Assembly (NCBI GenBank): GCA_027386095.1
Contig: DAHXUN010000005.1
Location: 22,909-86,908, forward strand
Direction of reading: 5' to 3'
Origin: Nitrososphaerota archaeon
GTDB taxonomy: Archaea > Thermoproteota > Nitrososphaeria > Nitrososphaerales > UBA183
Length of the DNA stretch: 64,000 bases
Positions 1-64,000 of the stretch are shown here, piece by piece; the stretch's first letter is position 1, and each line of letters opens with the position of its first letter. The position numbers and the translations under genes were made by a program. Under the pieces are notes generated by a model. It did no database searches and had not been told where the DNA came from. It saw only the letters and a program-made list of their open reading frames with translations.

Positions 1-2
1 AC

Positions 3-1514
3 TCCATCGCGCTCAACCTATACTTCAAGTCCGGCGAGGTGGTGATGCTCGCCGAAGACAGGAACACGAGCGCCTACGCCGCCGAGACCTACAGCGCGGA
101 AGGGGCGACCAGCTTCGTGGGGAGCCCCTCGAGCACTGCGAACGCTGACGGTTTCTTCACCGGGCTGATGACCGAGTGGTACCGCGGGGCCGCGTACTTC
201 GGGGACCAGGACGCGACGGAGTACTCCACAGCCCTGGCTCAGGCGTCCGCGTGGATGTGGATAGACGAGTTCTCCTGCAGCGCATCGAGCTGCGCCACCC
301 GGACCCCCCTCTTCTCGGCGTCCACGGACGGCCCGGTCTACTACGTCCCCCCGACCCGGCTCATCCGGTTCGGCTCCCACGGCGCGACGGAGCTCAGCGA
401 CGCGTACACCTTCGTCACCGGGACCCTGAACCAGTCCACCGTCGCCCTGACCGTTGGATACTCGGTGGTCGGAGGGGGGACGTATTTGCCTCCTGTGTTC
501 GGCTACGTCCAGGGAGGGTCGGTCCGGACGGCGTCTCTAACCTCCACGCCCTCCACCTACCTGGTCGACCTCGGGAGCACGTGGAACGTCACAGCCGCGC
601 TCCCGGGGTCAGGGCCAGGGGAGAGGTGGGCGACGGCGAACGCCAGCAGCGGGGTGGCCTCCGCCTCCCAGACCCTGAGCTTCGTGTTCTATCATCAGTA
701 CAGCGTCTCCCTGCGGGCCGTGGTCGTCGGTGGAGGGACCGGATACTCCCTCCCCGCGGTAAGGTTCACGTCCTTCGGCCTCGCCAACAGCACGGCCTCC
801 GGGACCGCCGCCTGGGTTGACGCAGGGGCCAACGTCACGTTCCCCACCACCCTCGCGGGCTCGACCCAGCAGCAGAGGTGGGTGGCTTCAGACCCAGCCA
901 TCCCGGTCGGCGAGCCCGGGACGGTCACCGAGACGTACGTCCACCAATACGCTGTGTCGGTCGCGGCGCTCCCCGCTGCTGGAGGAGAGGTCACGCCTGG
1001 CCCGGGGTGGGTCGACGCGGGGGGGACGGTGTCCTTGGGCGCGGTCGCGAGCCAGGGCTGGGAGTTTCAGGGGTGGACCGGGTCGGGGGCGGACGCCTAC
1101 TCGGGGGGCGCGGCTTCTCCCACGCCCACTGTCGACGCCCCCTTGAACGAAAGCGCGCTGTTCTTTCCTGGGCTGACCATCACGGCCGGTCCGGGGGGGA
1201 CGGTCGCCTATTCCTACCAGGGTAAGAGCGGCGAAGTCGCCGCCGGGTCGAGGACTGTCTACGCCCCGGCTGGGACCGCGGTCAACCTCACGGCAGAGGC
1301 CGCGTTCCTCCACGTCTTCTCGGGATGGGCCGGGGGGACGAGGAGCCCTGTGGAAACGGTCGTCCTCTCCGGCCCGGCCGCTGTCGAAGGGACCTTCGGG
1401 TACGACTACCCGGCCCTGTGGGCAATCGGGGCAGTGGCTGGGGCTGTCCTGGTAGCCGTCTTGGCGGTCGCGCTCAGACGGAGGCCAGCCGCGGCGCGGG
1501 GCGCCCTGGCCTAG
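3..1514 (+). CDS. Surface protein with repeat domains and C-terminal membrane anchor (5' partial)
   Basis: The reading frame is open to the left edge of the window, so the N-terminus is missing. The visible ~500 residues are rich in Ser, Thr, Gly and Val. They contain two related units of roughly 85 residues, each starting near a VGGG motif (SVVGGGTYLPP and VVVGGGTGYSLP) and carrying a YHQYSVS or VHQYAVS motif. Two divergent InlB-B-like units follow, with the signatures FQGWTG and FSGWAGG. The last ~35 residues hold one hydrophobic segment (near AIGAVAGAVLVAVLAV) followed by Arg-rich sequence, the usual archaeal cell-surface anchor. The role is probably extracellular adhesion, or the stalk of a secreted enzyme. 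The catalytic domain, if there is one (thermopsin-like is possible), would lie upstream of the window. The frame ends in TAG. Confidence 0.75.
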   Translation, partial: SIALNLYFKSGEVVMLAEDRNTSAYAAETYSAEGATSFVGSPSSTANADGFFTGLMTEWYRGAAYFGDQDATEYSTALAQASAWMWIDEFSCSASSCATRTPLFSASTDGPVYYVPPTRLIRFGSHGATELSDAYTFVTGTLNQSTVALTVGYSVVGGGTYLPPVFGYVQGGSVRTASLTSTPSTYLVDLGSTWNVTAALPGSGPGERWATANASSGVASASQTLSFVFYHQYSVSLRAVVVGGGTGYSLPAVRFTSFGLANSTASGTAAWVDAGANVTFPTTLAGSTQQQRWVASDPAIPVGEPGTVTETYVHQYAVSVAALPAAGGEVTPGPGWVDAGGTVSLGAVASQGWEFQGWTGSGADAYSGGAASPTPTVDAPLNESALFFPGLTITAGPGGTVAYSYQGKSGEVAAGSRTVYAPAGTAVNLTAEAAFLHVFSGWAGGTRSPVETVVLSGPAAVEGTFGYDYPALWAIGAVAGAVLVAVLAVALRRRPAAARGALA

Positions 1515-1653
1515 CCCCAGAGAGTCGATGCAAGCGTGGATGGGCCCGCCCGGACTCGGACCGGGGATTTTCGCCGTGTGAGAGCGACGTCATAGCCAGA
1601 CTAGACCACGGGCCCCGGCGGTGCCGCCCCCGAACCCGATATTTGCCTTTGCT

Positions 1654-2907
1654 TCACCCGGTCACCCCCGGGGTCTCAGCCTGCAGGGAGGCCATGAAGT
1701 CCCTGAACCCGAACGAAGCCCTGTGCCTGAACCAGGCAGCGCCTATGGTCGTGACCAAGTTGGTGAAGATGATCACGTAGGAGACCAGCCCCAGGAACGT
1801 GGTCGCGAGGGGGAGGGCATAGCTGAGCGCCAGGATGGCCAGGGTCGCCTGGGTCACCCCCTGGGCCGATAGGAGGATCAGCTCCCCCCTGTTCTTTGAG
1901 GGGCCGGCCCCGGCGGTCGCGGCGACCACGGAGACAGACCTGGCCCCCAGGAGCCCCGCCGTCAGGAGCAGACCGACGGTCACCCCCATGAAGACGCTCC
2001 GGAGCCCGAGGTCGAAGGTGAGCCCGAGGAAGACGAAGAACAGGGTGTTGAGGAGGAAGGCGATCTCCTCCTGGATCCCTGAGACCCTGGACATCAGCGG
2101 GTCGATGTCTACCTGCTTGGTCCTGAGGAGGTTCAGGACCTTGTAGTTGCCGAATATCAGCCCGAAGATGAACACAGCGAGCTCCCCGCTCCCCCCCAGA
2201 GCCTCGGTCCCCGCGTAGGTGACGAGGACCATCCCCAACAGCAGGACGTAGGTGTACCTCTGTTCCTGGACTCTCTCGAGTATGAAGAGCCATACGAAGG
2301 AGAAAGCGACGGCAGGGACGATCCCTATGGAGAAGGTCGCGGCGACCTTGGTAAGCGAGAGGGCTAAGCTGACCACCGGGGAGGAGTAGATCTGGACCAG
2401 GGCGAGGAAGGTGATGATCCCCACGATGGAGTTCAGCACAGACTCTATTGTCACCAGGGAGACGGTGTCCGCCGAGAACTTCAGGGACCTGGCGAGCGGG
2501 ACCACGACGGGGGTGCTGGTCTGCCCTGCTATGATGGAGCCGAATATCATTGACTCCAGGAGGTTCCAGTGCATGACGTAGCGGCCGAAGACAGTTATCC
2601 CTATCATGGACAGGGAGAAGTACATCGCCACAAGGGCCACAGCCCTCCCCCCCTGGGTGAGGCGGCTGAGCCTCAGCTGGAGCCCGCTGTAGAACAGGAT
2701 CATTATCAGGGTGAGCTCGGCGAAGAGCCCCAGGACAGGGCTAATCTCCGTCCCGGAGAAGACGTGGAACCCAGGCCCGAGGACTATCCCCATGAGTATC
2801 AGGAAGAGGAACGACGGGACACCCGTCCGCCTGAAGAGGAGCTCCCCCAGGAACCCAAGGAAGACGATGGCCGCGACCACTGCGAAGACCAGTATGGCAT
2901 CCGCCAT
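1654..2907 (-). CDS. Cation:proton antiporter (CPA family, KefB/NhaP-like)
   Basis: This 417-residue integral membrane protein has about 12 hydrophobic segments, the size of a bare antiporter domain with no TrkA-N extension. The early GELLFRRTGVPSFLFLILMG stretch and the later EVLFSG-type variant (LILFYSGLQL form) are typical of monovalent cation/proton antiporters. It should exchange Na+ or K+ for H+ across the cytoplasmic membrane. The ATG start is supported by a TATA-like TTAAAT patch at about 2935-2942, the spacing expected for a leaderless transcript. The gene stands alone. The transported ion cannot be told from sequence reading. Confidence 0.85.
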   Translation of the reverse strand: MADAILVFAVVAAIVFLGFLGELLFRRTGVPSFLFLILMGIVLGPGFHVFSGTEISPVLGLFAELTLIMILFYSGLQLRLSRLTQGGRAVALVAMYFSLSMIGITVFGRYVMHWNLLESMIFGSIIAGQTSTPVVVPLARSLKFSADTVSLVTIESVLNSIVGIITFLALVQIYSSPVVSLALSLTKVAATFSIGIVPAVAFSFVWLFILERVQEQRYTYVLLLGMVLVTYAGTEALGGSGELAVFIFGLIFGNYKVLNLLRTKQVDIDPLMSRVSGIQEEIAFLLNTLFFVFLGLTFDLGLRSVFMGVTVGLLLTAGLLGARSVSVVAATAGAGPSKNRGELILLSAQGVTQATLAILALSYALPLATTFLGLVSYVIIFTNLVTTIGAAWFRHRASFGFRDFMASLQAETPGVTG

Positions 2908-3281
2908 AGGCAGATTCCGCCGAGAGGGGACCGCATTTAAGCGCTTGAACCGCCCCCAGGGGAGCCCCTGCTCCAGCCCGGGGCTCTATTCTGGCGGTCC
3001 GACTCATCCCGACGGTCAGGGTGACCGCATCTCTGTTCACCGCCAGGTATCCTGCGCAGCACCCCGCGTACGCCGGTCCACCGGCGACAGCCGGGACGAG
3101 CTTCTCCGCGAATGCGGGGGAGGAGGCAGCGCAGGCGACAAGACGATGATAGACGGCCGGCCCGCGATCATCCCGAGAACATCCTGTTAGTCCGCCCGAG
3201 ATAGAGGGGCCCCGGCGGAGGCCAGCTGCGTCAACACTCCCAGGCAGACGAAAGGAAGTGGTACTGGCCCGGACGCGCCTG
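2908..3281. other. Intergenic region, promoter only
   Basis: Apart from the antiporter promoter near 2935-2942 I see no convincing gene or RNA in this stretch. The short open frames in it have poor composition and no plausible promoters. Confidence 0.5.
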
Positions 3282-3449
3282 CTACTTCTTCAGGCCCACC
3301 GACCTGTTCTTGAGCCTCAGGTCGGAGGACTTGCACTTCCTGCACCTTTCAGCGTTCAGCGGGTTCCTGGCGCCGCACCTCAGGCAGACCTGGAGGAAGA
3401 GCCTCCGCTTCTGGGCGATCTGCTTCTTCGTGGCGTCAGCTATGGGCAT
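3282..3449 (-). CDS. rpl40e: Ribosomal protein eL40 (L40e)
   Basis: A 55-residue basic protein, shorter than the usual cut-off for gene finding. It begins MPIADATKKQIAQKRRLFLQ and carries the zinc-binding pattern VCLRCGARNP...AERCRKCKSSDLRLK, which matches archaeal eL40 in length, Cys spacing and basic tail. It is a structural protein of the large ribosomal subunit. A TATA-like element (CTTATAGTC on the minus strand, about 3481-3488) lies ~35 bp upstream. The stop is TAG. It lies just downstream of the divergently unrelated sucCD pair and appears to be its own transcription unit. Confidence 0.93.
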   Translation of the reverse strand: MPIADATKKQIAQKRRLFLQVCLRCGARNPLNAERCRKCKSSDLRLKNRSVGLKK

Positions 3450-3523
3450 GACTGATTTCGTTCGCCTTCCGAGTCCCGACTATAAGTCTTCGTCGGGGGG
3501 CGGGGCCTGCGGAGGGATTCCGC

Positions 3524-4396
3524 TCATCCCAGGGCTTCCCTGACGAGCCTTGGGACGTCCATTGGGGTCTTCGCCACCTTCACCCCGGCCGCGGTCAGGG
3601 CCCTTATCTTCGAGTCTGCGGTGCCGTAGTCGCCGTAGATTATCGCCCCGGCGTGCCCCATCTTCTTCTCCTTTGGGGCGTGCCTCCCGGCGATGTATCC
3701 GACTATGGGCTTCTTGTACCCGGACTTCTCGATGTGCCTGGCAAGGCGCTCCTCGGCGTCCCCGCCTATCTCTCCCACCACCACCACGGCGTCGGTCTCC
3801 TCCATCCCCTGGACGAAGTCCATCCACTGGATGGGCGTGCTTCCGTTTATCGGGTCACCGCCTATCCCCACGGCCACAGACTGCCCATGGCCGCTCGCCG
3901 TCAGCTCCCCGGCTATCTCGTAGGTGAGGGTCCCGCTCCTCGAGTAGAGGGCGACCTTCCCTGGCGAGAAGGACGGGGCGGGCATGATCCCCAGCTTCAC
4001 CTTCTCGGACGGGACGATTATCCCCGGGCAGTTCGGGCCGATGATGGTCGCCCCCTTTGCCTGGGCCAGCTGGACCAGCTTGAGCTCGTCCCTGATCGGG
4101 ACGTGCTCGGTGATTATGACGAGGAGCTCGATCCCGGCGTCGAGGGCCTCCACCCCCGCCGCGAGCGTGAACTCCGCGGGGACGAAGCAGACCGAGGCCC
4201 TCGCCTTAGTCTTCGCCACGGCTTCGGCCACCGTGTCGTACACGGGGACCCCCTCCACAGACTCCCCCCCCTTCCCCGGGGCGGCCCCGGCCGCCACGTT
4301 GGTCCCATAGTCGAGCATGAGCTTCGTGTGCAGCCTGCCGTACCTCCCTGTCATGTTCTGCACGATGACCGGGTCCCCTCCCCTCGGGAGCATCAT
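3524..4396 (-). CDS. sucD: Succinate-CoA ligase, alpha subunit
   Basis: This 290-residue protein is of normal length for SucD, which interconverts succinyl-CoA and succinate with nucleotide formation. Visible signatures are the Rossmann-type CoA-binding N-terminus (NMTGRYGRLHTKLMLDYG), GPNCPG, and the KKMGHAGAI segment containing the histidine that is phosphorylated during catalysis. The start ATG overlaps the sucC stop by 4 bp (ATGA), so the two subunits are translationally coupled. The same frame stays open far upstream, but that part is antisense-like sequence inside sucC. In this lineage the enzyme serves the TCA cycle and could serve a 3HP/4HB-type pathway. Confidence 0.95.
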   Translation of the reverse strand: MMLPRGGDPVIVQNMTGRYGRLHTKLMLDYGTNVAAGAAPGKGGESVEGVPVYDTVAEAVAKTKARASVCFVPAEFTLAAGVEALDAGIELLVIITEHVPIRDELKLVQLAQAKGATIIGPNCPGIIVPSEKVKLGIMPAPSFSPGKVALYSRSGTLTYEIAGELTASGHGQSVAVGIGGDPINGSTPIQWMDFVQGMEETDAVVVVGEIGGDAEERLARHIEKSGYKKPIVGYIAGRHAPKEKKMGHAGAIIYGDYGTADSKIRALTAAGVKVAKTPMDVPRLVREALG

Positions 4397-5490
4397 GCCC
4401 CTTTCACCACCGCCGCCACCGCTTCGGGGGCGGTCTTGTACATCTTCACCGCGGTCCCTGCGAGCATCTGGCGGGCCTCCTCCTCTTCGGCGCCGCTGAC
4501 CCTCGCGTAGAGCGGCTTGAGCCCGCCCCCGGAGATGACCGCCCTGATCCCCGCGGCGACGTCGGTGCTGCGGGTGATTCCCCCGTATATGTTGACCAGG
4601 ATCCTGCTGGCGCCGGGGAGCCGGTTGACCAGGCGTATCGCCGCCTCCACCCTGTCCTGCTGCGCCCCGCCCCCGAGGTCGAGGAAGCAAGCCGGCTCGC
4701 CGCCGGCGTCCCCCACCAGGTCGAGCGTAGAGAGGACCAGCCCAGCGCCGTTCCCGACCACGGCGATGTCCCCGTCGAGCCTCACGAAGGCGAACCCCTG
4801 GCGGGACGCCTCGCCTTCGAACTCGTCCTCAGGGTGGAGCTTGGCGAACTCGGGGTGGCGGAAGAGCGCGTTGTCGTCGACGATCACCTTGGCGTCCAGC
4901 GGCATCAGCGTCCCGTCCTTCCCCACGGCCAGGGGGTTGATCTCGGTCAGCTCGCACTCCTTCTCCCTTGCGAGCCGCTCGAGGGACAGCAGTATCTTCA
5001 CGAACTGGGAGGACTCCCCCGGCGGGAGCTTCAGCTCGGACGCCATCTCGGCTGCGAAGCCGGCGTCGATCCCCCCGACCGGGACCTTCCTGATCACCTT
5101 ACCCTTCATTGACTCTACCTCGACCCCGCCCGCCGCGGCGGCGATGGCGACGTAGGAGCGCTCCCCCCTGTCGAGGGTGACTGACAGGTACATCTCGCGC
5201 TCGTGGGGATACCCCTCCTCGAGCAGGAGCGACGCGGGCTTTTCCCCGCCGATCGGGAGGGCGAATATCCGCGCAGCTTCGTGCTCCGCCTTCGACGGGT
5301 CGTCCACCAGCGCTATCCCCCCCGCCTTCCCTCTGCCGCCGGCCAGGACCTGCGACTTCACAGCGACCGGAGGGGCGAGCGAAGCGAACGCTCCCCGGAC
5401 CCCTTCCAGGTCGTGGACGAGTATCGACTTCGGGACGCTGAGGCCGTACTCCTTGAACAGAGACTTCGCCTGATACTCATAGAGCCTCAT
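4393..5490 (-). CDS. sucC: Succinate-CoA ligase, beta subunit
   Basis: A 365-residue ATP-grasp protein. It starts MRLYEYQAKSLFKEYGLSVP, which is almost diagnostic of SucC, and contains VKSQVLAGGRGKAGGI, LTEINPLAV and a C-terminal LVNIYGGITR segment at the subunit interface. The start at 5490 is chosen over longer upstream extensions because the conserved N-terminus begins there and a TATA-like ACTTATTCC lies at about 5514-5521. It is the first gene of the sucC-sucD operon. Whether ADP or GDP is used is not determined here. Confidence 0.95.
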   Translation of the reverse strand: MRLYEYQAKSLFKEYGLSVPKSILVHDLEGVRGAFASLAPPVAVKSQVLAGGRGKAGGIALVDDPSKAEHEAARIFALPIGGEKPASLLLEEGYPHEREMYLSVTLDRGERSYVAIAAAAGGVEVESMKGKVIRKVPVGGIDAGFAAEMASELKLPPGESSQFVKILLSLERLAREKECELTEINPLAVGKDGTLMPLDAKVIVDDNALFRHPEFAKLHPEDEFEGEASRQGFAFVRLDGDIAVVGNGAGLVLSTLDLVGDAGGEPACFLDLGGGAQQDRVEAAIRLVNRLPGASRILVNIYGGITRSTDVAAGIRAVISGGGLKPLYARVSGAEEEEARQMLAGTAVKMYKTAPEAVAAVVKGA

Positions 5491-5575
5491 AGAAGGAGCC
5501 GGCCCCAGCGCGGGAATAAGTCTTCCTGAAAGGCCGACCCGGGAGCGGCGCGGGTGGACGAAATGTCCATAGCGG

Positions 5576-5583
5576 ATAAATAG
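5576..5583 (+). promoter_or_regulatory. TATA box of alba
   Basis: AT-rich octamer ATAAATAG in GC-rich surroundings, 26 bp before the alba ATG. It is a clear example of the leaderless promoter spacing seen across the window. Confidence 0.75.
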
Positions 5584-5605
5584 GCCGCGGCGGGGCGATG
5601 TATCA

Positions 5606-5914
5606 ATGTCCAACCAACCAGAACACGAAGAAGCGCAACCACGCGAACCAAACACCATCTACGTCGGGAAGAAGCCGACGATGAACTACGTCCTCGCCGT
5701 CCTGACGCAGATCAACAACGGGTCCAACCCGGTCACCGTGAAGGCTCGCGGAAGAGCCATCTCGCGGGCGGTCGACGTGGCCCAGGTGCTGACCAAGAGG
5801 TTCGCCACAGATGTGCGGGTGCAGAACATCGCCATCAACACGGAGCAGGTCAAGAGCACCGTGACCGGCGGCATGAGCAACGTCTCCTCCATAGAGATCA
5901 AACTCGGGAAGTAA
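5606..5914 (+). CDS. alba: Alba DNA/RNA-binding chromatin protein
   Basis: This 102-residue protein is a complete Alba domain: NTIYVGKKPTMNYVLAVLTQ, then VTVKARGRAISRAVDVAQVL, then a beta-hairpin region ending EIKLGK. Alba dimers coat DNA and bind RNA. The acidic, Gln-rich first ~15 residues are a variable tail. A strong TATA-like element (ATAAATAG, 5576-5583) lies 26 bp upstream of the ATG, consistent with a leaderless transcript. Monocistronic. Confidence 0.96.
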   Translation: MSNQPEHEEAQPREPNTIYVGKKPTMNYVLAVLTQINNGSNPVTVKARGRAISRAVDVAQVLTKRFATDVRVQNIAINTEQVKSTVTGGMSNVSSIEIKLGK

Positions 5915-6056
5915 GAACCCCAGGAGACGTCCGACGGACGCCCCGCTTTACCGCTTTGTCCAGCGTCGGCTGTGAGGCCAAGTAGGCGCGCAGCCGCGCC
6001 CGGGGGGCGAGGGCCTCCGAATATTTTTTATGCGCGTGTCGCGAGCGCTCACAGAG

Positions 6057-6593
6057 ATGCAGCCGAAGCTCCCCATCTGCGCCTTCGATGCGAAGACCGG
6101 GATACTCTGCGGGAACTGCGAAGCGCGGCTTTCGAAGGGGGAGATAACCGAGGCCGACGTCAAGGCGTCGAAGGCCATCGCGAGCCTGGCCGACCGGTTC
6201 CCCGAGCTGGGGAAGACGACCCTGAAGCGCGCATCGGAGACCCGCGGGTCCTACGTGCTGGAGTTCGAGCAGTCTGACATGGGCCCGCTGAGGTCCAACC
6301 CGCAGCTCCACGAGGAGCTGGAAGCGGCGCTGAAGGGCAAGGCGTACCTGGTTGGGGCCGGGGTGAGCGACAGGCAGTTCCTCGAAGAGGTATTCTACCC
6401 GGCCAGGGTGCTCACGGTGAACACCGTCTGGCTCCCGGACGGCGAGAAGAAGACTAAGGTGGTTGTCCCGGCCAAGAGGAGCGAGAGGAGGCTGGGGGAC
6501 TTCGACAAGCTCAGGGAGACGGTCAAGCGCGCCAGGGGGATCGACCTGCTGGTGGAGACAGAGCGCGAGGTCGCGGCCAGCCTCCACCCGTAG
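6057..6593 (+). CDS. KH-domain RNA-binding protein, NusA-like
   Basis: A 178-residue protein resembling the archaeal NusA-related/KH family. The N-terminal part has a short Cys cluster (LPICAFDAKTGILCGNCEARL). A KH-like core with the segment ARVLTVNTVWLPDGEKKTKVVVP follows, then a basic C-terminus. The start at 6057 is preferred over the upstream in-frame ATG at 6030, because 6030 abuts the TATA-like ATATTTTTTA at 6020-6029 and would lie upstream of the likely transcription start. The probable role is RNA binding in transcription or ribosome biogenesis; the exact function is not established. Confidence 0.7.
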   Translation: MQPKLPICAFDAKTGILCGNCEARLSKGEITEADVKASKAIASLADRFPELGKTTLKRASETRGSYVLEFEQSDMGPLRSNPQLHEELEAALKGKAYLVGAGVSDRQFLEEVFYPARVLTVNTVWLPDGEKKTKVVVPAKRSERRLGDFDKLRETVKRARGIDLLVETEREVAASLHP

Positions 6594-6691
6594 GGGAGCA
6601 GAGGCAGGCCATACCGGACAAGGCAGCGACGGGATGAATTCGCGCCCGGAGCCGTCGAGGCCGTGCATGCTGCCTGCGGCGGGCTCGAGCC

Positions 6692-8005
6692 CTAGGGCTG
6701 CAGCCGCTCCGGGTCCCTCGGGAAGAGCACCGCCTCTTTGACGTTCTCGATGCCGAGGAGCTTGGCGGCGAACCGCTCTATGCCGAAGGAGAACCCTCCG
6801 TGGGGCGGGACCCCGTAGCGGAAGGGCTCGGTGAACCATTCGAGGGCCTTCGTGTCCATCCCCTTCTCCCTGATCTGCGCCATTATCTTCTCATGGCGGT
6901 GCTCGCGCTGCCCGCCAGACGAGAGCTCGAGGCTGCCGAAGAAGAAGTCGGTGGACCTGGCGAACTCCTGGTCGTCGTCGTACCTCATGATGTAGAAGGG
7001 CTTCGGCTTCGACGGGAAACGGTTGACGAAGAAGAAGTCGGACCCGTGCTCTTCCTTGACGTACGCCGCCAGGACGTCCTTCGACTCCTCGTCGAGGTCC
7101 TCCCCCCTGGGGAGGCTCTTCCCCTTCGACTCCAGGATTCCGTAGACTTCAGGGAAGTCTATCTCAGGGAGGGGGAGCCTTGGCATAGGGAGCTCGCGCT
7201 TCAGCAGCGAGAGCTCCCCGGCGCACCGCTTGTTCGCCTTCTCTATCCCGTGGACCATCATCTCCTCCTCCAGGCGCATCACGTCCTTTTCGTCGGCGAT
7301 GAACCCCATCTCAGGGGCGATGGTCCTGTGCTCGCTCAGGTGGCGGGGGGTGTGCGAGAGCTCGGCCCGCCAGTTGGTCCCCAGGTCGTACACCCTGTCG
7401 AACCCCCCGGCTATTGTCAGCTGCCGGTGGAGCTGAGGGTCCTGCCTGAGGAAAGCCTCCCTCCCATAGTAGTCTATCTTGAAGACTTCGGAACCCCCCT
7501 CCGAAACCCCGCCTATGATGCTGGGTGTGAAGGCCCTGATGAACCCTGACCCCTGGAGGTACTCCTAGAACGCCTGGACCAGGGCGTTCTCGATGACGAA
7601 CACAGCCGCCGTCTCCGGCCGGCGGAGCTCCAGGGACCTCCACTCGAGGCGCGTGTCCAGGGAGGCCGGGGTGACCCCCCTTGGGTCGAGGGGGAGCGGG
7701 GCAGCGGCCCTGGCCAGGACCTCGACGGAGGACGGGAGCAACTCGAAGCCCATCTTTGCTGCCTTGCTCTCCTTCACCTCGCCGACGCAGCTGATGACGT
7801 CCTCTTGGTGGAGCCCGGAGACTAGGGCGAAGACCTCCGGAGGGACCGCCTTCTTGGGGACTGCCACCTGGACCACCCCCCTGGAGTTGCGGAGGAGGAC
7901 GAAGCTTATCCCCCCTAAGGCCCTGACGTCATGGACCCACCCTTCGAGGCGGACCTGCCTGCCTATCCTTGCCTTGAGGTCGGCCGGCGAGAACGGCTCT
8001 TGCAA
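6692..8005 (-). CDS. aspS: Aspartyl-tRNA synthetase interrupted by one in-frame TAG codon
   Basis: This reads as one 437-codon frame, normal for archaeal AspRS, except that codon 147 is TAG (7565-7567). Before it lie the OB-fold anticodon-binding domain (RQVRLEGWVHDVRALGG) and the linker to VIENALVQAF. After it the same frame continues EYLQGSGFIRAFTPSIIGG, then class II motif 2 (NWRAELSHTPRHLSEH) and motif 3 (GFSFGIERFAAKLLG), ending FPRDPERLQP. Nothing else in the frame is damaged. The gene is essential unless a second copy exists, so the codon is a sequencing error, a recent nonsense mutation or a recoding site. TAG is an ordinary stop in this genome (for example eL40). The enzyme charges tRNA-Asp, and possibly tRNA-Asn if non-discriminating. 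Confidence 0.8.
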
Positions 8006-8047
8006 TGCACGGGCTCCTGGTGGAGTAGTAGAAATAGATTCGACGGC

Positions 8048-8407
8048 CTAGTTGGAACGGTGCTGGAGGTGGGCCTTCTCGGGGGCGAGTAGGGCGGCGG
8101 CGGCCTCGGGGGAGACGATCCTGATGCCGTAGCTCGCTGCGAGCCGGCCCGCGCCCTCGGTGACATTCCCCTCCGGACAGACGATGTTGACCGGGCAGCC
8201 AGTGTCAAGCTTCTTCGCGTAGGATTTCACGACCTCGATTTCGGAGACCGAATCGTAGATGTCGAAGGCCTGGACGCGGCCCCCGTCGGAGAAGAGGAGG
8301 CTGAAGGAGTGGACCACCCCCGACTCTCCCTGAACGGTGCGGGGGACGACGGGCTTCAGACCCGCCTTTGTGGCGCCGACTTCGATGGCTAACCTTTCGA
8401 ACTCCAA
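8048..8407 (-). CDS. Conserved-looking hypothetical protein
   Basis: A 119-residue soluble protein that I do not recognise. It alternates predicted strands and helices (VVHSFSLLFSDGGRVQAFDI, then VVKSYAKKLDTGCPVNIVCP), which could suit a small restriction-endonuclease-like or Rossmann-like fold, but no catalytic motif is evident. The start codon is TTG. A TTAAAA patch near 8440 could be its promoter. It lies between cdvC and aspS on the same strand, 42 bp from aspS, so the two may be co-transcribed. Confidence 0.5.
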   Translation of the reverse strand: MEFERLAIEVGATKAGLKPVVPRTVQGESGVVHSFSLLFSDGGRVQAFDIYDSVSEIEVVKSYAKKLDTGCPVNIVCPEGNVTEGAGRLAASYGIRIVSPEAAAALLAPEKAHLQHRSN

Positions 8408-8482
8408 CAGGCTTGACAGCCCCGCCTGTCAGGGTCTGCTTTTAAGCGATGCGGAACCCCGGCCAGGGGGGTCAGCGGCGGC

Positions 8483-10804
8483 CTAGAGCGCGCTGAAGTT
8501 GTTCGTCCACTGCTGGTAGGCGCGGAGCATCTCAGGGGACACAGAAGGCTTCCTCGTCCTCATTATCTCCTTGAAGTCGCTTATGTCTATCGGCCGCGGG
8601 GTCGACTCCTTGTCGAGGGCGTTCCCTGACTTGAACAGCTCCCTGACCACCCTCAGCTGGACCCCCTGGCAGATGTCCTTGATGTCGCTCCCCGAGTACC
8701 CTTCGCTCAGCCTGGCCAGGGTCGCGGGGTCGACGTCCTCGGCCAGGGTGAGCGGCGCCGTATAGAGCTTGAACTGGGCCATGCGCGCCTCGTTGTCAGG
8801 GAGTGGGACGAGTATCCTCTTGGCGAAGCGGCGGAGGAAGGGAGGGTCGAGGGACCAGGGCTTGTTCGTGGCCCCTATGACATACATGTGGAGGTTCTTC
8901 CCTTTGTCGTTGATGCCGTCGGTCTCCTTCAGGAACTGGTCCCTGACCCTCACCTCCCCCCCTACCTCCTGGCCCCTGGTGCCGAGCAGGGAGTCTATCT
9001 CGTCTACGAACACTATCACCGGCTTGTTGTCTGACAGCATCTTCCTGGCGTTGTTGAAGAGCTTGGCCACGTTCTTCTCCCCCTCGCCGAGCCACTTGCT
9101 CATGATCGACGCCGCGTCGACGGAGATGAAGTAGCCGTCTATCTCAGCGGCCGTGGCCGCCGCCACCATCGTCTTGCCGCAGTTGCCGCTCCATACGGCC
9201 TTGCCGTTGCGCCTGACGTAGATGACATGGTTCTGGACGGTCACGTCCCAGACCATCCCCGAGTAGTACTCCCATTGCTCTATGCTGGGCTTGTCGACTC
9301 GCGTTTCGCCTCTGCGATACAGGATACTCAGCCTGAAGTTGGCCGTCGTCCGAGCTATCGTCGTCTCCTTTCCATCCGCTCCGACGATGGTGGCTGCGGC
9401 ACCGGCTTCCGTCTGGACCACATAGTTGCACGCCAGTCCCGCCTTGAGGGAAATCTCCATCAGGTCGTCCCGCAAGCGCGGCGAGGAGGTCTGGCAACGC
9501 ACCCCGGTGGCGCCAACCTCGGCTTCGTCTACCTCGTGCGCCCCATCGCCTCTCGCGTAATACTCCAGGACGCTTCGCAGGAGGGCTGGGGGCAGGTCCT
9601 TGATTTCATCTGGAATGTATCTGGTGTCTTTGTCGCCGATCGGCCGGAGGAGCTCGTATAGTTGCTTGTTGAGGACTGTCACGCGCCCGTCTGAAGAGAA
9701 ATGCGGGTCGAGCCCCCACTTCTTGAGGCTGTCGTATGCGAAGTCGAGGAGGTCCTGGTCCACGTTCCTTATCCCGACGTGGTAATTGCCTCCCCAGTAT
9801 GCGGTGTAGCCCTCGGCAAGCCAAAGCCCGAAGAACGGGGCCCATTCGGACATCGGTATCCTGATCTCCTCATGATTTCGCCCACTCCCTGACTCGCGCT
9901 GGGGGAGGAGAACGAATTCCCTGCCGATACCGCGCCACTTGGCATCTTTCTTGTAGTATGGACAAGTCCCCCCGTCCTCACTTCCAAACACGTCGTCTGG
10001 GTGGGCAAAATCGTACTTCACGTTGCCCTGCTGAGCCTTCTTCCCCACCCAGAGCTGATGGTCTGGTGTGACCATCAGGCTGACCTGGGCGGATTCCAGG
10101 CGGTACATCTTCCCTTCGTAGCGATATTGGATCTTTCGTACGATCGGGTGGTACTCGAGCTCGTTCGTGGCGGGGTTGAGCGTGGCCACGACCTCGTCGT
10201 CGGCCAGTTCGGTGTATTTCTTCCACCCCCTTTTGGTAAGGATCTCTGTCTGTTCGTCAAAGCAGCCCGGCGGGCCGTAGAGGAGTATCCCCCTGGGCCA
10301 CCCCAGCTTGAACAGGTCGGGGCGGAGGAAGGGGAAGACTATCGACTCGCGGATGGCCTGTTTGCAGTCCTCGAGGCCGATGACGTCGTCCCACTTGACG
10401 TCGGGCTTCTCGGTGACGACGAGCTCGTTGAACGAGGCCTTCAGCTGCTGCACCACCTGCGGTCCCGCTGGGGAGTTCGGGGTCGAAGACGTAGGGCCCT
10501 GGGCAGGGCCCGGCTTCGCTCCCACCGTGGGGGTCCACTCGGTCTCGGTGGGCTGGTCCTGAGGGATGAGGCCGTGGGCCGCCTGGATGGCCCTGACCCT
10601 CTCCTGGTAGGCCATGGCGCGCTCGGTGTACTGCCTGTTGAGCCGATAGTCCGGGTACAGGTGCACCAGCTTCACCAGGGTCGATATCGCCTTCTGGTAC
10701 ATCTGGATCGCCATGCCGTGGGCGCCCTGCGAGTCGAGCCTGATAGCCTCTGAAGCGTACTTCTTCGCGTCGTCCTCCAGCTCCTTGGCGGCGACCACGC
10801 TCAA
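8483..10804 (-). CDS. cdvC: CdvC (Vps4-like AAA ATPase) with an intein in the P-loop
   Basis: A 773-residue precursor. Residues 1-~80 form an MIT domain that binds CdvB tails. A Pro-rich linker follows, then the AAA module. Walker A is split: GPPG ends at residue 180 and CGKT resumes at 542, with a 361-residue intein between. Walker B is VIVFVDEIDS (Asp601, Glu602), and Arg fingers (FLRRFAKR) and a C-terminal helix follow. The spliced protein would be 412 residues, a normal Vps4 size. CdvC disassembles ESCRT-III polymers during cell division. Its ATG overlaps the cdvB stop by 4 bp, so the two are coupled. Until spliced, the ATPase cannot bind nucleotide. Confidence 0.95.
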   Translation of the reverse strand: MSVVAAKELEDDAKKYASEAIRLDSQGAHGMAIQMYQKAISTLVKLVHLYPDYRLNRQYTERAMAYQERVRAIQAAHGLIPQDQPTETEWTPTVGAKPGPAQGPTSSTPNSPAGPQVVQQLKASFNELVVTEKPDVKWDDVIGLEDCKQAIRESIVFPFLRPDLFKLGWPRGILLYGPPGCFDEQTEILTKRGWKKYTELADDEVVATLNPATNELEYHPIVRKIQYRYEGKMYRLESAQVSLMVTPDHQLWVGKKAQQGNVKYDFAHPDDVFGSEDGGTCPYYKKDAKWRGIGREFVLLPQRESGSGRNHEEIRIPMSEWAPFFGLWLAEGYTAYWGGNYHVGIRNVDQDLLDFAYDSLKKWGLDPHFSSDGRVTVLNKQLYELLRPIGDKDTRYIPDEIKDLPPALLRSVLEYYARGDGAHEVDEAEVGATGVRCQTSSPRLRDDLMEISLKAGLACNYVVQTEAGAAATIVGADGKETTIARTTANFRLSILYRRGETRVDKPSIEQWEYYSGMVWDVTVQNHVIYVRRNGKAVWSGNCGKTMVAAATAAEIDGYFISVDAASIMSKWLGEGEKNVAKLFNNARKMLSDNKPVIVFVDEIDSLLGTRGQEVGGEVRVRDQFLKETDGINDKGKNLHMYVIGATNKPWSLDPPFLRRFAKRILVPLPDNEARMAQFKLYTAPLTLAEDVDPATLARLSEGYSGSDIKDICQGVQLRVVRELFKSGNALDKESTPRPIDISDFKEIMRTRKPSVSPEMLRAYQQWTNNFSAL
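9182..10264 (-). mobile_element. Intein with two-motif LAGLIDADG homing endonuclease in CdvC
   Basis: The intein covers precursor residues 181-541. It starts with Cys181 (CFDEQTEILTKRGWKKYTEL, block A) and has the block B TxxH (TPDHQLWV). Two LAGLIDADG-type helices are visible (PFFGLWLAEGY and VLEYYARGDG). It ends with block F (MVWDVTVQNHVIYV) and block G (AVWSGN), followed by the +1 Cys of the extein. The penultimate residue is Gly rather than the usual His, a known but uncommon variation that can slow Asn cyclisation. Codon choice looks less GC-rich than in the flanking exteins, which suits lateral acquisition. Confidence 0.92.
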
Positions 10805-11664
10805 CTCTCCGACCCCCCCTCTCCTAGCTTGACCTTCCCCTGGGCCATGAGCGTCAGCATCGCCTGCTCCACCTCGTCGGAGGGCATCTTAAGGACAGAG
10901 GAGGCGTCTGTGATGTCGACGTTCCCGTTGTGTATGGCCGCGTACTGTAGCACCCGCTCCTCGGCGTCGTCGGGGTGAGGCCGTGGGGAGTAGAGGGCGC
11001 CGAGTATCTGGGACTCCTCCTCGTCGTCGTCGCCTGCCGCCAGCAGCGGGGTCCGCTCCTGCAGCTCGGGGGCCTCGCGCTTGATCACGCTGGGGGAGAC
11101 CATTAGCGTCCGCTTCATCTCGTCGGCCCTCTCTTCGGCGAGCCTCCTCGCCTGCTCGATGAGCTCCCCGGCGTCGTCTGTCTGGATGTTCAGCTGGATG
11201 TCGGGGGAGACCTTCCCCATACCTGCCATGGTCTCGCTCAGCGCCGTGTTTATCTCGTCGGACGCGTGGTCAAGCGACGGGGCGATCCCCTGGACCGTCT
11301 TGTTGACCTTGTGTAGTACCTTGAAGGCCGTGCTCATGTGAGACATCACGTCCCCGACCTCGGCTATACTTTCGAGCCTCAGGACCACCTGGGTCAGGGC
11401 GAGCTCGCTCGCGTATACCACCTTCCCTACCTTCCTGAGCTCTGCCCACTCGTTGGCGTAGACGCTCGCCTTGGACTGGTCCTTGGTCTTCATGGCCCTC
11501 AGGGCCGTGTCGAAGAGCGCCTTCCGCCTCTGCTCGACCCGGGCCCGGATGTTCTCCAGCTCCTTGCGGTGGTATTCGATCTCTTTGATGGTCGACGTGA
11601 CCTTCGGTTTTATGGCGTCCTCTCGGCCTATACCCAGTAGCCTCAGAGGTGCACGGGCGGACAA
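10801..11664 (-). CDS. cdvB: CdvB, ESCRT-III-like division protein with winged-helix tail
   Basis: A 287-residue protein. The N-terminal ~170 residues are the basic, helical ESCRT-III core (EIEYHRKELENIRARVEQRR, then ANEWAELRKVGKVVYASELA). An acidic linker (GDDDEEE) follows. The C-terminal ~60 residues look like a winged helix (VDITDASSVLKMPSDEVEQA), the part that in Sulfolobus binds CdvA. It polymerises at mid-cell and is remodelled by CdvC, whose gene directly follows with an ATGA overlap. The start is uncertain: 11664 is TTG and lies very close to a TATA-like GTATTTGT, so translation may begin further in. Confidence 0.9.
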   Translation of the reverse strand: MSARAPLRLLGIGREDAIKPKVTSTIKEIEYHRKELENIRARVEQRRKALFDTALRAMKTKDQSKASVYANEWAELRKVGKVVYASELALTQVVLRLESIAEVGDVMSHMSTAFKVLHKVNKTVQGIAPSLDHASDEINTALSETMAGMGKVSPDIQLNIQTDDAGELIEQARRLAEERADEMKRTLMVSPSVIKREAPELQERTPLLAAGDDDEEESQILGALYSPRPHPDDAEERVLQYAAIHNGNVDITDASSVLKMPSDEVEQAMLTLMAQGKVKLGEGGSES

Positions 11665-11821
11665 ATACGCCGCTTCAGAGTTCCCCGGCGATAATCACGG
11701 GATGGGTCAAGACTATCAAGACTAACAGGTGAATTTAGCGTCATGAAAGCTATGAGGGCTTCGGCCGTCCGCCCTTCTCCTGACGCAGGCGCCCTGCCGG
11801 GCGCTGGTCGCCATCGGTCGG

Positions 11822-12562
11822 ATGAGTCCCGCACCATCGCGGCCTCGTCGACGCCGGACCGGCGAAGGGTTAACTCCGCCGCCTGCCGGACCCGTCCGAA
11901 TTCGCTTGTCCAGGAGGCTCCGATGGGGCTCCCCCTGCACCAGGGCGTTCCCGAACGCCTACATCAGCACCGACGAGCCCCCCGGCAGGTCCGTTGCAGG
12001 GAGGGTCCTCTGCGCGTTGGCGGCGGCGGGAGTGGGGTACCTCGGTCTGGTCGTCCTGGCGCTCAGCCTGACCGCGACCGCCTACGACCCTGTCACGGAG
12101 TATGTGGGGGCCTACGGGGTCGGGGCTTACGCGCCCCTGATGAACTCGGGGTTGTTCCTGGCGGGGGTCGCCATGGCCGCCCTGTCCATTGCCGCTTACT
12201 CTGCGAGGAGAGGGCGATGGGGGGCCGCAGGGCCGGTCCTGCTCCTCGTCTCCGGGGTCGCGTTGGCGTTGGACGGGGTCTTCCACGCCGACGTCGCGGG
12301 GGCGGCCCCCGCCCTCCACGGAGCCGTACACGACTTCGTGGGGGTGGCTTTCTTCGCCTCCGCCTCCATGGGTGTCCTCCTCGTCAACCGAGGCTGGAGG
12401 GCCTTCCTGCCGATGCTCCTCTCGCTGCTCGCGGCCTTCGCCCTTGCAGGGTTGGACGTGGCCGTGTCCCTCGGCGTCGCGGGGCTCGCTGAAAGGGCGG
12501 CCATGCTGGCGGTGTTCGGTTCGTCGCTGGTCACCGCGGTACGGCTCTACGGGCTCGCCTAG
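11822..12562 (+). CDS. DUF998-like multi-pass membrane protein
   Basis: A protein of up to 246 residues with about six hydrophobic segments and the motif pair DPVTEYVGAYGVGAYAPLMN and LDGVFHADVAG...LHGAVHDFVG, which resembles DUF998 membrane proteins of unknown function. The first ~50 residues are Arg/Pro-rich and probably untranslated; a TTG in RIRLSRRLRWG is a plausible later start, leaving a short cytoplasmic tail before the first segment. It is divergent from cdvB and is probably an isolated gene. Confidence 0.65.
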   Translation: MSPAPSRPRRRRTGEGLTPPPAGPVRIRLSRRLRWGSPCTRAFPNAYISTDEPPGRSVAGRVLCALAAAGVGYLGLVVLALSLTATAYDPVTEYVGAYGVGAYAPLMNSGLFLAGVAMAALSIAAYSARRGRWGAAGPVLLLVSGVALALDGVFHADVAGAAPALHGAVHDFVGVAFFASASMGVLLVNRGWRAFLPMLLSLLAAFALAGLDVAVSLGVAGLAERAAMLAVFGSSLVTAVRLYGLA

Positions 12563-13249
12563 GGCTCGGGCCGACCCATCAGGCGACTTGAGGCGATGGA
12601 CGGGGCCTTCTGCCCCTCAGGTTGTCGGGGCCTCGCCCAAGCGCTTGGGACTCGCGGAGGCGGAGCTCTGAGCCGGGCAGGAGCCCCCTCCATTGTATGC
12701 ATGGAGGCAAGCGAAGGCGCAGGGGGTCTTGCCTTGCCCGAAGGGATGGCCGCAAAGCCTGCCTCTTCTTCGAAGCGCCCGTCGAACTAGAACTCGTCTG
12801 ACACCTAAAGCTCTTCCATCAGGGCGGAGCCAGCACAGACGGTGAAGCTCCACCCATCCTTCGCGGAGCACCGAAACACCTGGGGGCCTCTTGAACAGGC
12901 CCCCGTCACACGCGCGACCTTCACCCCCTCGCTCGACCTAACAGGCGTCCGTCTTCCCTGTCCTCGTCGCAACGGGGGCTCGCTGAAGACGCGGTCTTCG
13001 GCTGTCACCTCTTCTCCGACCACAGCCCTGACGGCCCCTTCGACGCTCTTCTGCCTGCTCTTAGCGTGCTCTTCGAGAGGTCTGTCCCCCTATTCGGACG
13101 GAGTTGTCTGGCCTACGTTCACGGCTCGTCTGACATGCGACGTCCATCATTCGAACTAGGACTTCTCAGAAGCTGCCGCGATGGGCTGACTGGCTACAGA
13201 GCTCGCCGCTCTGCCTAGCATCAGAAAACAAAGGAGCGAGGGTCCCCGT
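12563..13249. other. Gene-poor stretch, possibly degraded sequence
   Basis: About 690 bp without a convincing gene. A minus-strand frame at 12805-13023 (72 residues with two Cys, ending FTVCAGSALMEEL) has some coding character. It is followed by in-frame TAG codons and further open sequence, suggesting gene remnants. The phrases TCAGACGAG and TAGTTCGA each occur twice on the minus strand (near 12785 and 13150). No known RNA was recognised. Confidence 0.4.
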
Positions 13250-13903
13250 CTAGTACGAGGCACCCTCGGTGGAAGCAGATTCGGCAGACGGGAGAGACGA
13301 GGGGATGTCCGGGAACTTCTCGCGCATGCGCGTCTCCGCCACGGCCGAGGCCTCAGCCAAGATCTTCTCGGCGTCCTCGTTGGCGGCTTCGAAGTTGAGG
13401 GAGTACCCACCTACGGTCCCTGCGTCCACCAGGATGCTGCTGAGCAGACCAGAGATCTCGCCGATCTCGTTCTCGGCCTCTGGCAACACGCCCACCAAGC
13501 CTTGCTTGACGTTGCGCATTACCGACATGGCCGGTGTCAGGGTGACGACGATGTCCCCCAGCTCTGTGATGGTGTTGAGTCTGAGCACTATCTGCTCCAG
13601 AGCGAGCTTTGCCTGGGTGACCATCTTGTTCATCTTTCTGATCTCGGCAAGCTCGTTCGCGAAGACGGACGCGTGCTGTGTGTCGTGCTTCTGTAGAGAG
13701 CTGACGACCTTTGTGAAGATCGAGTTGTCCCTCTCTCTGAGTTTGGTGGATGTGGAGTCGAGTTTGGCGACCTGGACTTGGATTTGGCGGACTGCGAGGT
13801 CTAGTCTCGGCTTCAGGGGCCCGGGGTTCCTCACGGAATCCTTCACCCGAGTTCCGAAACTCTGGCTGTTTTGCTTTTCCCATTTACCTGCGAACGTGGA
13901 CAT
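13250..13903 (-). CDS. Second CdvB-like ESCRT-III protein without winged helix
   Basis: A 217-residue paralogue of CdvB. The helical core is clear (LAVRQIQVQVAKLDSTSTKL, FANELAEIRKMNKMVTQAKL, then LRLNTITELGDIVVTLTPAM) and aligns with the same region of the longer CdvB, but the protein ends soon after the last helix, with a Ser-rich tail. Paralogues of this kind (CdvB1/2/3) act in membrane constriction or vesicle budding alongside CdvB and CdvC. A TATA-like ATTATACTA lies near 13949-13956. It is separated from the cdvBC operon by ~1.6 kb. Confidence 0.88.
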   Translation of the reverse strand: MSTFAGKWEKQNSQSFGTRVKDSVRNPGPLKPRLDLAVRQIQVQVAKLDSTSTKLRERDNSIFTKVVSSLQKHDTQHASVFANELAEIRKMNKMVTQAKLALEQIVLRLNTITELGDIVVTLTPAMSVMRNVKQGLVGVLPEAENEIGEISGLLSSILVDAGTVGGYSLNFEAANEDAEKILAEASAVAETRMREKFPDIPSSLPSAESASTEGASY

Positions 13904-14047
13904 AGGTAGCTTCGAGCATCAACGGCCCCAAATTCTCTAAGTGGGGGGTAGTATAATCTGGTTCACCAACTCATTAACTATTGTTCTTTTTTCTTGACGC
14001 GCGGTCAGAGGCCGAGGTTTTTCTCCCCCCCTGGCCGGTGTGGCGGC

Positions 14048-14734
14048 GTGAAGGTCGCGATACTGTCGGACGTCCACGGGAACCTTGAGGCCCTGAGCGC
14101 CGTCCTCCGCCAGGCGGGGGGGCTCGAGGTGTACTGCCTCGGGGACTACGTCGACTACGGGGCCCAACCCAACGAAGTCATCGAGGCGCTGAAGGACGCG
14201 GGGGCCAGGGGCGTGGCAGGGAACCACGACGTGGCCGCGCTTACGGGTGACAGGTCAGGGTTCAACGCGAGGGCGGCCATGGGCTCGGTCTGGACGGCGG
14301 ACCACCTCACGGAGGAGAGCAGGCGGTACCTCGAGGGGCTCCCCCTGGAACTGAATGAGGAGATGGGCGGGGCGCAGGTGTACTTCGCGCACGGGAGCCC
14401 GGACGATAGGCTGTGGGAGTACGTGGACCCGAGGACGCATCAGGACCTCTTCGGCCACTACCTGGATAAGGTCGGGGCCAGGTCCATCGGGCTGGGGCAC
14501 ACCCACGTCCCCTACGTCTGGGAGGACGGGGGGCGCACCGTGTTCAACCCAGGCTCGGTGGGGCAGCCCAGGGACGGCGACTGGAGGGCGGCGTTCGCGG
14601 TCGTCACATTCGACGGCGGCCGTGTGGAGGTGGAGGAGAGGAGGGTCGAGTACGACGTCGAGGGGGCGGCGAAGAAGATACTCGACGCCGGGCTCCCCGA
14701 ATCCTTCTCTCAGAGGCTGCGCACTGGGACATGA
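14048..14734 (+). CDS. Metallophosphoesterase (MJ0936/YfcE-like)
   Basis: A 228-residue calcineurin-like phosphoesterase with all five metal-site motifs in order: SDVHGNLEAL, GDYVDYG, GNHD, FAHGSPDD and GHTHVP. The size and compact layout fit the MJ0936/YfcE group of phosphodiesterases acting on small phosphodiester substrates; the physiological substrate is unknown. The GTG at 14048 is taken as start because the next residues KVAILSDVHG form the conserved first strand. The longer frame from 13994 would add an unconserved Arg/Pro-rich leader. Confidence 0.85.
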   Translation: MKVAILSDVHGNLEALSAVLRQAGGLEVYCLGDYVDYGAQPNEVIEALKDAGARGVAGNHDVAALTGDRSGFNARAAMGSVWTADHLTEESRRYLEGLPLELNEEMGGAQVYFAHGSPDDRLWEYVDPRTHQDLFGHYLDKVGARSIGLGHTHVPYVWEDGGRTVFNPGSVGQPRDGDWRAAFAVVTFDGGRVEVEERRVEYDVEGAAKKILDAGLPESFSQRLRTGT

Positions 14735-14848
14735 GCCCTCGAGGGGGACTCGGCCAGCCCCGAGACGTAGGGCTGGGCCCCTGGACGAGGTTATGCTTAA
14801 GACCCCCGCCTGGCTGACTTTTGGCGGGAGTCTTGGGGAACAGAGCCG

Positions 14849-17800
14849 GTGGTTACAAAATTATCCCGACGCGCTAGGAAGCGGACCACGCTCAGCCAGG
14901 ACTACGACTGGAAGAAGATCGAAGCGAAGGTCAGGCGATTTTATGCGTCCCCGCGGACGAAGGCCAAGACGGCCAAGGCGGTGTCCAAGAGCAGGCCTCT
15001 CGGCTACGTCGAAGGGCCCCCGACCCTGAACAACCAGCCCCACGTCGGCCACGTGAGGGGGCGGATGATGAAGGACCTCTGGTACAGGTACCGGACCATG
15101 AAGGGGGACAACATAGTCTTCCGCGGCGGGTGGGACACCCAGGGGCTCCCGGTGGAGCTGCAGGCAGAGAAGGAGCTGGGACTCTCGGGGAACAAGTGGG
15201 AAGACCTGGAAAAGATAGGGGTCGACAGGCTGGTCGCCGAATGCAAGCGGATCATAGGGAGGTACAGGGCCGACTGGGACGAGGCAGACGCCCTCCTGGG
15301 GCTGATGCTCGACCGCGAGCGGGCCTACATGACCTACCGGGACGACTACATAGAGCGGGAGTGGTCCTACCTTGAGAAGGCGTGGAAGAGCGGGCTCCTC
15401 GGGGAGGGGTTCAAGGTGGTCCCTTACTGCCCAAGGTGCCAGACCGCCCTGAGCGCGGGGGAGGTGAGCCTCGGGGGGTACGAGAAGCTGGAGGACCCGA
15501 GCCTCTACTACAAGGTGAAGGCCGGGGACGGGGCCTACCTGATCGTCTGGACCACGATGCCGTTCACTGTCGTCACCGACGAGCTGGTGGGGGTGAAGCC
15601 GGGGTCTGAGTACGAGTACGTGGCGGCGGGGGACGAGGTCTGGGTGGTCAACGCAGAGAGGAAGGAGGCGCTGGCCAAGGAGCTCGGGGTCGAGTTCGGC
15701 GAGACCAAGAAGCGGGTGAGGGGCGAGGAGCTCGAAGGGCTGAGCTACGAGCACCCCCTGCTCGACGTCATACCCGGGCTGGCGGAGCTGAAGCTGAGCG
15801 GGGGGGTGCACAGGGTGGTGGCCGAGGAGTATGTGGACGTGACCACGGGGACAGGCCTGGTGCACATGTCCCCGGCCAACGGCGAGGAGGACTTCGCCGT
15901 GGCCCAGAAGAGGGGGGTGCCTGTCTTCGCCCCCTTCGACGACAGGGTGAGGTTCACCCAGGAGGCCGGGAGGTTCGCCGGGCTCTTCGCCAGGGACGCG
16001 GACCAGGGGGTGATAGACGAGCTGAAGGCGAGGGGGGCGGTCGTGTGGTCCGGGAGGATAGTCCACGACTACCCCGTCTGCTGGAGGTCGGACGACAGGC
16101 TCGTGTGGCTCGCCCGGCGCGAGTACTTCTACTGGGTGGACAGGATCAGGGCGGACGTGGTGGAGGCTGCCGAGAAGGTGGAGTACTTCTTTGACGGGCC
16201 AAGGAACAGGTTCCTCGCGGGGCTGGCCGAGTCCCCCGCGTGGTGCGTGACCAGGGAGAGGGTCTGGGGGACCCCGCTCCCCATATGGGTCTGCGAAGCG
16301 TGCGGAGAGAAGACCGGGGCGTTCACGAGGAGGGCGGTCGTCGCCCAAGCGCTGGAGCTCCCCGACGGGCCCAAGTTCGAGCTCCATCGGCCCTGGATGG
16401 ACAGGGTCGTCCTCCGGTGCCCGAAGTGCGGCGGGAGGGCGAAGCGCGAGCCCTACGTCCTGGACACCTGGCACAACAGCGGGGCAGCCCCCTACTCCTC
16501 GCTCACCGACAGGGAGTTCGCCGAGCTCGTCCCCGTCGAGTTCCTCACCGAGGCCATAGACCAGACCAGGGGGTGGGCGTACACGCTGCTCCTCCTGAAC
16601 GTGATTCGGACAGGGAAGCCCGAAGCCCCCTACAAGGCGTTCCTGTTCCAGGGGCACGTCCTGGACGAGAACGGCCAGAAGATGAGCAAGAGGCTTGGGA
16701 ACGTGGTGCAGGGGCTGGACCTACTCCGCAACAACTCGGTGGACGTCGCCAGGTTCTACGTACTCGCCAAGTCGTCCCCCGAGGACTCTATCAACTTCGA
16801 CCCGAAGGAGATGTCTGGGAGGGCATACCAGGTGATGAACACCCTCTACCACCTGCACCTGTACCTTCAGCAGAACGGGGCCCTGGACGGCTACGCCCCG
16901 GAGAAGCACCACCTGGCCTGGGCGGCCGAGCGGAGGGCCCTCACCTCGGTGGACAGGTGGATGCTGCAGAAGCTGGAACAGGCGCAGCGTGGCGTGGAGA
17001 GATGTTATTCGGCAGGGAGGTACAACGAGGCGGCGAGGAGCATAGAAGAGCTGGTGATCACCCGCCTCAGCCAGACCTACGTCAGGCTGGTGAGGAGCGA
17101 GCTCTGGGACGACGACCCCGCGGGGAAGGGCAGGCGCCTGGCGATCTATGCGGTCCTAGGACACTCGCTCAGGAGGGCCGACGAGCTGCTGCACCCCATA
17201 GCCCCCTTCGTGACGGAGTACCTCTGCCAAGAGGTGTTCGAGGGTGGGGAGTGGTCGACCCCTATCCTGGCGAAGGGGATGGGGGAGTCGGCCGGGCGTG
17301 GCTCGAAGAAGGCCGAGGAGGTCGTCGACTTCTCCCTCACGGTGGAGGAGGCGTGCAACTCTGCCAGGGCCAGGGCGAAGCTCAAGCGGCGGTGGCCCCT
17401 CAGGGTGGCGGAGCTGCTCGTGCAGCGGGCGGCTGAAAGGGTAGCCAGGAGGGCGAGGGAGACGGTGGCCCTTCTATGCAACGTCAGCGACGTCGCGGTG
17501 AAGACAGAACCGGAGGGGTTCCCGGCGTCCTTCGTCCTCAGGGCGAACACCTCCAGGGTAGGGGCCCTGTTCAAGGAAAGGACGAAAGAGGTGCTCCCTC
17601 TGCTCAGGCCTATGGAGGGGGTGGAGGCACTCGCCGCCTACTTCTCGGGGAGGCCGGTCAGGGCCGGGTCCTTCGACGTCCCTCTTTCGGCCTACGACCT
17701 GTCGGTCACCCCCAGGGAGGGGTTCGAGGTGGCGGAGAAGGGAGGGGTGTTCGTCGCCATCCCCATGGAGAGGGACAAGAAGCTGGTGGCCGAGGGGCTT

Positions 17801-18046
17801 GTGAGGGACCTGGCCAGGAGGCTGCAGGCCATGAGGAAGGAGAAGGGTTTCGTCCCGGCCGCGATGCTCCGGTCTGCGTCGGTCGCCGGGCTTGACCCCG
17901 AGGACCTGGAGCTGCTCGACCCCCTGAGGGAGAAGCTAGCCTACCTGGTGAGGGCGAAGAGGGTGAGCGTGGCCGCGGAGAAGGCGGGGGGAGGGTGGTC
18001 GGAGGCGGAGCTGGACGGGAGGCCGGTCTACTTCAAGATAGACTAA
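14849..18046 (+). CDS. ileS: Isoleucyl-tRNA synthetase
   Basis: A 1065-residue class I synthetase. The HIGH motif is present as PHVGHVRGRM near residue 66 and KMSKS as KMSKRLGNVV. The editing (CP1) domain in between includes LIVWTTMPFT and GTGLVHMSPANGEEDF. Cys pairs (CEACG and CPKCG) form a zinc knuckle, and an anticodon-binding helical domain plus C-terminal extension follow. Length and zinc pairs fit archaeal/eukaryal-type IleRS. It attaches Ile to tRNA-Ile and hydrolyses Val-tRNA. The start is GTG. Its 3' end overlaps the convergent GtrA-like gene by 4 bp. Confidence 0.96.
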   Translation: MVTKLSRRARKRTTLSQDYDWKKIEAKVRRFYASPRTKAKTAKAVSKSRPLGYVEGPPTLNNQPHVGHVRGRMMKDLWYRYRTMKGDNIVFRGGWDTQGLPVELQAEKELGLSGNKWEDLEKIGVDRLVAECKRIIGRYRADWDEADALLGLMLDRERAYMTYRDDYIEREWSYLEKAWKSGLLGEGFKVVPYCPRCQTALSAGEVSLGGYEKLEDPSLYYKVKAGDGAYLIVWTTMPFTVVTDELVGVKPGSEYEYVAAGDEVWVVNAERKEALAKELGVEFGETKKRVRGEELEGLSYEHPLLDVIPGLAELKLSGGVHRVVAEEYVDVTTGTGLVHMSPANGEEDFAVAQKRGVPVFAPFDDRVRFTQEAGRFAGLFARDADQGVIDELKARGAVVWSGRIVHDYPVCWRSDDRLVWLARREYFYWVDRIRADVVEAAEKVEYFFDGPRNRFLAGLAESPAWCVTRERVWGTPLPIWVCEACGEKTGAFTRRAVVAQALELPDGPKFELHRPWMDRVVLRCPKCGGRAKREPYVLDTWHNSGAAPYSSLTDREFAELVPVEFLTEAIDQTRGWAYTLLLLNVIRTGKPEAPYKAFLFQGHVLDENGQKMSKRLGNVVQGLDLLRNNSVDVARFYVLAKSSPEDSINFDPKEMSGRAYQVMNTLYHLHLYLQQNGALDGYAPEKHHLAWAAERRALTSVDRWMLQKLEQAQRGVERCYSAGRYNEAARSIEELVITRLSQTYVRLVRSELWDDDPAGKGRRLAIYAVLGHSLRRADELLHPIAPFVTEYLCQEVFEGGEWSTPILAKGMGESAGRGSKKAEEVVDFSLTVEEACNSARARAKLKRRWPLRVAELLVQRAAERVARRARETVALLCNVSDVAVKTEPEGFPASFVLRANTSRVGALFKERTKEVLPLLRPMEGVEALAAYFSGRPVRAGSFDVPLSAYDLSVTPREGFEVAEKGGVFVAIPMERDKKLVAEGLVRDLARRLQAMRKEKGFVPAAMLRSASVAGLDPEDLELLDPLREKLAYLVRAKRVSVAAEKAGGGWSEAELDGRPVYFKID

Positions 18047-18474
18047 GCCGGAGAAGTCGACGCCTCTTCCTTCTTTATCCAGGTGAACCTGACGCTCAGC
18101 CAGTAGCGGAGCAGGAAGGCGACTGCTATCCCGAAGAGGTTCGAGACGGCGTAGTTGACCTCCAGGTAGGCGGTGAACGCGTAGAGGATCGCCAGGTTGA
18201 CGACCAGCCCCACGACCATCAGGGCGTTGAACTTCAGCAGGCGGACAATGATGTGCCCGTGGCGCCTGTCCCTGAAGGTCCAGTAGTCGTTGAGGAAGAA
18301 GTTAGAGAGGATGGCCGCCTCGATGGCCACGGCGTCGGCGCGCAGGTAGTACACCCCCTCGTAGACCAGCGTGAGGAGGAGCCCCTCGTTGACCAGTACG
18401 CCAGAGAGCCCCACCACGTTGAACTTGATGAACTTCAGCCAGTAGCTCAGCTTCAGAATCTTCTTGGGGTCCAT
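18043..18474 (-). CDS. GtrA-like membrane protein
   Basis: A 143-residue protein with four hydrophobic helices and the GtrA-family signatures IKFNVVGLSGVLVN, LSNFFLNDYWTFRDRR and LLRYWLSVRFTW. GtrA proteins are small flippase-like membrane proteins that accompany glycosyltransferases in moving lipid-linked sugars across the membrane. No glycosyltransferase lies next to it here, although a glycosidase-like gene is ~1.1 kb upstream on the same strand. A TTAAATAATC promoter-like patch sits at about 18525-18534. Confidence 0.85.
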   Translation of the reverse strand: MDPKKILKLSYWLKFIKFNVVGLSGVLVNEGLLLTLVYEGVYYLRADAVAIEAAILSNFFLNDYWTFRDRRHGHIIVRLLKFNALMVVGLVVNLAILYAFTAYLEVNYAVSNLFGIAVAFLLRYWLSVRFTWIKKEEASTSPA

Positions 18475-18536
18475 TTTGTCAACATGCTCCGCCGCGGGGC
18501 GGTGCGGAGGCCGGGTTTGCAGATTATTTAACAGGC

Positions 18537-19532
18537 TCAGACGTCGAAGTCAGAGAGGGACGACTGGTATGCCGCAAGGGGCCTCGCCGAGAAGCCGAGG
18601 CGCTTTAGGTCCTGGGCGAACTCGGCGGCGAACCCGTGCACCGTATAGACCATCTCCGGGGAGACGGCTTTGGCGAGACTGACCAGCTCCTGGTAGTCGC
18701 AGTGGTCGCTCAGCGGGAAGGAGTAGTCGGCCCCCATGGTGAACCTGTATCCCTTGCCCAACGCCCAGCCGCTGAACGCGACGACGACGGCGCCGTACTT
18801 CTTCTTCAGGTGGGACATGATCTTCCCCCTGCCGCTCGCCATGGGGCTGATCATCAGCCAGGGGCCTCTGGGGAGGCTGTCCAGGTCCTTGGACGGGTCG
18901 AAGGTCGCCCCCCGCTTCAGCGGGACACCGTGGTCGATGTGGATGTGGTTCATCGCAGCCACCTTTTCGTGGTAGATCAGCGGCTCCCAGCTGGAGAAGA
19001 AGTAGGAGAGGAGCTGGGCCTTCCCCAGCGGGTAGCCCATCAGGATCACGGGGTTCCCCCTGTCGTAGACGGAAGCGATCAGCGAATTGACTTCCTTCAC
19101 CAGCTTCGCCGTGGGGGGGAAGACGTACTCCGGAGCCCCGTAGGTGGTCTCCATCACCAGGACCCGCGCCTGGCGCGTCCTGCACTTGCCGAGGAAGGCC
19201 CTAGTCCTCCCTGAGGCGTCCCCGGTGTAGTACACCTCGTCTGCTATCCTTATCGCCCTGGACCCCAGTATGTGCCCGGAGTCCAGCAGCTCGACCCCCT
19301 CTACGGCCTCGGTGGTCTCCCCCAGGTCATACCCCCTCGCCCTGGCCAGCTCCCCGGTGACTGACGACGCGATGACCCTCTCGTTCTTCGACGGTGGGTG
19401 CATGTGGTCGATGTGGGCGTGGGAGACGAACGTGTAGTCTGCCCGGACGTGCGAGTGTGGGTCGAGGACGTAGCGCTTCCCCTCCAGGTCGACCTGGATC
19501 CCGCCGTTGGCTGTGACTGACGCGCCCCCCAA
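18537..19532 (-). CDS. Beta-lactamase-fold RNA-processing exonuclease (CPSF/Ysh1-like)
   Basis: A ~331-residue metallo-beta-lactamase/beta-CASP protein. It carries the HxHxDH signature SHAHIDH, the second-site strand DSGHILGSRAI, YYTGDASGR, and a late DHCDYQEL/VHG pair. Archaeal members of this group are exonucleases or mRNA 3'-end-processing-like factors. The start is taken as TTG at 19532, which follows a TTTAA promoter patch (about 19561-19565) by ~30 bp; the frame remains open further upstream but there overlaps the preceding gene. It lies just downstream of the glycosidase-like gene on the same strand. Confidence 0.85.
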   Translation of the reverse strand: MGGASVTANGGIQVDLEGKRYVLDPHSHVRADYTFVSHAHIDHMHPPSKNERVIASSVTGELARARGYDLGETTEAVEGVELLDSGHILGSRAIRIADEVYYTGDASGRTRAFLGKCRTRQARVLVMETTYGAPEYVFPPTAKLVKEVNSLIASVYDRGNPVILMGYPLGKAQLLSYFFSSWEPLIYHEKVAAMNHIHIDHGVPLKRGATFDPSKDLDSLPRGPWLMISPMASGRGKIMSHLKKKYGAVVVAFSGWALGKGYRFTMGADYSFPLSDHCDYQELVSLAKAVSPEMVYTVHGFAAEFAQDLKRLGFSARPLAAYQSSLSDFDV

Positions 19533-19561
19533 GATACGGAGACCGACCGTTCGGTCTGGAT

Positions 19562-21868
19562 TTAAGGTGTAGAGACCCGGTATGCCTTCCAACCCGCGGG
19601 CCCGAGGGAGGCCTCGAAGCCCATCGCGGTCGAGACGCGGACGGTCCCTATCTTCGTCCATGAGCCCCTGACCGGGTCGAACTCCTCCAGCGGGGTGCTG
19701 AGCCGCCTCGCCAGCTCCGCGGCTCTGGGCCGGACTGTGACGGACGCCTTCGCTGGCGCGGAAGAAACGTTCCCCAGGCAGACCACCTGCCCGGGGGTGT
19801 GGAAGCCGACGCCTCTGACCGACTTCGCCCCCGACTCGACGCGCTCCCAGCCCGAGAAGGACCAGCCCCCCTTCGATTCGAGCTTCCCACCGCTGAAGAA
19901 CAGGTGCCCCCTCCCGCCCCCCCTCCCCACGAAGGCGGCAGAGTCCCCTCCGGCCCAGAAGCCTGCGGCCATGACCCAGTCGAAGGCCGAGGAGGAGGGC
20001 GGGGCGATAGCGCCCTTCTCAGCGCCTTGGGGAAGGCCCAGCTCCCCTTCGACCAGGCACTGGAGGAACCTGGCGGCGGCTACCGGGTCAGGGCCCTCGC
20101 CGTGGGCCTCCTTGGCGTCGGCGTCCACCCAGGAGGGGAAGAAGCCTGGAGGGGCGCCGATTTTCAACGAGTCGTCGACGACCGTCCTCGCCACCTTCGC
20201 CACCGCGAGCCCCCCCACCCCCGCCAGGCCTGTCCGGTAGCAGAGGAGGGCGTGTGCCAGGGTGGCCCTGGTCCAGACGCCGCCGAGCTGGCCGTCGCCG
20301 TAGGAGCCGTTGAAATACATCACGTTCGAGGTTGGGACGGTCCTGGGGCCGTAGGGCGTGTCGAAGTCCCTTTCAGTCAGCCTGTGGGCCGCAGCCTGCT
20401 CCGCGGAGCCCATGAACGCGTGTCGATAGGCTGCGACCGCCATGTCAGCCGTCTCGTCTGACCTCAGCCGCCCGGATGAGTCCCTGCAGAGTGAGATGAA
20501 CCCCCTCTCGTCCAGGAGCCTCCTTCGTACGCGGTCAGCGATCAGCTTCGAGCGCTCGAGGAACTTCGCCGCGTCCCCCGGCTTCGACGTCGCCCGGGCT
20601 ACGAGGGAGACCCCTTCGAGCGCCCCGGCCGCGGCGAGGGACACCTCCGTGAGCTCGTTGGTGGGGTACCCCCGCCCGAGTCGCCTTCGCCACCCCTGGG
20701 GGAGGGAGGGGTCGGTGGTCACCGCCGCATCCTTCGAATCCGCCATGAGGAAGGCGGCGAGCTTCCTGAGGAAAGGGTACGACGACCTCGACGCCCTCCT
20801 GTCTTGGCCCAGCAGCAGCGCATAGGAAGTCGCCTGGAGGAAGACGGCGCTCTCGAGGACCCCTGGCTTGGATCTGTCCAGGGAGTGGGGGAGGGACCCG
20901 TCCCTGCGCGCCAGGGACCTGGCCTCTGAAATGACGGCGGAGGCGAGCTTCGGCTCGAAATAGTGGAGAGCCCTCAGCGACTCGTACCTGTCGAGCAGGT
21001 CGTCGGCCCAGGGGGCCGCCCTGAGGGCTTCCAAGGCCCAGGACGCAGCCTCGGAGACCGAAAGATCCGAGCAGGAGAGCTCGGCGGGGCGTGGGCGCGC
21101 CTCGCCCTCTGCTGAGCGGAGCCGTCCGAACTCGGCGAGGGCCTCCTCGAGCTTCCCCGGGGTGTAGATGGACGCGAACTCGACCTCCCTGACCTCGCCT
21201 GGGGCGAGGTCAAACTCGTGGACCGAGAGGGCGATGACCTGTCCGGACATCCCGGCGGTCCTCTCGGGGACCTCGCCTGAGGCGACGGCGTCAAGGGCGC
21301 GCTGCTTGCTGGTCGTCATGAAGTACCTCGACGGGGAGGGGTGCGCCCCGATGACCCTGGCCGCCGGCGGGTCCGAGACCTCGTCCATGGCGACGTGGCT
21401 CTCCCTGTTGAAGGCGTTGACCCCCAGGGAGCCCCAGCGCGACGGCGTCTCGAAGTGGGCCGCCGCCACGTCGCTGACCCGGATGACCCTGAGCCTCACC
21501 TGGGAGCGGCCGGAGTTCCTCAGGGTCACCCGCCTGACGAAGCCTGAAGAAGGACCGGGGAAGAACTCCATGGACTGGAGGAAGTCGACTTCGAACATCC
21601 TCCCTGCCAGGCTCGCAGTCTTCGGGGCGAGCCTCACCAGCCAGTCGGGCCTCTGGGCCGGGACGACCACCCCCGCCTGGACCTTGTAGACCCAGACCTG
21701 CTCGAGGCCGAAGAGCGCCCTCTTCTCTGGGAGCGACTCCAACGACCTGACCGCTCCGTCCGGGTCAACCAGCAGCCTGCAACCACCCGAGTGGAGGGTC
21801 AGTGGGCGCTTCAAGGCCGAGGACCTGAAACCGGCGGAGGCCGAGACCGACTCTGCTGTCGCAGCCAC
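19562..21868 (-). CDS. Six-hairpin glycosidase-like protein
   Basis: A 768-residue soluble protein. The first ~300 residues are beta-rich (supersandwich-like, RRVTLRNSGRSQVRLRVI). The rest is mostly helical and resembles (alpha/alpha)6-barrel glycosidases, with SNVMYFNGSYGDGQLGGVW followed by TRATLAHALLCYRTG, comparable to the catalytic-region helices of glucan-debranching or GH94/GH63-like enzymes. A C-terminal beta domain follows. It is likely to cleave or phosphorolyse an alpha-glucan or disaccharide; substrate not determined. The start is GTG, preceded by TATTATC (21893-21899) at leaderless spacing. Confidence 0.65.
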   Translation of the reverse strand: MAATAESVSASAGFRSSALKRPLTLHSGGCRLLVDPDGAVRSLESLPEKRALFGLEQVWVYKVQAGVVVPAQRPDWLVRLAPKTASLAGRMFEVDFLQSMEFFPGPSSGFVRRVTLRNSGRSQVRLRVIRVSDVAAAHFETPSRWGSLGVNAFNRESHVAMDEVSDPPAARVIGAHPSPSRYFMTTSKQRALDAVASGEVPERTAGMSGQVIALSVHEFDLAPGEVREVEFASIYTPGKLEEALAEFGRLRSAEGEARPRPAELSCSDLSVSEAASWALEALRAAPWADDLLDRYESLRALHYFEPKLASAVISEARSLARRDGSLPHSLDRSKPGVLESAVFLQATSYALLLGQDRRASRSSYPFLRKLAAFLMADSKDAAVTTDPSLPQGWRRRLGRGYPTNELTEVSLAAAGALEGVSLVARATSKPGDAAKFLERSKLIADRVRRRLLDERGFISLCRDSSGRLRSDETADMAVAAYRHAFMGSAEQAAAHRLTERDFDTPYGPRTVPTSNVMYFNGSYGDGQLGGVWTRATLAHALLCYRTGLAGVGGLAVAKVARTVVDDSLKIGAPPGFFPSWVDADAKEAHGEGPDPVAAARFLQCLVEGELGLPQGAEKGAIAPPSSSAFDWVMAAGFWAGGDSAAFVGRGGGRGHLFFSGGKLESKGGWSFSGWERVESGAKSVRGVGFHTPGQVVCLGNVSSAPAKASVTVRPRAAELARRLSTPLEEFDPVRGSWTKIGTVRVSTAMGFEASLGPAGWKAYRVSTP

Positions 21869-21939
21869 GCCTGGGACTGTGCCTTAGGCGGGATAATATC
21901 AGGAGGATTTACTGGAGTTGAGCTGCTGGAGACGTTCCG

Positions 21940-23340
21940 TTAACCACCTCGGACCCTCTTCCACCGGGTCCCTTCCGGGGTGTCCTCCACGACGACCCCG
22001 GCGGCTAAGAGCTCCGCCCTCAGCCTGTCCGACTCGGCGAAGTCTCTCCTCTGCCTGGCGGCCTCCCTCTCCCTGACCAGCTCCGCGAGTTCCGGTTCCA
22101 GGTCATCCTCCCCGAACTTGAGGATCCCGAGGACCGAGTCCGCCCTCGCGAGGGCGTGCATCGCTGCTTGGGCGCCGGCCCCCCCGATCTCTCCGGAGTC
22201 TATCATGGCGTTCGCTTCCTTGGTGAAGGTCAGCATGGCGGCCAGAGCGCGGGGGGTGTCCAGGTCGTCGTCCATGGCCGCCTCGAACCCTGCGAGGAAC
22301 TCTCCTACGGCGCCCGGGACCTCCCCCGTCCCCCCCTTGACCCCCCGCAGCCTCGCCAGCAGCTCCTGGAGCCGTCCCCTCTGCGCCTTCGCCTGCGACA
22401 GTGCCGCTTCGGTGAGGTCGACCTGGTCCCTGTATCTCCCCGAGACGAGGAACGCGCGTACGGTCAGAGGGTCCCACCCCAGCGTCAAGAGCTCCCGGAG
22501 GGTGACGAGGTTGCCGCTGGACTTGTGCATCTCTCTTCCGCTGACGTTGAGGAACTCGGAGTGGAGCCAGTAGTTGACGAACTTCTTCCCGGTGGCCGCC
22601 TCAGACTGGGCGATCTCGTTCTCGTGGTGGGGGAACTTCAGGTCCGCCCCCCCGGTGTGGATGTCGAAGGTCTCTCCGAGGTAATTCATCGACATCGCGG
22701 AGCACTCGACGCTCCAGCCGGGGCGCCCCCTGCCGAACTCTGACTCCCAGAAGACGTCCCCGTCGCCAGGCTCCCAGGCCTTCCAGAGGGCGAAGTCAGC
22801 GGCCTCCTTCTTCTCCTCGTAGTGGTCGCTGGACACCCTCCCGGCCGGCCTGAGCGAGTCGAGCCTGACCCCCGAGAGGGCGCCGTAGCGCTTGAACTTG
22901 GACACGTCGAAATAGACCGAGCCGTCGGCGGTCCTGTAGGCGTACCCTTTCTCGACCAGGGTGCGGACGAGGCGGAGTATCTCAGGGAGGTGCTCCGTCG
23001 CCCTAGGCATCGCCTCCATCTTTTCGATTTTGAGGGAAGCGAGGTCCTCCATGAATGCGGCGATGTAGAACTCCGTGAGCTCCCTCAGGGACTTCCCGGT
23101 CTGTCCCACCGCCCTGATTATCTTGTCCTCCACGTCTGTGATGTTCATCACTGAAGTGACTTTGTACCCCTTGAACTTCAGGTGCCGCCTCAGCACGTCG
23201 TAGAAGACGAAGGCCCTGAAGTTCCCGACGTGGGCGTAGTTCCACACGGTCGGGCCGCAGTTGTATATCCTGACCTCGCCGTCCCTGATGGGCCTGAACT
23301 CCTGCATCTCGCGCCCGAGGCTGTTGAAGAGCCGGAGCAA
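21940..23340 (-). CDS. cysS: Cysteinyl-tRNA synthetase
   Basis: A 466-residue class I synthetase. It begins [15 protein letters not shown] and carries the HIGH variant [10 protein letters not shown], the zinc-site Cys ([10 protein letters not shown] and [10 protein letters not shown]), [18 protein letters not shown], and the KMSKS variant [10 protein letters not shown]. It charges tRNA-Cys, whose gene lies 3 kb away in this window. The start is TTG, with a TTTTATC element at 23367-23373 giving leaderless spacing. The His in place of Ser in the KMSKS loop is a mild deviation. Confidence 0.95.
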
Positions 23341-23502
23341 GGTCTGCGGAGCCTCCCCCCGTTCAGATAAAAGTTAGAGGATGTCCGAGACGGGTGAGCC
23401 GCCGCGAGCGACGAGTGGACGACCGGGGAGCTCAGCGCAAGTCGGCGTTGATTTAGAGCGCACGCCGGGGACAGCGAAATAAAAGGAACGGGAGATCAGG
23501 AA

Positions 23503-23652
23503 TTACTTCAGCTTGCCAATCCTGAAGATGGCCTTGCCGCACGAGGCGCAGGTCCCCTTGATGGCGGGGCGGCCGTTCTTCAGTTTGATTTGCTTGGGAT
23601 TCTTGATCTCCCGATTTTTCTTCTTCTCGTAGACGCAGTATCCGGTTACCAC
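23503..23652 (-). CDS. Small DUF5679-like zinc-ribbon protein
   Basis: A 49-residue protein with the DUF5679 pattern: GYCVYEKKKNREIKNPKQIK, then LKNGRPAIKGTCASCGKAIF, ending RIGKLK. The C-terminal CxxC is intact; the N-terminal knuckle keeps one Cys only (YCVYEKK). Such proteins are common in archaea and their role is unknown, though the fold suggests nucleic-acid binding. The GTG start is preferred to the upstream TTG because the TATA element TTTATATA (about 23688-23695 region on the minus strand) lies too close to the TTG. Confidence 0.8.
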   Translation of the reverse strand: MVTGYCVYEKKKNREIKNPKQIKLKNGRPAIKGTCASCGKAIFRIGKLK

Positions 23653-24006
23653 TGCGATTGCCTCGGCAGCCAATCCGGGCAGTTTGCTATATAAACCTGA
23701 GCCAACGGGGCCTGAATTGAGGTTTTTTCGGGCCTGGGGCTGTTTTGGAGGCGTTTTGGGATTCCAACGGCTAGGCGCCGAAGCGAGACCGTCCCAGATT
23801 CTTCGAGATTCGGCGGCTAGGGGAGCGCCCTACCGTCACTCATTTCTGATTTCGCCAAACGCGGCCGGGCTCGCAGGTAGGAGCCGTCGGGCTTGTCCTT
23901 GGCGTCGGTGCGATTTGGAACAGATTGACGAGATTCATGCCTCGCAGCTCTGGGAGGGGCAGATTCCAAACGCGGCGATTCGGTTTTAGGAGCGTCATGG
24001 CGGGGC
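23653..24006. other. Intergenic region between two divergent promoters
   Basis: It contains the zinc-ribbon promoter near 23688 (minus) and a TTTTAGG patch near 23983-23989 (plus) for the MFS gene. I see no gene in between. Confidence 0.5.
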
Positions 24007-25197
24007 GTGCCGCAGTTGACCAGCACGATGCAGAGTCGGCGGGCCTTCGGGTCGCTGGTCACCGCCAGGGTCGTTTACGCGATCAACTGGGTCAACGTCG
24101 GTGCTATATTCTACCTGATGGGGCCGGACCTGGGCGCCGGGGTCTCGGGGCTCGGGCTCATCACAGCGACGTTCTACCTCGGGCTCGGGCTGTTCCAGGT
24201 CCCCGGCGGGGTCCTCGCCGCCAGGTGGGGGCCGAAGAGGGTCGTAGTCCTCGGGATCTTCATCTCTTCCGCTTCGGCCCTCGCCACCGCCTCCGCGGCT
24301 GGCGTAGCCGAGGTGGCCGTCCTCAGGTTCGTCGTGGGATGCGGGATGGCGTTCGTCTTCGCGCCTGCGACGATAATCGTAGCTCGCCTGCTCCGCGGAG
24401 AGAAGTCTGGGATGGGGGTCGGCGTGATGAACTCGACGTTCGACCTTGGAGGGATCGTCGGGATCTTCGGGTGGGTGGTGGTGGCGTCGGTGACCGGCTG
24501 GAGGCCCAGCCTCGTGCTTTCAGGGGCGTTCGGCCTGGCGACGGGGGCGATGGTGGCGCTCTTCGTTCCAGGCGACCGGACGGCGAAGACCCCCAAAGTG
24601 GACAGGAAGGCGCTAGCTGCGGTTTTAGCGGACAGGCAGCTCGTCCTTCTGGGGCTCGGGACGGTCGGATTCGGGATAGCGGCGACCGTCATAGCCGGGT
24701 TCATGACCCTCTACGGCGTCAGGTCGCTCGGGGTTTCCGGCGCCCTGGCCAGCGGGGCAACTTCGCTGGTGTACGTCGTCCCGATATTCACTTCGCTCTG
24801 GGGAGGGCGGGCCTTCGACGTCCTCGCAAGGCACAGGATGGTGATGGTCGCGTCGCTGATCGGGAGCGCGGCAGCCCTCGCCCTGGCGGCCTACCCTTCG
24901 CTGCTGGCGGCTGCTGTCTGCTCATCCCTGGCCGGGCTGGTCTCCGGGGTCGGATACACCTTCGCCTTCGCTGGGGCGAGGGAGCTCAACAGGGCCGGCA
25001 GGGAGTACGAGAGCCTGGCCGTCGCCTGGGTCAACAGCCTCTCGCTGACCGGGTCCTTCTTCCCGCCTATCTTCTTCTCCTACATGGTCGAGGCATACGG
25101 GTATCGGCTGGCTTGGGTCTGGTCCGGGGTCCTGACCCTGGCCTTCGTGGCCCCAGTCCTCCTCATGGTGGAGACCTGGCGGGTCAGAGCGGCGTAG
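24007..25197 (+). CDS. Major facilitator superfamily transporter
   Basis: A 396-residue protein with 12 hydrophobic segments in two halves joined by a cytoplasmic loop (near PGDRTAKTPKVDRKAL). The MFS loop motif appears as GGVLAARWGPKRVVV after TM2 and, degenerate, as GGRAFDVLARHRMVM in the second half. Substrate unknown. The GTG start is about 24 bp after a TTTTAGG promoter patch. The 3' end overlaps the convergent ferritin-like gene by 14 bp. Confidence 0.85.
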   Translation: MPQLTSTMQSRRAFGSLVTARVVYAINWVNVGAIFYLMGPDLGAGVSGLGLITATFYLGLGLFQVPGGVLAARWGPKRVVVLGIFISSASALATASAAGVAEVAVLRFVVGCGMAFVFAPATIIVARLLRGEKSGMGVGVMNSTFDLGGIVGIFGWVVVASVTGWRPSLVLSGAFGLATGAMVALFVPGDRTAKTPKVDRKALAAVLADRQLVLLGLGTVGFGIAATVIAGFMTLYGVRSLGVSGALASGATSLVYVVPIFTSLWGGRAFDVLARHRMVMVASLIGSAAALALAAYPSLLAAAVCSSLAGLVSGVGYTFAFAGARELNRAGREYESLAVAWVNSLSLTGSFFPPIFFSYMVEAYGYRLAWVWSGVLTLAFVAPVLLMVETWRVRAA

Positions 25198-26167
25198 CGA
25201 TTATGTCGTCCCCCTTCTTTACGTTGACCTCGAGCCCGGCGAGGCCGATCTCCTTGATCTCGGGGACGGGTATCCCAAGCTCTTCTATCTTCGACCTGTG
25301 ACGCGATATGGCCTTCAGCCATGCTTCGGACCGGTCCTCCGCCTTGGGGACCCCCAGCCCGGACTTGGCGGCCAGTTCCTCGAGCTTCTGGTCGTACTCG
25401 AAGAAGTCCTCGGGGAGCTTCCAGAAGTCGTCCATCGGCCTGAACAGGAGCGGGGAGAGGTAGATGAAGCCGTGCTTGAGCTGCCTCGATATCATCGCCT
25501 TGTCGTCGTTGCTCATCCTCTCTGCGAGCCGCTCGAGCATCGCCAGCGTCCCGGTCAGGTGCCTGGACTCGTCCCTGGTTATGTTCTTGAAAGCCGTGGA
25601 GTAGACCTTGTTGGTGGACCTCTCCCCCACCTCTTTGAAGATCAGTTGGGCGCCTATCTCCGCGAAGAAGAAGCTGGAGAATATCAGCTCCAGGGGGTAC
25701 TTCCCCCATGCCTGGTTGAAGGCGCTCCAGTAGCGCGCCCCGTTGTCGTAGAGGGCCATGATGTTGCGGTGCGCCTTCTCCTCGAGGGTTGACTTCGGCT
25801 TGAACCTGTAGGGGAAGTTGGGGCAGACGCGGGCGCAGGCCCTGCGGCAGACCTCGTCGTGCCTGCACTCGTCGAAGGCGACGGCCGAGAGGAACTTCTT
25901 GGTCGGGTCCTCGAACTGGTGGGTCGCGGCCTGGACGGCGGCAGCGCCGAAGGCACCTATCCCTGACTTCTCGAAGAGGGCGAGCTTGGACAGCCAGTAC
26001 GCCTGGGCAACGCCTTCGTCGGAAGAGTAGTTGCTCGCGTCGCACTCGTCCCAGGGGAGGTCGGCGGGGCCCCAGTTCTGGGGGAACCACAGGTCGTAGG
26101 TCCGAAGGAGCGTCTCGGAGACTACGTCCCAGTTCCCGGGGAAGACGTTCCCGTCGTCCTTGCTCAT
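25184..26167 (-). CDS. Ferritin-like diiron protein (R2-like oxidase type)
   Basis: A ~327-residue helical protein with two metal-binding helices: FDECRHDEVC in the first half and ITRDESRHLTG in the second, plus carboxylates in helices such as FAEIGAQLIF. This is the ExxH pair layout of diiron ferritin-like enzymes (ribonucleotide reductase R2-like ligand-binding oxidases or AurF-like N-oxygenases). It is likely to activate O2; the substrate is unknown. The ATG at 26167 is chosen because the in-frame ATG at 26242 overlaps the AT-rich promoter ATAATTAT; that upstream start cannot be fully excluded. Confidence 0.7.
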   Translation of the reverse strand: MSKDDGNVFPGNWDVVSETLLRTYDLWFPQNWGPADLPWDECDASNYSSDEGVAQAYWLSKLALFEKSGIGAFGAAAVQAATHQFEDPTKKFLSAVAFDECRHDEVCRRACARVCPNFPYRFKPKSTLEEKAHRNIMALYDNGARYWSAFNQAWGKYPLELIFSSFFFAEIGAQLIFKEVGERSTNKVYSTAFKNITRDESRHLTGTLAMLERLAERMSNDDKAMISRQLKHGFIYLSPLLFRPMDDFWKLPEDFFEYDQKLEELAAKSGLGVPKAEDRSEAWLKAISRHRSKIEELGIPVPEIKEIGLAGLEVNVKKGDDIIATPL

Positions 26168-26240
26168 GGCGTCACGCAGCCCGGCCGCCGTATTTACTCT
26201 TGCCTCGAGGGGGGCGCCTGAGGTTTCCCCTGTGTAAGGC

Positions 26241-26249
26241 ATAATTATC
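26241..26249. promoter_or_regulatory. Shared TATA-like element of tRNA-Cys and the diiron gene
   Basis: The near-palindromic ATAATTATC sits ~27 bp before the first base of tRNA-Cys on the plus strand and faces the diiron gene on the minus strand, so it may serve both directions. Confidence 0.55.
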
Positions 26250-26307
26250 GTCCCCGGGGAGGCGCCTTCGCGGTGGGGTGGCGGAGCGGTTACGCGTGCG
26301 CCTGCAG

Positions 26308-26323
26308 TCGCATGCCGTCAGTG
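26308..26323 (+). other. tRNA-Cys intron 1 (position 37/38)
   Basis: A 16-nt insert between G37 and A38. Removing it restores a perfect 5-bp anticodon stem. It would be excised by the archaeal splicing endonuclease through a bulge-helix-bulge structure. Confidence 0.75.
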
Positions 26324-26345
26324 AGCGCATTCACATGGGTTCGAA

Positions 26346-26366
26346 AGCGGCGGCAGCCGCCGTGAA
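26346..26366 (+). other. tRNA-Cys intron 2, in the T-loop
   Basis: A 21-nt insert inside the T-loop. Its ends are ambiguous by up to 3 nt because GAA occurs on both sides (26343-26345 and 26364-26366). The insert can form a GC-rich hairpin. T-loop introns are non-canonical but are known in some archaeal lineages. Confidence 0.7.
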
Positions 26367-26381
26367 TCCCATCCCCACCTT

Positions 26382-26880
26382 CTAGCTGGAGGGATGGGCA
26401 TGCGAGATGCCCTCTTCGAGATGTCGAGGCTCTCTCCCCAGCCTGACTCGAACCCCGCCAGCATGTCTTCCTTCGGGTCGACGGCGCAATGGACGAGCCG
26501 AACCTCGACTGTCACCCTGGTCCCCCCTCGCCTCCTCCTCGGACGTCGCCCTGTTGACGCACCCCCAGGCCGCACCCCAGTCGGTGGGGGTGGTCCTAGT
26601 GAAGGCTGCGAGGGGGGACTCGGACCTGAGGGCCATCAGCCGGGGCGGGACCACTTCGACCACGGCCCCCAGCATGGAGTAGGGAGACCCGTCGAGGTTC
26701 CTGGAGTCCGCCCGCATCTTCCCCCCTGGGCGTGTGTCTATTTCGCATTCCTCGTTCACCGCGCATCTCGGGAGGCCGAACCGCTTCGCCGCGCTAGCGG
26801 GGCCCGTCCACATGCGGAAGACGGTCTCTGGGAGCGTCGAAGACACGGGCGACCACTACGGCGTCTTTTTCATCACCCAC
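26382..26880 (-). pseudogene. AHSA1/SRPBCC-family gene broken by at least two frameshifts
   Basis: Three frames together spell an AHSA1-like protein. The N-terminus EKDAVVVARVFDAPRD runs in one frame from a GTG at 26880. The core ETVFRMWTGPASAAKRFGLP, CEIDTRPGGKMRAD and VVEVVPPRLMAL runs in a second frame. The C-terminal TRVTVEVRLVHC and GWGESLDI runs in a third. The second shift maps to a C6 run at 26522-26527 (one base too many). The third frame then runs into the tRNA-Cys gene without a normal stop. Its GTG overlaps the arsR stop, so it was the second gene of an arsR-AHSA1 operon, a common pairing. Confidence 0.7.
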
Positions 26881-27217
26881 GTCGATCCCTTCCCTTCCTA
26901 GTGGCTCTCGCCTTCTTCTCTGAGTCGAGCGCCCCGCCAAGCGCATCGAACCTCCTGTTCCACGTCGAAGTAACTTCATCAGCCCACTCTTCCACATCCC
27001 TCGTGCGCTCCGGATTGATGCCGTAGATGCGCCTCTGCCCCTGCTTCTCCATGCTGATCAGACCGGCCTCCCTCAGGACATTCAGGTGCTGTGAGACGGC
27101 CTGGGGGGTCACCTCGAACTCTCTGCAAATCTGAGTGGCGGTCAGCCTCCCTCGTGATGCGAGCAGCTCCAAGACTCTGCGCCTCCGCGGCTCCGCCAAC
27201 GCATAGAACGCATCCAT
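26873..27217 (-). CDS. ArsR-family winged-helix repressor
   Basis: A 114-residue regulator. The helix-turn-helix is clear (ATQICREFEVTPQAVSQHLN, then VLREAGLISMEKQGQRRIYG), preceded by the ArsR start FYALAEPRRRRVLELLA. No Cys metal site is visible, so it belongs to the non-metal subgroup usually paired with AHSA1/SRPBCC genes, as here, where the partner has decayed. It probably represses its own promoter, which carries an inverted repeat. Confidence 0.85.
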   Translation of the reverse strand: MDAFYALAEPRRRRVLELLASRGRLTATQICREFEVTPQAVSQHLNVLREAGLISMEKQGQRRIYGINPERTRDVEEWADEVTSTWNRRFDALGGALDSEKKARATRKGRDRRG

Positions 27218-27236
27218 GGCCGAGGAAGTAAAGTAA

Positions 27237-27264
27237 TGACTTGATAAAGGCTATCCTTTAGTCA
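27237..27264. promoter_or_regulatory. Inverted-repeat operator over the arsR promoter
   Basis: The sequence reads TGACT-TGAT-AAAGG-CTAT-CCTTT-AGTCA: outer TGACT/AGTCA and inner AAAGG/CCTTT arms. It covers the likely TATA element (CCTTTATC on the minus strand) about 28 bp before the arsR ATG, the expected place for autoregulation. Confidence 0.65.
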
Positions 27265-27318
27265 TTTTCCCGCGACATAGGAGGGCGGGCCCGGGTCTGC
27301 CTCGCGGCGGAGTCTCCC

Positions 27319-29487
27319 CTACACGAAGAGGGCGAACAGGACTATGGCGGAGATGAAGACTATGGAGATTGTGTTCAGGACCTTGATCAGGGAGTTGATG
27401 GCAGGCCCAGCGGTGTCCTTGAACGGGTCGCCGACCGTGTCCCCCATCACAGCCGCGGCGTGGACGGGGGTGTTCTTACCGCCGAAGTTGCCAAGCTCGA
27501 TGTACTTCTTCGCGTTGTCCCAGGCGGCCCCGCCGTTGGTCATCATGAACGCGAGGAACACCCCGGACGCGACGCTCCCGATGAGGAGGCCCCCGAGGGC
27601 CAAGGGCCCGAGTATGAAGCCGACCACCAGCGGGGTCGCCACCGCAAGGAGCGCAGGCTTGGCCAGCTCCCTTATCGCCGCAGTGGTGCTGATGCCGACG
27701 CACCGGGCGTAGTCTGGCTTGGCCGTCCCTTCCATGATACCAGGGATCTCTTTGAACTGGCGCCTGACCTCGTTCACCATCTTGATGGCGGCGCGCCCGA
27801 CCGCCTGGATCAGGAAGCTGGAGAAGTAGAACGGGAGGAGGGCCCCCACGAAGATGCCTATCACCACCCTCGGGTCGCTCAGGGCGAATGTGAGGCTCGC
27901 CCCCTGGGCTAAGCCGTACTTCGCGAAGAGGTTGTGCTGGGCGATGAGCTTGTTGGCCTCGTCCTGGAACGCGAAGAAGAGGGCCACTGCCGCCAGGGCC
28001 GCAGACATGACCGCGAAGGCCTTCGTCGTTGCCTTGGTGGTGTTCCCGACGGCGTCGAGCTCGTCGGTGACTTCCCTGACCCCCGCCTCCAGCCCAGCCA
28101 TCTCGACGATGCCGTTGGCGTTGTCCGTGATCGGCCCGAACGAGTCTATCGACATGATCACCCCGGTGAGCGAAAGCTCCGCCATGGCAGCCACCGCCGT
28201 GCTGTAGACACCGACCAGGACCCTTGACGGCTCCGCGACGGTCGCCGGGGTGGCGTAGTAGCCTATGAAGTACGACACCAGTATCGCGAGGACCAGGACC
28301 ACAGCCGACGGGGCTGTGCTCTGGAGCCCTGTCGAGAACCCTGCCAGGAAGTTGGTCGCTGCCCCCGTCTGGCTGGCTTCGGCCACGAACCTCACCGGCT
28401 TGTAGTTGTAGGAGGTGAAGTAGTCCGCGACCCTCTCGATGGCCACCACCACGACGATGCCGACTATCGCGCTTGCCAGGAGGGACCAGCCGAGCGAGCT
28501 CCCCTTGAAGACGTATTCGCTGGCGACAGCGTCTATGACCACGGCGATGGCAGCGGAGATGAGCAGCGAAGTGTTCAGCGCGCCCATCGGGTTCTTCGAG
28601 ATCCCCTTCCTGATGTAGAAGCCTCCGAGGATGGACCCCACTATCCCTGACGCTCCGAGGAGGAGCGGGAACACGAAGAGCTGGTTGGCTGAGATGAGTG
28701 AAGCGAGCGACCCGAACGCGGAGCTCCCCGACGTGATGAGGGCCGCGAGTATCAGCACCGCGACGGAGATGACTACGAACGACTCGTAGATGTCGGCCCC
28801 CATCCCGGCGCAGTCGCCGACGTTGTCCCCCACGTTGTCAGCGATGACGGCGGGGTTGCGCGGGTCGTCTTCGGGGATCCCAGCCTCAGTCTTCCCCACG
28901 AGGTCCGCCCCGACGTCGGCCGCCTTGGTGTAGATCCCCCCTGAGACCCTCATGAACATCGCGATCAGGGAAGCGCCGAAGCCGAGCCCGGCGAGGATCG
29001 CCGGTGTGGTCACTATGGCGTTCTGGAAGACGATGTAGAAGAGCGAGACGCCAAGGAGCCCAAACCCCACCACGGCCATGCCCATGACCCCGCCCCCTCG
29101 GAAGGCCACGGTCAGCGCGCTCCCGAGCCCCTTCCGCGCCGCCTCGGCGGTCCGCGAGCTGGTCCGGACCGTCATGGCCATGCCGACGTAGCCTGCCAGG
29201 GCAGAGAGGAACGCGCCTACCAGGAACCCGGCTGCCGTGGCTCCGTTTGTCTTCAGCGGGAGGTCGATGAAGACGAATATCAGCACGGCGATCACAGCCG
29301 CTATGGGCGTGATCACCCTGTACTCCCTTCTGAGGAACTCGTCAGCGCCCTGCCTGACGGCGGTGGCTATCTCGACCATCCTGGCGTTCCCAGGGTCCTG
29401 CCTCCTGACGGAGTAGACGAGGTAGAGCGCGTACGCCAGCGCGACCGCGGAGCCGCCGACCGCGAGGTAGCCGTAGTCGAAAGCCAA
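27319..29487 (-). CDS. hppA: Membrane-bound proton-pumping pyrophosphatase, K+-independent type
   Basis: A 722-residue protein with about 16 membrane segments. The PPi/Mg site is DVGADLVGKTEAGIPEDDPR (residues 191-210), followed by NPAVIADNVGDNVGDCAG. The segment GNTTKATTK (481-489) has Lys485 where K+-dependent enzymes carry Ala, indicating the K+-independent H+-PPase class. It hydrolyses pyrophosphate to pump protons and removes PPi from biosynthesis. The TTG start is ~28 bp after TTTTAAAGG (29512-29519), so a leaderless message is likely. Confidence 0.95.
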   Translation of the reverse strand: MAFDYGYLAVGGSAVALAYALYLVYSVRRQDPGNARMVEIATAVRQGADEFLRREYRVITPIAAVIAVLIFVFIDLPLKTNGATAAGFLVGAFLSALAGYVGMAMTVRTSSRTAEAARKGLGSALTVAFRGGGVMGMAVVGFGLLGVSLFYIVFQNAIVTTPAILAGLGFGASLIAMFMRVSGGIYTKAADVGADLVGKTEAGIPEDDPRNPAVIADNVGDNVGDCAGMGADIYESFVVISVAVLILAALITSGSSAFGSLASLISANQLFVFPLLLGASGIVGSILGGFYIRKGISKNPMGALNTSLLISAAIAVVIDAVASEYVFKGSSLGWSLLASAIVGIVVVVAIERVADYFTSYNYKPVRFVAEASQTGAATNFLAGFSTGLQSTAPSAVVLVLAILVSYFIGYYATPATVAEPSRVLVGVYSTAVAAMAELSLTGVIMSIDSFGPITDNANGIVEMAGLEAGVREVTDELDAVGNTTKATTKAFAVMSAALAAVALFFAFQDEANKLIAQHNLFAKYGLAQGASLTFALSDPRVVIGIFVGALLPFYFSSFLIQAVGRAAIKMVNEVRRQFKEIPGIMEGTAKPDYARCVGISTTAAIRELAKPALLAVATPLVVGFILGPLALGGLLIGSVASGVFLAFMMTNGGAAWDNAKKYIELGNFGGKNTPVHAAAVMGDTVGDPFKDTAGPAINSLIKVLNTISIVFISAIVLFALFV

Positions 29488-29523
29488 TCGGACGGTGCGG
29501 CTTTGAAGTTCCCTTTAAAAGAA

Positions 29524-30483
29524 TTAAGGAATCTGGCGTCTTCCGCGCTTCGTGAGGGCGTAGGACGCTATGAAGGGCAGGACTGTGGTCACCTCGGCGT
29601 CGATGGCGGCCTGCCTCGCCCCGACCTTCACCTTCCCCCAGGATACGGCCTCCCTGATGCGGGCTCCGCTGAGGGACCCGTCCGTCTCCTGGGCGGTGGA
29701 GACGTAGCAGGCCCAGTCGAGCCCCCCCCTGAACTGCGCCCACCAGATCGTATGGTGCTTCGAGATCCCTCCCCCTAGGACGAGGGCCCCGGTCTCCTTC
29801 GCGTCTGAGAATATGTCAGACAGGCGCCTCTCGTCCCCCAGCAGGTCTAAGCGGAAATCCCTGTGGCTCTCAGAGAAGAGCCAGACCTGGCTCCCCACGG
29901 CTCCGTCTGTGATACCGGGGACGAAGACGGGCACCCCCTTCTTCTGGGCCCAATAAAGCAGCGAGCGCTCTGAGGCAAGGTCTCTGCCTATCTCCGCGGC
30001 GAGCTCCTCGGTTGTGACCGAGCGCCGCCTTTCGTAGATGCGGCCGAGGAGGGGCTGCATTCTCTTCTCGATGAGCGGGCCGTAGCCCTCCAGTGGGACG
30101 AGGACGTTGCCAAGCCTGTGATACCCGGCCTTCTTCAGGCGGGCGTCGTCCATGCCGAAGCTGCCGACGTAGTAGTCCCCGAGGGTCCTGGCTATGTCGT
30201 GGTCCAAGGTGCCGCACGTCGTGATTATAGCGTCCACCAGCCCCGCCCTGACCATGTCCACCAGGACCCCTCTGAGGCCGGTGGCGACGATAGCGGCCGG
30301 GAAGGAGAGGAACTTCGTGCACCCCTCTCTGGCGCACATGGCGCTGAAGGTCGAAGCGACGTCGAAGAGGTTCCTCCCCATGAAGCCGCCCCCCTTGCCC
30401 ATCCCCTCCAGCAGCGAGGCCAGGTCGGGGGATGCGGACACGTGGTAGTCCCGCACCTTCTCTAGCTTCGGCGTGCCCGTCAT
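29524..30483 (-). CDS. dys: Deoxyhypusine synthase
   Basis: A 319-residue protein. Signatures include GRNLFDVASTFSAM, ITTCGTLDHDIARTLG and the catalytic-lysine segment GGGISKHHTIWWAQF, followed by YVSTAQETDGSLSGARIREA. It transfers the aminobutyl group of spermidine to a lysine of aIF5A via NAD+. The start at 30483 is set by GTTAAAATC (30508-30516) about 28 bp upstream; a longer frame upstream is Arg/Gly-rich and unconserved. Confidence 0.93.
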   Translation of the reverse strand: MTGTPKLEKVRDYHVSASPDLASLLEGMGKGGGFMGRNLFDVASTFSAMCAREGCTKFLSFPAAIVATGLRGVLVDMVRAGLVDAIITTCGTLDHDIARTLGDYYVGSFGMDDARLKKAGYHRLGNVLVPLEGYGPLIEKRMQPLLGRIYERRRSVTTEELAAEIGRDLASERSLLYWAQKKGVPVFVPGITDGAVGSQVWLFSESHRDFRLDLLGDERRLSDIFSDAKETGALVLGGGISKHHTIWWAQFRGGLDWACYVSTAQETDGSLSGARIREAVSWGKVKVGARQAAIDAEVTTVLPFIASYALTKRGRRQIP

Positions 30484-30645
30484 GGGCGGTTCCGCCAGAG
30501 CTTGCGATTTTAACCGTTCTGCGCCAGTTTCGGGACGCGGGCCCCTCTCTGCTCCTCTTGGATCTCCGCCCGCGCCCCCTGGCGCCCCCACGCCCTACTT
30601 TGAAGTCCCTGGTGGGAGAAGAGGCCCTCCCTGCCAGGGGAGTCC

Positions 30646-31587
30646 ATGCAGTCTCTCGAAGCCGAGTCGTGCCCCGACTGCTCTGTCCCCCTCCTGGACG
30701 CATGGGATGAGCTCGCCTGCCCGAACTGCGGGATGGTGAAGGAGAAGGCCGGAACCTCCGCCATCCCCGGCTCGCAGCCTAGCCAGCGCTACGGGCCGCA
30801 CCCCCTGGGGAGCTTCATGGGGACGGTGTGGGGGACGAGGTCCGAGAGGGCCACCAAGGGGATCACAGGCTCGAGCAGGAACTACGGCTACCTGAAGACG
30901 GTGTCCGACTTCACGGGGCGGGAGAATGGACAGGAGACCGAGTGCGCGAAGATGATCGAAAGGGTGGCTGAGAAGCTCGCCCTACCGAGGTTCGTCGGCC
31001 TCCAGGCCGCGGCCATAGCGAGGAAGGTCTCGAGGTCGGCCCGCACCAAGAGGAGGATGACCGTCGCGGAGATCTCGGCATACTCGCTGATGGCGGCATG
31101 CAGGATAGAAGGGGTGACGTCCTCGAACGCGGGCGAGATACTCGCCGCCCACGCCGTGCTTGGGAGGAGGGTCACCACATCTTCCATCATCCAGCTCAGC
31201 CTGGACTCCCCTGTGAAGACGTTCGCCAAAGGCCCCGAGGACTACGTGACCAGGGTCCTCGCGAAGCTTTCCATGAACCCGAACCTCGACTCCAAGCTGG
31301 CGAGGGCAGGGGTCGCGAAGGCGGCCTACTTCAACGCGGTCCGGTCGCTCGCCCTCGACCTGTTGTCCCGCTGCGACAGGATCTCAATGGGAGGGAGGAG
31401 GCCGTGCGCCCTGGCGGCTTCGGCGGTGTACTCCGCGGAGGCGGCCCTTGCGATGGCCGAGGGCAGGGGGAGGCGGGTGACCCAGAGGGAGATGGCAGAC
31501 TGCGGGGGGACCTCTGAGTACACCGTCAGGGAGCAGTGCGCCATGTTCTTCACCCCTGAGCTGGCTGAGCTGGCGAAGGGACTGTGA
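30646..31587 (+). CDS. tfb: Transcription factor B (TFB)
   Basis: A 313-residue TFIIB homologue. The N-terminal zinc ribbon is CPDCSVPLLDAWDELACPNCG, followed by the B-reader/linker region and two cyclin-like repeats (first around CAKMIERVAEKLALPRF to MAACRIEG, second around AYFNAVRSLALDLLSRCDRI to VREQC). It recruits RNA polymerase to TBP-bound promoters. Its 3' end overlaps the convergent pilin-like gene by 38 bp. A second TFB is encoded at 54.5-55.4 kb. Confidence 0.93.
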   Translation: MQSLEAESCPDCSVPLLDAWDELACPNCGMVKEKAGTSAIPGSQPSQRYGPHPLGSFMGTVWGTRSERATKGITGSSRNYGYLKTVSDFTGRENGQETECAKMIERVAEKLALPRFVGLQAAAIARKVSRSARTKRRMTVAEISAYSLMAACRIEGVTSSNAGEILAAHAVLGRRVTTSSIIQLSLDSPVKTFAKGPEDYVTRVLAKLSMNPNLDSKLARAGVAKAAYFNAVRSLALDLLSRCDRISMGGRRPCALAASAVYSAEAALAMAEGRGRRVTQREMADCGGTSEYTVREQCAMFFTPELAELAKGL

Positions 31588-32359
31588 GGACGCCTTCCTC
31601 GTAGAACGTCACCCCGAAGGTCGAAGAGACGCCTCGGACACCGGCCTGGACGAGTCGTACGTCGTAGCTCACTGAGCAGGTCGGCGATGCCGTGACCGAA
31701 TACGAAATCGAGAGGACGAACCCTTCCTCCGACGCGGAGCGGACCTGGGTCCGGATTGCCTCGTCCGCTTCCACTCCCAGGGACGCGGCGGTGCAGTTGT
31801 CAGTGGGGCGAGACAGCGCCTGCGCGACGGCCGCCGTGGCAGCCTCGCATCGTGAGACCGCGTCGTGAATCCGCACCCCGAGGTGGACGTAGTGCGATTC
31901 GCCCTTCGTGAAGGTGACCCCAGGGCCGTCGCTCCCGGAAGCGTCGTAGTGGAGGACGATGTCGAGCTCCCCTGGGACCCACCCGTCGAGCGGGGAGAGG
32001 GCGGAGAGGTTGTCCCCCCGGTCCCCTGCTCCCCCGACGCTGGCCCAGACCGAAACACTGACGCCTCCGCTCGCCTGGGAGTCAGACAGCCCCCCGACGC
32101 CGCGGGCTATCTCCGATGCGGCCGTAGGGCATTGGAAGGCCGAGGAGGCGAGCAGGAGCCCGGCACCGTGGAGGATGTCGGCCCCTTCGGCAGCCTCTAG
32201 GACCAGGAAGCGCTGACCCATGACGTCGGAGGCGTATGCCTCAGAATAGAGAACCCCCATGTCCTGCGAAGCGACATACACTGCGAGGTCGCAGGCCAGC
32301 AGGGCCGAGAAGACGACCGCCGCCACCATGGTCGCGCCTACGGCCCGGCGTCTGACCAT
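31550..32359 (-). CDS. Pilin-like or pseudopilin protein, membrane-anchored
   Basis: A 269-residue protein starting MVRRRAVGATMVAAVVFSAL: a positively charged tip, then one hydrophobic helix, then a Thr/Ser/Val-rich beta-type domain with four Cys (for example CPTAASEI, CEAATA, DNCTAA, TCSVSY). This is the build of archaeal type IV pilin-like or Tad minor pilins. It is the last gene of a five-gene leftward operon, overlapping the previous gene by 22 bp. No confident family match. Confidence 0.65.
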   Translation of the reverse strand: MVRRRAVGATMVAAVVFSALLACDLAVYVASQDMGVLYSEAYASDVMGQRFLVLEAAEGADILHGAGLLLASSAFQCPTAASEIARGVGGLSDSQASGGVSVSVWASVGGAGDRGDNLSALSPLDGWVPGELDIVLHYDASGSDGPGVTFTKGESHYVHLGVRIHDAVSRCEAATAAVAQALSRPTDNCTAASLGVEADEAIRTQVRSASEEGFVLSISYSVTASPTCSVSYDVRLVQAGVRGVSSTFGVTFYEEGVLTVPSPAQPAQG

Positions 32360-32700
32360 GCCCCGACGTCCACCTGGAGGTTGACGAGCCTGAACGCGAT
32401 GGACGCCTGGTCGGCGCCTGCCGGAGGGGCGTCCCCGCAGGTTACTCCCCCGACAGTGGCGAAGAGATGGACCGTGGAGTTGGACAGGCTCGCAAGATAG
32501 GAACAGACGGGCCGCGGCGGCGTGCTCAGGAACCAGCCCATCCCCTTCGCTTGGATCACACCCGCGACCCGGTCGCTGAGCTCTGCCCTGGCAGCCAGCT
32601 CGCCGGCCCGGAGGTCGCCGGTCCTCGGCGTCCAGAAGAGGATGCCTGCGATCGCCGACGCGCCCACGAGTACAGCCACTGCGACGTCGACATACTTCAA
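32338..32700 (-). CDS. Small membrane-anchored pilus-locus protein
   Basis: A 120-residue protein with an N-terminal hydrophobic helix (MKYVDVAVAVLVGASAIAGI) and a short extracellular domain with two Cys (PVCSYLASL and GVTCGD) that could form a disulfide. The TTG start overlaps the stop of the 32-residue gene before it (TTGA), indicating translational coupling. Probably a minor pilin-like subunit. Confidence 0.6.
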   Translation of the reverse strand: MKYVDVAVAVLVGASAIAGILFWTPRTGDLRAGELAARAELSDRVAGVIQAKGMGWFLSTPPRPVCSYLASLSNSTVHLFATVGGVTCGDAPPAGADQASIAFRLVNLQVDVGAWSDAGP

Positions 32701-32795
32701 ACCGGGAAGAGCTCCGGGAGAAGGATCGCCAGCGCAAGGAGCGCCATGGTGATCAACACGGCGTACATGATGGCGACGTCTATGTACGTCTCCAC
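32697..32795 (-). CDS. 32-residue single-pass membrane peptide
   Basis: A GTG-initiated micro-gene encoding METYIDVAIMYAVLITMALL followed by ALAILLPELFPV: almost entirely one hydrophobic helix. It sits 1 bp after the previous gene's stop and overlaps the next start, so the spacing of this operon makes sense only if it is translated. Possibly an Flp-type mini-pilin or an assembly peptide. Confidence 0.6.
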   Translation of the reverse strand: METYIDVAIMYAVLITMALLALAILLPELFPV

Positions 32796-32796
32796 C

Positions 32797-33174
32797 TCAG
32801 ACGACCCTGCTCACCTCCACCTCCCCTCCGACGAGCTCGGCAGAGTAGGAGACGGTCGGCTGCAGGAACATGGTGGGGACCGGGTGGCTCGTCTCGAAGG
32901 CGATGAAACCCACGCCGTCATAGATACTCACAGTGTCTCCTGCGAGGAGGATTTCGTCAGCGGAAGGCGCGGAGCCGTAGGAGAACCTGACCGTCACCCC
33001 CGGGCTCAACGAGTCCAGGACCGCCCTTACGCCGTCGGCGTAGCGCCAGTCCGCGCCCGCGCGAGAAGCCCTGGCGGCAGCTGATATCGCTGGAGTGATG
33101 ACCAGGAGGAGGGCGGCCGCGGCGGCGAGATACGCCCCCCATGAACCTTCGGCCGCTATGGTGGTTGAGGGCAA
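32797..33174 (-). CDS. Pilin-like membrane-anchored protein
   Basis: A 125-residue protein with one N-terminal hydrophobic helix (SWGAYLAAAAALLLVITPAI) and a beta-rich remainder (VRFSYGSAPSADEILLAGDT). TTG start directly after the previous gene (1-bp gap). It is the second gene of the operon. Likely a minor pilin-like subunit; no family recognised. Confidence 0.6.
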   Translation of the reverse strand: MPSTTIAAEGSWGAYLAAAAALLLVITPAISAAARASRAGADWRYADGVRAVLDSLSPGVTVRFSYGSAPSADEILLAGDTVSIYDGVGFIAFETSHPVPTMFLQPTVSYSAELVGGEVEVSRVV

Positions 33175-33175
33175 G

Positions 33176-33535
33176 TCACTCCACCTCCAGGGCGAGGGCG
33201 GACCCGTTGCTTCTGAAGAGGACCTGGTGCGGCCCTGCGGAGACGACTACCCTGAAGCTGCACGTCGTATGGAGGTCGTCCACTGCGACCCGCTTCCCAG
33301 AGGTGATCGTCAGGACGCCTCCCTGACACCCGATGGTTGAAGGGGGGAGGGTCAGGTCGGATCGGGACGAGCCGTTGACCTGGGCTTCCATGGCGAGCGC
33401 GGAGACGGCTGAAGAGGCCGCCTTGAACTGCACCCCGGAGACGAAACCGGAGTAGGACCCATAGGTGGCCACCGAGCCGGCGACGAAGAGGGATGACACC
33501 ATGACCACGAGGCAGTACTCCAGGACTTCGACCAT
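33176..33535 (-). CDS. Pilin-like membrane-anchored protein, first gene of the operon
   Basis: A 119-residue protein with an N-terminal hydrophobic helix (VEVLEYCLVVMVSSLFVAGS) and a small beta domain with a Cys pair (TIGCQGG and TTCSFRV). Its TATA element TTAAATC (33557-33563) is ~25 bp upstream of the ATG, and the promoter faces the one for the secretion ATPase on the other strand. The E after the first few residues recalls prepilin-type processing sites, but no clear peptidase motif precedes it. Confidence 0.6.
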   Translation of the reverse strand: MVEVLEYCLVVMVSSLFVAGSVATYGSYSGFVSGVQFKAASSAVSALAMEAQVNGSSRSDLTLPPSTIGCQGGVLTITSGKRVAVDDLHTTCSFRVVVSAGPHQVLFRSNGSALALEVE

Positions 33536-33614
33536 CGAGAGAAAGGCGGCGTGGGGGATTTAACGAGCCACCTTGCCCGTTTTATTGCGGGGTGGTGCCC
33601 CCCATTGAGGACCC

Positions 33615-35060
33615 GTGGTGTCAAGGCTCGCGAGAAATTTCCTCAGCGCCGTCCGCAAGCCTGCGCCCGCTGTCGAGCCCCCGCCCCTCCTCCTGGAGCT
33701 CTTCGAGAGGCCTGACTGGCGCGGGTCCCCTGACCCGGGGTCGTTCCCGTTCACGTACAGGGTGACAGGAGAAGGCCCGGTGCCGTTCTACCAGGTCGGG
33801 TGCACCCTCCCTCCCAGGATGGTCATGACCCTGCGGGAGGTGGTACGGGGAGCGTCAGACGACCTTGATCCGGGCGACGTCGAGCCGCTCACGTTCACCC
33901 GGCTCATCGATGTTCTGGCACAGGCATCGGCTAGAAGAATCGCCGCGTCGGGGATCAGCCACCGAATCAGGGACCTCTCCGAACTGGCGGCGTACGAAGC
34001 GGTCGGCCTTTCGAGGATCCTTGCCCTTGCCAAGGACATTAAGGTGACCGAGTTCTACGTCGACTCGGAATCGACCCCCGTGTACCTGGACCACATGTCG
34101 TTCGGGAGGTGCGAATCAGGGATCGTTCTTACAGAAAGGGAAAGGAAGGCCCTCGAGACCCACCTCGACACGTTCAGCGGCTACACCCTCGACTTTCGGA
34201 CCCCGTCCCTGAAGAACGACCTCGTGGTCGGGGGCGCGGCGCTCAGGGTCTCGGTCGACCTCGAACCTGTGGCGGTGAACCGCTTCGCCCTGGACGTGCG
34301 GAGGCTGAACGTCTCCACACTCACCCTCCCCCAGCTGATAGGGCGGGGGTTGATCTCCGAGGAGGCGGCGTCCGTCCTCGTGGGGTGGCTGGAAGCAGGA
34401 GGGAACGTCACGATAGTCGGCGAGACGGGGACCGGGAAGACGACCCTCCTCAACGCCCTCGACGAACAGGTGGACAGGAGGCTCCGGCGGCTCTACATCG
34501 AGGACGCGGTGGAGACCAAGGATATGCTCGCGGACGGGTACCATCAGGTGAAGGTGAAGGTCGACCCATACGACAGGGGGGAGGTCTCGGAGAGGACCAA
34601 GGAGTCCGAGATAGTGAAAGCGCTGCACAGGTCTCCTGACATCGTGATTCTGAGCGAGATACAGTCAGAGGAACACAGCAGGGCGTTCTTTCAGGCCCTC
34701 GCCTCGGGTGCGAGGGGGGTCCAGACGTTCCACGCCTCCACCATAGAGCAGGCGGTGAGGCGCTGGCTGACGATGCACCACATCGCCGAACAGAGCCTGC
34801 TGGATCTCGGAATACTCGTCCAGATGGCCAGGCCAGACAGGCTGAGGCAGGAGAGATATGTGCACAGGGTGGTAGAGGTCACCCAGGAAGGCGGGTCGCC
34901 GAGGATCAAGGAGATCTACATGCGAGACCGCGACCACAGGCTGAGGAACGTCGCCGGGCCAGGCTGGCCACGCCCTCCGAACGGCGTGCTGGCCGAGATG
35001 CTGGGAATGAAGGTCGCTCAGGCGTCGGCCAGGATCTCCCGGGGGGGCAACCCGGGTTGA
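33615..35060 (+). CDS. Type II/IV secretion ATPase (VirB11/TadA-like) of a pilus system
   Basis: A 481-residue AAA-type secretion ATPase. Walker A is VGETGTGKTTLLNAL, the Asp box is RLYIEDAVETKDM, Walker B is DIVILSEIQSEE and the His box is GVQTFHAST. The N-terminal ~230 residues match the FlaI/PilT-like N domain. It powers assembly of a type IV pilus-like filament from the cytoplasmic side. GTG start ~25 bp after CGTTTTATT (33587-33594). First gene of the rightward pilus operon. Confidence 0.9.
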   Translation: MVSRLARNFLSAVRKPAPAVEPPPLLLELFERPDWRGSPDPGSFPFTYRVTGEGPVPFYQVGCTLPPRMVMTLREVVRGASDDLDPGDVEPLTFTRLIDVLAQASARRIAASGISHRIRDLSELAAYEAVGLSRILALAKDIKVTEFYVDSESTPVYLDHMSFGRCESGIVLTERERKALETHLDTFSGYTLDFRTPSLKNDLVVGGAALRVSVDLEPVAVNRFALDVRRLNVSTLTLPQLIGRGLISEEAASVLVGWLEAGGNVTIVGETGTGKTTLLNALDEQVDRRLRRLYIEDAVETKDMLADGYHQVKVKVDPYDRGEVSERTKESEIVKALHRSPDIVILSEIQSEEHSRAFFQALASGARGVQTFHASTIEQAVRRWLTMHHIAEQSLLDLGILVQMARPDRLRQERYVHRVVEVTQEGGSPRIKEIYMRDRDHRLRNVAGPGWPRPPNGVLAEMLGMKVAQASARISRGGNPG

Positions 35061-35752
35061 AGTTCGCATCGCTGGACCACTTCGGGCTCTCCGCCTGGAG
35101 GGTAGCCGCGGTGGGCCTCGCGTCCTCGTCCGCGTCGTGGCTCGTCGCTGACCTCGCCTTCGGGGATGCCCTCGGAGGAGCCGGCTCGCTGGTCCTGCTC
35201 ATAGTGGCCGCGGCCGTCTTCTACATCGTCGTGACCACGCCGAGGCGCCTGCTGGACAGGGGGCGGGTGAGCCAGGCGAAGGAGGCAGTGCTCCTCGCTT
35301 CTTCTTCGAAGGCCCTGCTTGAGGTGACCCGGTCCAGGTCGAGGTCCGTCCTCCTCCTGCGACCCAGGGACAGCGACGTAGCGGCGGCCGTGGCGCGGGC
35401 CTCGAAGACGATCCTGCTCGGCGAAAGCGTGGCCAGGTCAGTCGGCGCCGCGTCGGGGTCGCTCGCGTCGTACGCAGTCGCGGCCGCGCTGAGGGGACTG
35501 GCCGAGCCCAGGAAGGGCGGACCGGACCCGGACGACGAGGAGGCACGCGGGCTGGCTGGGTCAGCGGCTCTGAGCAGGGAGACCAAGATGCCGATGGTCA
35601 TGACCGTGTCGTTCTTCACCCCCATCATGCTGCTACTGTATACGGTCCTCACGCACTCCTACGGCGCGGTGAGGCTCGCAGAGCTGGGAGCCTTCGAGTT
35701 GGCTGTCCTTGACCTGGCGTTCCATCTCGGCGCCCCCGGGAGGCCAAGGTGA
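35057..35752 (+). CDS. TadB/GspF-like pilus membrane platform protein
   Basis: A 231-residue protein with two hydrophobic segments near the N-terminus and one or two near the C-terminus (VMTVSFFTPIMLLLYTVLTH), and a central helical cytoplasmic part. This is the half-size layout of Tad/archaellum platform proteins. The TTG start overlaps the ATPase stop (4 bp) and its own stop overlaps the next start, so the three are coupled. Confidence 0.65.
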   Translation: MKFASLDHFGLSAWRVAAVGLASSSASWLVADLAFGDALGGAGSLVLLIVAAAVFYIVVTTPRRLLDRGRVSQAKEAVLLASSSKALLEVTRSRSRSVLLLRPRDSDVAAAVARASKTILLGESVARSVGAASGSLASYAVAAALRGLAEPRKGGPDPDDEEARGLAGSAALSRETKMPMVMTVSFFTPIMLLLYTVLTHSYGAVRLAELGAFELAVLDLAFHLGAPGRPR

Positions 35753-36372
35753 TGAGCGCCGAGCTCGACGCGATGCACTCGCTGGGGAGGGCGTTGAAAT
35801 CCGCAGGCGAAGGGAAGGGCCTTGCGAGGTCCGCCGTGGAGGAGCTGCCCAGGGCCGGGCCCCTCGGGAGGGAAGGGGCGAGGCTCCTCCTGCTGGGATT
35901 CCCCCTCAGCCGGGCCCTCAAACCTCTGGTAGAAGAAGGGGGTGAGGAAGTCTCGATGCTGGCGTCGCTCGTAGTCGCCGCGCCCAGGAGCAGCGCCCCC
36001 CTGGTCGGGAGGAGCGGCGAATCCCTCGCAGTCACACTGGAGGGATGGGTCAAATCCAGAGACAGCGAGGTCATGGAACAGAAGGTGATGAGGTTCAGGA
36101 GCCTGGTGACATCGGCAGTGCTCGGCGCTGTGATGGGGATGCTGACGGCCCTTGGCCCAGTGGTCGGGAGCCTGGGTCTGGGCGGAAGCCCGGTGGGGAC
36201 CGGGGCACTCGTCTACGGGTCGGCCGCCATGACAGCCATGGGTTCGGGGATGCTCGGCGCATTCATGTCAGGGAGGAGGTTCTTCGTGAACGTCCTTCTC
36301 TCGATGGCCGTCTTCGCTGCCATAGCCGCCGCAGCGGCCCCTCTGGCCTCGGTCTCCTCGGCAGCCCTGTAG
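35749..36372 (+). CDS. TadC/GspF-like pilus membrane platform protein
   Basis: A 207-residue protein. A helical cytoplasmic region (ARLLLLGFPLSRALKPLVEE) is followed by three hydrophobic segments at the C-terminus (LVTSAVLGAVMGMLTALGPV and onward). With the preceding protein it probably forms the membrane platform contacted by the ATPase. Start at GTG 35749 or ATG 35752; both overlap the preceding gene. Confidence 0.65.
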   Translation: MMSAELDAMHSLGRALKSAGEGKGLARSAVEELPRAGPLGREGARLLLLGFPLSRALKPLVEEGGEEVSMLASLVVAAPRSSAPLVGRSGESLAVTLEGWVKSRDSEVMEQKVMRFRSLVTSAVLGAVMGMLTALGPVVGSLGLGGSPVGTGALVYGSAAMTAMGSGMLGAFMSGRRFFVNVLLSMAVFAAIAAAAAPLASVSSAAL

Positions 36373-36404
36373 GAGGTTAAATATGGAACATGGGCTTCAA
36401 TTGC

Positions 36405-36614
36405 ATGAAAGTCGGTCGCAGGCTTTGGCGGAGCAGGCGCGGGGTTCAGCTGATCGAAGAAGCGCTGCTGATCTCGGTCGCCCTTGTGGCGCTGTCCTTG
36501 CTCGTCGGCGGGATCGAGTCGATCCTCAAGCAGAGCTCGGCATACACTTCGAACGTGTGGAACTCGATCACCAACTCGCTCAACGGCATATTCGGGTCCC
36601 TGTTCCACTGGTGA
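36405..36614 (+). CDS. Short type IV prepilin
   Basis: A 69-residue protein: basic leader RRLWRSRRG, then VQLIEEALLISVALVALSLL, a class III signal with the prepilin-peptidase site after RRG and Glu at +5/+6, followed by a ~30-residue tail. This is the layout of Flp-like major pilins. The ATG at 36405 is chosen over 36390 because GTTAAATAT (about 36375-36383) gives leaderless spacing to 36405; this separate promoter suits high expression of a major subunit. Confidence 0.75.
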   Translation: MKVGRRLWRSRRGVQLIEEALLISVALVALSLLVGGIESILKQSSAYTSNVWNSITNSLNGIFGSLFHW

Positions 36615-36695
36615 GGCAAGCTGCACCCCGCCCATGAGCTGGCGTCCCAGGTCGCCTGGAAGCTCCGGCCCCAGGCCAGACTCGGCATAGAGGAG

Positions 36696-37604
36696 ATGAG
36701 GGTAGCCGACGGCAAGTACGTCTCTTCGGCCGACGGGTCGAAGGTCAGGAGCATGGCGCTGTTCAGGGTCGGGGTCCCTGACGTCCCCGAAGACCCAAGG
36801 ATGGACTACTCCGCCGCCCTGAAGACGACGCTTCAGCAACAGAGGATGAAGGGCCTCTTCGAGGGTCTCCGGAGGGCAGGGCTCCCCTTCGTCTATGTCA
36901 TGCTGATGGACGAGGCCGAAGGCGAAGGCGAAGCGCCCCCTGTCCTCGAGTTCGACCTTGTCGTCGGGACGTGGGTGGACGGCAAGAAGAAGGAGGACCA
37001 GAGCCAGGCGCTGGAACAGCGGGCGAGCATACTGTCGGCGGCCCTGAGCGTGGCTCTCCCCACTGCCAACGTGGAGAGGCTGCTGAGGAAGGACCTGGCC
37101 GGGTTCATGAGGTCCATGCTCCTCCCCGGAGTGAGGCAACTCTCGCAGAGGGGGTCCCCCACCGCAGTCGGAGCCCTCTGCACCTTCGATGAGATGTCGC
37201 CGCTCTCCGCAAACCTGGAGAGGTCTCCTGATTTCTACATCCCCAACGCGGCGGAGTCGGGGCAGGACGGGCTCCTCCTCGGGTCGCTGAAGTCAGGTGG
37301 GAGGGAGTACCACGAGATCAGGCTGCAGCTGGACGACCTGCGGAGGCACGTGAGCGTCCTCGGGATGACAGGCTCGGGGAAGTCGACGACGGCAGCCGCC
37401 ATCGTGAAGCAGGCGGCGGAGGCGGGGCTCCCGGTGATGATACTCGACTGGCACAACGAGTACGGTGCGACCGCCCGGTCGGTCGGGGGGAAGGTGGTGG
37501 CGCCCGGGAAGGACGACTTCTCCCTGAACCCACTGGAAGGGGGGCCGGACACAGATCCCGCCGAGCACATAGCCATGGTCTCCGACATCTTCTCCCCTAT
37601 GCGT
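36696..37604 (+). pseudogene. HerA-like ATPase gene, 3' part missing at an integrase junction
   Basis: About 303 residues of a HerA/VirB4-like ATPase remain: an N-terminal beta-barrel-like region, then Walker A GMTGSGKSTTAAAIV, then ILDWHNEYG and DIFSPM. After about 37604 the similarity stops and the frame enters the integrase gene out of phase. Walker B, the sensor and the C-terminus are absent. The frame is open back to the prepilin stop (36614) with no standard start before ATG 36696, although HELASQVAWKLRPQARLGIE upstream looks conserved, so a CTG start near 36621 is possible. Its place after the pilus genes is intriguing. Confidence 0.7.
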
Positions 37605-37644
37605 CAAGCTTGGCCGTTATATCCGCCCCGGGGGTACTGTTTCG

Positions 37645-38736
37645 ATGAGCGTAGTCGAGGACTCGGACGACTGGAGGAGGTTCCTGGCTGCCATGCCGAA
37701 CGAGGCCACCAGGAAGGTCTACGCCCTATCCATGAAGTACTTCTTCGCCCACTGCGGGCTGGACAACGTGGCGTTCGTGAGGCTCGCGAAGGGGGACCCC
37801 GAGAAGGCCGAGGGGCTGGTCCAGGGGTACGTGGGGCACCTCAGGGGGAGGGCGGAGAAGGGGGAGATAGCGCTCTCCTCCGTGAGGGCCAGGGCGACCC
37901 CGATCAAGCTCTTCTGCGTGATGAACAGGTGCAGGCTCGACTGGGACTTCATCTCGAGGACCATACCGAAGAGCAGGAAGTGGGCCGACGACAGGGCCCC
38001 CACCAGGGACGAGATCAGGAGGGTGCTCAACCTCTGCACCCTGAGGATGAAGGTGGCCGTGGAGATGATGGCCTCCGGGGGTTTCAGGGTGGGGGCCTGG
38101 GACTACATGTGCGTCAGGGACGTGGAGCCGGTGGAGAGGGACGGGAGGGTGGCCGCAGCGAAGGTGACCGTCTACAGGGGGGAGCCGGAGCAGTACTTCA
38201 CCTACGTCACCCCCGAGGCCTGGGGGGTCTGCAGGCAGTACCTCGAGTACCGCAGGGCCCACGGGGAGGACGTGCTCCCGGGGGCGCCGCTGGTCAGGGA
38301 CGAGTTCGCCGTCTCCCAGGGGCGGAAGGGGACGGCGTCCGTGGTGAAGAGGCTCGGGTCCAGGGAGATAGAGAGGGAGCTCTTCAGGATACTGGGGAAG
38401 TCGGGGCTGAGGCAGGAGCGGAGGCGGAGGTACGAGTGGAAGGCGGCGCACGGGTACAGGAAGTGGTTCAAGACCCAGGCCGAGCAGGTGATGCGCCCCA
38501 TCCACGTGGAGATGCTGATGGGGCACTCGACAGGGGTGAGCAGCGCCTACTACAGGCCCACGGAGGCGCAGCTGCTTGAGGACTACCTGAAGGCGGTGCC
38601 TGTCCTCTCTGTGACCGAGTACAGGGACGTCAAGGAGGCGGAGGAGAAGATCAGGGCGGAGTTCGGGAGGAGGGTCGCACAGCTGGAGGCGCAGCTGGCT
38701 GAGGTTCTCCGGAGGCAAGCCGCCGCAGCGACGTGA
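37645..38736 (+). CDS. Tyrosine recombinase/integrase
   Basis: A 363-residue archaeal tyrosine integrase. The catalytic residues are visible: Arg in ASGGFRVGAWDY, His-x-x-Arg in HGYRKWFKT, His in LMGHSTGVSS and the nucleophile Tyr in AYYRPTE. The N-terminal ~130 residues form the core-binding domain, and the C-terminal coiled coil (RVAQLEAQLAEVLRRQ) may aid multimerisation. TATATCC-like TTATAT (37614-37621) gives leaderless spacing. It abuts the truncated HerA-like gene and is the likely agent of that insertion. Confidence 0.93.
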   Translation: MSVVEDSDDWRRFLAAMPNEATRKVYALSMKYFFAHCGLDNVAFVRLAKGDPEKAEGLVQGYVGHLRGRAEKGEIALSSVRARATPIKLFCVMNRCRLDWDFISRTIPKSRKWADDRAPTRDEIRRVLNLCTLRMKVAVEMMASGGFRVGAWDYMCVRDVEPVERDGRVAAAKVTVYRGEPEQYFTYVTPEAWGVCRQYLEYRRAHGEDVLPGAPLVRDEFAVSQGRKGTASVVKRLGSREIERELFRILGKSGLRQERRRRYEWKAAHGYRKWFKTQAEQVMRPIHVEMLMGHSTGVSSAYYRPTEAQLLEDYLKAVPVLSVTEYRDVKEAEEKIRAEFGRRVAQLEAQLAEVLRRQAAAAT

Positions 38737-38797
38737 GCTCTTCGAGCCAGGCCTCGAGCAGGCGGCGCGGGATGGGGACGAGGTCTTCGTCGGGCAT
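38651..38797 (-). CDS. Mini-protein A beside the integrase
   Basis: A 48-residue protein: MPDEDLVPIPRRLLEAWLEE then LTSLRRLASGEPQPA and a Pro-rich tail. A TATA element TTAAATC (about 38818-38824) lies ~25 bp before the ATG, supporting expression. It overlaps the 3' end of the integrase gene on the other strand. The N-terminal 20 residues resemble mini-protein B. Perhaps a small DNA-binding or recombination-directionality factor; not recognised. Confidence 0.55.
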   Translation of the reverse strand: MPDEDLVPIPRRLLEAWLEELTSLRRLASGEPQPAAPPAVRPSSRTPP

Positions 38798-38919
38798 GGG
38801 GACGGAGGGGGAGGGGGGATTTAACGGACGGGGGCGGCCAGGCACGGAAAGTCTACCATCTTCCGGAGACGTTCGTTGCGGCCAAGAGGCCCTGCGGCGC
38901 CTGTGCTGCCGAGGAGCGC

Positions 38920-39048
38920 ATGGGCGAGGAGTTCGTCGAGATGCCTGGGAAGGAGCTTGAGCGCTGGATCGAGGAGGTCGCAGACATGGGGCGGCAGCCC
39001 AGGTCGAGAAGCGCTCTGGACGGTCGCCTTCGAAGAGAGTCTGATTAG
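38920..39048 (+). CDS. Mini-protein B, related to mini-protein A
   Basis: A 42-residue protein: MGEEFVEMPGKELERWIEEV then ADMGRQPRSRSALDGRLRRE. The pattern (E/D)(F/L)Vx(M/I)Pxxx-LExW(I/L)EE is shared with mini-protein A. No clear TATA was found, so expression is less certain. It lies divergently next to mini-protein A just outside the integrase. Confidence 0.4.
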   Translation: MGEEFVEMPGKELERWIEEVADMGRQPRSRSALDGRLRRESD

Positions 39049-39190
39049 CCCCGGCTTTGGCCAACAATCGGAGGTCGGGGTGTCGAGTCCGCTTCGTGGA
39101 CGTCGGTCTGGCTAAACATACGAGGGAGAATCTGTCGGATAAACTTGACTGATGTTTACACCTGGGCGGGCAGGCTGAGTCGCGCTCTAG

Positions 39191-39278
39191 TCCGGCTGCA
39201 GAAGCACCGGAACGGGTTCGGGCCCGACGGGTTCCGAACCCGGGGGGGTTCGATACCGGAGCTCTTCTGATGCTCCGG
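39191..39278. other. Three consecutive GC-rich hairpins, possible structured RNA
   Basis: Three perfect stems follow each other: TCCGG/CCGGA (39191-39211), CGGGTTCGG/CCGAACCCG (39213-39242) and CCGGAGC/GCTCCGG (39256-39278). The first loop contains CTGCAGA, the same seven bases as the tRNA-Cys anticodon loop. A full cloverleaf with paired acceptor ends could not be built, so this may be a tRNA-derived attachment-site remnant, a non-coding RNA or a terminator cluster. Confidence 0.45.
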
Positions 39279-39365
39279 TCTCCAATGTAGTATCCTTATC
39301 GATGGTGGAAGGATAAAAACATCACGGACGGGCTTTGATCCTTCTCTGCCTGCGTCAGTCCTGTA

Positions 39366-39439
39366 GTGGCACGTTTAGCGCCGTTTTTGGTACTAGATTG
39401 GTCGGTGGTACTCGATTGGGAATTTACCGCACATGCCAC
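39366..39439 (+). repeat. 74-bp dispersed repeat, copy 1
   Basis: It starts GTGGCACGTTTAGCGCC and ends CGCACATGCCAC. It contains two direct half-sites, GGTACTAGATTGG and GGTACTCGATTGG, 5 bp apart. The ends are roughly inverted (GTGGCA/TGCCAC). Closest to copy 3. Confidence 0.7.
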
Positions 39440-39682
39440 CTCGACTGGGGGTTCGAACATTAGAGGCCAAGGGTTCGAGCCGGAAGGAACCCGACCACTT
39501 CTTCCCCCAATAAATCCGGCCCAGACCCTTGGCCTCCCTGACAAGGGTACGAATCGGGCTAGATACGAATCCTTGGCACGCGAAATTAGTCGGGTCGGCA
39601 ACTCTGATGTATTCCGTGCCGTTGGTATTTGTTCACCACTGAGAGAAGGGTGACGGATCTCTTTCTGCTGCCTCGTGCTTGA

Positions 39683-39755
39683 TTTGCACATTTAGTGCGG
39701 TTTCTGGTACTAGATGGTGACCGGTACTTGAAGGGAAATTTCCCGCATATGCTCT
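39683..39755 (+). repeat. 74-bp dispersed repeat, copy 2 (diverged)
   Basis: The same layout and orientation as copies 1 and 3 but with many substitutions: TTTGCACATTTAGTGCGG at the start, GGTACTAGATGG and GGTACTTGAAGGG as half-sites, CGCATATGC at the end. Confidence 0.6.
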
Positions 39756-39944
39756 CGCTGGAGGAACCGAATGGACCCGATGGGAACCGGTGCATTTACG
39801 CAGCAAAAAATGGTATCGAGATAAACGGGTTCCTGCCACAATGGTTGCGAATCGGGCATCCCTCCCCGCTTTCCCATCAATAGTGGGGCGTCAAGGTTCA
39901 GGCACTCTGCACTCTTATTAGACGGATTTCGGCGTCGGGAATCG

Positions 39945-40391
39945 TTGGCGACGCCAGATGAGTACAAGGGGTTGCCCCTACGAGAGCGAAGGGTTCTCTC
40001 GGTGGTTGTTCTCATCGTGGCCTTGATTCTCGCCCTCGACCTCCTAGTTACCAGGGTCTACCTTTGGTACATCCTCGGGGAAATCATCTCGATGATTGCC
40101 TATGGATTGGTTCTCCCTCGCGACAAACAGTTGAGCCCCAAGCTGGCGCTTCATCACTTCCCTGAAGTCTTCATGCTCTTCTTCGCTGGGTACATCGTTT
40201 CAGTCGGGGCAATCCTCTTCAGTCTCGTAGTTCTGCTAGTCGCGCCTCTGGCATACCCAGGCTTCATCGGAATCCTATGGGTGACGGCGAAAGCGTACAA
40301 GCCCCAGCCCCTCTGGCAGACTACCAAGGACACTCTGCCATTCTGGGTGATACTGATTGCAGGAACCGTGGTTGGATGGATTCTCCGCTGA
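39945..40391 (+). CDS. Hypothetical membrane protein
   Basis: A 148-residue protein with four hydrophobic segments (VLSVVVLIVALILALDLLV, WYILGEIISMIAYGLVL, VFMLFFAGYIVSVGAILFSL with its extension, and FWVILIAGTVVGWIL). No family recognised. The TTG start is 27 bp after TTATTAGA (39914-39921), a good leaderless promoter. Confidence 0.6.
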   Translation: MATPDEYKGLPLRERRVLSVVVLIVALILALDLLVTRVYLWYILGEIISMIAYGLVLPRDKQLSPKLALHHFPEVFMLFFAGYIVSVGAILFSLVVLLVAPLAYPGFIGILWVTAKAYKPQPLWQTTKDTLPFWVILIAGTVVGWILR

Positions 40392-40462
40392 AGTAGTTTC
40401 GGACTGCACGAACGCAGAGGGACCGGGAGCTTAAAACAGGTCTGAGGAGCGTTTCGTCTTCC

Positions 40463-40768
40463 GTGACTAATCTTGGTCCGGTCTCATTATTCCCTTGTGG
40501 AATACTAATAAGCTGGAAGAACTTGCGACCGAATGTGACGAGTGTCGAACCGTTACTTACGGCAGGGCTAGTTGAGGAACGTAAGTGCGACTTTTGCAAG
40601 AAGACCCGAGTGTGTACATCTACCAGATGGGACAGTTCGCTATACATGTGGCTTTGCGCCTCCTGTAGGAGAGAATTGCAATTCGCCGTTGAAAGGATGG
40701 TGATCCCAATCAAGTCAAGGAAAGCTACCAGACCCGCATCTAAATGGCGCGGCGTTCGCCAAGTCTAA
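40463..40768 (+). CDS. Small zinc-finger-like protein
   Basis: A 101-residue protein with two Cys knuckles, CDFCKKTRVC and WLCASCRREL, separated by ~18 residues, and a basic C-terminus. It probably binds zinc and possibly nucleic acid. The GTG start is ~30 bp after TTAAAA (40431-40436). It overlaps the next gene by 25 bp. Confidence 0.55.
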   Translation: MTNLGPVSLFPCGILISWKNLRPNVTSVEPLLTAGLVEERKCDFCKKTRVCTSTRWDSSLYMWLCASCRRELQFAVERMVIPIKSRKATRPASKWRGVRQV

Positions 40769-41247
40769 CGAAGGGCAGGGAAATCCGAATGGGAATCTCG
40801 AGGAAGGTGCTCTGCATTTCCGCGACCCATGGAGTTCAGGAGTTTGACATCGAAACCAAATACGGCGAGAGTGTCAACGCAATAGTTGGAGAATTCACCG
40901 TATTCACTTCAGGCTTGCAAGTTTGGGCACCCGTACAGTGTGATAACTGCCTTACCGTCAGATTGAGAGATCTGGGTGAAACGTATGCTGATGAGGACCT
41001 GAGCGAAGAACATAGGGAGAGAGACATGGGTCCCGAAAGAAATCGCTGGTACGGAGGCGCTTACACATGCGAGGAGTGTTCAACTGACTACAATGTGGAA
41101 GTGCGGTTTAACCATTATGCCCTAGGAGGGGCGTTTCTCCCAGAGAAGACCAAAGGGTGCAAAATCATTCCATTGTTGGGATTGGGGGAAATGGCGAAGT
41201 CCGTACAAGAAGCGAGGCTCAAATCTGATGAGGAAGATAATGAGTGA
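40744..41247 (+). CDS. Hypothetical protein with a split zinc ribbon
   Basis: A protein of up to 167 residues with VQCDNCLTVRLRDL and AYTCEECSTDYNVEVR, two CxxC knuckles ~40 residues apart suggesting a zinc ribbon, in an acidic protein. Not recognised. The ATG at 40789 (MGISRKVLCISATHG) is an alternative start that would remove most of the overlap with the preceding gene. Confidence 0.5.
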   Translation: MARRSPSLTKGREIRMGISRKVLCISATHGVQEFDIETKYGESVNAIVGEFTVFTSGLQVWAPVQCDNCLTVRLRDLGETYADEDLSEEHRERDMGPERNRWYGGAYTCEECSTDYNVEVRFNHYALGGAFLPEKTKGCKIIPLLGLGEMAKSVQEARLKSDEEDNE

Positions 41248-41431
41248 CCATCAGAATTGATGGGTCTGGCCGGATTCGACCGCATCACATCTGATGGGAG
41301 AAGAGAGGCCCTTGAAGCCTGCCCTCCGCCCAACGTCTGACCATTCGATTTCAAGAATTTGGCGGTTCGTACAAAAAAGCCACCCTTGCTCGGTAGTTCT
41401 TGACAAAGGATGCCAGGCGAGAGCTGTGGAG

Positions 41432-41866
41432 TCAGGACCCCGCTAGGTGAATGGAACCACCCCAGACACCGAGTATGTGGTCGCACCACCGGAAGTAGGA
41501 CTCACGGAGCCCACTTGCTTCCTCTCTGATGGCTTTGGCCACCTCCGTGGAGGAGTCTCCCGAGGCGAACTCGATGGCCAAGGTCAACGCCAGGAGGCGG
41601 CTGTAGTGGTATGGGATCGATTCCCTCCCATCGGGGTCCCAGGTAGGCCGCCGGGGTCCGAGGCTCCCGTTGGCGATGTATTCGTCGAGCTCCCTCTGAA
41701 GGGCGTGCTTCGCTTCCCCGAGCTTCTTCTTGCTCTGCCGGTGAGACTGTGTGAGGCCATAAAGGACGGCCAGTCGTGCGGTCTGACGGCTCCAGGGGTT
41801 GGCCAGTGCTTCCTCCTGGTGCAGCTTTGACAGGTCGTCGAAAACCGTTCGGTCAATCCAATCCAT
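41432..41866 (-). CDS. Hypothetical helical protein
   Basis: A 144-residue, mostly helical protein (LSKLHQEEALANPWSRQTAR and KKKLGEAKHALQRELDEYIA) with a Trp-rich C-terminus. No family recognised. The TATTAGG element at 41887-41893 is 21-27 bp before the ATG, supporting the start. Codon use is more relaxed than in core genes. Confidence 0.5.
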   Translation of the reverse strand: MDWIDRTVFDDLSKLHQEEALANPWSRQTARLAVLYGLTQSHRQSKKKLGEAKHALQRELDEYIANGSLGPRRPTWDPDGRESIPYHYSRLLALTLAIEFASGDSSTEVAKAIREEASGLRESYFRWCDHILGVWGGSIHLAGS

Positions 41867-41914
41867 ACCACACCGACGTGAGGACGCCTAATAGCCGGGT
41901 CTATTCAGCCTCGA

Positions 41915-41988
41915 ATGGCACGTTTAGAGCCGTTTTTGGTACTGGATTGGCCGCTGGTACTCGATTGGGAATTTGTCGCACATGCCCT
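41915..41988 (+). repeat. 74-bp dispersed repeat, copy 3
   Basis: It starts ATGGCACGTTTAGAGCCG and ends CGCACATGCCCT, with half-sites GGTACTGGATTGG and GGTACTCGATTGG. It is about 85 percent identical to copy 1 by eye and lies 2.5 kb away in the same orientation, just upstream (relative to transcription) of the 41432-41866 gene. Confidence 0.7.
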
Positions 41989-42353
41989 GGGATGATCTTA
42001 TGCACCCTCCGGGATGTGTTCTGGAGCTCGTACCTGTCGATTGTCTTGAAGCGCAGCAGCGCGGTATCCGCGTTCGGCACCCCCGGCCCCCATCTTGTTG
42101 GAGACGTTGCTCATCCCTTCGGCGTAGGCGTTGAGTACAGAGGAGTTGACAAGGAGACGCATATAGTCGGCCTTCGCGTACAGGGAGCTGGGCTTCACCT
42201 CGAAGCACAGCAACGAGGGCAGGTATCGCATCAGGACGGTATCTTAGCCTCTGGCTAGATTGGTAATCATAGCCGGGTCTTCGGGGTGAAGACCCCCTAC
42301 GCTCGGAGGGCCAAACGCGTTAAGCGGACGCTAAAATCCACGCTCATTCGGAG
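41989..42353. other. Intergenic region with a strong hairpin
   Basis: It holds the perfect hairpin GGGTCTTC-GGGGT-GAAGACCC at 42275-42295 and a CTAAAATCC promoter-like patch near 42331. No confident gene. Confidence 0.45.
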
Positions 42354-42593
42354 ATACTGTCAATAGACTTTCTGCTGCTGAATCTAATCAGAGCAACGAA
42401 GAATCAAACAGTCCAGAGGGTAATCGCAGTTGCAAATGCATCTGTCGTGGAAAAGATTAGGAAAGAAGCCGAGACTCTTCCATCTGACTTCAAATCGAAG
42501 TTTCTTGTGTGGTCCACCGATCATGTGAAGGAATTGCGGGACCTAGTCGCCGTACTTGAAGAAAGGAAGGTCAAACTTGGCATAGGAGTGTAA
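42354..42593 (+). CDS. Small hypothetical protein with a non-standard start
   Basis: A 76-79-residue open frame with clear protein character: IDFLLLNLIRATKNQTVQRV, then IAVANASVVEKIRKEAETLP, then FKSKFLVWSTDHVKELRDLV, ending GIGV. An in-frame stop (TAA at about 42331) and the absence of ATG, GTG or TTG before the conserved-looking part leave ATA (42354), CTG (42357) or ATA (42363) as start. The promoter-like CTAAAATCC is ~25 bp upstream of these, fitting leaderless initiation. Unknown function. Confidence 0.4.
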   Translation: MLSIDFLLLNLIRATKNQTVQRVIAVANASVVEKIRKEAETLPSDFKSKFLVWSTDHVKELRDLVAVLEERKVKLGIGV

Positions 42594-42737
42594 GTGAAAT
42601 CCCCAAAATTGCCTTGACTATCTTCTCGAATTCGTCCGAGACATCCAAATGAGGAATCGCAGAAGTATCGTTTGATGGTTTTGTTAAGCCTTGAAGCGCT
42701 TTCATAGAGGAGTTGGGACTAGACCTAGGCCACCAAT

Positions 42738-42932
42738 TCAGTCCTTCTGAGTGGTTGCGAGTTCTCTCTTCAGGTCGCCCCTCTCAATCATTCCAGTCTG
42801 AATTGCGCACTCTGCATGTCTGAAATTGCGATGTGAAGCTCGGGCGATATTGCTCACGATGACATCTCTCAGCTTCAAGGGCTTACCACAGGTGTAGCAT
42901 ACAGCTCCATTCCTTGAACGCTTCAATACCAT
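42738..42932 (-). CDS. Small treble-clef zinc-finger protein
   Basis: A 64-residue basic protein, MVLKRSRNGAVCYTCGKPLK then LRDVIVSNIARASHRNFRHAEC: a CxxC...HxxC finger. The ATG at 42932 is favoured over the upstream ATG (42974) because the promoter-like TTAGTATC (42957-42964) lies ~28 bp away. It is divergent from the restriction-modification gene and may regulate it. Confidence 0.55.
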   Translation of the reverse strand: MVLKRSRNGAVCYTCGKPLKLRDVIVSNIARASHRNFRHAECAIQTGMIERGDLKRELATTQKD

Positions 42933-42956
42933 GGCGAACAATCCCGGGCTCAGACG

Positions 42957-42966
42957 GTAGATACTA
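42957..42966. promoter_or_regulatory. Bidirectional TATA-like element
   Basis: AGATACTAAC on the plus strand (GTTAGTATCT on the minus) lies ~30 bp before the ATG of the restriction-modification gene (42992) and ~28 bp before the ATG of the zinc-finger gene (42932). Confidence 0.5.
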
Positions 42967-42991
42967 ACAGGCATCGTTCAGAGACAGTCGC

Positions 42992-45900
42992 ATGTTCGTT
43001 AAGAACCTTTTGAAGAAACGGCTTGGCAGTTCGCGCCGAAGCCGGTCTTTCAATAACTACATATTGCATCTCTTTGCCATGGTTGGTTCAGTGGCCCTCC
43101 CCCATCGGACCGAAATTGGCGTCAAAGAGGCCTTGATTGAGTTACTTCGGAAGCGACTTGTGGTGGAGACTGAACTCTCTTACCATACGCTTGAAGGAAG
43201 GAAGCAGCCCGACGCTTTGCTGAGAGATGGTGGCGAGTATTTTCTGGAGGCTGAGCTTGGCCCCGAGGCAAAACTACTGGATGGGTTACTTCAAGCGCAG
43301 GACTATGTGAAGACGCTGGGAGGATTGGGGGGCTTTGCAGTGTTGTTTCCAAACGAACTCCGAAAGCCAATGCCTCTAAGAGTGTTCGAGCAAGTCCTCC
43401 CGAAGGCTAGGATACTCGCCGTTGCCACATTCGCAGAGAAGGACGCCAGACTGCCCTCGAAATTCGAAGGGACCCTCGAACAGGTCTCCGATTGGATTTC
43501 TAAGCAGGTACTAGAACCAGCAGCCATACCTGTGGCTCCAGATACGGACCTCACCATCAGGACTCTTCGGGACGCCGTGGATTACCTCCAACTCGGAATG
43601 GCAAGAGTCGGCGAAAATCAATTGGAGCTGGTTTTCGGAGGACGCTCAGTATTCGAAAACATCCTCGAGTTCAGAGCCAGAGCGTATCCGATCGCGGAGA
43701 TGAGGAAGGGCGCCACATATCTCCTAGTCAATCAAATCCTGTTCTACCACGTCCTTTCCAAAACGAAGTCCAGAAGCTATGCCGAGCTGGACGCTGATCG
43801 CCTTGCTCGACCTGAACAACTGCGAGAATACTTCGAAGTGGTACTCAAAGACGACTATACGCCAGTCTTTGGATTCAATATCACCCGTGCAATGAAAGAC
43901 GACATGGTAGATGTTCTCAGGAAGGTCATTCAAGCGGTCAAAGTGCTCAGACCTGAGAAGTTCCAGGTTGACCTTCTCGGGAAAATCTTCCACGACTTGA
44001 TACCATACGACACCCGCAAGGTGGTTGCCGCCTTCTATACGAACAACGAAGCGGCAGAGCTCATCGCCCGACTGGCAATCGACGACCCTGACGCTACTGT
44101 AATGGACCCCGCATGTGGGAGCGGTACACTGCTGGTCGCAAGTTACCACCGCAAACGTGAGCTCTTGGAATCGAAAGGACGTGCGTTCGGACCCGCAGAA
44201 CACAAGAAGTTCCTGCAAGACCAAATCACTGGCATCGACATCATGCCTTTCGCTGCTCACCTCGCTGTCGTCCATCTCTCATTGCAGTCCTATCTCTATC
44301 TCACCGACAGAGTCAGGGTAGCGGTCTGGGATTCAACGCAGCTGAAGCCTGGTATAGAGATTCCAGCCATTACCCGCGAATTGAGGGAGGTGGAAAAGCA
44401 ATCTCCCTTGGAAGCCTACTCAGAAGGGAAGGAGTACACGCCGAGACGTGAGGCCTACATCACCAAAGGGGTCATCACCGCTGAAGCCATCGGTGGGGAG
44501 AAGCTTCCTCTGGAGAAGGTGGACCTCGCGATAATGAATCCGCCGTTCACTCGGCAAGAGAGATTGCCACCAGACTACAAGAGGCTGCTCGACGCAAGGC
44601 TTGCTGATTACGGCAGTGCGTTACACGGACAGATAGGGCTCTATGGGTATTTTATTGCCCTCGCACACAGGTTTACGAAGGACGGTGGAAGAGTTGCGCT
44701 TGTTCTTCCTGCCACGATGTTACGCATTCAGAGCGCCGAAAACATCCGTAGGTTGTTGGTCGAGAAGTTCCAGATTGAATACATCATAACAAGCTGGCGG
44801 AAGCTGGCTTTCTCCGAAGGAGCGTGGTTCAGGGACATTGTACTAATCGCAAAGAAACAGCCTGTTCTGCCGAAGGACCGCGAGAACCAGTTCTGCCACA
44901 TTGTAACATTGAAGAAGCCGTTGGTGTCGACTGATTACGCAATTTCACTGGCAGAGGAGATTGCAAACCACAAAGGACACGACTCCAATGACGTCCATTC
45001 AAGTAACGACATCTATTGCAGAGAAATCTCGCATGCGGACCTCTACGAGTACCTATCGAATTGGTTCTACTACGTTTCAGTTTTCGACCCCAAGGTCGAG
45101 GTGTGGTGGGAGCGGTTCAGACACGCCAGCGAGAGCAACCTGGAACAACTCTCGAAGACACTTCTTCGTAAGAGCGGCAAAATTATTAGAGGAATCGAAA
45201 CGAAACAAGAAGGCTACGTTACGGTCCAGTCCGCGTTTATCATGCGGAGGGAAGCCTCACAGCGAGCCGGGTTCTCTTGGATGGCTACCCATGACGGGAG
45301 AACGATCACAGCAAAGAACGTTGGCACTAGCAAGGAGGTCGTCGTAGAGAAGCACTCGGTTCTCCCTGCCTTGAGAAGTTCAAGCAACCTCGCAAAGCCT
45401 GCCATCCTAAATGAAAACCTTGACTATGTTATGGTAGAGTGGGACAAAGAGTTCTTTGGTTACCTAGGGCCGAGTGCCCGGAGCAAGGTCAAAGAATGGA
45501 AAGAGTATGTCTCGGAGAGAGTAGGAAAGCTCTTTGTTGCGAGGCGGTTCGTGGTACCCGCTTCGGGCACAATTCATCTAGCCTACGTTTCCGATGACAA
45601 GATCAGTGCCCCGGCGACAATGTGGATTGTGAAGGGCTTCACAGACGAAGAGAACAAGATCCTCTGGCTATGGCTGAATAGCACGCCGCATCTTGCACAG
45701 CTTCTCCTGAACAAAATCGAGGATGTATGGCTCAACGTTCACGAGTACGTGTTGGAAGACTTCCTTGTGCCCCGCCTTGCCATGGATGCTGCCTCAAAGA
45801 AAGAGCTCGCAAAGACCTTCGATGAGATTCGGGACCAAGATTTTCCGAGCCTGTCTGAACAGATAGAGAGCAAACACCCACTCCGGAGGAAGATCGACCT

Positions 45901-46033
45901 TGCTGTGATGAAGAGTCTAGGATACCCGGAGGCGGATGCCAAGGCGGAGCTTGAAATCCTATACAAGCTAATGAAGACAGAGATGGCTGTTCTGAACGAA
46001 TTAATGCAAGAACGGGAACCGATGACTGAATGA
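42992..46033 (+). CDS. Type IIG-like restriction-modification protein (N6-adenine methylase with nuclease-like N-terminus)
   Basis: A 1013-residue fusion. Residues ~60-110 look like a PD-(D/E)xK-type nuclease (RKQPDALLRDGGEYFLEAEL), although the last motif reads EAE rather than ExK. A helical region follows, then an Eco57I-type methylase: motif I DPACGSGTLLVASY, motif IV MNPPFTRQER, and a C-terminal specificity-like region. One polypeptide could thus modify and cleave. A defence role is likely. It is less GC-rich than core genes, suggesting transfer. The start at 42992 is supported by promoter spacing; ATG 43079 is an alternative. Confidence 0.8.
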   Translation: MFVKNLLKKRLGSSRRSRSFNNYILHLFAMVGSVALPHRTEIGVKEALIELLRKRLVVETELSYHTLEGRKQPDALLRDGGEYFLEAELGPEAKLLDGLLQAQDYVKTLGGLGGFAVLFPNELRKPMPLRVFEQVLPKARILAVATFAEKDARLPSKFEGTLEQVSDWISKQVLEPAAIPVAPDTDLTIRTLRDAVDYLQLGMARVGENQLELVFGGRSVFENILEFRARAYPIAEMRKGATYLLVNQILFYHVLSKTKSRSYAELDADRLARPEQLREYFEVVLKDDYTPVFGFNITRAMKDDMVDVLRKVIQAVKVLRPEKFQVDLLGKIFHDLIPYDTRKVVAAFYTNNEAAELIARLAIDDPDATVMDPACGSGTLLVASYHRKRELLESKGRAFGPAEHKKFLQDQITGIDIMPFAAHLAVVHLSLQSYLYLTDRVRVAVWDSTQLKPGIEIPAITRELREVEKQSPLEAYSEGKEYTPRREAYITKGVITAEAIGGEKLPLEKVDLAIMNPPFTRQERLPPDYKRLLDARLADYGSALHGQIGLYGYFIALAHRFTKDGGRVALVLPATMLRIQSAENIRRLLVEKFQIEYIITSWRKLAFSEGAWFRDIVLIAKKQPVLPKDRENQFCHIVTLKKPLVSTDYAISLAEEIANHKGHDSNDVHSSNDIYCREISHADLYEYLSNWFYYVSVFDPKVEVWWERFRHASESNLEQLSKTLLRKSGKIIRGIETKQEGYVTVQSAFIMRREASQRAGFSWMATHDGRTITAKNVGTSKEVVVEKHSVLPALRSSSNLAKPAILNENLDYVMVEWDKEFFGYLGPSARSKVKEWKEYVSERVGKLFVARRFVVPASGTIHLAYVSDDKISAPATMWIVKGFTDEENKILWLWLNSTPHLAQLLLNKIEDVWLNVHEYVLEDFLVPRLAMDAASKKELAKTFDEIRDQDFPSLSEQIESKHPLRRKIDLAVMKSLGYPEADAKAELEILYKLMKTEMAVLNELMQEREPMTE

Positions 46034-46372
46034 TCACTTCCGAGCGGCGTTTCTCACAACCATAGTCTGAGGCTTCTTGATGTCTGAAAAGGTGGGCTTC
46101 GCAATTTGCCATTTCCCATTTCCGGCCCGGGTCACCTCTCCCCAACTTGCCAACCTATCCAATCCCTTAGAAACTATGCTCAGAGCATTCGAACGGCTGC
46201 AGTCGAGCACCCCCCCAAATTGAGAAGGTAATCAGCCACTTCAGGCCCTGACGCTACTCCCCAGAGCTCCTTCAATGCCGCTTTCACGTCTCGTTGCGCA
46301 ATCAGCGGCCCAAGTACGGCTTGACGAGCCAATAGTATGAAGGCAGTCGGACATGCAAGAAGGAGGAGGGCA
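46034..46372 (-). pseudogene. Frameshifted winged-helix gene fragment
   Basis: Two minus-strand frames join into a plausible protein: LLARQAVLGPLIAQRDVKAA, LKELWGVASGPEVADYLLNL and GG in the first, and ALSIVSKGLDRLASWGEVTR then GNGKWQIAKPTFSDIKKPQ in the second. The frames meet at a C7 run (46210-46216). The second half looks like a winged-helix C-terminus. No proper start codon is found, so it is either a remnant or a gene with a sequencing error. It converges on the restriction-modification gene, ending 1 bp from its stop. Confidence 0.5.
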
Positions 46373-46618
46373 TTAACATGCGGATGGATGGTTTCTGTTT
46401 GCCTTCACAACTCAGTACTACACTTCATGCGGAGCCTGACCTGGGGAGAAATTTGTTGACCGCACGAGGCTCAAAACAATCTCGCCTAGGATGGATTCAA
46501 CGTCATTCCCGATGCCGAATTTCAGAATCGATACAAATTCTACATGTGAGGCGGGAAATCGGTTGTGATATTCAGAGCTAAGCTGGGAAGGGACTTCGAG
46601 TGAAGGATAAACCACCAA

Positions 46619-49387
46619 TCAACTTTCCAGCTCGAACTCCTCCTGGACCGCCCTGCAAATCAGGTCATCAGACGTCACGCCTAGCTCCTCCAGGAACGAA
46701 TCTGGAGCGGCCTTCCATAGCAGGACCTTTCTCACCTTTGCCCTGAACGTCTCGAAAACCTCCTCCCGAGGCTGTCTCGAGTCTAGAACCGCCCTGGTCC
46801 GTCTGAGGTTCACAGCCCCTCGAAGGCCGACGAATCCAATCGCCGTCCTGATGCTCTCAATGGGGACACTGGCCGAGATGGAATACGCATGCCTGTAAGC
46901 CTGAAGTTGCTGGCGATAGCTCGACGACTGCCTGTCAGTCCTGCTAGTCTTCCAATCCACCAACAGGTGTCCGCCATCCTGATTCCTGAAGATGGCATCT
47001 ATTCTTCCTTCGAAATTCGTTCCTTTGCCCTCGCCGATGAGTTTCTCTAACGGAACCTGGATCTCGTGCTCCGCTGCCACCACCTCTGGGTAGTCTCTCT
47101 TGATTTGGCCCACGAGAGTCTTGACGTTATCCACAAATGGTTCCAGCTCACCAGGGATGGTATACTCGTTTCCCGACAGAATGGCGCTCGCGGCCTCGTG
47201 GACAAGGCTCCCTGTCTCTAAGCTGGCTGACGGCTCCTCGACGCCAAGGACCTTCGAGACCAAGTACTCTTCTGCGGCACCTTCTCCGGCGCTGCTCGGG
47301 AGCGAGGTGAACGACACGTGGTCGAGCTTCGCAAACCAGTCGGCGACGAATTCGCGGAGCCAAGCTTTCTTGGGGGGTTCCAGGGCCTGCTTCGCCTCCT
47401 CCGTCTCACCGTTAACGAAGAGGTTGAATGCGCGCTTCGCCCTTTCAGACGTGTCGGTGTAATCGACCCCGCCCAACTCGACCTCCCCCCTTTCGGCGAA
47501 CTCGTTCAGGTAGTCCTGGGCCTCCTCGGTGACGATATGGAGCTCGTCCTTGGCCCTCGTCAGCGCGACGAAGTCGATTCGGAGCGGCTCCTCAGACAGT
47601 TCCTCTTCGACGTTCACTCCTCTGGTCTCGAGAATCCTCTTCACGACCTCGTCCTGGAAGTCTTCACGCCCCCTGATGCTTTGGGGGACGTAGACCACCG
47701 CCTCGAACTGTCTCCCCTTTGCTTTGTGCACGGTGGTGAGGACCACGCCTTTCTCCCTCGCGGACTCGTCCGCCGCAGGCTCGCTCGACTTCAGGTACGC
47801 AATGACGCTGTCCAGGTCGGCCCCGCCTAGGGCACCCATCGACTCTGAGAAGGCTTTCTGAAGGTCAAGGGCGGCCAGCAGGTACTCCCTCCCGTAGGAC
47901 ACGGCCACCGGTACGATCTGGTCGCGGAAGAGCTCGTCCACGTCTGGCAGCTTCTTCACCCGGTCCCTCATCCTCTTGAATTCTGGGCACCTGACCGGGA
48001 GCTCCTTCCGAAGCTCGTCGTCCTCCAACTGAGCCAGCGAGAACGCGTCCCTGAGCCTCACGGGGAAGAACGGAGTGAACATGGCTGCCCTGACGTCCCG
48101 GATGTCGTCGCTGAGGATTCCCCGGAGGAAGCCCACGACGTGCGCGTGCGCCTCGTCAGAGGCCTGGAAGTAGGTCGAGGAGTGCTCGATGCGCCGCCTG
48201 CCCAGCTCCTGAGAGATCTCCCTGATCTGGCTGTTGGTCCGGCCTATCACCGCCACGTGCTTTCCTTCGTTCCTAAGGTTTTGGACCAGTTCGCAGGCCG
48301 TCTTGACCGTGGCGTCCCCCGGGACGTTGTAGACCTTCGGCCTGGGGCCCGGGCCCTTCTCTCTGTTCCTCAGGTCGCGCATCTCGTCGGCGGCCGTGGG
48401 GTCCTTCGTCCTCCCTACGAAGAAGGCCCTCGCGTACTCCAGGATCTCGTTGGTGCTCCTGAAGTTCTCGGACAGGACTGGCTTCTTGGAGTCCTCGAAC
48501 TTGCGGAAGTTGACTATGGACCCTCCCTGGAAGGCGAAGATGGCCTGCTTCTTGTCCCCCACGACGAAGAACTCGTCGCACGACTGCAGCACCATGTCTG
48601 CCTCTATCGCGCTCGCGTCCTGGAGCTCGTCGACAAGGGCGTGCCTGAAGTGCGGCTTCTTCCTCAGCTTCATGAACTGGAGGAGCATGTCAGCGTAGTC
48701 GATTCCCTTGCCTGCCTTCACGGACTCGTAGCGCCTGAAGATCTCGAGGAAGGCCTCGGCGTACCTGTCCATCTCCTGTTTGGTGACAGAGCCGTAGTCG
48801 CCCAGTAGCGCCTGGACTCTTGGCAGGTTGACGTCGTCTGGCATGACGCCGAAGCTCTTCAAGTAGCGGACCGAGTCCTCGACCTTGGGGACCACGTACC
48901 CGAGTAGGTACTCCTCCCCGTAGTTGAACACCTTGTTGTCAACGAGGTACCTGAACACGGCGTAACGAAGGAGGTTGTTTGACATGGTCTGCTGGGCCCC
49001 GATGGCTTCAAGGGCGTAGGCGTGGAACGTGGTGACCTTGATCCGAGACAACTCGATTTCAAGATCCGCCCCGACCAGCACCTTGATGATTGCCTCTCTC
49101 ATCTCGTCGGTGGCCTTGTCGGTGTAGGTAAGGCAGAGAATCTCTTCGGGTTTGACCCCGACCCTGACCAATTGAGCGTATTTGTGAGCAAGAAGGAGTG
49201 TCTTCCCGGTGCCCGGGTTGGCGATTACGAGGACGTTTCCTTCGGCTTCAAGGGCTCTGACTTTCTCCTCGTTGAGAGCGAAGGCCCTGGGCGCTGCGAC
49301 GGCCGCGGAAACTTCAAGGCGTGAAGGATCGTCTTCAGTCTGAATACGGGAATCAGGCTCTGGTCCTACGGGTGGCGCTTCCGCCAT
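46619..49387 (-). CDS. UvrD/Rep-type helicase fused to a PD-(D/E)XK nuclease
   Basis: A 922-residue SF1A helicase. Walker A is VIANPGTGKTLLLAHKYA, then LCLTYTDKATDEMR (Ia), HALVDELQDASAIE (Walker B), GDKKQAIFAFQGG (III), SENFRSTNEI (IV), VLTTVHKAKGRQFEAVVY (V) and FVALTRAKDELHIV (VI). The C-terminal ~200 residues are an AddB/RecB-like nuclease: HEAAS, EGRIDAIFRN and LLVDWKTSR. It would unwind and degrade DNA ends. Last gene of a four-gene operon with an RmuC-like protein. Confidence 0.92.
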   Translation of the reverse strand: MAEAPPVGPEPDSRIQTEDDPSRLEVSAAVAAPRAFALNEEKVRALEAEGNVLVIANPGTGKTLLLAHKYAQLVRVGVKPEEILCLTYTDKATDEMREAIIKVLVGADLEIELSRIKVTTFHAYALEAIGAQQTMSNNLLRYAVFRYLVDNKVFNYGEEYLLGYVVPKVEDSVRYLKSFGVMPDDVNLPRVQALLGDYGSVTKQEMDRYAEAFLEIFRRYESVKAGKGIDYADMLLQFMKLRKKPHFRHALVDELQDASAIEADMVLQSCDEFFVVGDKKQAIFAFQGGSIVNFRKFEDSKKPVLSENFRSTNEILEYARAFFVGRTKDPTAADEMRDLRNREKGPGPRPKVYNVPGDATVKTACELVQNLRNEGKHVAVIGRTNSQIREISQELGRRRIEHSSTYFQASDEAHAHVVGFLRGILSDDIRDVRAAMFTPFFPVRLRDAFSLAQLEDDELRKELPVRCPEFKRMRDRVKKLPDVDELFRDQIVPVAVSYGREYLLAALDLQKAFSESMGALGGADLDSVIAYLKSSEPAADESAREKGVVLTTVHKAKGRQFEAVVYVPQSIRGREDFQDEVVKRILETRGVNVEEELSEEPLRIDFVALTRAKDELHIVTEEAQDYLNEFAERGEVELGGVDYTDTSERAKRAFNLFVNGETEEAKQALEPPKKAWLREFVADWFAKLDHVSFTSLPSSAGEGAAEEYLVSKVLGVEEPSASLETGSLVHEAASAILSGNEYTIPGELEPFVDNVKTLVGQIKRDYPEVVAAEHEIQVPLEKLIGEGKGTNFEGRIDAIFRNQDGGHLLVDWKTSRTDRQSSSYRQQLQAYRHAYSISASVPIESIRTAIGFVGLRGAVNLRRTRAVLDSRQPREEVFETFRAKVRKVLLWKAAPDSFLEELGVTSDDLICRAVQEEFELES

Positions 49388-49402
49388 TTGGATTCCGACT
49401 CC

Positions 49403-50473
49403 CTATGTCTCTTCGGAAGGCTCCTCTGTGGTTTCCCCGAACAGGGCTGCTGGTGAAGCTTGCAAGGCGGCCGGGGGTTTCGTCCCACCCACTTCGCCTA
49501 GGTGAGTGGTTATGCTGCTGAGCTCCTTCCTGGTGTCGTCGATGTCCTCCGCTGCCTGGTCCGCGTTCTTGTAGGCGCTCTTCAGGTTCTTCGCCAACCG
49601 CCCGAAGTCTGCTCCCACCTGCTCGAGCTTGCCGTCGATCTCTTGGACGTACGTCGTGAGCCGTTCCGCGCTCTTGGCCAGGACTATCGCCTGGTGCGCC
49701 CGCAGAGCCAGGCTGGACAGGATGATTATCCCTTCAGGAGGGCACGCGACCACCCTGATCTCCTGCATCGAGCCGACGGTTTCCGCTGTGAGCGCGTAGA
49801 AGACGGAGTTGGGGAGGACCATGACCGCGAAGTCCGTGGTCACCCCCGGGGCGATGTACTTGACCAGCTCCTCCGCCCTCTTCCTGGCCAGCCTGTTCGC
49901 CTCCCCCTCGAAGTCCTCCGCTCCGTCCGGCAGACTGAACTTGGCGTCGATGGGGAGGTACAGCTGGGACCCCCCGTTGCTCATCCGCAGGGCGTAGTCG
50001 ACTCGGTCGCTGGACCCGGGAAGGTAGTACTGCTCCTCCCAGAGCTCCTTGGGGAGCCTTTCGAGGTAGCTCCGGACGATGATCTCCCCCGCCGCTCCTC
50101 TCTTCTGCGAGCTCCCCGTCAACAAGGCGGCGAATTTCTTCATCTCCTCCATCCCCGAAGTGGTCTGACCCGTGTCTCTCCTGATCTCTCCCACGGTGGA
50201 GACCAGTTGGGTTACGGCGGCCTGAAGACCAGAGACGGAACCCTTCACTTCGCCCAGGGTGGATTCCAGGGGACCGGTGTCCGGCCCAATCCCGACAGGC
50301 TTCCTCCTCACGACAATCAGCACGTAAAGAATAGCAACGAAGGTGATGGCAGAAAGCCCCAAGGCCGACAGGGTCAGGACATCGGCCAATCCAGGGACCT
50401 CACCAGGCCAGGGGGTATTCCTCCATGTAAGTCTACCAGAATCCTCTCTGAACTCATCTTCAGGACGCACCAT
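49403..50473 (-). CDS. RmuC-like DNA-recombination-limiting protein, membrane-anchored
   Basis: A 356-residue protein: one N-terminal membrane helix (ALGLSAITFVAILYVLIVVR), a coiled coil, and the RmuC nuclease-like domain with KRGAAGEIIVRSYLERLPKE, SSDRVDYALRM and YLPIDAKFSLPDG (the D...DAK pair of a PD-(D/E)xK fold), then another coiled coil. RmuC proteins limit inversions and recombination in bacteria. The ATG at 50473 (MVRPEDEFRED) overlaps the previous gene by 14 bp; 16 bp separate it from the helicase gene. Confidence 0.88.
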   Translation of the reverse strand: MVRPEDEFREDSGRLTWRNTPWPGEVPGLADVLTLSALGLSAITFVAILYVLIVVRRKPVGIGPDTGPLESTLGEVKGSVSGLQAAVTQLVSTVGEIRRDTGQTTSGMEEMKKFAALLTGSSQKRGAAGEIIVRSYLERLPKELWEEQYYLPGSSDRVDYALRMSNGGSQLYLPIDAKFSLPDGAEDFEGEANRLARKRAEELVKYIAPGVTTDFAVMVLPNSVFYALTAETVGSMQEIRVVACPPEGIIILSSLALRAHQAIVLAKSAERLTTYVQEIDGKLEQVGADFGRLAKNLKSAYKNADQAAEDIDDTRKELSSITTHLGEVGGTKPPAALQASPAALFGETTEEPSEET

Positions 50474-51758
50474 TGATTGCGCTTTGGGAGCCGTTCCCTC
50501 GCCGTTTCGGCCAAAGAGGAATGGACCTGACGTATAGGCTGACAATGATGTGATCTCGCGCCGCTTCTTTCGGAAGCTTGGCGTAATCGCCTTGTTCGAA
50601 GATGTCGAGCAGTCTCTCCTTGGGCATGAGGTCCTGCAACGTCGCAGCCTGCAGTGTCTCCCCGTATACGGCCTTCCTTTCTCTCGCCTTAGCGATGCCG
50701 CCTCCATCCCTCCAGGCTCGCATAATCGCATATGCGGGCATCAGCGCGACGAGCAAGACCAGGATGCTGAACCCGCCCGTGCTGACCGGGAGGTCGCCGA
50801 GCCATACCCACAGGTACAGTCCGAGGGTGAACAGCGAGATACCAACAAGTGGGAACCCCTCCGTGTCCCACGCAAATAGCGCCCCGAAGTGGTAGATGAA
50901 CCAGGCCCTTTGTTTCATGCCCCTCCAGATGCGGGCCGACCCATAGCCGTCGACGACCTCTTGGATTCGTGGCTCGACGGGGGCGGCGTAATCGTCGGGA
51001 ATGGCCAGCGACGGGTCATCGTGAAGGATTGGCTTCTTCATCTGCTCAAACCACTCCGCGGCCACTGTAGGACCCAACATAGAGAATGTCAGAACAAGCA
51101 ACGGAATGGTCACCTCTGGATCGCTCAACCAAGGCGACCCCACAGCCACGAGGCCCACGAACGAAGCCAACAGGATGAACATCGCATAAATCCCCCGCCG
51201 GGCCCATTTCCTGTAGGAATCGTGCCTCGCCCTGTATTCCTCCTCGGTGTAAGGCCGCAGCAGGGGTGTCAGGCTGCCTGATATCTCCCTGAGTGTGGTC
51301 GGAACTTTGCCCGTCCTCCTCGCCTGAATGAAGAACCACGACCGGAACCTCGCCAGGTCTGGGTCTGCCTCTGACTCGATCGATCCCTCAAGGGAGATGC
51401 CGAGAAACATTGGGACGAACAGCGCGAATATTGCAGCAAACGGGACCATGAAGAGGCTTTCCGTCACTGTTGACATCCACGCTACTACAGGGACCAGAAG
51501 GACCACCTCCAGGGCGATTACAGCCATCATCCAGGGGCGAAAACGCTTCAGGTTCGCCGGGTTGAAAGCGAACAGCGCCATGAACCAGAAGAGGAACCCT
51601 GAGCGGGCGTAACGCCCGGCCGAGTCAACCAGCGGGGCCAACTGGTTCTCCTCGACGAGTCTGGAGGCGGTCTCCCGGAGCCCAAGGCGCGAGCTTGACC
51701 TCATGAAGGAGAAGCTGAGCCCGCCATACAACAGTGACGTTCCTCTCAATTGTTCCAT
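50460..51758 (-). CDS. Polytopic membrane protein of unknown function
   Basis: A 432-residue protein with two hydrophobic hairpins in the first third (FLFWFMALFAF and MMAVIALEVVLLVPVVAW with MVPFAAIFALFVPMFLGIS) and two further pairs (IYAMFILLASFVGLVAVG, ISLFTLGLYLWVWLG and ILVLLVALMPAYAIM), separated by soluble helical loops. The N-terminal part carries a peptidase-M48-like membrane arrangement but no HExxH. Not recognised. It overlaps both neighbours by 13-14 bp in the four-gene operon, so it is likely to be a functional partner of the RmuC-like protein and the helicase. Confidence 0.7.
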   Translation of the reverse strand: MEQLRGTSLLYGGLSFSFMRSSSRLGLRETASRLVEENQLAPLVDSAGRYARSGFLFWFMALFAFNPANLKRFRPWMMAVIALEVVLLVPVVAWMSTVTESLFMVPFAAIFALFVPMFLGISLEGSIESEADPDLARFRSWFFIQARRTGKVPTTLREISGSLTPLLRPYTEEEYRARHDSYRKWARRGIYAMFILLASFVGLVAVGSPWLSDPEVTIPLLVLTFSMLGPTVAAEWFEQMKKPILHDDPSLAIPDDYAAPVEPRIQEVVDGYGSARIWRGMKQRAWFIYHFGALFAWDTEGFPLVGISLFTLGLYLWVWLGDLPVSTGGFSILVLLVALMPAYAIMRAWRDGGGIAKARERKAVYGETLQAATLQDLMPKERLLDIFEQGDYAKLPKEAARDHIIVSLYVRSIPLWPKRRGNGSQSAINGAS

Positions 51759-52231
51759 CCTCCGTCAAGTACCCAGTTCACCAGGGCCTTCCTGACGTTG
51801 GGAGCAAGGTCCTTCGTCTCCTCGTACAGCTCGCGCAGCTCGAAGTCTTCTAGATTCTTCCCCCTCCGCTTCTCAAGGACGGCCTTGACTTCGGCGAGCT
51901 CGGCCGACAGCTTCTGAGTAATCCTCGCCTTCGTATAGTACAGCACTCCGCCGCCCCTGAGGGTCGCCCGTTCCACCAGGCCGGCAGTCTGGAGGGGCTT
52001 CAGCAGGAAGAGCACCCCTGAATGAGTCATTCCCAGGCGTTCCGAGAGTTCGGCTGCTATCAGGCCCTCCGGTGCATCCCCAAGATCCTTGAGAATCCGT
52101 GCCTGGCTCTCGTTTATCGCGAGAGGAGTTTCGCCGGGGGCTTCCGCTCTGAATCCCTTGGGAGTCTTCACTATCGACACAATCCCTGTCTTCCGAGGCA
52201 GCTCCAGCCTGATTCCGCTGACCGCGTCCAC
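51746..52231 (-). CDS. Winged-helix transcriptional regulator
   Basis: A 161-residue protein with a central winged helix (ESQARILKDLGDAPEGLIAA, ELSERLGMTHSGVLFLLKPL, QTAGLVERATLRGGGVLYYT) and a C-terminal helical dimerisation region. It heads the operon with the membrane protein, RmuC-like protein and helicase-nuclease, and is probably its regulator. The GTG at 52231 is preferred to the upstream TTG (52288), since TTATTAA (52254-52260) lies 26 bp before the GTG while the TTG lies upstream of the promoter. Confidence 0.8.
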   Translation of the reverse strand: MDAVSGIRLELPRKTGIVSIVKTPKGFRAEAPGETPLAINESQARILKDLGDAPEGLIAAELSERLGMTHSGVLFLLKPLQTAGLVERATLRGGGVLYYTKARITQKLSAELAEVKAVLEKRRGKNLEDFELRELYEETKDLAPNVRKALVNWVLDGGWNN

Positions 52232-52446
52232 ACGCGGCCTACTCTCCGAGGCACTTAATAACCTTATAGCTGACTTAGGGGTCTCCAAGTAGCTTGGAGG
52301 GAAGCGCGGGCAGGAAGGTCTTGGGGCGCAAAAGGAGGAGAGGGTTCGCTAAGAAGCGGTATAGAGGATGCGAAGAAGGCACAAAAAAAGAAGAGGGAAG
52401 GCTACTAACTAAGCCGCAACTCTCTACCGTTCCGCTGGCCGAACCG

Positions 52447-53022
52447 TTACAAGTTTATTCGCTGATATGGGCAACGCAGGCATAGGACTCCGACAGGGAC
52501 GAGCCTCGTCTCGCGGGCGGTTCCTTCCTGCCTCTGTGCGTAGAGGGAGATGAGGGCCCTCTTCGCCTCCACCGGGCAGGTGCCCAGGTGGTTCGACTCT
52601 TCAGACCGGCCTCGCAGGACGGCAAGCTGCTTCTCGGTGCAGTCTCTGCTCTCCTCTGTCACTATTCCTTGTCCCTTGAGGAATTCGACCGCCAGCGCGA
52701 CCTCTGAGTTGAAGATGTGGCGGATGTCTGCAGGGTGCCTCCGCCTCAGGCTCGTTATCAGCTCGTCGAAGTCGAGGGGCTCTTCTTCCAGGGCGTTGAC
52801 GACCGCGACCGCAAGGGCTGAAGGGAGCTGGGAAGAGGCCCGTTCCAGCCGGTAGGCAGGGAGGACGATGTGGTTCAGCGAGGCACACTTCGCGCACGCC
52901 CAGAAGAGCTGGAACCACCTCCGTTTGCCGTCTGACTTGGCCCTGACGTAGAGCGTCCTGTGGGGGGTTGTTTCCTGGCACTTCGGGCAGAGCCTGGTCC
53001 GGAGGCCGCGAAGGTTCCCCAT
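52447..53022 (-). CDS. Zinc-ribbon protein with winged-helix-like region
   Basis: A 191-residue protein. The N-terminal zinc ribbon reads RLCPKCQETTPHRTLYVRAK then WACAKCASLNHIV; the middle (FDELITSLRRRHPADIRHIF) is compatible with a winged helix, and a last Cys pair (GVLCLRCPYQ) closes the chain. It may be a DNA-binding regulator of the element. TTATATC (53040-53046) lies ~22 bp before the ATG. No family name assigned. Confidence 0.6.
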   Translation of the reverse strand: MGNLRGLRTRLCPKCQETTPHRTLYVRAKSDGKRRWFQLFWACAKCASLNHIVLPAYRLERASSQLPSALAVAVVNALEEEPLDFDELITSLRRRHPADIRHIFNSEVALAVEFLKGQGIVTEESRDCTEKQLAVLRGRSEESNHLGTCPVEAKRALISLYAQRQEGTARETRLVPVGVLCLRCPYQRINL

Positions 53023-53074
53023 GAAAGAACGGGGCCGCGGGCGATATAACGGACCAGGCAGGGCCGAATGCGGA

Positions 53075-53941
53075 CTAGATGGTGGCTGGCTGCTCCGGGG
53101 AGTAGATCAGGTCGAGGACCTTCTTCGCCCGGTCCAACACCCTCATGCAGAGTCGGCCGACCTGCTGCGGGCTGCTCGACTGGGCCTGGGAGGCGATGTA
53201 TGTCCACGAAAAGCCGTCGTCGGGCTTCCCGTAGAGCCTGGCGAGGGTCCCTGCTACGAGCTGGGCGATGGTTTCGGCTTCAGGCTCCTGGCCGTGATTT
53301 GTCTTCGGCTCGAAGGACCTGTGCAGGGCGTGGGCCAGCTCGTGGAAGAAGACGGTCCAGTCAGGGGTGGCGAGGGCGATGACCTGATGCTCGTAGTCTG
53401 TCATCCCGAAGACGCCCGCCGAGAGGCGGAGGTAGTTGACGCGCATCCCGAACCTTTCCGCGACTTCGAGGAGAGGAGGAGGGTCTCTTGGCTTGTAGGT
53501 CGGAAGGTCTGCGCCTTCTGTGTCCTCGAGGCGGAACACAGGGATTCCTTTGAAGCCGACGAGGACGTCGACCTCTTCGTCGTCCTCGGGGTCCCCGCTG
53601 GTGCCTTCGACCAGTCTCCTGGCGAGGACAGGGCCCAGGATGTAGAAGGCCTTCTCGCCCCGCCGGACGTGCCTTCCCACGGCCTGCCACTGCCTGTACC
53701 CGCGAGCGTCGCCGGTGCCCGCGAGCAGTATGAGGATCTGATTCCCCATCGACCACTTCGACGATGGGACCTCGGGGGCGGAGATGAGGCTCTTGGCGCA
53801 GAGGTCTGGCAGCTGCGTGGTGGAGAAGAGCCGGACGACCTTCTCCAGCTCGGTGTTCGCGCGTTCCCTCCAGGGTGTCTGCGACTCTTGTGATGCCTGC
53901 GATTCCTCGACAGCTTGCGCTGGGTTCTCTGCTGTTTGCAT
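53075..53941 (-). CDS. ArdC-like antirestriction protein with metallopeptidase domain
   Basis: A 288-residue protein. The N-terminal domain has SSKWSMGNQILILLAGTGDA, GYRQWQAVGRHVRRGEKAFY and ILGP, which resembles the ssDNA-binding domain of ArdC (DUF1738). The C-terminal domain carries the zinc-metallopeptidase motif FFHELAHALH with a downstream Glu (EAETIAQLVAGTLA). ArdC proteins protect incoming conjugative DNA from restriction. It is the last gene of a TFB-led leftward group, consistent with a mobile element. Confidence 0.85.
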   Translation of the reverse strand: MQTAENPAQAVEESQASQESQTPWRERANTELEKVVRLFSTTQLPDLCAKSLISAPEVPSSKWSMGNQILILLAGTGDARGYRQWQAVGRHVRRGEKAFYILGPVLARRLVEGTSGDPEDDEEVDVLVGFKGIPVFRLEDTEGADLPTYKPRDPPPLLEVAERFGMRVNYLRLSAGVFGMTDYEHQVIALATPDWTVFFHELAHALHRSFEPKTNHGQEPEAETIAQLVAGTLARLYGKPDDGFSWTYIASQAQSSSPQQVGRLCMRVLDRAKKVLDLIYSPEQPATI

Positions 53942-53957
53942 GAGGAAGCGCTCTCCT

Positions 53958-54470
53958 CTATGCGCTCTGGCCGTCGACTGGATACCGTTTGAGGAACTTG
54001 TCCCTCAGGCGGTACTTGTAGCCGCCGACGACCATGTCCTCGCCGCCCCTCAGCCTGTCCAGGAACTCCTTGGCTGGCTCCAGCTCTGCCACGGGGGAGC
54101 CGTCCTGGTTCACGACGAAGGTCCACTCACCTTCCCCGCTGGCGTAGGGCTTCCATGGTCGTCGTTCGAGGACGGCGGGGTCCACGTCGGGTGTGTCGTC
54201 CATGATGTTGACGGGCTCGTTGGATGGTTCTGTCTTCGCTGGCGTGGTTGTGTGTCCGTTCCCGTTGCCCTTCAGCTTGCCGAGGACGTAGACGATGCTG
54301 CTCGCCTGCCTCCCCAGGGCGTCGGTCTCGCGCTTCTCGACCGCCTTGATGAGGACGAAGCCGCTCCCGAGGCACTCGTTCGCCTCGTCGCTGGTCGCTG
54401 CCTCCCTGATCTCGGTGATCCGCGCATACGGGGTCTCCATCTTCCTTCTCCTCCGCTTCCCTGTCCCCAT
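53958..54470 (-). CDS. Hypothetical protein between TFB and ArdC-like genes
   Basis: A 170-residue protein with a basic start (MGTGKRRRRKMETPYARI), a beta-type N-terminal segment (GFVLIKAVEKRETDALGRQA, SSIVYVLGKL), a Gly/Thr-rich linker and an acidic C-terminus. It might be a small DNA-binding protein; not recognised. GGAGG precedes the ATG and overlaps the region of the TFB stop, so it is likely co-translated with TFB. ATG 54440 is an alternative start. Confidence 0.55.
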   Translation of the reverse strand: MGTGKRRRRKMETPYARITEIREAATSDEANECLGSGFVLIKAVEKRETDALGRQASSIVYVLGKLKGNGNGHTTTPAKTEPSNEPVNIMDDTPDVDPAVLERRPWKPYASGEGEWTFVVNQDGSPVAELEPAKEFLDRLRGGEDMVVGGYKYRLRDKFLKRYPVDGQSA

Positions 54471-54476
54471 GCCCTC

Positions 54477-55433
54477 CTAGGGCCCGCCCCCATTTAACGG
54501 GCGGGACACCTTGTCGATGACGCTGGCCACGAACTCGCGGATGGTGTATTCCGCGATTGCCATGGTCTCGGCCACGTCCCTCTGGGTGACGGCCCTGGAG
54601 CCCGCCTCCCTCGAGGCGATGTAGACGCAGCCGGCCGCTATGGTCCGGGGGTTGCGTCCCTCTTCCGTGCTTCGGACCGCGCTGACGACGGCCTGCGAGG
54701 TCTGCAGGAGCCTCCGGAAGTATTGGCCTGGCTCGGTGGAGCCCTTGGCCAGCCTCCTGGCGACCCTGGCGTTCGACCCCAGGCCAGCCACGACGGTCCT
54801 CAGAAGTGCCGCGGGGTCGGCGGGCCTGAGGGGCGTCCTGGATTCCAGTCCCATCTGGAGCAGGGCGGACCTGCTCACCCTGTGCCCCATGTCTGCATGG
54901 GCCTGGAGGACGGCTTTCGAGCCGACCTGGTGCATCCCCGCGGCCCTGCATGCGGAGAGCAGGGCGTAGGCGGATATGGCTGGGATCGATGTCCGTCGTC
55001 TGCCCGCCCCATTGGCCCTGCTGTCGGCCAGCATCTTCTCGGAGAGGGCCATCGCGTTGTCCCAGACGAAGGCCGGGAGAGAGAGCCTGTCGGCCGCCCT
55101 CCTGATCATGGCCTTGCAGTTCCACGCAGCCTGGTCGACCCCCATGTTGTCCGAGATGCGCTTGGCGAAGCCGACCGTGCATGCCCCGTTGAAGTCGGCG
55201 CTGGAGTCCTTGTCGGACTTGTCCCCCACGAAGGAGCCGAGCCCGTTCGAGAGCTGGCTGGGGGCGCGGATGCGCACTTCTAGGTGGAACTTTTCCTCCT
55301 CCACCTTCCTGGCCACGACGCCGCACGACGAGCAGACATATTCGTCGCCCGCCTGGACCACGTGGCCCCTGCATTCCCTGCACCTCTCCGTGAGGCGCGT
55401 TCCGTCCGTTCCGATCTGTCGAAGGCTCTCCAT
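54477..55433 (-). CDS. Transcription factor B (TFB), element-borne paralogue
   Basis: A 318-residue TFIIB homologue with zinc ribbon CRECRGHVVQAGDEYVCSSCG and two cyclin repeats (CKAMIRRAADRLSLPAFVWD to AYALLSACRAAG, and YFRRLLQTSQAVVSAV to YTIREFVASV). It differs markedly from the copy at 30.6 kb. The start is set at the ATG at 55433 because GGAGATGAT, a near-perfect Shine-Dalgarno, lies 7 nt before it; two ATGs just upstream overlap that site. It may direct transcription of the element. Confidence 0.9.
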   Translation of the reverse strand: MESLRQIGTDGTRLTERCRECRGHVVQAGDEYVCSSCGVVARKVEEEKFHLEVRIRAPSQLSNGLGSFVGDKSDKDSSADFNGACTVGFAKRISDNMGVDQAAWNCKAMIRRAADRLSLPAFVWDNAMALSEKMLADSRANGAGRRRTSIPAISAYALLSACRAAGMHQVGSKAVLQAHADMGHRVSRSALLQMGLESRTPLRPADPAALLRTVVAGLGSNARVARRLAKGSTEPGQYFRRLLQTSQAVVSAVRSTEEGRNPRTIAAGCVYIASREAGSRAVTQRDVAETMAIAEYTIREFVASVIDKVSRPLNGGGP

Positions 55434-56074
55434 GTGCATCATCTCCTTTTGTGGTTGCCCTGGGTCGGCCCCGAGAGCCGGGGCTGGCCGTAGCTCGCTG
55501 GCGCGTCGGGAACGGCGTTGGGAAGCGGCCGGTGGTGTCCTTCTGGGCCTCTGCCAGATGGTCGATGCTCGCCGCTGGGGGCGAAAATCACGAGCAGGAC
55601 GGCCTTCTGTTCTATCTCAGATGTGTGCTGGGATTTCTATTACATCCCAAGAACCTGAGAGCAGGGCGGAGCGACTATCTCCACCTCCGTTCTTCCCTCG
55701 ACCGTTCGCCGGCGCGAGAGAGCAGTATTTTCGTCCCTTTCACGGGCAGATCTGAGAGACGGCTAAACGACGGCAGGCCCCTGTTGGATGTTCTTGTCAC
55801 GACAAAAGAGGGAGGAAACGAGTGTGGTTGATTCATTCACAGGCACCGCTGATGGTGCTATTACGGTGCGCCCCGTACTGAGGCGAACCTCTGTTTTTCG
55901 TTGGGGGGTTTGCTAATAGTTTAGCAGCCTGGAAGTTGTTGGGAGTATTTAACGCGCGGAAGTCCGATGCACATTCTGCTTCGATTACCGCCGCGTTTGG
56001 CCATTGCCCAGGGAACCCCCGGGGTCTTGCCGAAGCCGTCCGGGCGGACGAAGGCCGAAGACGCGCTCCGGGAC
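55434..56074. other. Intergenic region
   Basis: No convincing gene. It contains the palindrome GCTAA-TAGT-TTAGC at 55912-55925. With the adjacent iteron-like array it forms an ~800-bp non-coding block. Confidence 0.45.
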
Positions 56075-56250
56075 GCAAAGTGGACACGCCGGAACCACTC
56101 GGTCCGGTCAAAATGGACGCCGGGAACGAAAGTGGACGTTTTGGAGGGCCACGAAGCCGCGAATGTGGACATTCAAGGCTCGAAAGTCCAGCCGTGGGCC
56201 TCCTCCGTGTCCACTTTCCCCTGCGCTGAAGCCGGTGATGTCCACCTTCG
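56075..56250. repeat. Iteron-like array, consensus AAAGTGGAC
   Basis: Direct copies start at 56077 (AAAGTGGAC), 56110 (AAAATGGAC), 56129 (AAAGTGGAC) and 56162 (AATGTGGAC); inverted copies are GTCCACTTT at 56209 and GTCCACCTT at 56240. A partial copy is AAAGTCCAG at 56183. Spacings of 33, 19 and 33 bp make two interlocked pairs 52 bp apart. This is typical of initiator- or partition-protein binding arrays and sits at the 3' end of the large ATPase gene. Confidence 0.65.
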
Positions 56251-56255
56251 GGGGG

Positions 56256-58727
56256 TCAGTCGAGGCGGGCCTGCGGGTCGGAAGACGCGGGGCCTGCCTC
56301 CGCGACCAGGTTCCTGCCCGCGTCTGTGGGCTGATAGCCCTTCCCCTTCTTCTGGACGAGCTTCTTGTCAGCGAGGCTGTCGAGATATCTTGTCACCTGC
56401 CTGCCGCTGATGCCGAGGCCTAACGCAAGCGCCTTCCGGCCGTTCCACCCCGACTCGCAGATGATGGCCAGGAGCCTGAACTCCTTGTCCTGGAGGGAAG
56501 CCGGGACCGGCCGTGCTTCCACCTTCTTGGATTTGTCGCCAGCGGTCGGCGTCGCGTCAGCCCCTTCGCCCTTCCCGGCCGCCTCCTGCACTGCGAGCCT
56601 CTCCTCCTTGGCTTTCTCCTCTTCAGCCATCAGCCTCTCGAGCTCGTCCTTCTGCAGCCCCAAGTCCTTGAACACGACGTCGAAGGTTCCCTTTTCCTTG
56701 TCCTCCAGTATCCTCCTGACCTCTGAGGCGAGGTCCACGGAGACGACGACGAACCTGACCTTGGAGTACTTCGGGTAGTTCTTGTCGTAGTTGGCCCTGA
56801 GCTGGGCCAGGTTCTTCCTGGGGTTGACCTCCACCTCGGCCGCCTCCTTCTTCTCGTCCCACTTGTCCGGGTCGAGGTAGACGGTCGGCCTGCCCTCCCT
56901 CGCCTTGCCCCTCACTGTCACGGGCTTTGTGATCAGTATGTCGGGGAGGGGCCTGTTCTCGTCCCCCCTGTCCCAGACGCACCAGTACCCCCTGTCCCAG
57001 TACTCCTCGAGGAGGGCCTCTATCGCCCTGAGATGGAGGGGGTCGCCCGGCCTGTCCGTCGTTTCGCTGACCCGGAGCTTGAAGAACTCCTCCTCGGAGG
57101 CGGGGGTCGTCGAGTAGAGCATGTCCCTGGCCTTCCTCTTCTCGTCGTCTGTCTCCGGCTCCTTGTACGCGGCGAGCCCGGTCTCCGGGTCGATTTCAAC
57201 GAAGAGCTGCGCTATGCCTGGCCTCTTCGCCACGTACCCCCCTTCGAACAGCTTGTCCAGCCCGAACTGCAGTATCTTCTTGTCCCAGCCGTACCTGTCC
57301 TCGAATATCCTGCTCAGGGCCCTGAAGCCCATCTCGCCGTGGCAGTGGAGGTAGGCCAGGGGGACCCAGCGAGCCGGCTCCCCGAGCCAGCAGTCCCCGC
57401 GCTCCTTCGCAGCCTGGTCGAGCTCAGGCTTGTAGATGAGAGTGGTGTCCCCGGTGGCGCCGCCGTACTTCGCCTCCATGTCGACCTTCATGAAGTCGAA
57501 GGCCTCGGCGTAGGTGCTCAGCGGGTCTGGGAGCTTCGGGAAGGAGACCCTGAAGGGGGGCTCCCGGGGCCTCCCGCCGACAGGCCTCTTCCTCACCACG
57601 GCCGAGTAGTCCTCCAGCCCCGGGATGAGCTCGGCCACGTCTTCGGCCCTCTCCGGGTAGAGGACCTTCGAGAGACGCCTGGCGTCGTCGGAGCTGGACC
57701 TGAAAGCTATGATCGGGCCCACGTTGGCCTCCACGGAAGCGAGCAGGTCCTCGGGTATGTCGGAGAGGGTCTGGGAGACCATCCAGAGGTAGAGGCCGTA
57801 CTTCCTCGACTGGGAGAGGATGGTCCTGAGGATCCTGAGCTGGGCGATGTCCCGGAACTCGTCGGCGGCGAAGATCACGGGGGTGCGGGCCGTGGGCTCC
57901 TGGCCGGCCCTCTCCAGTCTGCTGGCCCGCTTGAGGCTCGCGAAGTAGAGCTTCATCACGATGGCGGAGGCGAAGATCCTCCTGAACTCGCTCGGGAGGT
58001 TGGGAGGGACCCTGAAGATGGTAAGGGTCCCCGGCTCCATCAGCTTCTCCAGGTCGAAGGTGGACTTGCGGTTGCAGAAGGTCCGGAACGTTATCGAGTC
58101 CTGCGGGAGGACGAAGTTGGATATCCTGTTGAGGACGGGCATGTAGGCGTCCTGGGGGAGCTTCGAGATCGCTTCCATGGTCCCCCGGATGATGTCCTTC
58201 TGCACCTCCTTCCGGTTGAGGAGGTCCTCTACCTCCTTCGGGGTCCGCTTGGTGAAGTCCAGGGTGATGTTGTAGACCTCCCAGAGGGTCGGGTCCGGGG
58301 TGAACCTGTAGTCGAAGTACTGGACCCCCTTGAAGACCCACATGAGGCGGGGAGCGTTGACCGAGTCCGTGTTGAAGACGTCGGAGAGGAGGACCGAGAA
58401 CTCGTCCACCTGGGTGTGGGTGAACTCGGGCTTCTCCTCGGGGGTGAGCCCCTCGGGGAGGGAGAGGAGGTTGAACCCGAAGGTCACGTACTGGGGGTCG
58501 AGCAGGTTGACCCGGCCCCATTCAGACTTCGGGATGGCGCGGACGAGGTCGATGGACGCGTCGCCGGCCGGGTCGAAGAAGAAGAGGGCGGGCTGCGGCT
58601 TCCCTTCCTCCTTCTTGCTGAAGAGGAGCTTGAGCATGTGCAGGACCGCGTTTGTCTTGCCGCTCCCGGTCCCGCCGGTGACGAGCATGTGGAACTTCAT
58701 GTCGTCGCTGTCGAGGGTCTGGCCCAA
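56256..58727 (-). CDS. HerA/TraG-like DNA-translocase ATPase with winged-helix C-terminus
   Basis: An 823-residue protein. Walker A is VTGGTGSGKTNAVLHMLKLL near residue 20, ALFFFDPAG follows, and PVIFAADEFRDIAQ is Walker B with SQTLSDIP as the sensor region. The middle is long and helical. The last ~70 residues resemble a winged helix (RLLAIICESGWNGRKALALG, LGISGRQVTRYLDSLADKKL). It fits the VirD4/TraG coupling-protein or HerA class that pumps DNA. The start is TTG, ~35 bp after GTTAAAGG (58757-58764). It lacks an evident N-terminal membrane helix. Confidence 0.8.
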   Translation of the reverse strand: MGQTLDSDDMKFHMLVTGGTGSGKTNAVLHMLKLLFSKKEEGKPQPALFFFDPAGDASIDLVRAIPKSEWGRVNLLDPQYVTFGFNLLSLPEGLTPEEKPEFTHTQVDEFSVLLSDVFNTDSVNAPRLMWVFKGVQYFDYRFTPDPTLWEVYNITLDFTKRTPKEVEDLLNRKEVQKDIIRGTMEAISKLPQDAYMPVLNRISNFVLPQDSITFRTFCNRKSTFDLEKLMEPGTLTIFRVPPNLPSEFRRIFASAIVMKLYFASLKRASRLERAGQEPTARTPVIFAADEFRDIAQLRILRTILSQSRKYGLYLWMVSQTLSDIPEDLLASVEANVGPIIAFRSSSDDARRLSKVLYPERAEDVAELIPGLEDYSAVVRKRPVGGRPREPPFRVSFPKLPDPLSTYAEAFDFMKVDMEAKYGGATGDTTLIYKPELDQAAKERGDCWLGEPARWVPLAYLHCHGEMGFRALSRIFEDRYGWDKKILQFGLDKLFEGGYVAKRPGIAQLFVEIDPETGLAAYKEPETDDEKRKARDMLYSTTPASEEEFFKLRVSETTDRPGDPLHLRAIEALLEEYWDRGYWCVWDRGDENRPLPDILITKPVTVRGKAREGRPTVYLDPDKWDEKKEAAEVEVNPRKNLAQLRANYDKNYPKYSKVRFVVVSVDLASEVRRILEDKEKGTFDVVFKDLGLQKDELERLMAEEEKAKEERLAVQEAAGKGEGADATPTAGDKSKKVEARPVPASLQDKEFRLLAIICESGWNGRKALALGLGISGRQVTRYLDSLADKKLVQKKGKGYQPTDAGRNLVAEAGPASSDPQARLD

Positions 58728-58758
58728 GTCGTCTCAGGGAAAGTGATGAGGGCGGCCT

Positions 58759-59775
58759 TTAACGGCGGGGGGCATCCACCCCGACGATCCGGGGCAGGTC
58801 GGCCAGGAAAGCCGGCTTCGACTGGCCGCCGACCACGCTCAGCTCGCCGTACACCGACTTCAGGACGGCCAGGTACCTGTTCAGGTCGGGCATCGAATGC
58901 GACGAAATGAGGAAGTCAGTCTTCCCCGGCGTGAAGGCAACTTCGAGGCTTCTCACCGTCGGCGAGGACATGAGGGACAGCCTTTCGGCTTCCTTCTCCT
59001 TGAGGGGCTCCTTGATCAGCGGGACCTCGGTCAGCCTCAGGACCTTCGCAGCTCCCCGGCCCTCCGGTTCTTCTGCCCCTTCGACGCCGCCCTTCGAGAC
59101 CACCGGCGAATACTGGGTGAACGCGACCGACTTCAGCGCGCTTTGCTCCTTCACGACGGGCAGGTGGACGAAGTGGGGGATTTCGTCCGGCGTGATCAGG
59201 AACGACGGGGGTTCGAGGCGGGAGCCGGCGTAGCTCATGATGTAGGGGGAGACGTCTTCGACCATCCTCCTTTCGACCAGTTCGACGAGCATCCAGGGGT
59301 TCCTGTAGACGAAGGTCCCGAGGCGGTCGAGCTCGTCGTAGCAGTCCTTGAACGGGAGGGTCGAGAGTTGTCTTGGGTCGCCGACCCACATCCCTTGAAT
59401 CGCGAACAGGACATGGGGGACGTTGGCGATGGCGTCGATCCTCTTGATCCTCTCCCCGGAGCGCCTGTACCAGTCGCGGTAGAGCTCCGGCCTGTCGGAC
59501 TCGCTTTCGTCTATCCAGCTCCGCTTCGGGGTCTTGATCTGCTCCGCTGCGACGTGCATCGCGTTCTTGAGGGCGACGAGGGTCGGTGAGAGGTTCACCC
59601 TCCTGAACAGGAACTGGACCCAGGCGAACGTGGGGCTGGCGGCCTCGATGGAGTGGATGAGTTCGCCTATCAGGCGCTGCGGCTGGGGGAACTTCGGGAT
59701 GGACATCGGAGTGGCGTTGATCAAGGAGACATTGAAGAAGCGGACCTCCTCCGTTGCGTCCTTCTTCTCGCTCAT
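58759..59775 (-). CDS. Hypothetical protein of the transfer module
   Basis: A 338-residue protein starting MSEKKDATEEVRFFNVSLIN. It contains IDAIANVPHVLFAIQGMWVG, a Leu-rich helical middle and a C-terminal mixed domain (KTDFLISSHSMPDLNRYLAV). No family recognised; the layout resembles N-terminal domains found fused to VirB4/HerA-type ATPases in other elements. The ATG overlaps the upstream gene's stop (ATGA). The downstream ATPase gene begins 31 bp after its end. Confidence 0.6.
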   Translation of the reverse strand: MSEKKDATEEVRFFNVSLINATPMSIPKFPQPQRLIGELIHSIEAASPTFAWVQFLFRRVNLSPTLVALKNAMHVAAEQIKTPKRSWIDESESDRPELYRDWYRRSGERIKRIDAIANVPHVLFAIQGMWVGDPRQLSTLPFKDCYDELDRLGTFVYRNPWMLVELVERRMVEDVSPYIMSYAGSRLEPPSFLITPDEIPHFVHLPVVKEQSALKSVAFTQYSPVVSKGGVEGAEEPEGRGAAKVLRLTEVPLIKEPLKEKEAERLSLMSSPTVRSLEVAFTPGKTDFLISSHSMPDLNRYLAVLKSVYGELSVVGGQSKPAFLADLPRIVGVDAPRR

Positions 59776-60266
59776 GGCTTCACTCCGGTAGTAGAAACCG
59801 CCGGTTCGTCGGGATGGTCGGGTTTCGATTCCTTCCTTCCACCGAGGTCTCGCACCCTGGTCCCTAGACGAGGATAGGGCAGGACGTCCCTGTAGGGCCT
59901 GAAGGGGAAGGGCCCAGTCCGGTTCGTGATGAGCAGGATGAACAGCGGGACGGCCACCGCCGCTTGAATCGCGCAGAGGAAATACCAGGCCAGAGAGAAC
60001 GAGGCGAGGACAGAGAAGGCGTAGACCGCAGACGAGGCGACTGCCAGGACGAGGTTCCGGGTGCCTCCCGGGAGAGGCTTCTTGAGAGACTTCAGGTCGG
60101 TGCCGGCCAGGTCGAGTCGTTTGAAGACGGCATGCCACTCGGAGCTGTTCGAAAGGTCATGGAAGGGCCTTGCTATCCTTCCGAGGTCGTAGCGGTACGC
60201 CAAGAAGTACATCGCCCCCAAGTATGGGAGCGGCGTGTTGAGGAAGAGCCAACCCGAGTCGGTCAA
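59772..60266 (-). CDS. Small membrane protein of the transfer module
   Basis: A 164-residue protein with an N-terminal hydrophobic segment (WLFLNTPLPYLGAMYFLAYR) and two adjacent central helices (LVLAVASSAVYAFSVLASFS and AVAVPLFILLI), with basic termini. It could be a VirB3-like or platform subunit. TTG start 25 bp from the shared promoter at 60288-60295. First gene of the leftward transfer operon. Confidence 0.6.
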   Translation of the reverse strand: MTDSGWLFLNTPLPYLGAMYFLAYRYDLGRIARPFHDLSNSSEWHAVFKRLDLAGTDLKSLKKPLPGGTRNLVLAVASSAVYAFSVLASFSLAWYFLCAIQAAVAVPLFILLITNRTGPFPFRPYRDVLPYPRLGTRVRDLGGRKESKPDHPDEPAVSTTGVKP

Positions 60267-60287
60267 CGAAGGGGTGGGGGCTCACCC

Positions 60288-60295
60288 CTAATAAC
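60288..60295. promoter_or_regulatory. Bidirectional TATA element
   Basis: CTAATAAC is nearly the same read from either strand (GTTATTAG). It lies 25 bp from the TTG start of the leftward membrane-protein gene and 26 bp from the GTG start of the rightward 34-residue gene, ideal leaderless spacing both ways. Confidence 0.6.
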
Positions 60296-60316
60296 GACCG
60301 GACGTCCTTGCAGGTC

Positions 60317-60421
60317 GTGCAGTGCTATTGTGGCAGACCGCTGACCAAGACCGAAGGAGGAGCCTGGGTCTGCAGGCAGTGCAGGCGGGAGCCGGTCAAT
60401 TGCGAGTGCTTCCCTATCTGA
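60317..60421 (+). CDS. 34-residue zinc-finger micro-protein
   Basis: A GTG-started micro-gene encoding MQCYCGRPLTKTEGGAWVCR then QCRREPVNCECFPI, with seven Cys including CYC, CRQC and CEC patterns. It probably folds around one or two zinc ions. The position of the shared promoter predicts transcription starting exactly at the GTG. Function unknown. Confidence 0.5.
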   Translation: MQCYCGRPLTKTEGGAWVCRQCRREPVNCECFPI

Positions 60422-60457
60422 TTGCTTCGTTAAGAACGCCTTTCTCAAAGACGATCG

Positions 60458-61003
60458 TTGCCCGACCTCGTGCTCATCGCATCCGGACTCTCCGCGCTTT
60501 GTTTCATGGGTCTGTTCTTCGCCTCCGGGATGCTCTTCGGGGCGGGATACCAGCCCGTCCCCAGGAAGGCCGTAAGGAGGATGCTCGATTTCTCCGACCC
60601 CGAGGGAAAGGTGGTCTACGACCTCGGTTCCGGCTTCGGAAGAGTCCTCTTCGAGGCTTCCGCCAGGAATCCGAGAAGATGCGTCGGCGTAGAGATAGAC
60701 CCGCTCAAGTGCTGGTGGACGAGGACGGAGGCGAATAGGAGGGGCCCCCAAGGCGTAATCCAGGTCGTCAGGGCGAACCTCCTGGACGTTGACCTGTCCG
60801 AGGCCGATGTGGCGCTTGCTTTTCTGACACCGCGCCTCATGAAGAAGCTCAAACGAAAGGCGGCGCGCGAGATGAAGCCAGGGAGCGTCGTGGTCTCCTA
60901 TGACCACAGGTTCGAGGGGTGGGTTCCGGAAATCGAGGACACCGAGTCGAACGTCCGTCTCTACAGGGTTCCCTCTCGTTATAGCGCGCCGTCAGCCCGA
61001 TGA
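60458..61003 (+). CDS. Membrane-anchored SAM-dependent methyltransferase
   Basis: A 181-residue protein with an N-terminal membrane helix (LVLIASGLSALCFMGLFFAS) and a class I methyltransferase core: motif I VVYDLGSGFGRVLFEA, acidic GVEIDPLKCW and motif IV-like LLDVDLSEADVALAF. This build resembles the FAM173/ATPSc-KMT lysine methyltransferases, so a protein substrate is possible. TTG start ~26 bp after CGTTAAGAA (60428-60436). Confidence 0.7.
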   Translation: MPDLVLIASGLSALCFMGLFFASGMLFGAGYQPVPRKAVRRMLDFSDPEGKVVYDLGSGFGRVLFEASARNPRRCVGVEIDPLKCWWTRTEANRRGPQGVIQVVRANLLDVDLSEADVALAFLTPRLMKKLKRKAAREMKPGSVVVSYDHRFEGWVPEIEDTESNVRLYRVPSRYSAPSAR

Positions 61004-61013
61004 CTGATTCTTC

Positions 61014-61469
61014 TTGCGGCTTCCGGAGAGGGGAGGACGGCCAGGGCTTTCGGAGATCATCGCCACCATTCTGGTCGTCTCCATGACGGTGATTGCAATG
61101 GGGGTTCTCTACAGCTACTTCAACTCGACAGTCTCCAAGGCAGAGACCACCACTCAGGTTCAGGTCAGCGCCAACATTGCGGTTCCGAATGGCCAGGGAC
61201 AGGGCACCATAGCGGTGACGCTCAGGAATTCCGGCTCTGTGGCAGTAACTGGCGTTTCTCTTTCCGGAAGCGTCGTTCCTTCTGGCGTCGTCTGGAATCC
61301 TGCGCCTTCGGCCGTGAATCCCATCCCGCCCGGGGGAGGAACCAGCACAGCAGTCTTCCCAACGAAAATCTCGGTCACCGCCGGAATCAGCTATGCAATC
61401 ATCTTAGTCGCGACCTTCGCCAACGGAGCGACGCAGAGCCAGGTGCTAACGGTCACCGCCACGAGCTGA
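61014..61469 (+). CDS. Archaeal type IV pilin
   Basis: A 151-residue protein with basic leader RLPERGGRPG, then LSEIIATILVVSMTVIAMGV, the signature of the archaeal type IV pilin N-terminal domain, then a Thr/Val/Ser-rich beta domain of the CARDB-like kind (TIAVTLRNSGSVAVTGVSLS). It would be processed by the prepilin peptidase after GRPG. TTG start ~30 bp from CGTTATAGC (60977-60985). It converges with the secretion ATPase, which probably assembles it. Confidence 0.8.
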   Translation: MRLPERGGRPGLSEIIATILVVSMTVIAMGVLYSYFNSTVSKAETTTQVQVSANIAVPNGQGQGTIAVTLRNSGSVAVTGVSLSGSVVPSGVVWNPAPSAVNPIPPGGGTSTAVFPTKISVTAGISYAIILVATFANGATQSQVLTVTATS

Positions 61470-61473
61470 CCCT

Positions 61474-63030
61474 TCAGCCGGCTAGACCGTACTTCCGGAT
61501 GTAGAACTTCCTGACAGCCTCCCCGACCTCGCTCAGCGTGAGGAGTTTGTTAGCCACCATCATTTCGATGTAGCTAGCCCTCTCCCCGAGCTCTGTCTCT
61601 AGCTGTTTTTCGTCCCAGCCGAAGAGGCGCATCACCTGCTGGAGCCTCTCGGTCTTCATCCTGACCAGTTCTTCTGGAGCGGCTGGCGAGAACGTGTCAT
61701 CGACCATGTTGTAGGTGAACATCTCCTTCAGGTCGAAGCCTCCCTTCCTCGGGTCAAGTTCGGTTATCGAGAGGACACGTCTTACCACCCGGCCATGCTC
61801 CCTCCTGACCCTGTTCATGACGACGAAGGCCCAGATGAGCATCATGTTGCCCGTGGGCACGAGCATCGGCGGTGCGCTCATCCTGATCATCACGTTCTGG
61901 ACGCTGTCAGAGTGCAGGCTTGTCAGGGCCCCGTGGCCGCTCGCGGCCGAGTTGATCAGGGCTGCGACCTCCTCCCCTCTCACTTCCCCGACAATCACGA
62001 AGTCGGGGGTCAACCTGAGGGAGTGCTTCACCAGGTCTTGCAGGGTGATTTCCAACCCGCTTTGGCCGATGCTGTAGCTGTGCCTCGACGTGAGTTGGTC
62101 CCACACGTCATGGGAGAGCCTGAGCTCAGGATTGTCTTCAATGGTGCAGACGGCGGCATTTGGATTGATCAGGGAGGCAAGCGTGTTCATGAACGTCGTC
62201 TTCCCCGAGCCGGTCGGGCCAACGATAAGCGCGAAACCCCTGGCTTCCAGCATCAGCCAGAGGTAGGCGACCATGAGCGGGGAGACCGTGTTCAGCATGA
62301 CCAGGGCCGTTATCGGCATGGGCTCGGCCGGGAACTTCCTGATGGTGAAGGCGGTCCCGGTCATGGACACGTCGGTGGACCACCTAACGGCGACCCTGTC
62401 ATTGGTGGGGGTCCTGGCGTCCACGATGGGCATCGCGTTGGTGGCCATGGTCCCGCACCTCTGGAGCATCTTCTGGGTCGTTTCCTGGGCGTCCTCCTCG
62501 GTGGGGAAGACGACGTTGGTCCTGATCCATCCCAGCTCGCTGTGGTTCTTGTGGAGGACGACGACGGGCCTCCCGTGGCCCGTGCACTTGATGTCCTCGA
62601 TGTTGAAGTCGTTCATCAGGACGTCGAGCCTCCCGTACCCCTTCAGCTCCCTCTTCACGTAGTACTCGTACTTCTGCAGGGAGCGGGTCACCTCTTCGAG
62701 GAATCCCAGGCTTCTTGCGGCCTCGACCATGTTAGGAATCAGGCGCTTCGAGGGGTCGGCTGCGTCTTCGGGGGAGATGCTCATGAAGAGGTGGTCGAGG
62801 AGGCGGCTCAGCCTCTCCTTCTCTCGCTCGGTCAGGGACGGTTCGACGGCCACGTACCTGCCGACGCCGCCGTCGTTGGCTATGACTACTGTGGCCGGGC
62901 CGACTTCGTATCTCTCGAGCTCCTTTCCCACGACCGCTATCGAGGTGCCCTGCCTGAGCCCGTCGCCCAGCGTGTAGAGGGAGAATCCGGAGAGCGCTCT
63001 CTGAATCGGGTCTTCCTCGCCTGACAACAT
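61474..63030 (-). CDS. Type II/IV secretion ATPase (GspE/VirB11/ArlI-like), element-borne
   Basis: A 518-residue ATPase. The N-terminal ~230 residues include KYEYYVKRELKGYGRLDVLM and IEDIKCTG, typical of archaeal ArlI/PilB-like proteins. Walker A is VGPTGSGKTTFMNTLASLI, the Asp box is CTIEDNPELRL, Walker B is DFVIVGEVRGEE and the His box is ALTSLHSDS. The C-terminal ~100 residues are helical. It powers pilus assembly or DNA transfer. ATG ~22 bp after TTTTAA (63050-63055). Confidence 0.9.
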   Translation of the reverse strand: MLSGEEDPIQRALSGFSLYTLGDGLRQGTSIAVVGKELERYEVGPATVVIANDGGVGRYVAVEPSLTEREKERLSRLLDHLFMSISPEDAADPSKRLIPNMVEAARSLGFLEEVTRSLQKYEYYVKRELKGYGRLDVLMNDFNIEDIKCTGHGRPVVVLHKNHSELGWIRTNVVFPTEEDAQETTQKMLQRCGTMATNAMPIVDARTPTNDRVAVRWSTDVSMTGTAFTIRKFPAEPMPITALVMLNTVSPLMVAYLWLMLEARGFALIVGPTGSGKTTFMNTLASLINPNAAVCTIEDNPELRLSHDVWDQLTSRHSYSIGQSGLEITLQDLVKHSLRLTPDFVIVGEVRGEEVAALINSAASGHGALTSLHSDSVQNVMIRMSAPPMLVPTGNMMLIWAFVVMNRVRREHGRVVRRVLSITELDPRKGGFDLKEMFTYNMVDDTFSPAAPEELVRMKTERLQQVMRLFGWDEKQLETELGERASYIEMMVANKLLTLSEVGEAVRKFYIRKYGLAG

Positions 63031-63081
63031 GAAGCATGGCGGCGGGGAGTTAAAACGGCCAGGGGGAAGGAAGAGAGCCGT

Positions 63082-63279
63082 TCACTTCGTCAGCCCGAGC
63101 CTCCACTTCACGTGGTCGGTCCTGAGTTCCATGGGGACCTCCTTCGCCTCTATCAGCTTCTCCCTCACCATCTCCTCCAGCTCGCCGGGCGTGAAGGCGC
63201 CGAGGTTGGCGCGGATGTGCCTGACGGCCCAGCCGAGCTTCCTGCACAGGTTCTCCGTGCTGCCTAGCTGGGCGTCCAT
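63082..63279 (-). CDS. Small hypothetical helical protein
   Basis: A 65-residue protein (MDAQLGSTENLCRKLGWAVR then HIRANLGAFTPGELEEMVRE), mostly helical. The TTATTAG element at 63301-63307 lies 25 bp before the ATG, supporting expression. It lies just upstream of the secretion ATPase on the same strand but has its own promoter. Not recognised. Confidence 0.55.
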   Translation of the reverse strand: MDAQLGSTENLCRKLGWAVRHIRANLGAFTPGELEEMVREKLIEAKEVPMELRTDHVKWRLGLTK

Positions 63280-63307
63280 CGCAGGACCAGGCTCCTGCGT
63301 CTAATAA

Positions 63308-63543
63308 CGCGAGAATCGTTTCGGGGCTAAAGTGATAGGCCGGAAGGGATTCACCCGGATATTCGTATGGAACCTGTTGGTTGAGGTGCCTGCGCTTCGG
63401 GACCGCGTGCAACCGGAGACATATCTTGCTCAAAAAGGACATGGAGAGAGCTAACGCATCGTGGCCTCTTCATGCCGCATCATACGTGGATCAACACCCT
63501 GCCGACCATCTTCTCATGCTTGCTCTCGTCAAGGAGAAGCGTG
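63308..63543. other. Intergenic region
   Basis: No gene can be supported. One plus-strand frame (63381-63599) has mildly protein-like sequence but overlaps the next gene antisense and has no clear promoter. Confidence 0.4.
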
Positions 63544-63996
63544 TCATGCGAGGTTGTCTAGACGAAGCCTCTCCCCTGGCTTCTCGATGTCGGCGCTGAC
63601 CAAGGGAGCACTTTCAGCGTCATGCCGCTCCACCGTCGACCTCGGCCGCCGAGCCTGCCTGTAGAGCATCTTGTCGACCATGCCCGGCAGGTCGTGGGTG
63701 TCGACGAACACGTCCATTAACACTTTCGAGACCCCCTCCATGGATTTCGCAGCTTCATACATCCGCTCTGGCTCCCCCACGCTGTCGGCGAACAGCATGA
63801 AGAAGACGACTCCTTCGGAGGCTGCGAACCAACAGACGCTCTTCTGCGCGAACTTCTGCGCGATCCTGCTGACCGTCTCCTCTCTGTCCTTCTCCTGCAG
63901 GAAGAAGGAGAACGCGTAGATGATTATCCCCGAGACCCTTTCCAGTCCCCACACTGGGACTGCGAAGTAGGCCCGCGCATCGGCCATCCTGCCCAA
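63544..63996 (-). CDS. Hypothetical soluble protein (possibly cut by the window edge)
   Basis: About 147-150 residues: MADARAYFAVPVWGLERVSG, then IIIYAFSFFLQEKDREETVS, and VCWFAASEGVVFFMLFADS. The alternation of strands and helices could be a ferredoxin-like ligand- or peptide-sensing domain such as RAM/AsnC-ligand, but this is weak. The likely start is ATG 63987; the frame stays open to the window edge, so an N-terminal domain may be missing. Confidence 0.5.
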   Translation of the reverse strand: MGRMADARAYFAVPVWGLERVSGIIIYAFSFFLQEKDREETVSRIAQKFAQKSVCWFAASEGVVFFMLFADSVGEPERMYEAAKSMEGVSKVLMDVFVDTHDLPGMVDKMLYRQARRPRSTVERHDAESAPLVSADIEKPGERLRLDNLA

Positions 63997-64000
63997 CCTG

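Follow-up and report, generated by a model that had tools for sequence, protein, structure and literature searches.

The first reported tested defence role of an RmuC-domain protein is that of Shield in Pseudomonas, whose membrane RmuC protein is able to break down DNA, stop phages and reduce transformation (PMC10270631). Its nuclease, ShdA, is approximately 520 aa long (the ShdA I-IV constructs end at 521-526) and is sufficient alone; it is accompanied by accessory partners in the vicinity of other defence genes and, in that paper, is found only in Pseudomonas (PMC10270631). Among archaea, Methanoperedens plasmids carry genes for a UvrD-PD-(D/E)XK protein (ORF40) and an RmuC protein (ORF176), which lie apart and are discussed as recombination genes (PMC9674854). 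The word RmuC is absent from the available portion of a survey of thaumarchaeal elements (PMC6563490), and among the papers listed by searches of open-licence PMC literature, none described an archaeal RmuC-UvrD pair in its title or abstract opening.

Here we describe an archaeal operon that encodes such a pair, found within a stretch of 64,000 nucleotides that was analyzed as a whole (the window). Like Shield, with which it was compared through ShdA (PMC10270631), it encodes an RmuC-domain nuclease with an N-terminal membrane anchor, in our case a predicted one; it differs from Shield in that the nuclease is only 328 aa long, lies on an archaeal element rather than in Pseudomonas and is paired with a UvrD-PD-(D/E)XK protein. 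The latter has the same domain order as other UvrD-PD-(D/E)XK helicase-nucleases, including ORF40, but directly follows RmuC, whereas most of those relatives have no demonstrated link to RmuC. A UvrD-type helicase is also shared with Gabija, and PADLOC GajB models matched parts of the helicase core with E values as good as 1.2e-31; however, no GajA OLD/TOPRIM nuclease was among the listed Pfam and PADLOC matches of ten neighbouring proteins, and to our knowledge neither the C-terminal nuclease domain nor RmuC is a Gabija part. Zorya consists of membrane proteins and a helicase/nuclease effector, but the membrane protein of the operon had no MotA/MotB (ZorA/ZorB) match in Pfam or PADLOC, its structural model being poor, and RmuC is present instead. 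The initial annotation knew of no named system with this gene set, in agreement with our finding that PADLOC and NCBIfam models match neither the RmuC nor the membrane protein.

The operon occupies positions 46619-52231 on the minus strand and consists of genes for a wHTH protein, a polytopic membrane protein, an RmuC-family nuclease and a UvrD helicase-nuclease (Table 1), so that all four genes called initially are present as open reading frames. The 13-bp overlap between the wHTH and membrane-protein genes was as claimed, while the gap between the RmuC and UvrD genes measured 15 bp rather than 16. A further claimed overlap, of 14 bp between the membrane-protein and RmuC genes, depends on an ATG start at 50473. 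Because in 24 of 28 RmuC relatives the first residue aligns exactly with the one encoded by TTG 50389 (M/LADxLTL in the alignment; P0016 and P0012 have later starts, and those of P0024 and P0030 lie a few residues upstream), TTG 50389 is most likely the start, and the membrane-protein gene is therefore followed by a 70-bp gap.

Table 1. Features of the operon and its neighbourhood (positions in the window)
Feature	Position	Strand	Basis
Integrase-like gene, left side of element (weak evidence)	37645..38736	+	phrog_1 integrase, E 1.6e-4; no Pfam match
N6-adenine methyltransferase (type IIG/PglX-like), 1013 aa	42992..46033	+	N6_Mtase, E 2.2e-15; Eco57I, E 3.4e-13
UvrD-like SF1A helicase with C-terminal PD-(D/E)XK nuclease, 922 aa	46619..49387	-	PF00580, PF13361, PF12705
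RmuC-family PD-(D/E)XK nuclease, 328 aa	49403..50389	-	TTG start; predicted N-terminal TM helix, coiled coil; PF02646
Polytopic membrane protein, 432 aa, no family match	50460..51758	-	6 hydropathy peaks; 4 relatives
wHTH protein (MarR/ArsR-like), probable regulator	51746..52231	-	GTG start at 52231; Pfam MarR_2, E 2.4e-6
TATA-like promoter element	52254..52269	-	-38 to -23 of GTG start 52231; consensus only
ArdC-like antirestriction candidate	53075..53941	-	ArdcN, E 2.8e-4 (below Pfam cut-off); PHROG anti-restriction, E 1.9e-5
TFB homologue	54477..55442	-	PF00382, E 2.7e-12
VirD4/TraG-like coupling ATPase	56256..58727	-	T4SS-DNA_transf, E 1.9e-7, 30.8 bits vs 20.1

The wHTH protein scored 28 bits against the MarR_2 cut-off of 27 and also matched the wHTH part of the PADLOC Csa3 model (E 1.5e-6). 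Its start was given as TTG 52288 in the list of open reading frames, versus GTG 52231 in the initial annotation. The sole TATA-like element, a 16-mer with 4 of 16 positions G or C, lies upstream of GTG 52231. Since the interior of the operon has no 16-mer as AT-rich as this one, and such 16-mers make up 0.25% of those in window positions 38001-64000, a single promoter, as initially proposed, is plausible, with one transcript start for all four genes predicted from the consensus.

The RmuC profile (PF02646) matched the 442-aa open reading frame with an E value of 6.1e-17 (62.1 bits, Pfam cut-off 26), and the PD-(D/E)XK active site is intact, its D..DxK motif being conserved in the alignment of relatives. 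The catalytic motif and the score above the cut-off are thus common to the family, while the protein differs in belonging, by its search scores, to a small and distinct archaeal subfamily: 28 relatives were found at E <= 4e-55 and the next match was at 1.5e-9, in protein searches that limited scoring to the candidates with the most words in common with the query. Organisms named among the 28 are a Thermoprotei archaeon, Saccharolobus sp. and Metallosphaera sp. A hydropathy peak is predicted at residues 37-55 of the 356-aa form, and the AF2 model, whose fold matches fit an RmuC nuclease, has a helix at residues 30-56; the protein is accordingly predicted to be anchored in the membrane through its N-terminal helix, as the initial annotation had it.

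The partner protein contains both helicase and nuclease signatures, as expected from its description as a helicase-nuclease: its three Pfam domains all scored above cut-off (UvrD-helicase E 6.1e-36; PDDEXK_1 E 3.7e-9) and the motifs GTGKT, DELQD, TRAKDE and LVDWKT are present. Its family is large, with 1224 mostly archaeal matches at E <= 0.001, of which the best 120 were listed. Relatives with 34-37% identity occur at seven loci of six other genomes where the flanks, mostly 7-8 kb long, contained no gene for RmuC or the membrane protein (the flanks measured approximately 6 and 3 kb for the L029 gene; the L030 gene is truncated by the end of its contig and had 0.1 kb on one side). One genome (G268) has two UvrD-PD-(D/E)XK copies (L024 and L026) with no RmuC nearby, and one of these copies sits among genes that by eye resemble DNA methyltransferases and a Vsr-type nuclease.

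RmuC and UvrD do recur together elsewhere. On a Thermoplasmata contig of 16047 bases (L003), an RmuC gene (P0030) and a UvrD gene were read directly as adjacent, divergently oriented neighbours. In addition, four pairs of RmuC and UvrD clusters come from contigs of identical size (6014, 14933, 23695 and 33319 bases), with the four UvrD clusters at ranks 4, 7, 8 and 12 among the listed UvrD matches. Co-location is inferred here from size; under a null of jittered sizes devised for this analysis, 0.14 equal-size matches were expected against the 4 observed, and 4 were never reached in 20,000 jitterings. Chance equality does occur, as contig G180:C1 and the contig of RmuC cluster P0008 both have 18,880 bases and the fetched part of the former contains no RmuC. 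If both genes share the 6014-base contig, no more than about 2.3 kb separates them. Evidence for a UvrD partner thus covers 5 of the 28 RmuC clusters, four by size and one (P0030) by reading, and no partner is shown for the other 23. A tree built from 126 UvrD sequences grouped the UvrD of the window with the four size-matched ones in one 14-member clade (support 0.91) and placed that of L003, 35% identical to the window's and so no closer to it than the solitary UvrDs, elsewhere. The RmuC of the 6014-base contig (P0006) is 90% identical to that of the window, the UvrD (P0051) only 66%, and P0051 is 80% identical to the UvrD of another contig. These pairwise identities suggest a possible exchange of partners between elements with the pairing retained.

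The pair on L003 adjoins a transposase gene and a fragment of the phage-integrase family. In these 16 kb, with Pfam applied to 8 of the 17 open reading frames, we recognized no conjugation gene, and no clear defence gene lay beside the pair, with PADLOC applied to 9 of the 17 and Pfam to 8 of those; the PADLOC matches were weak ones on the RmuC coiled coil only. Two other weak matches on this contig, both below cut-off, were to the Shedu C-terminal domain (positions 155-643, E 0.0059) and to a Hint domain (9612-10055, E 7.6e-4).

Taking these data together, we put the probability at roughly 0.42 that the operon serves an archaeal element as an accessory module for DNA degradation, acting on foreign or competing DNA near the membrane in defence or exclusion. 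Tethered through its N-terminal helix, RmuC would cut DNA at the membrane, and the UvrD-PD-(D/E)XK protein would load on the DNA ends, unwind them and degrade them. The wHTH protein would control the single transcript, and the polytopic protein could assist by anchoring or gating the nuclease, in this element only. The likeliest use would be the destruction of competing or incoming DNA (virus or plasmid) near the membrane, as with the RmuC-based Shield in Pseudomonas. We infer the existence of a complex, its substrate, its role in defence and the part played by the membrane protein. Speaking against defence are the solitary UvrDs at seven loci, the 23 of 28 RmuC clusters for which no UvrD partner is shown, the distance of the L003 UvrD, the want of a clear defence gene beside that pair among the scanned frames, a membrane protein not seen with the other pairs, and the recombination context given to the Methanoperedens genes (PMC9674854).

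Judged by its gene content, the surrounding DNA is an archaeal conjugative-type element, probably an integrative one. The VirD4-type coupling ATPase, a hallmark of such elements, is present with T4SS-DNA_transf above cut-off, and genes for a T2SSE ATPase and an archaeal type IV pilin also lie within the window. Beyond it are T2SSF, AAA_10 and Rad51-like genes; the AAA_10 match (L014:2691-4634; 36.8 bits vs 27.5) we take to mark a VirB4-type ATPase. By eye we also recognized genes for a B-family polymerase and for a TrbL-like membrane protein, the latter having no Pfam match. Just before the integrase-like gene, the DUF87 match of a HerA-like gene (36696-37645) reaches only as far as position 76 of the 220-position profile, and the element may have integrated into this gene. 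A search for flanking repeats, as exact 16-mers between the 35-43 kb side and the right side up to extended position 122,820, found one pair, at an unrelated place. Across the integrase-like gene from the TFB of the element, a second TFIIB-repeat protein (30646-31587) gave a weak match below cut-off.

The methyltransferase gene is convergent to the operon and has a GC content of 0.51-0.52 vs 0.57-0.62; by these features it is probably a separate acquisition and not part of the operon. For the same reasons we did not adopt a single restriction system made of operon and methyltransferase.

The same surroundings are compatible with a service of the pair to the element itself, namely processing double-strand ends and limiting or directing recombination when the element replicates, excises or is transferred by conjugation, where a membrane RmuC would act near the transfer channel. 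This possibility, although we hold it only tentatively, is nearly as likely as defence. Bacterial conjugative elements carry exonuclease modules, and the operon lies among conjugation and replication genes (VirD4-like, T2SSE, AAA_10, Rad51-like); the abundance of UvrD relatives and their solitary occurrence in six genomes point the same way, as do the Methanoperedens plasmids with both gene types, discussed as recombination genes (PMC9674854). On the other hand, two nucleases, one of them membrane-anchored, together with their own regulator would seem to exceed the needs of end processing, and the L003 pair has a transposase and an integrase fragment beside it rather than any conjugation gene recognized among the scanned frames.

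The membrane protein had no match in Pfam, PADLOC, NCBIfam or PHROG, its AF2 model was poor (pLDDT 61) and Foldseek returned nothing significant (best E 0.72). Four relatives were found (47-61% identity; five hydropathy peaks in each of P0001-P0003), on contigs of 1.4-3.1 kb, none equal in size to an RmuC or listed UvrD contig, and an HMM search of open reading frames of at least 70 aa found none on L003. We rejected the protein as a hallmark of the system, since viral contigs, genome contigs, plasmids and 300 phylum genomes, among which only the window's own genome contained it, added nothing to the four relatives. The coherent machine proposed by the initial annotation is therefore not shown as a conserved four-gene system; the conserved core is RmuC and UvrD, with the membrane gene at present peculiar to this element. 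It is only a little short of an even chance that RmuC and UvrD alone cooperate and that the membrane and wHTH proteins are unrelated co-transcribed cargo, which would fit either defence or service to the element. The relatives' lack of size-matched contigs and their absence from L003 favour this, whereas the overlap with the wHTH gene and the one TATA-like element for all four genes do not, and the relatives' contigs are too short to show neighbours. We consider it unlikely that the membrane protein, RmuC and UvrD form an immune or inter-element warfare system by which conjugative elements exclude rivals, in which the membrane protein would sense DNA entry and release or position RmuC, with the ends fed to UvrD, as an archaeal counterpart of Shield with its own end-processing motor.

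The genome carrying the operon comprises 1.67 Mb in 3 contigs; the TFB homologue and the archaeal type IV pilin mark the host as an archaeon, and its relatives suggest a position near the Nitrososphaeria. At E 1e-10 the RmuC subfamily was found in a single genome, that of the window, in each of three draws (398 phylum, 46 family and 400 order genomes), which overlap and include many incomplete genomes (15 of the 46 family genomes have a completeness of 90% or more and a contamination of 5% or less). UvrD was found at E 1e-20 in 1 of 61 near relatives, again the own genome, and at E 1e-60 in 7 of 398 phylum genomes including it, the others probably belonging to the Nitrosopumilaceae. From this distribution the operon looks mobile and rare. 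Both proteins do belong to known repair and recombination families, which would fit ordinary host repair genes caught in the element by chance; but because the RmuC subfamily is absent from the 45 other family genomes and no UvrD relative was found in the 60 other near relatives, the operon does not look like host core, and we rejected this explanation as very improbable.

With a recurrent pair of RmuC and UvrD-type nuclease on archaeal mobile elements, the range of membrane-tethered RmuC nucleases would come to include archaea, and these nucleases would gain a partner for end processing. RmuC-UvrD is also a concrete gene pair with which the exclusion of viruses and rival plasmids in archaea can be tested.
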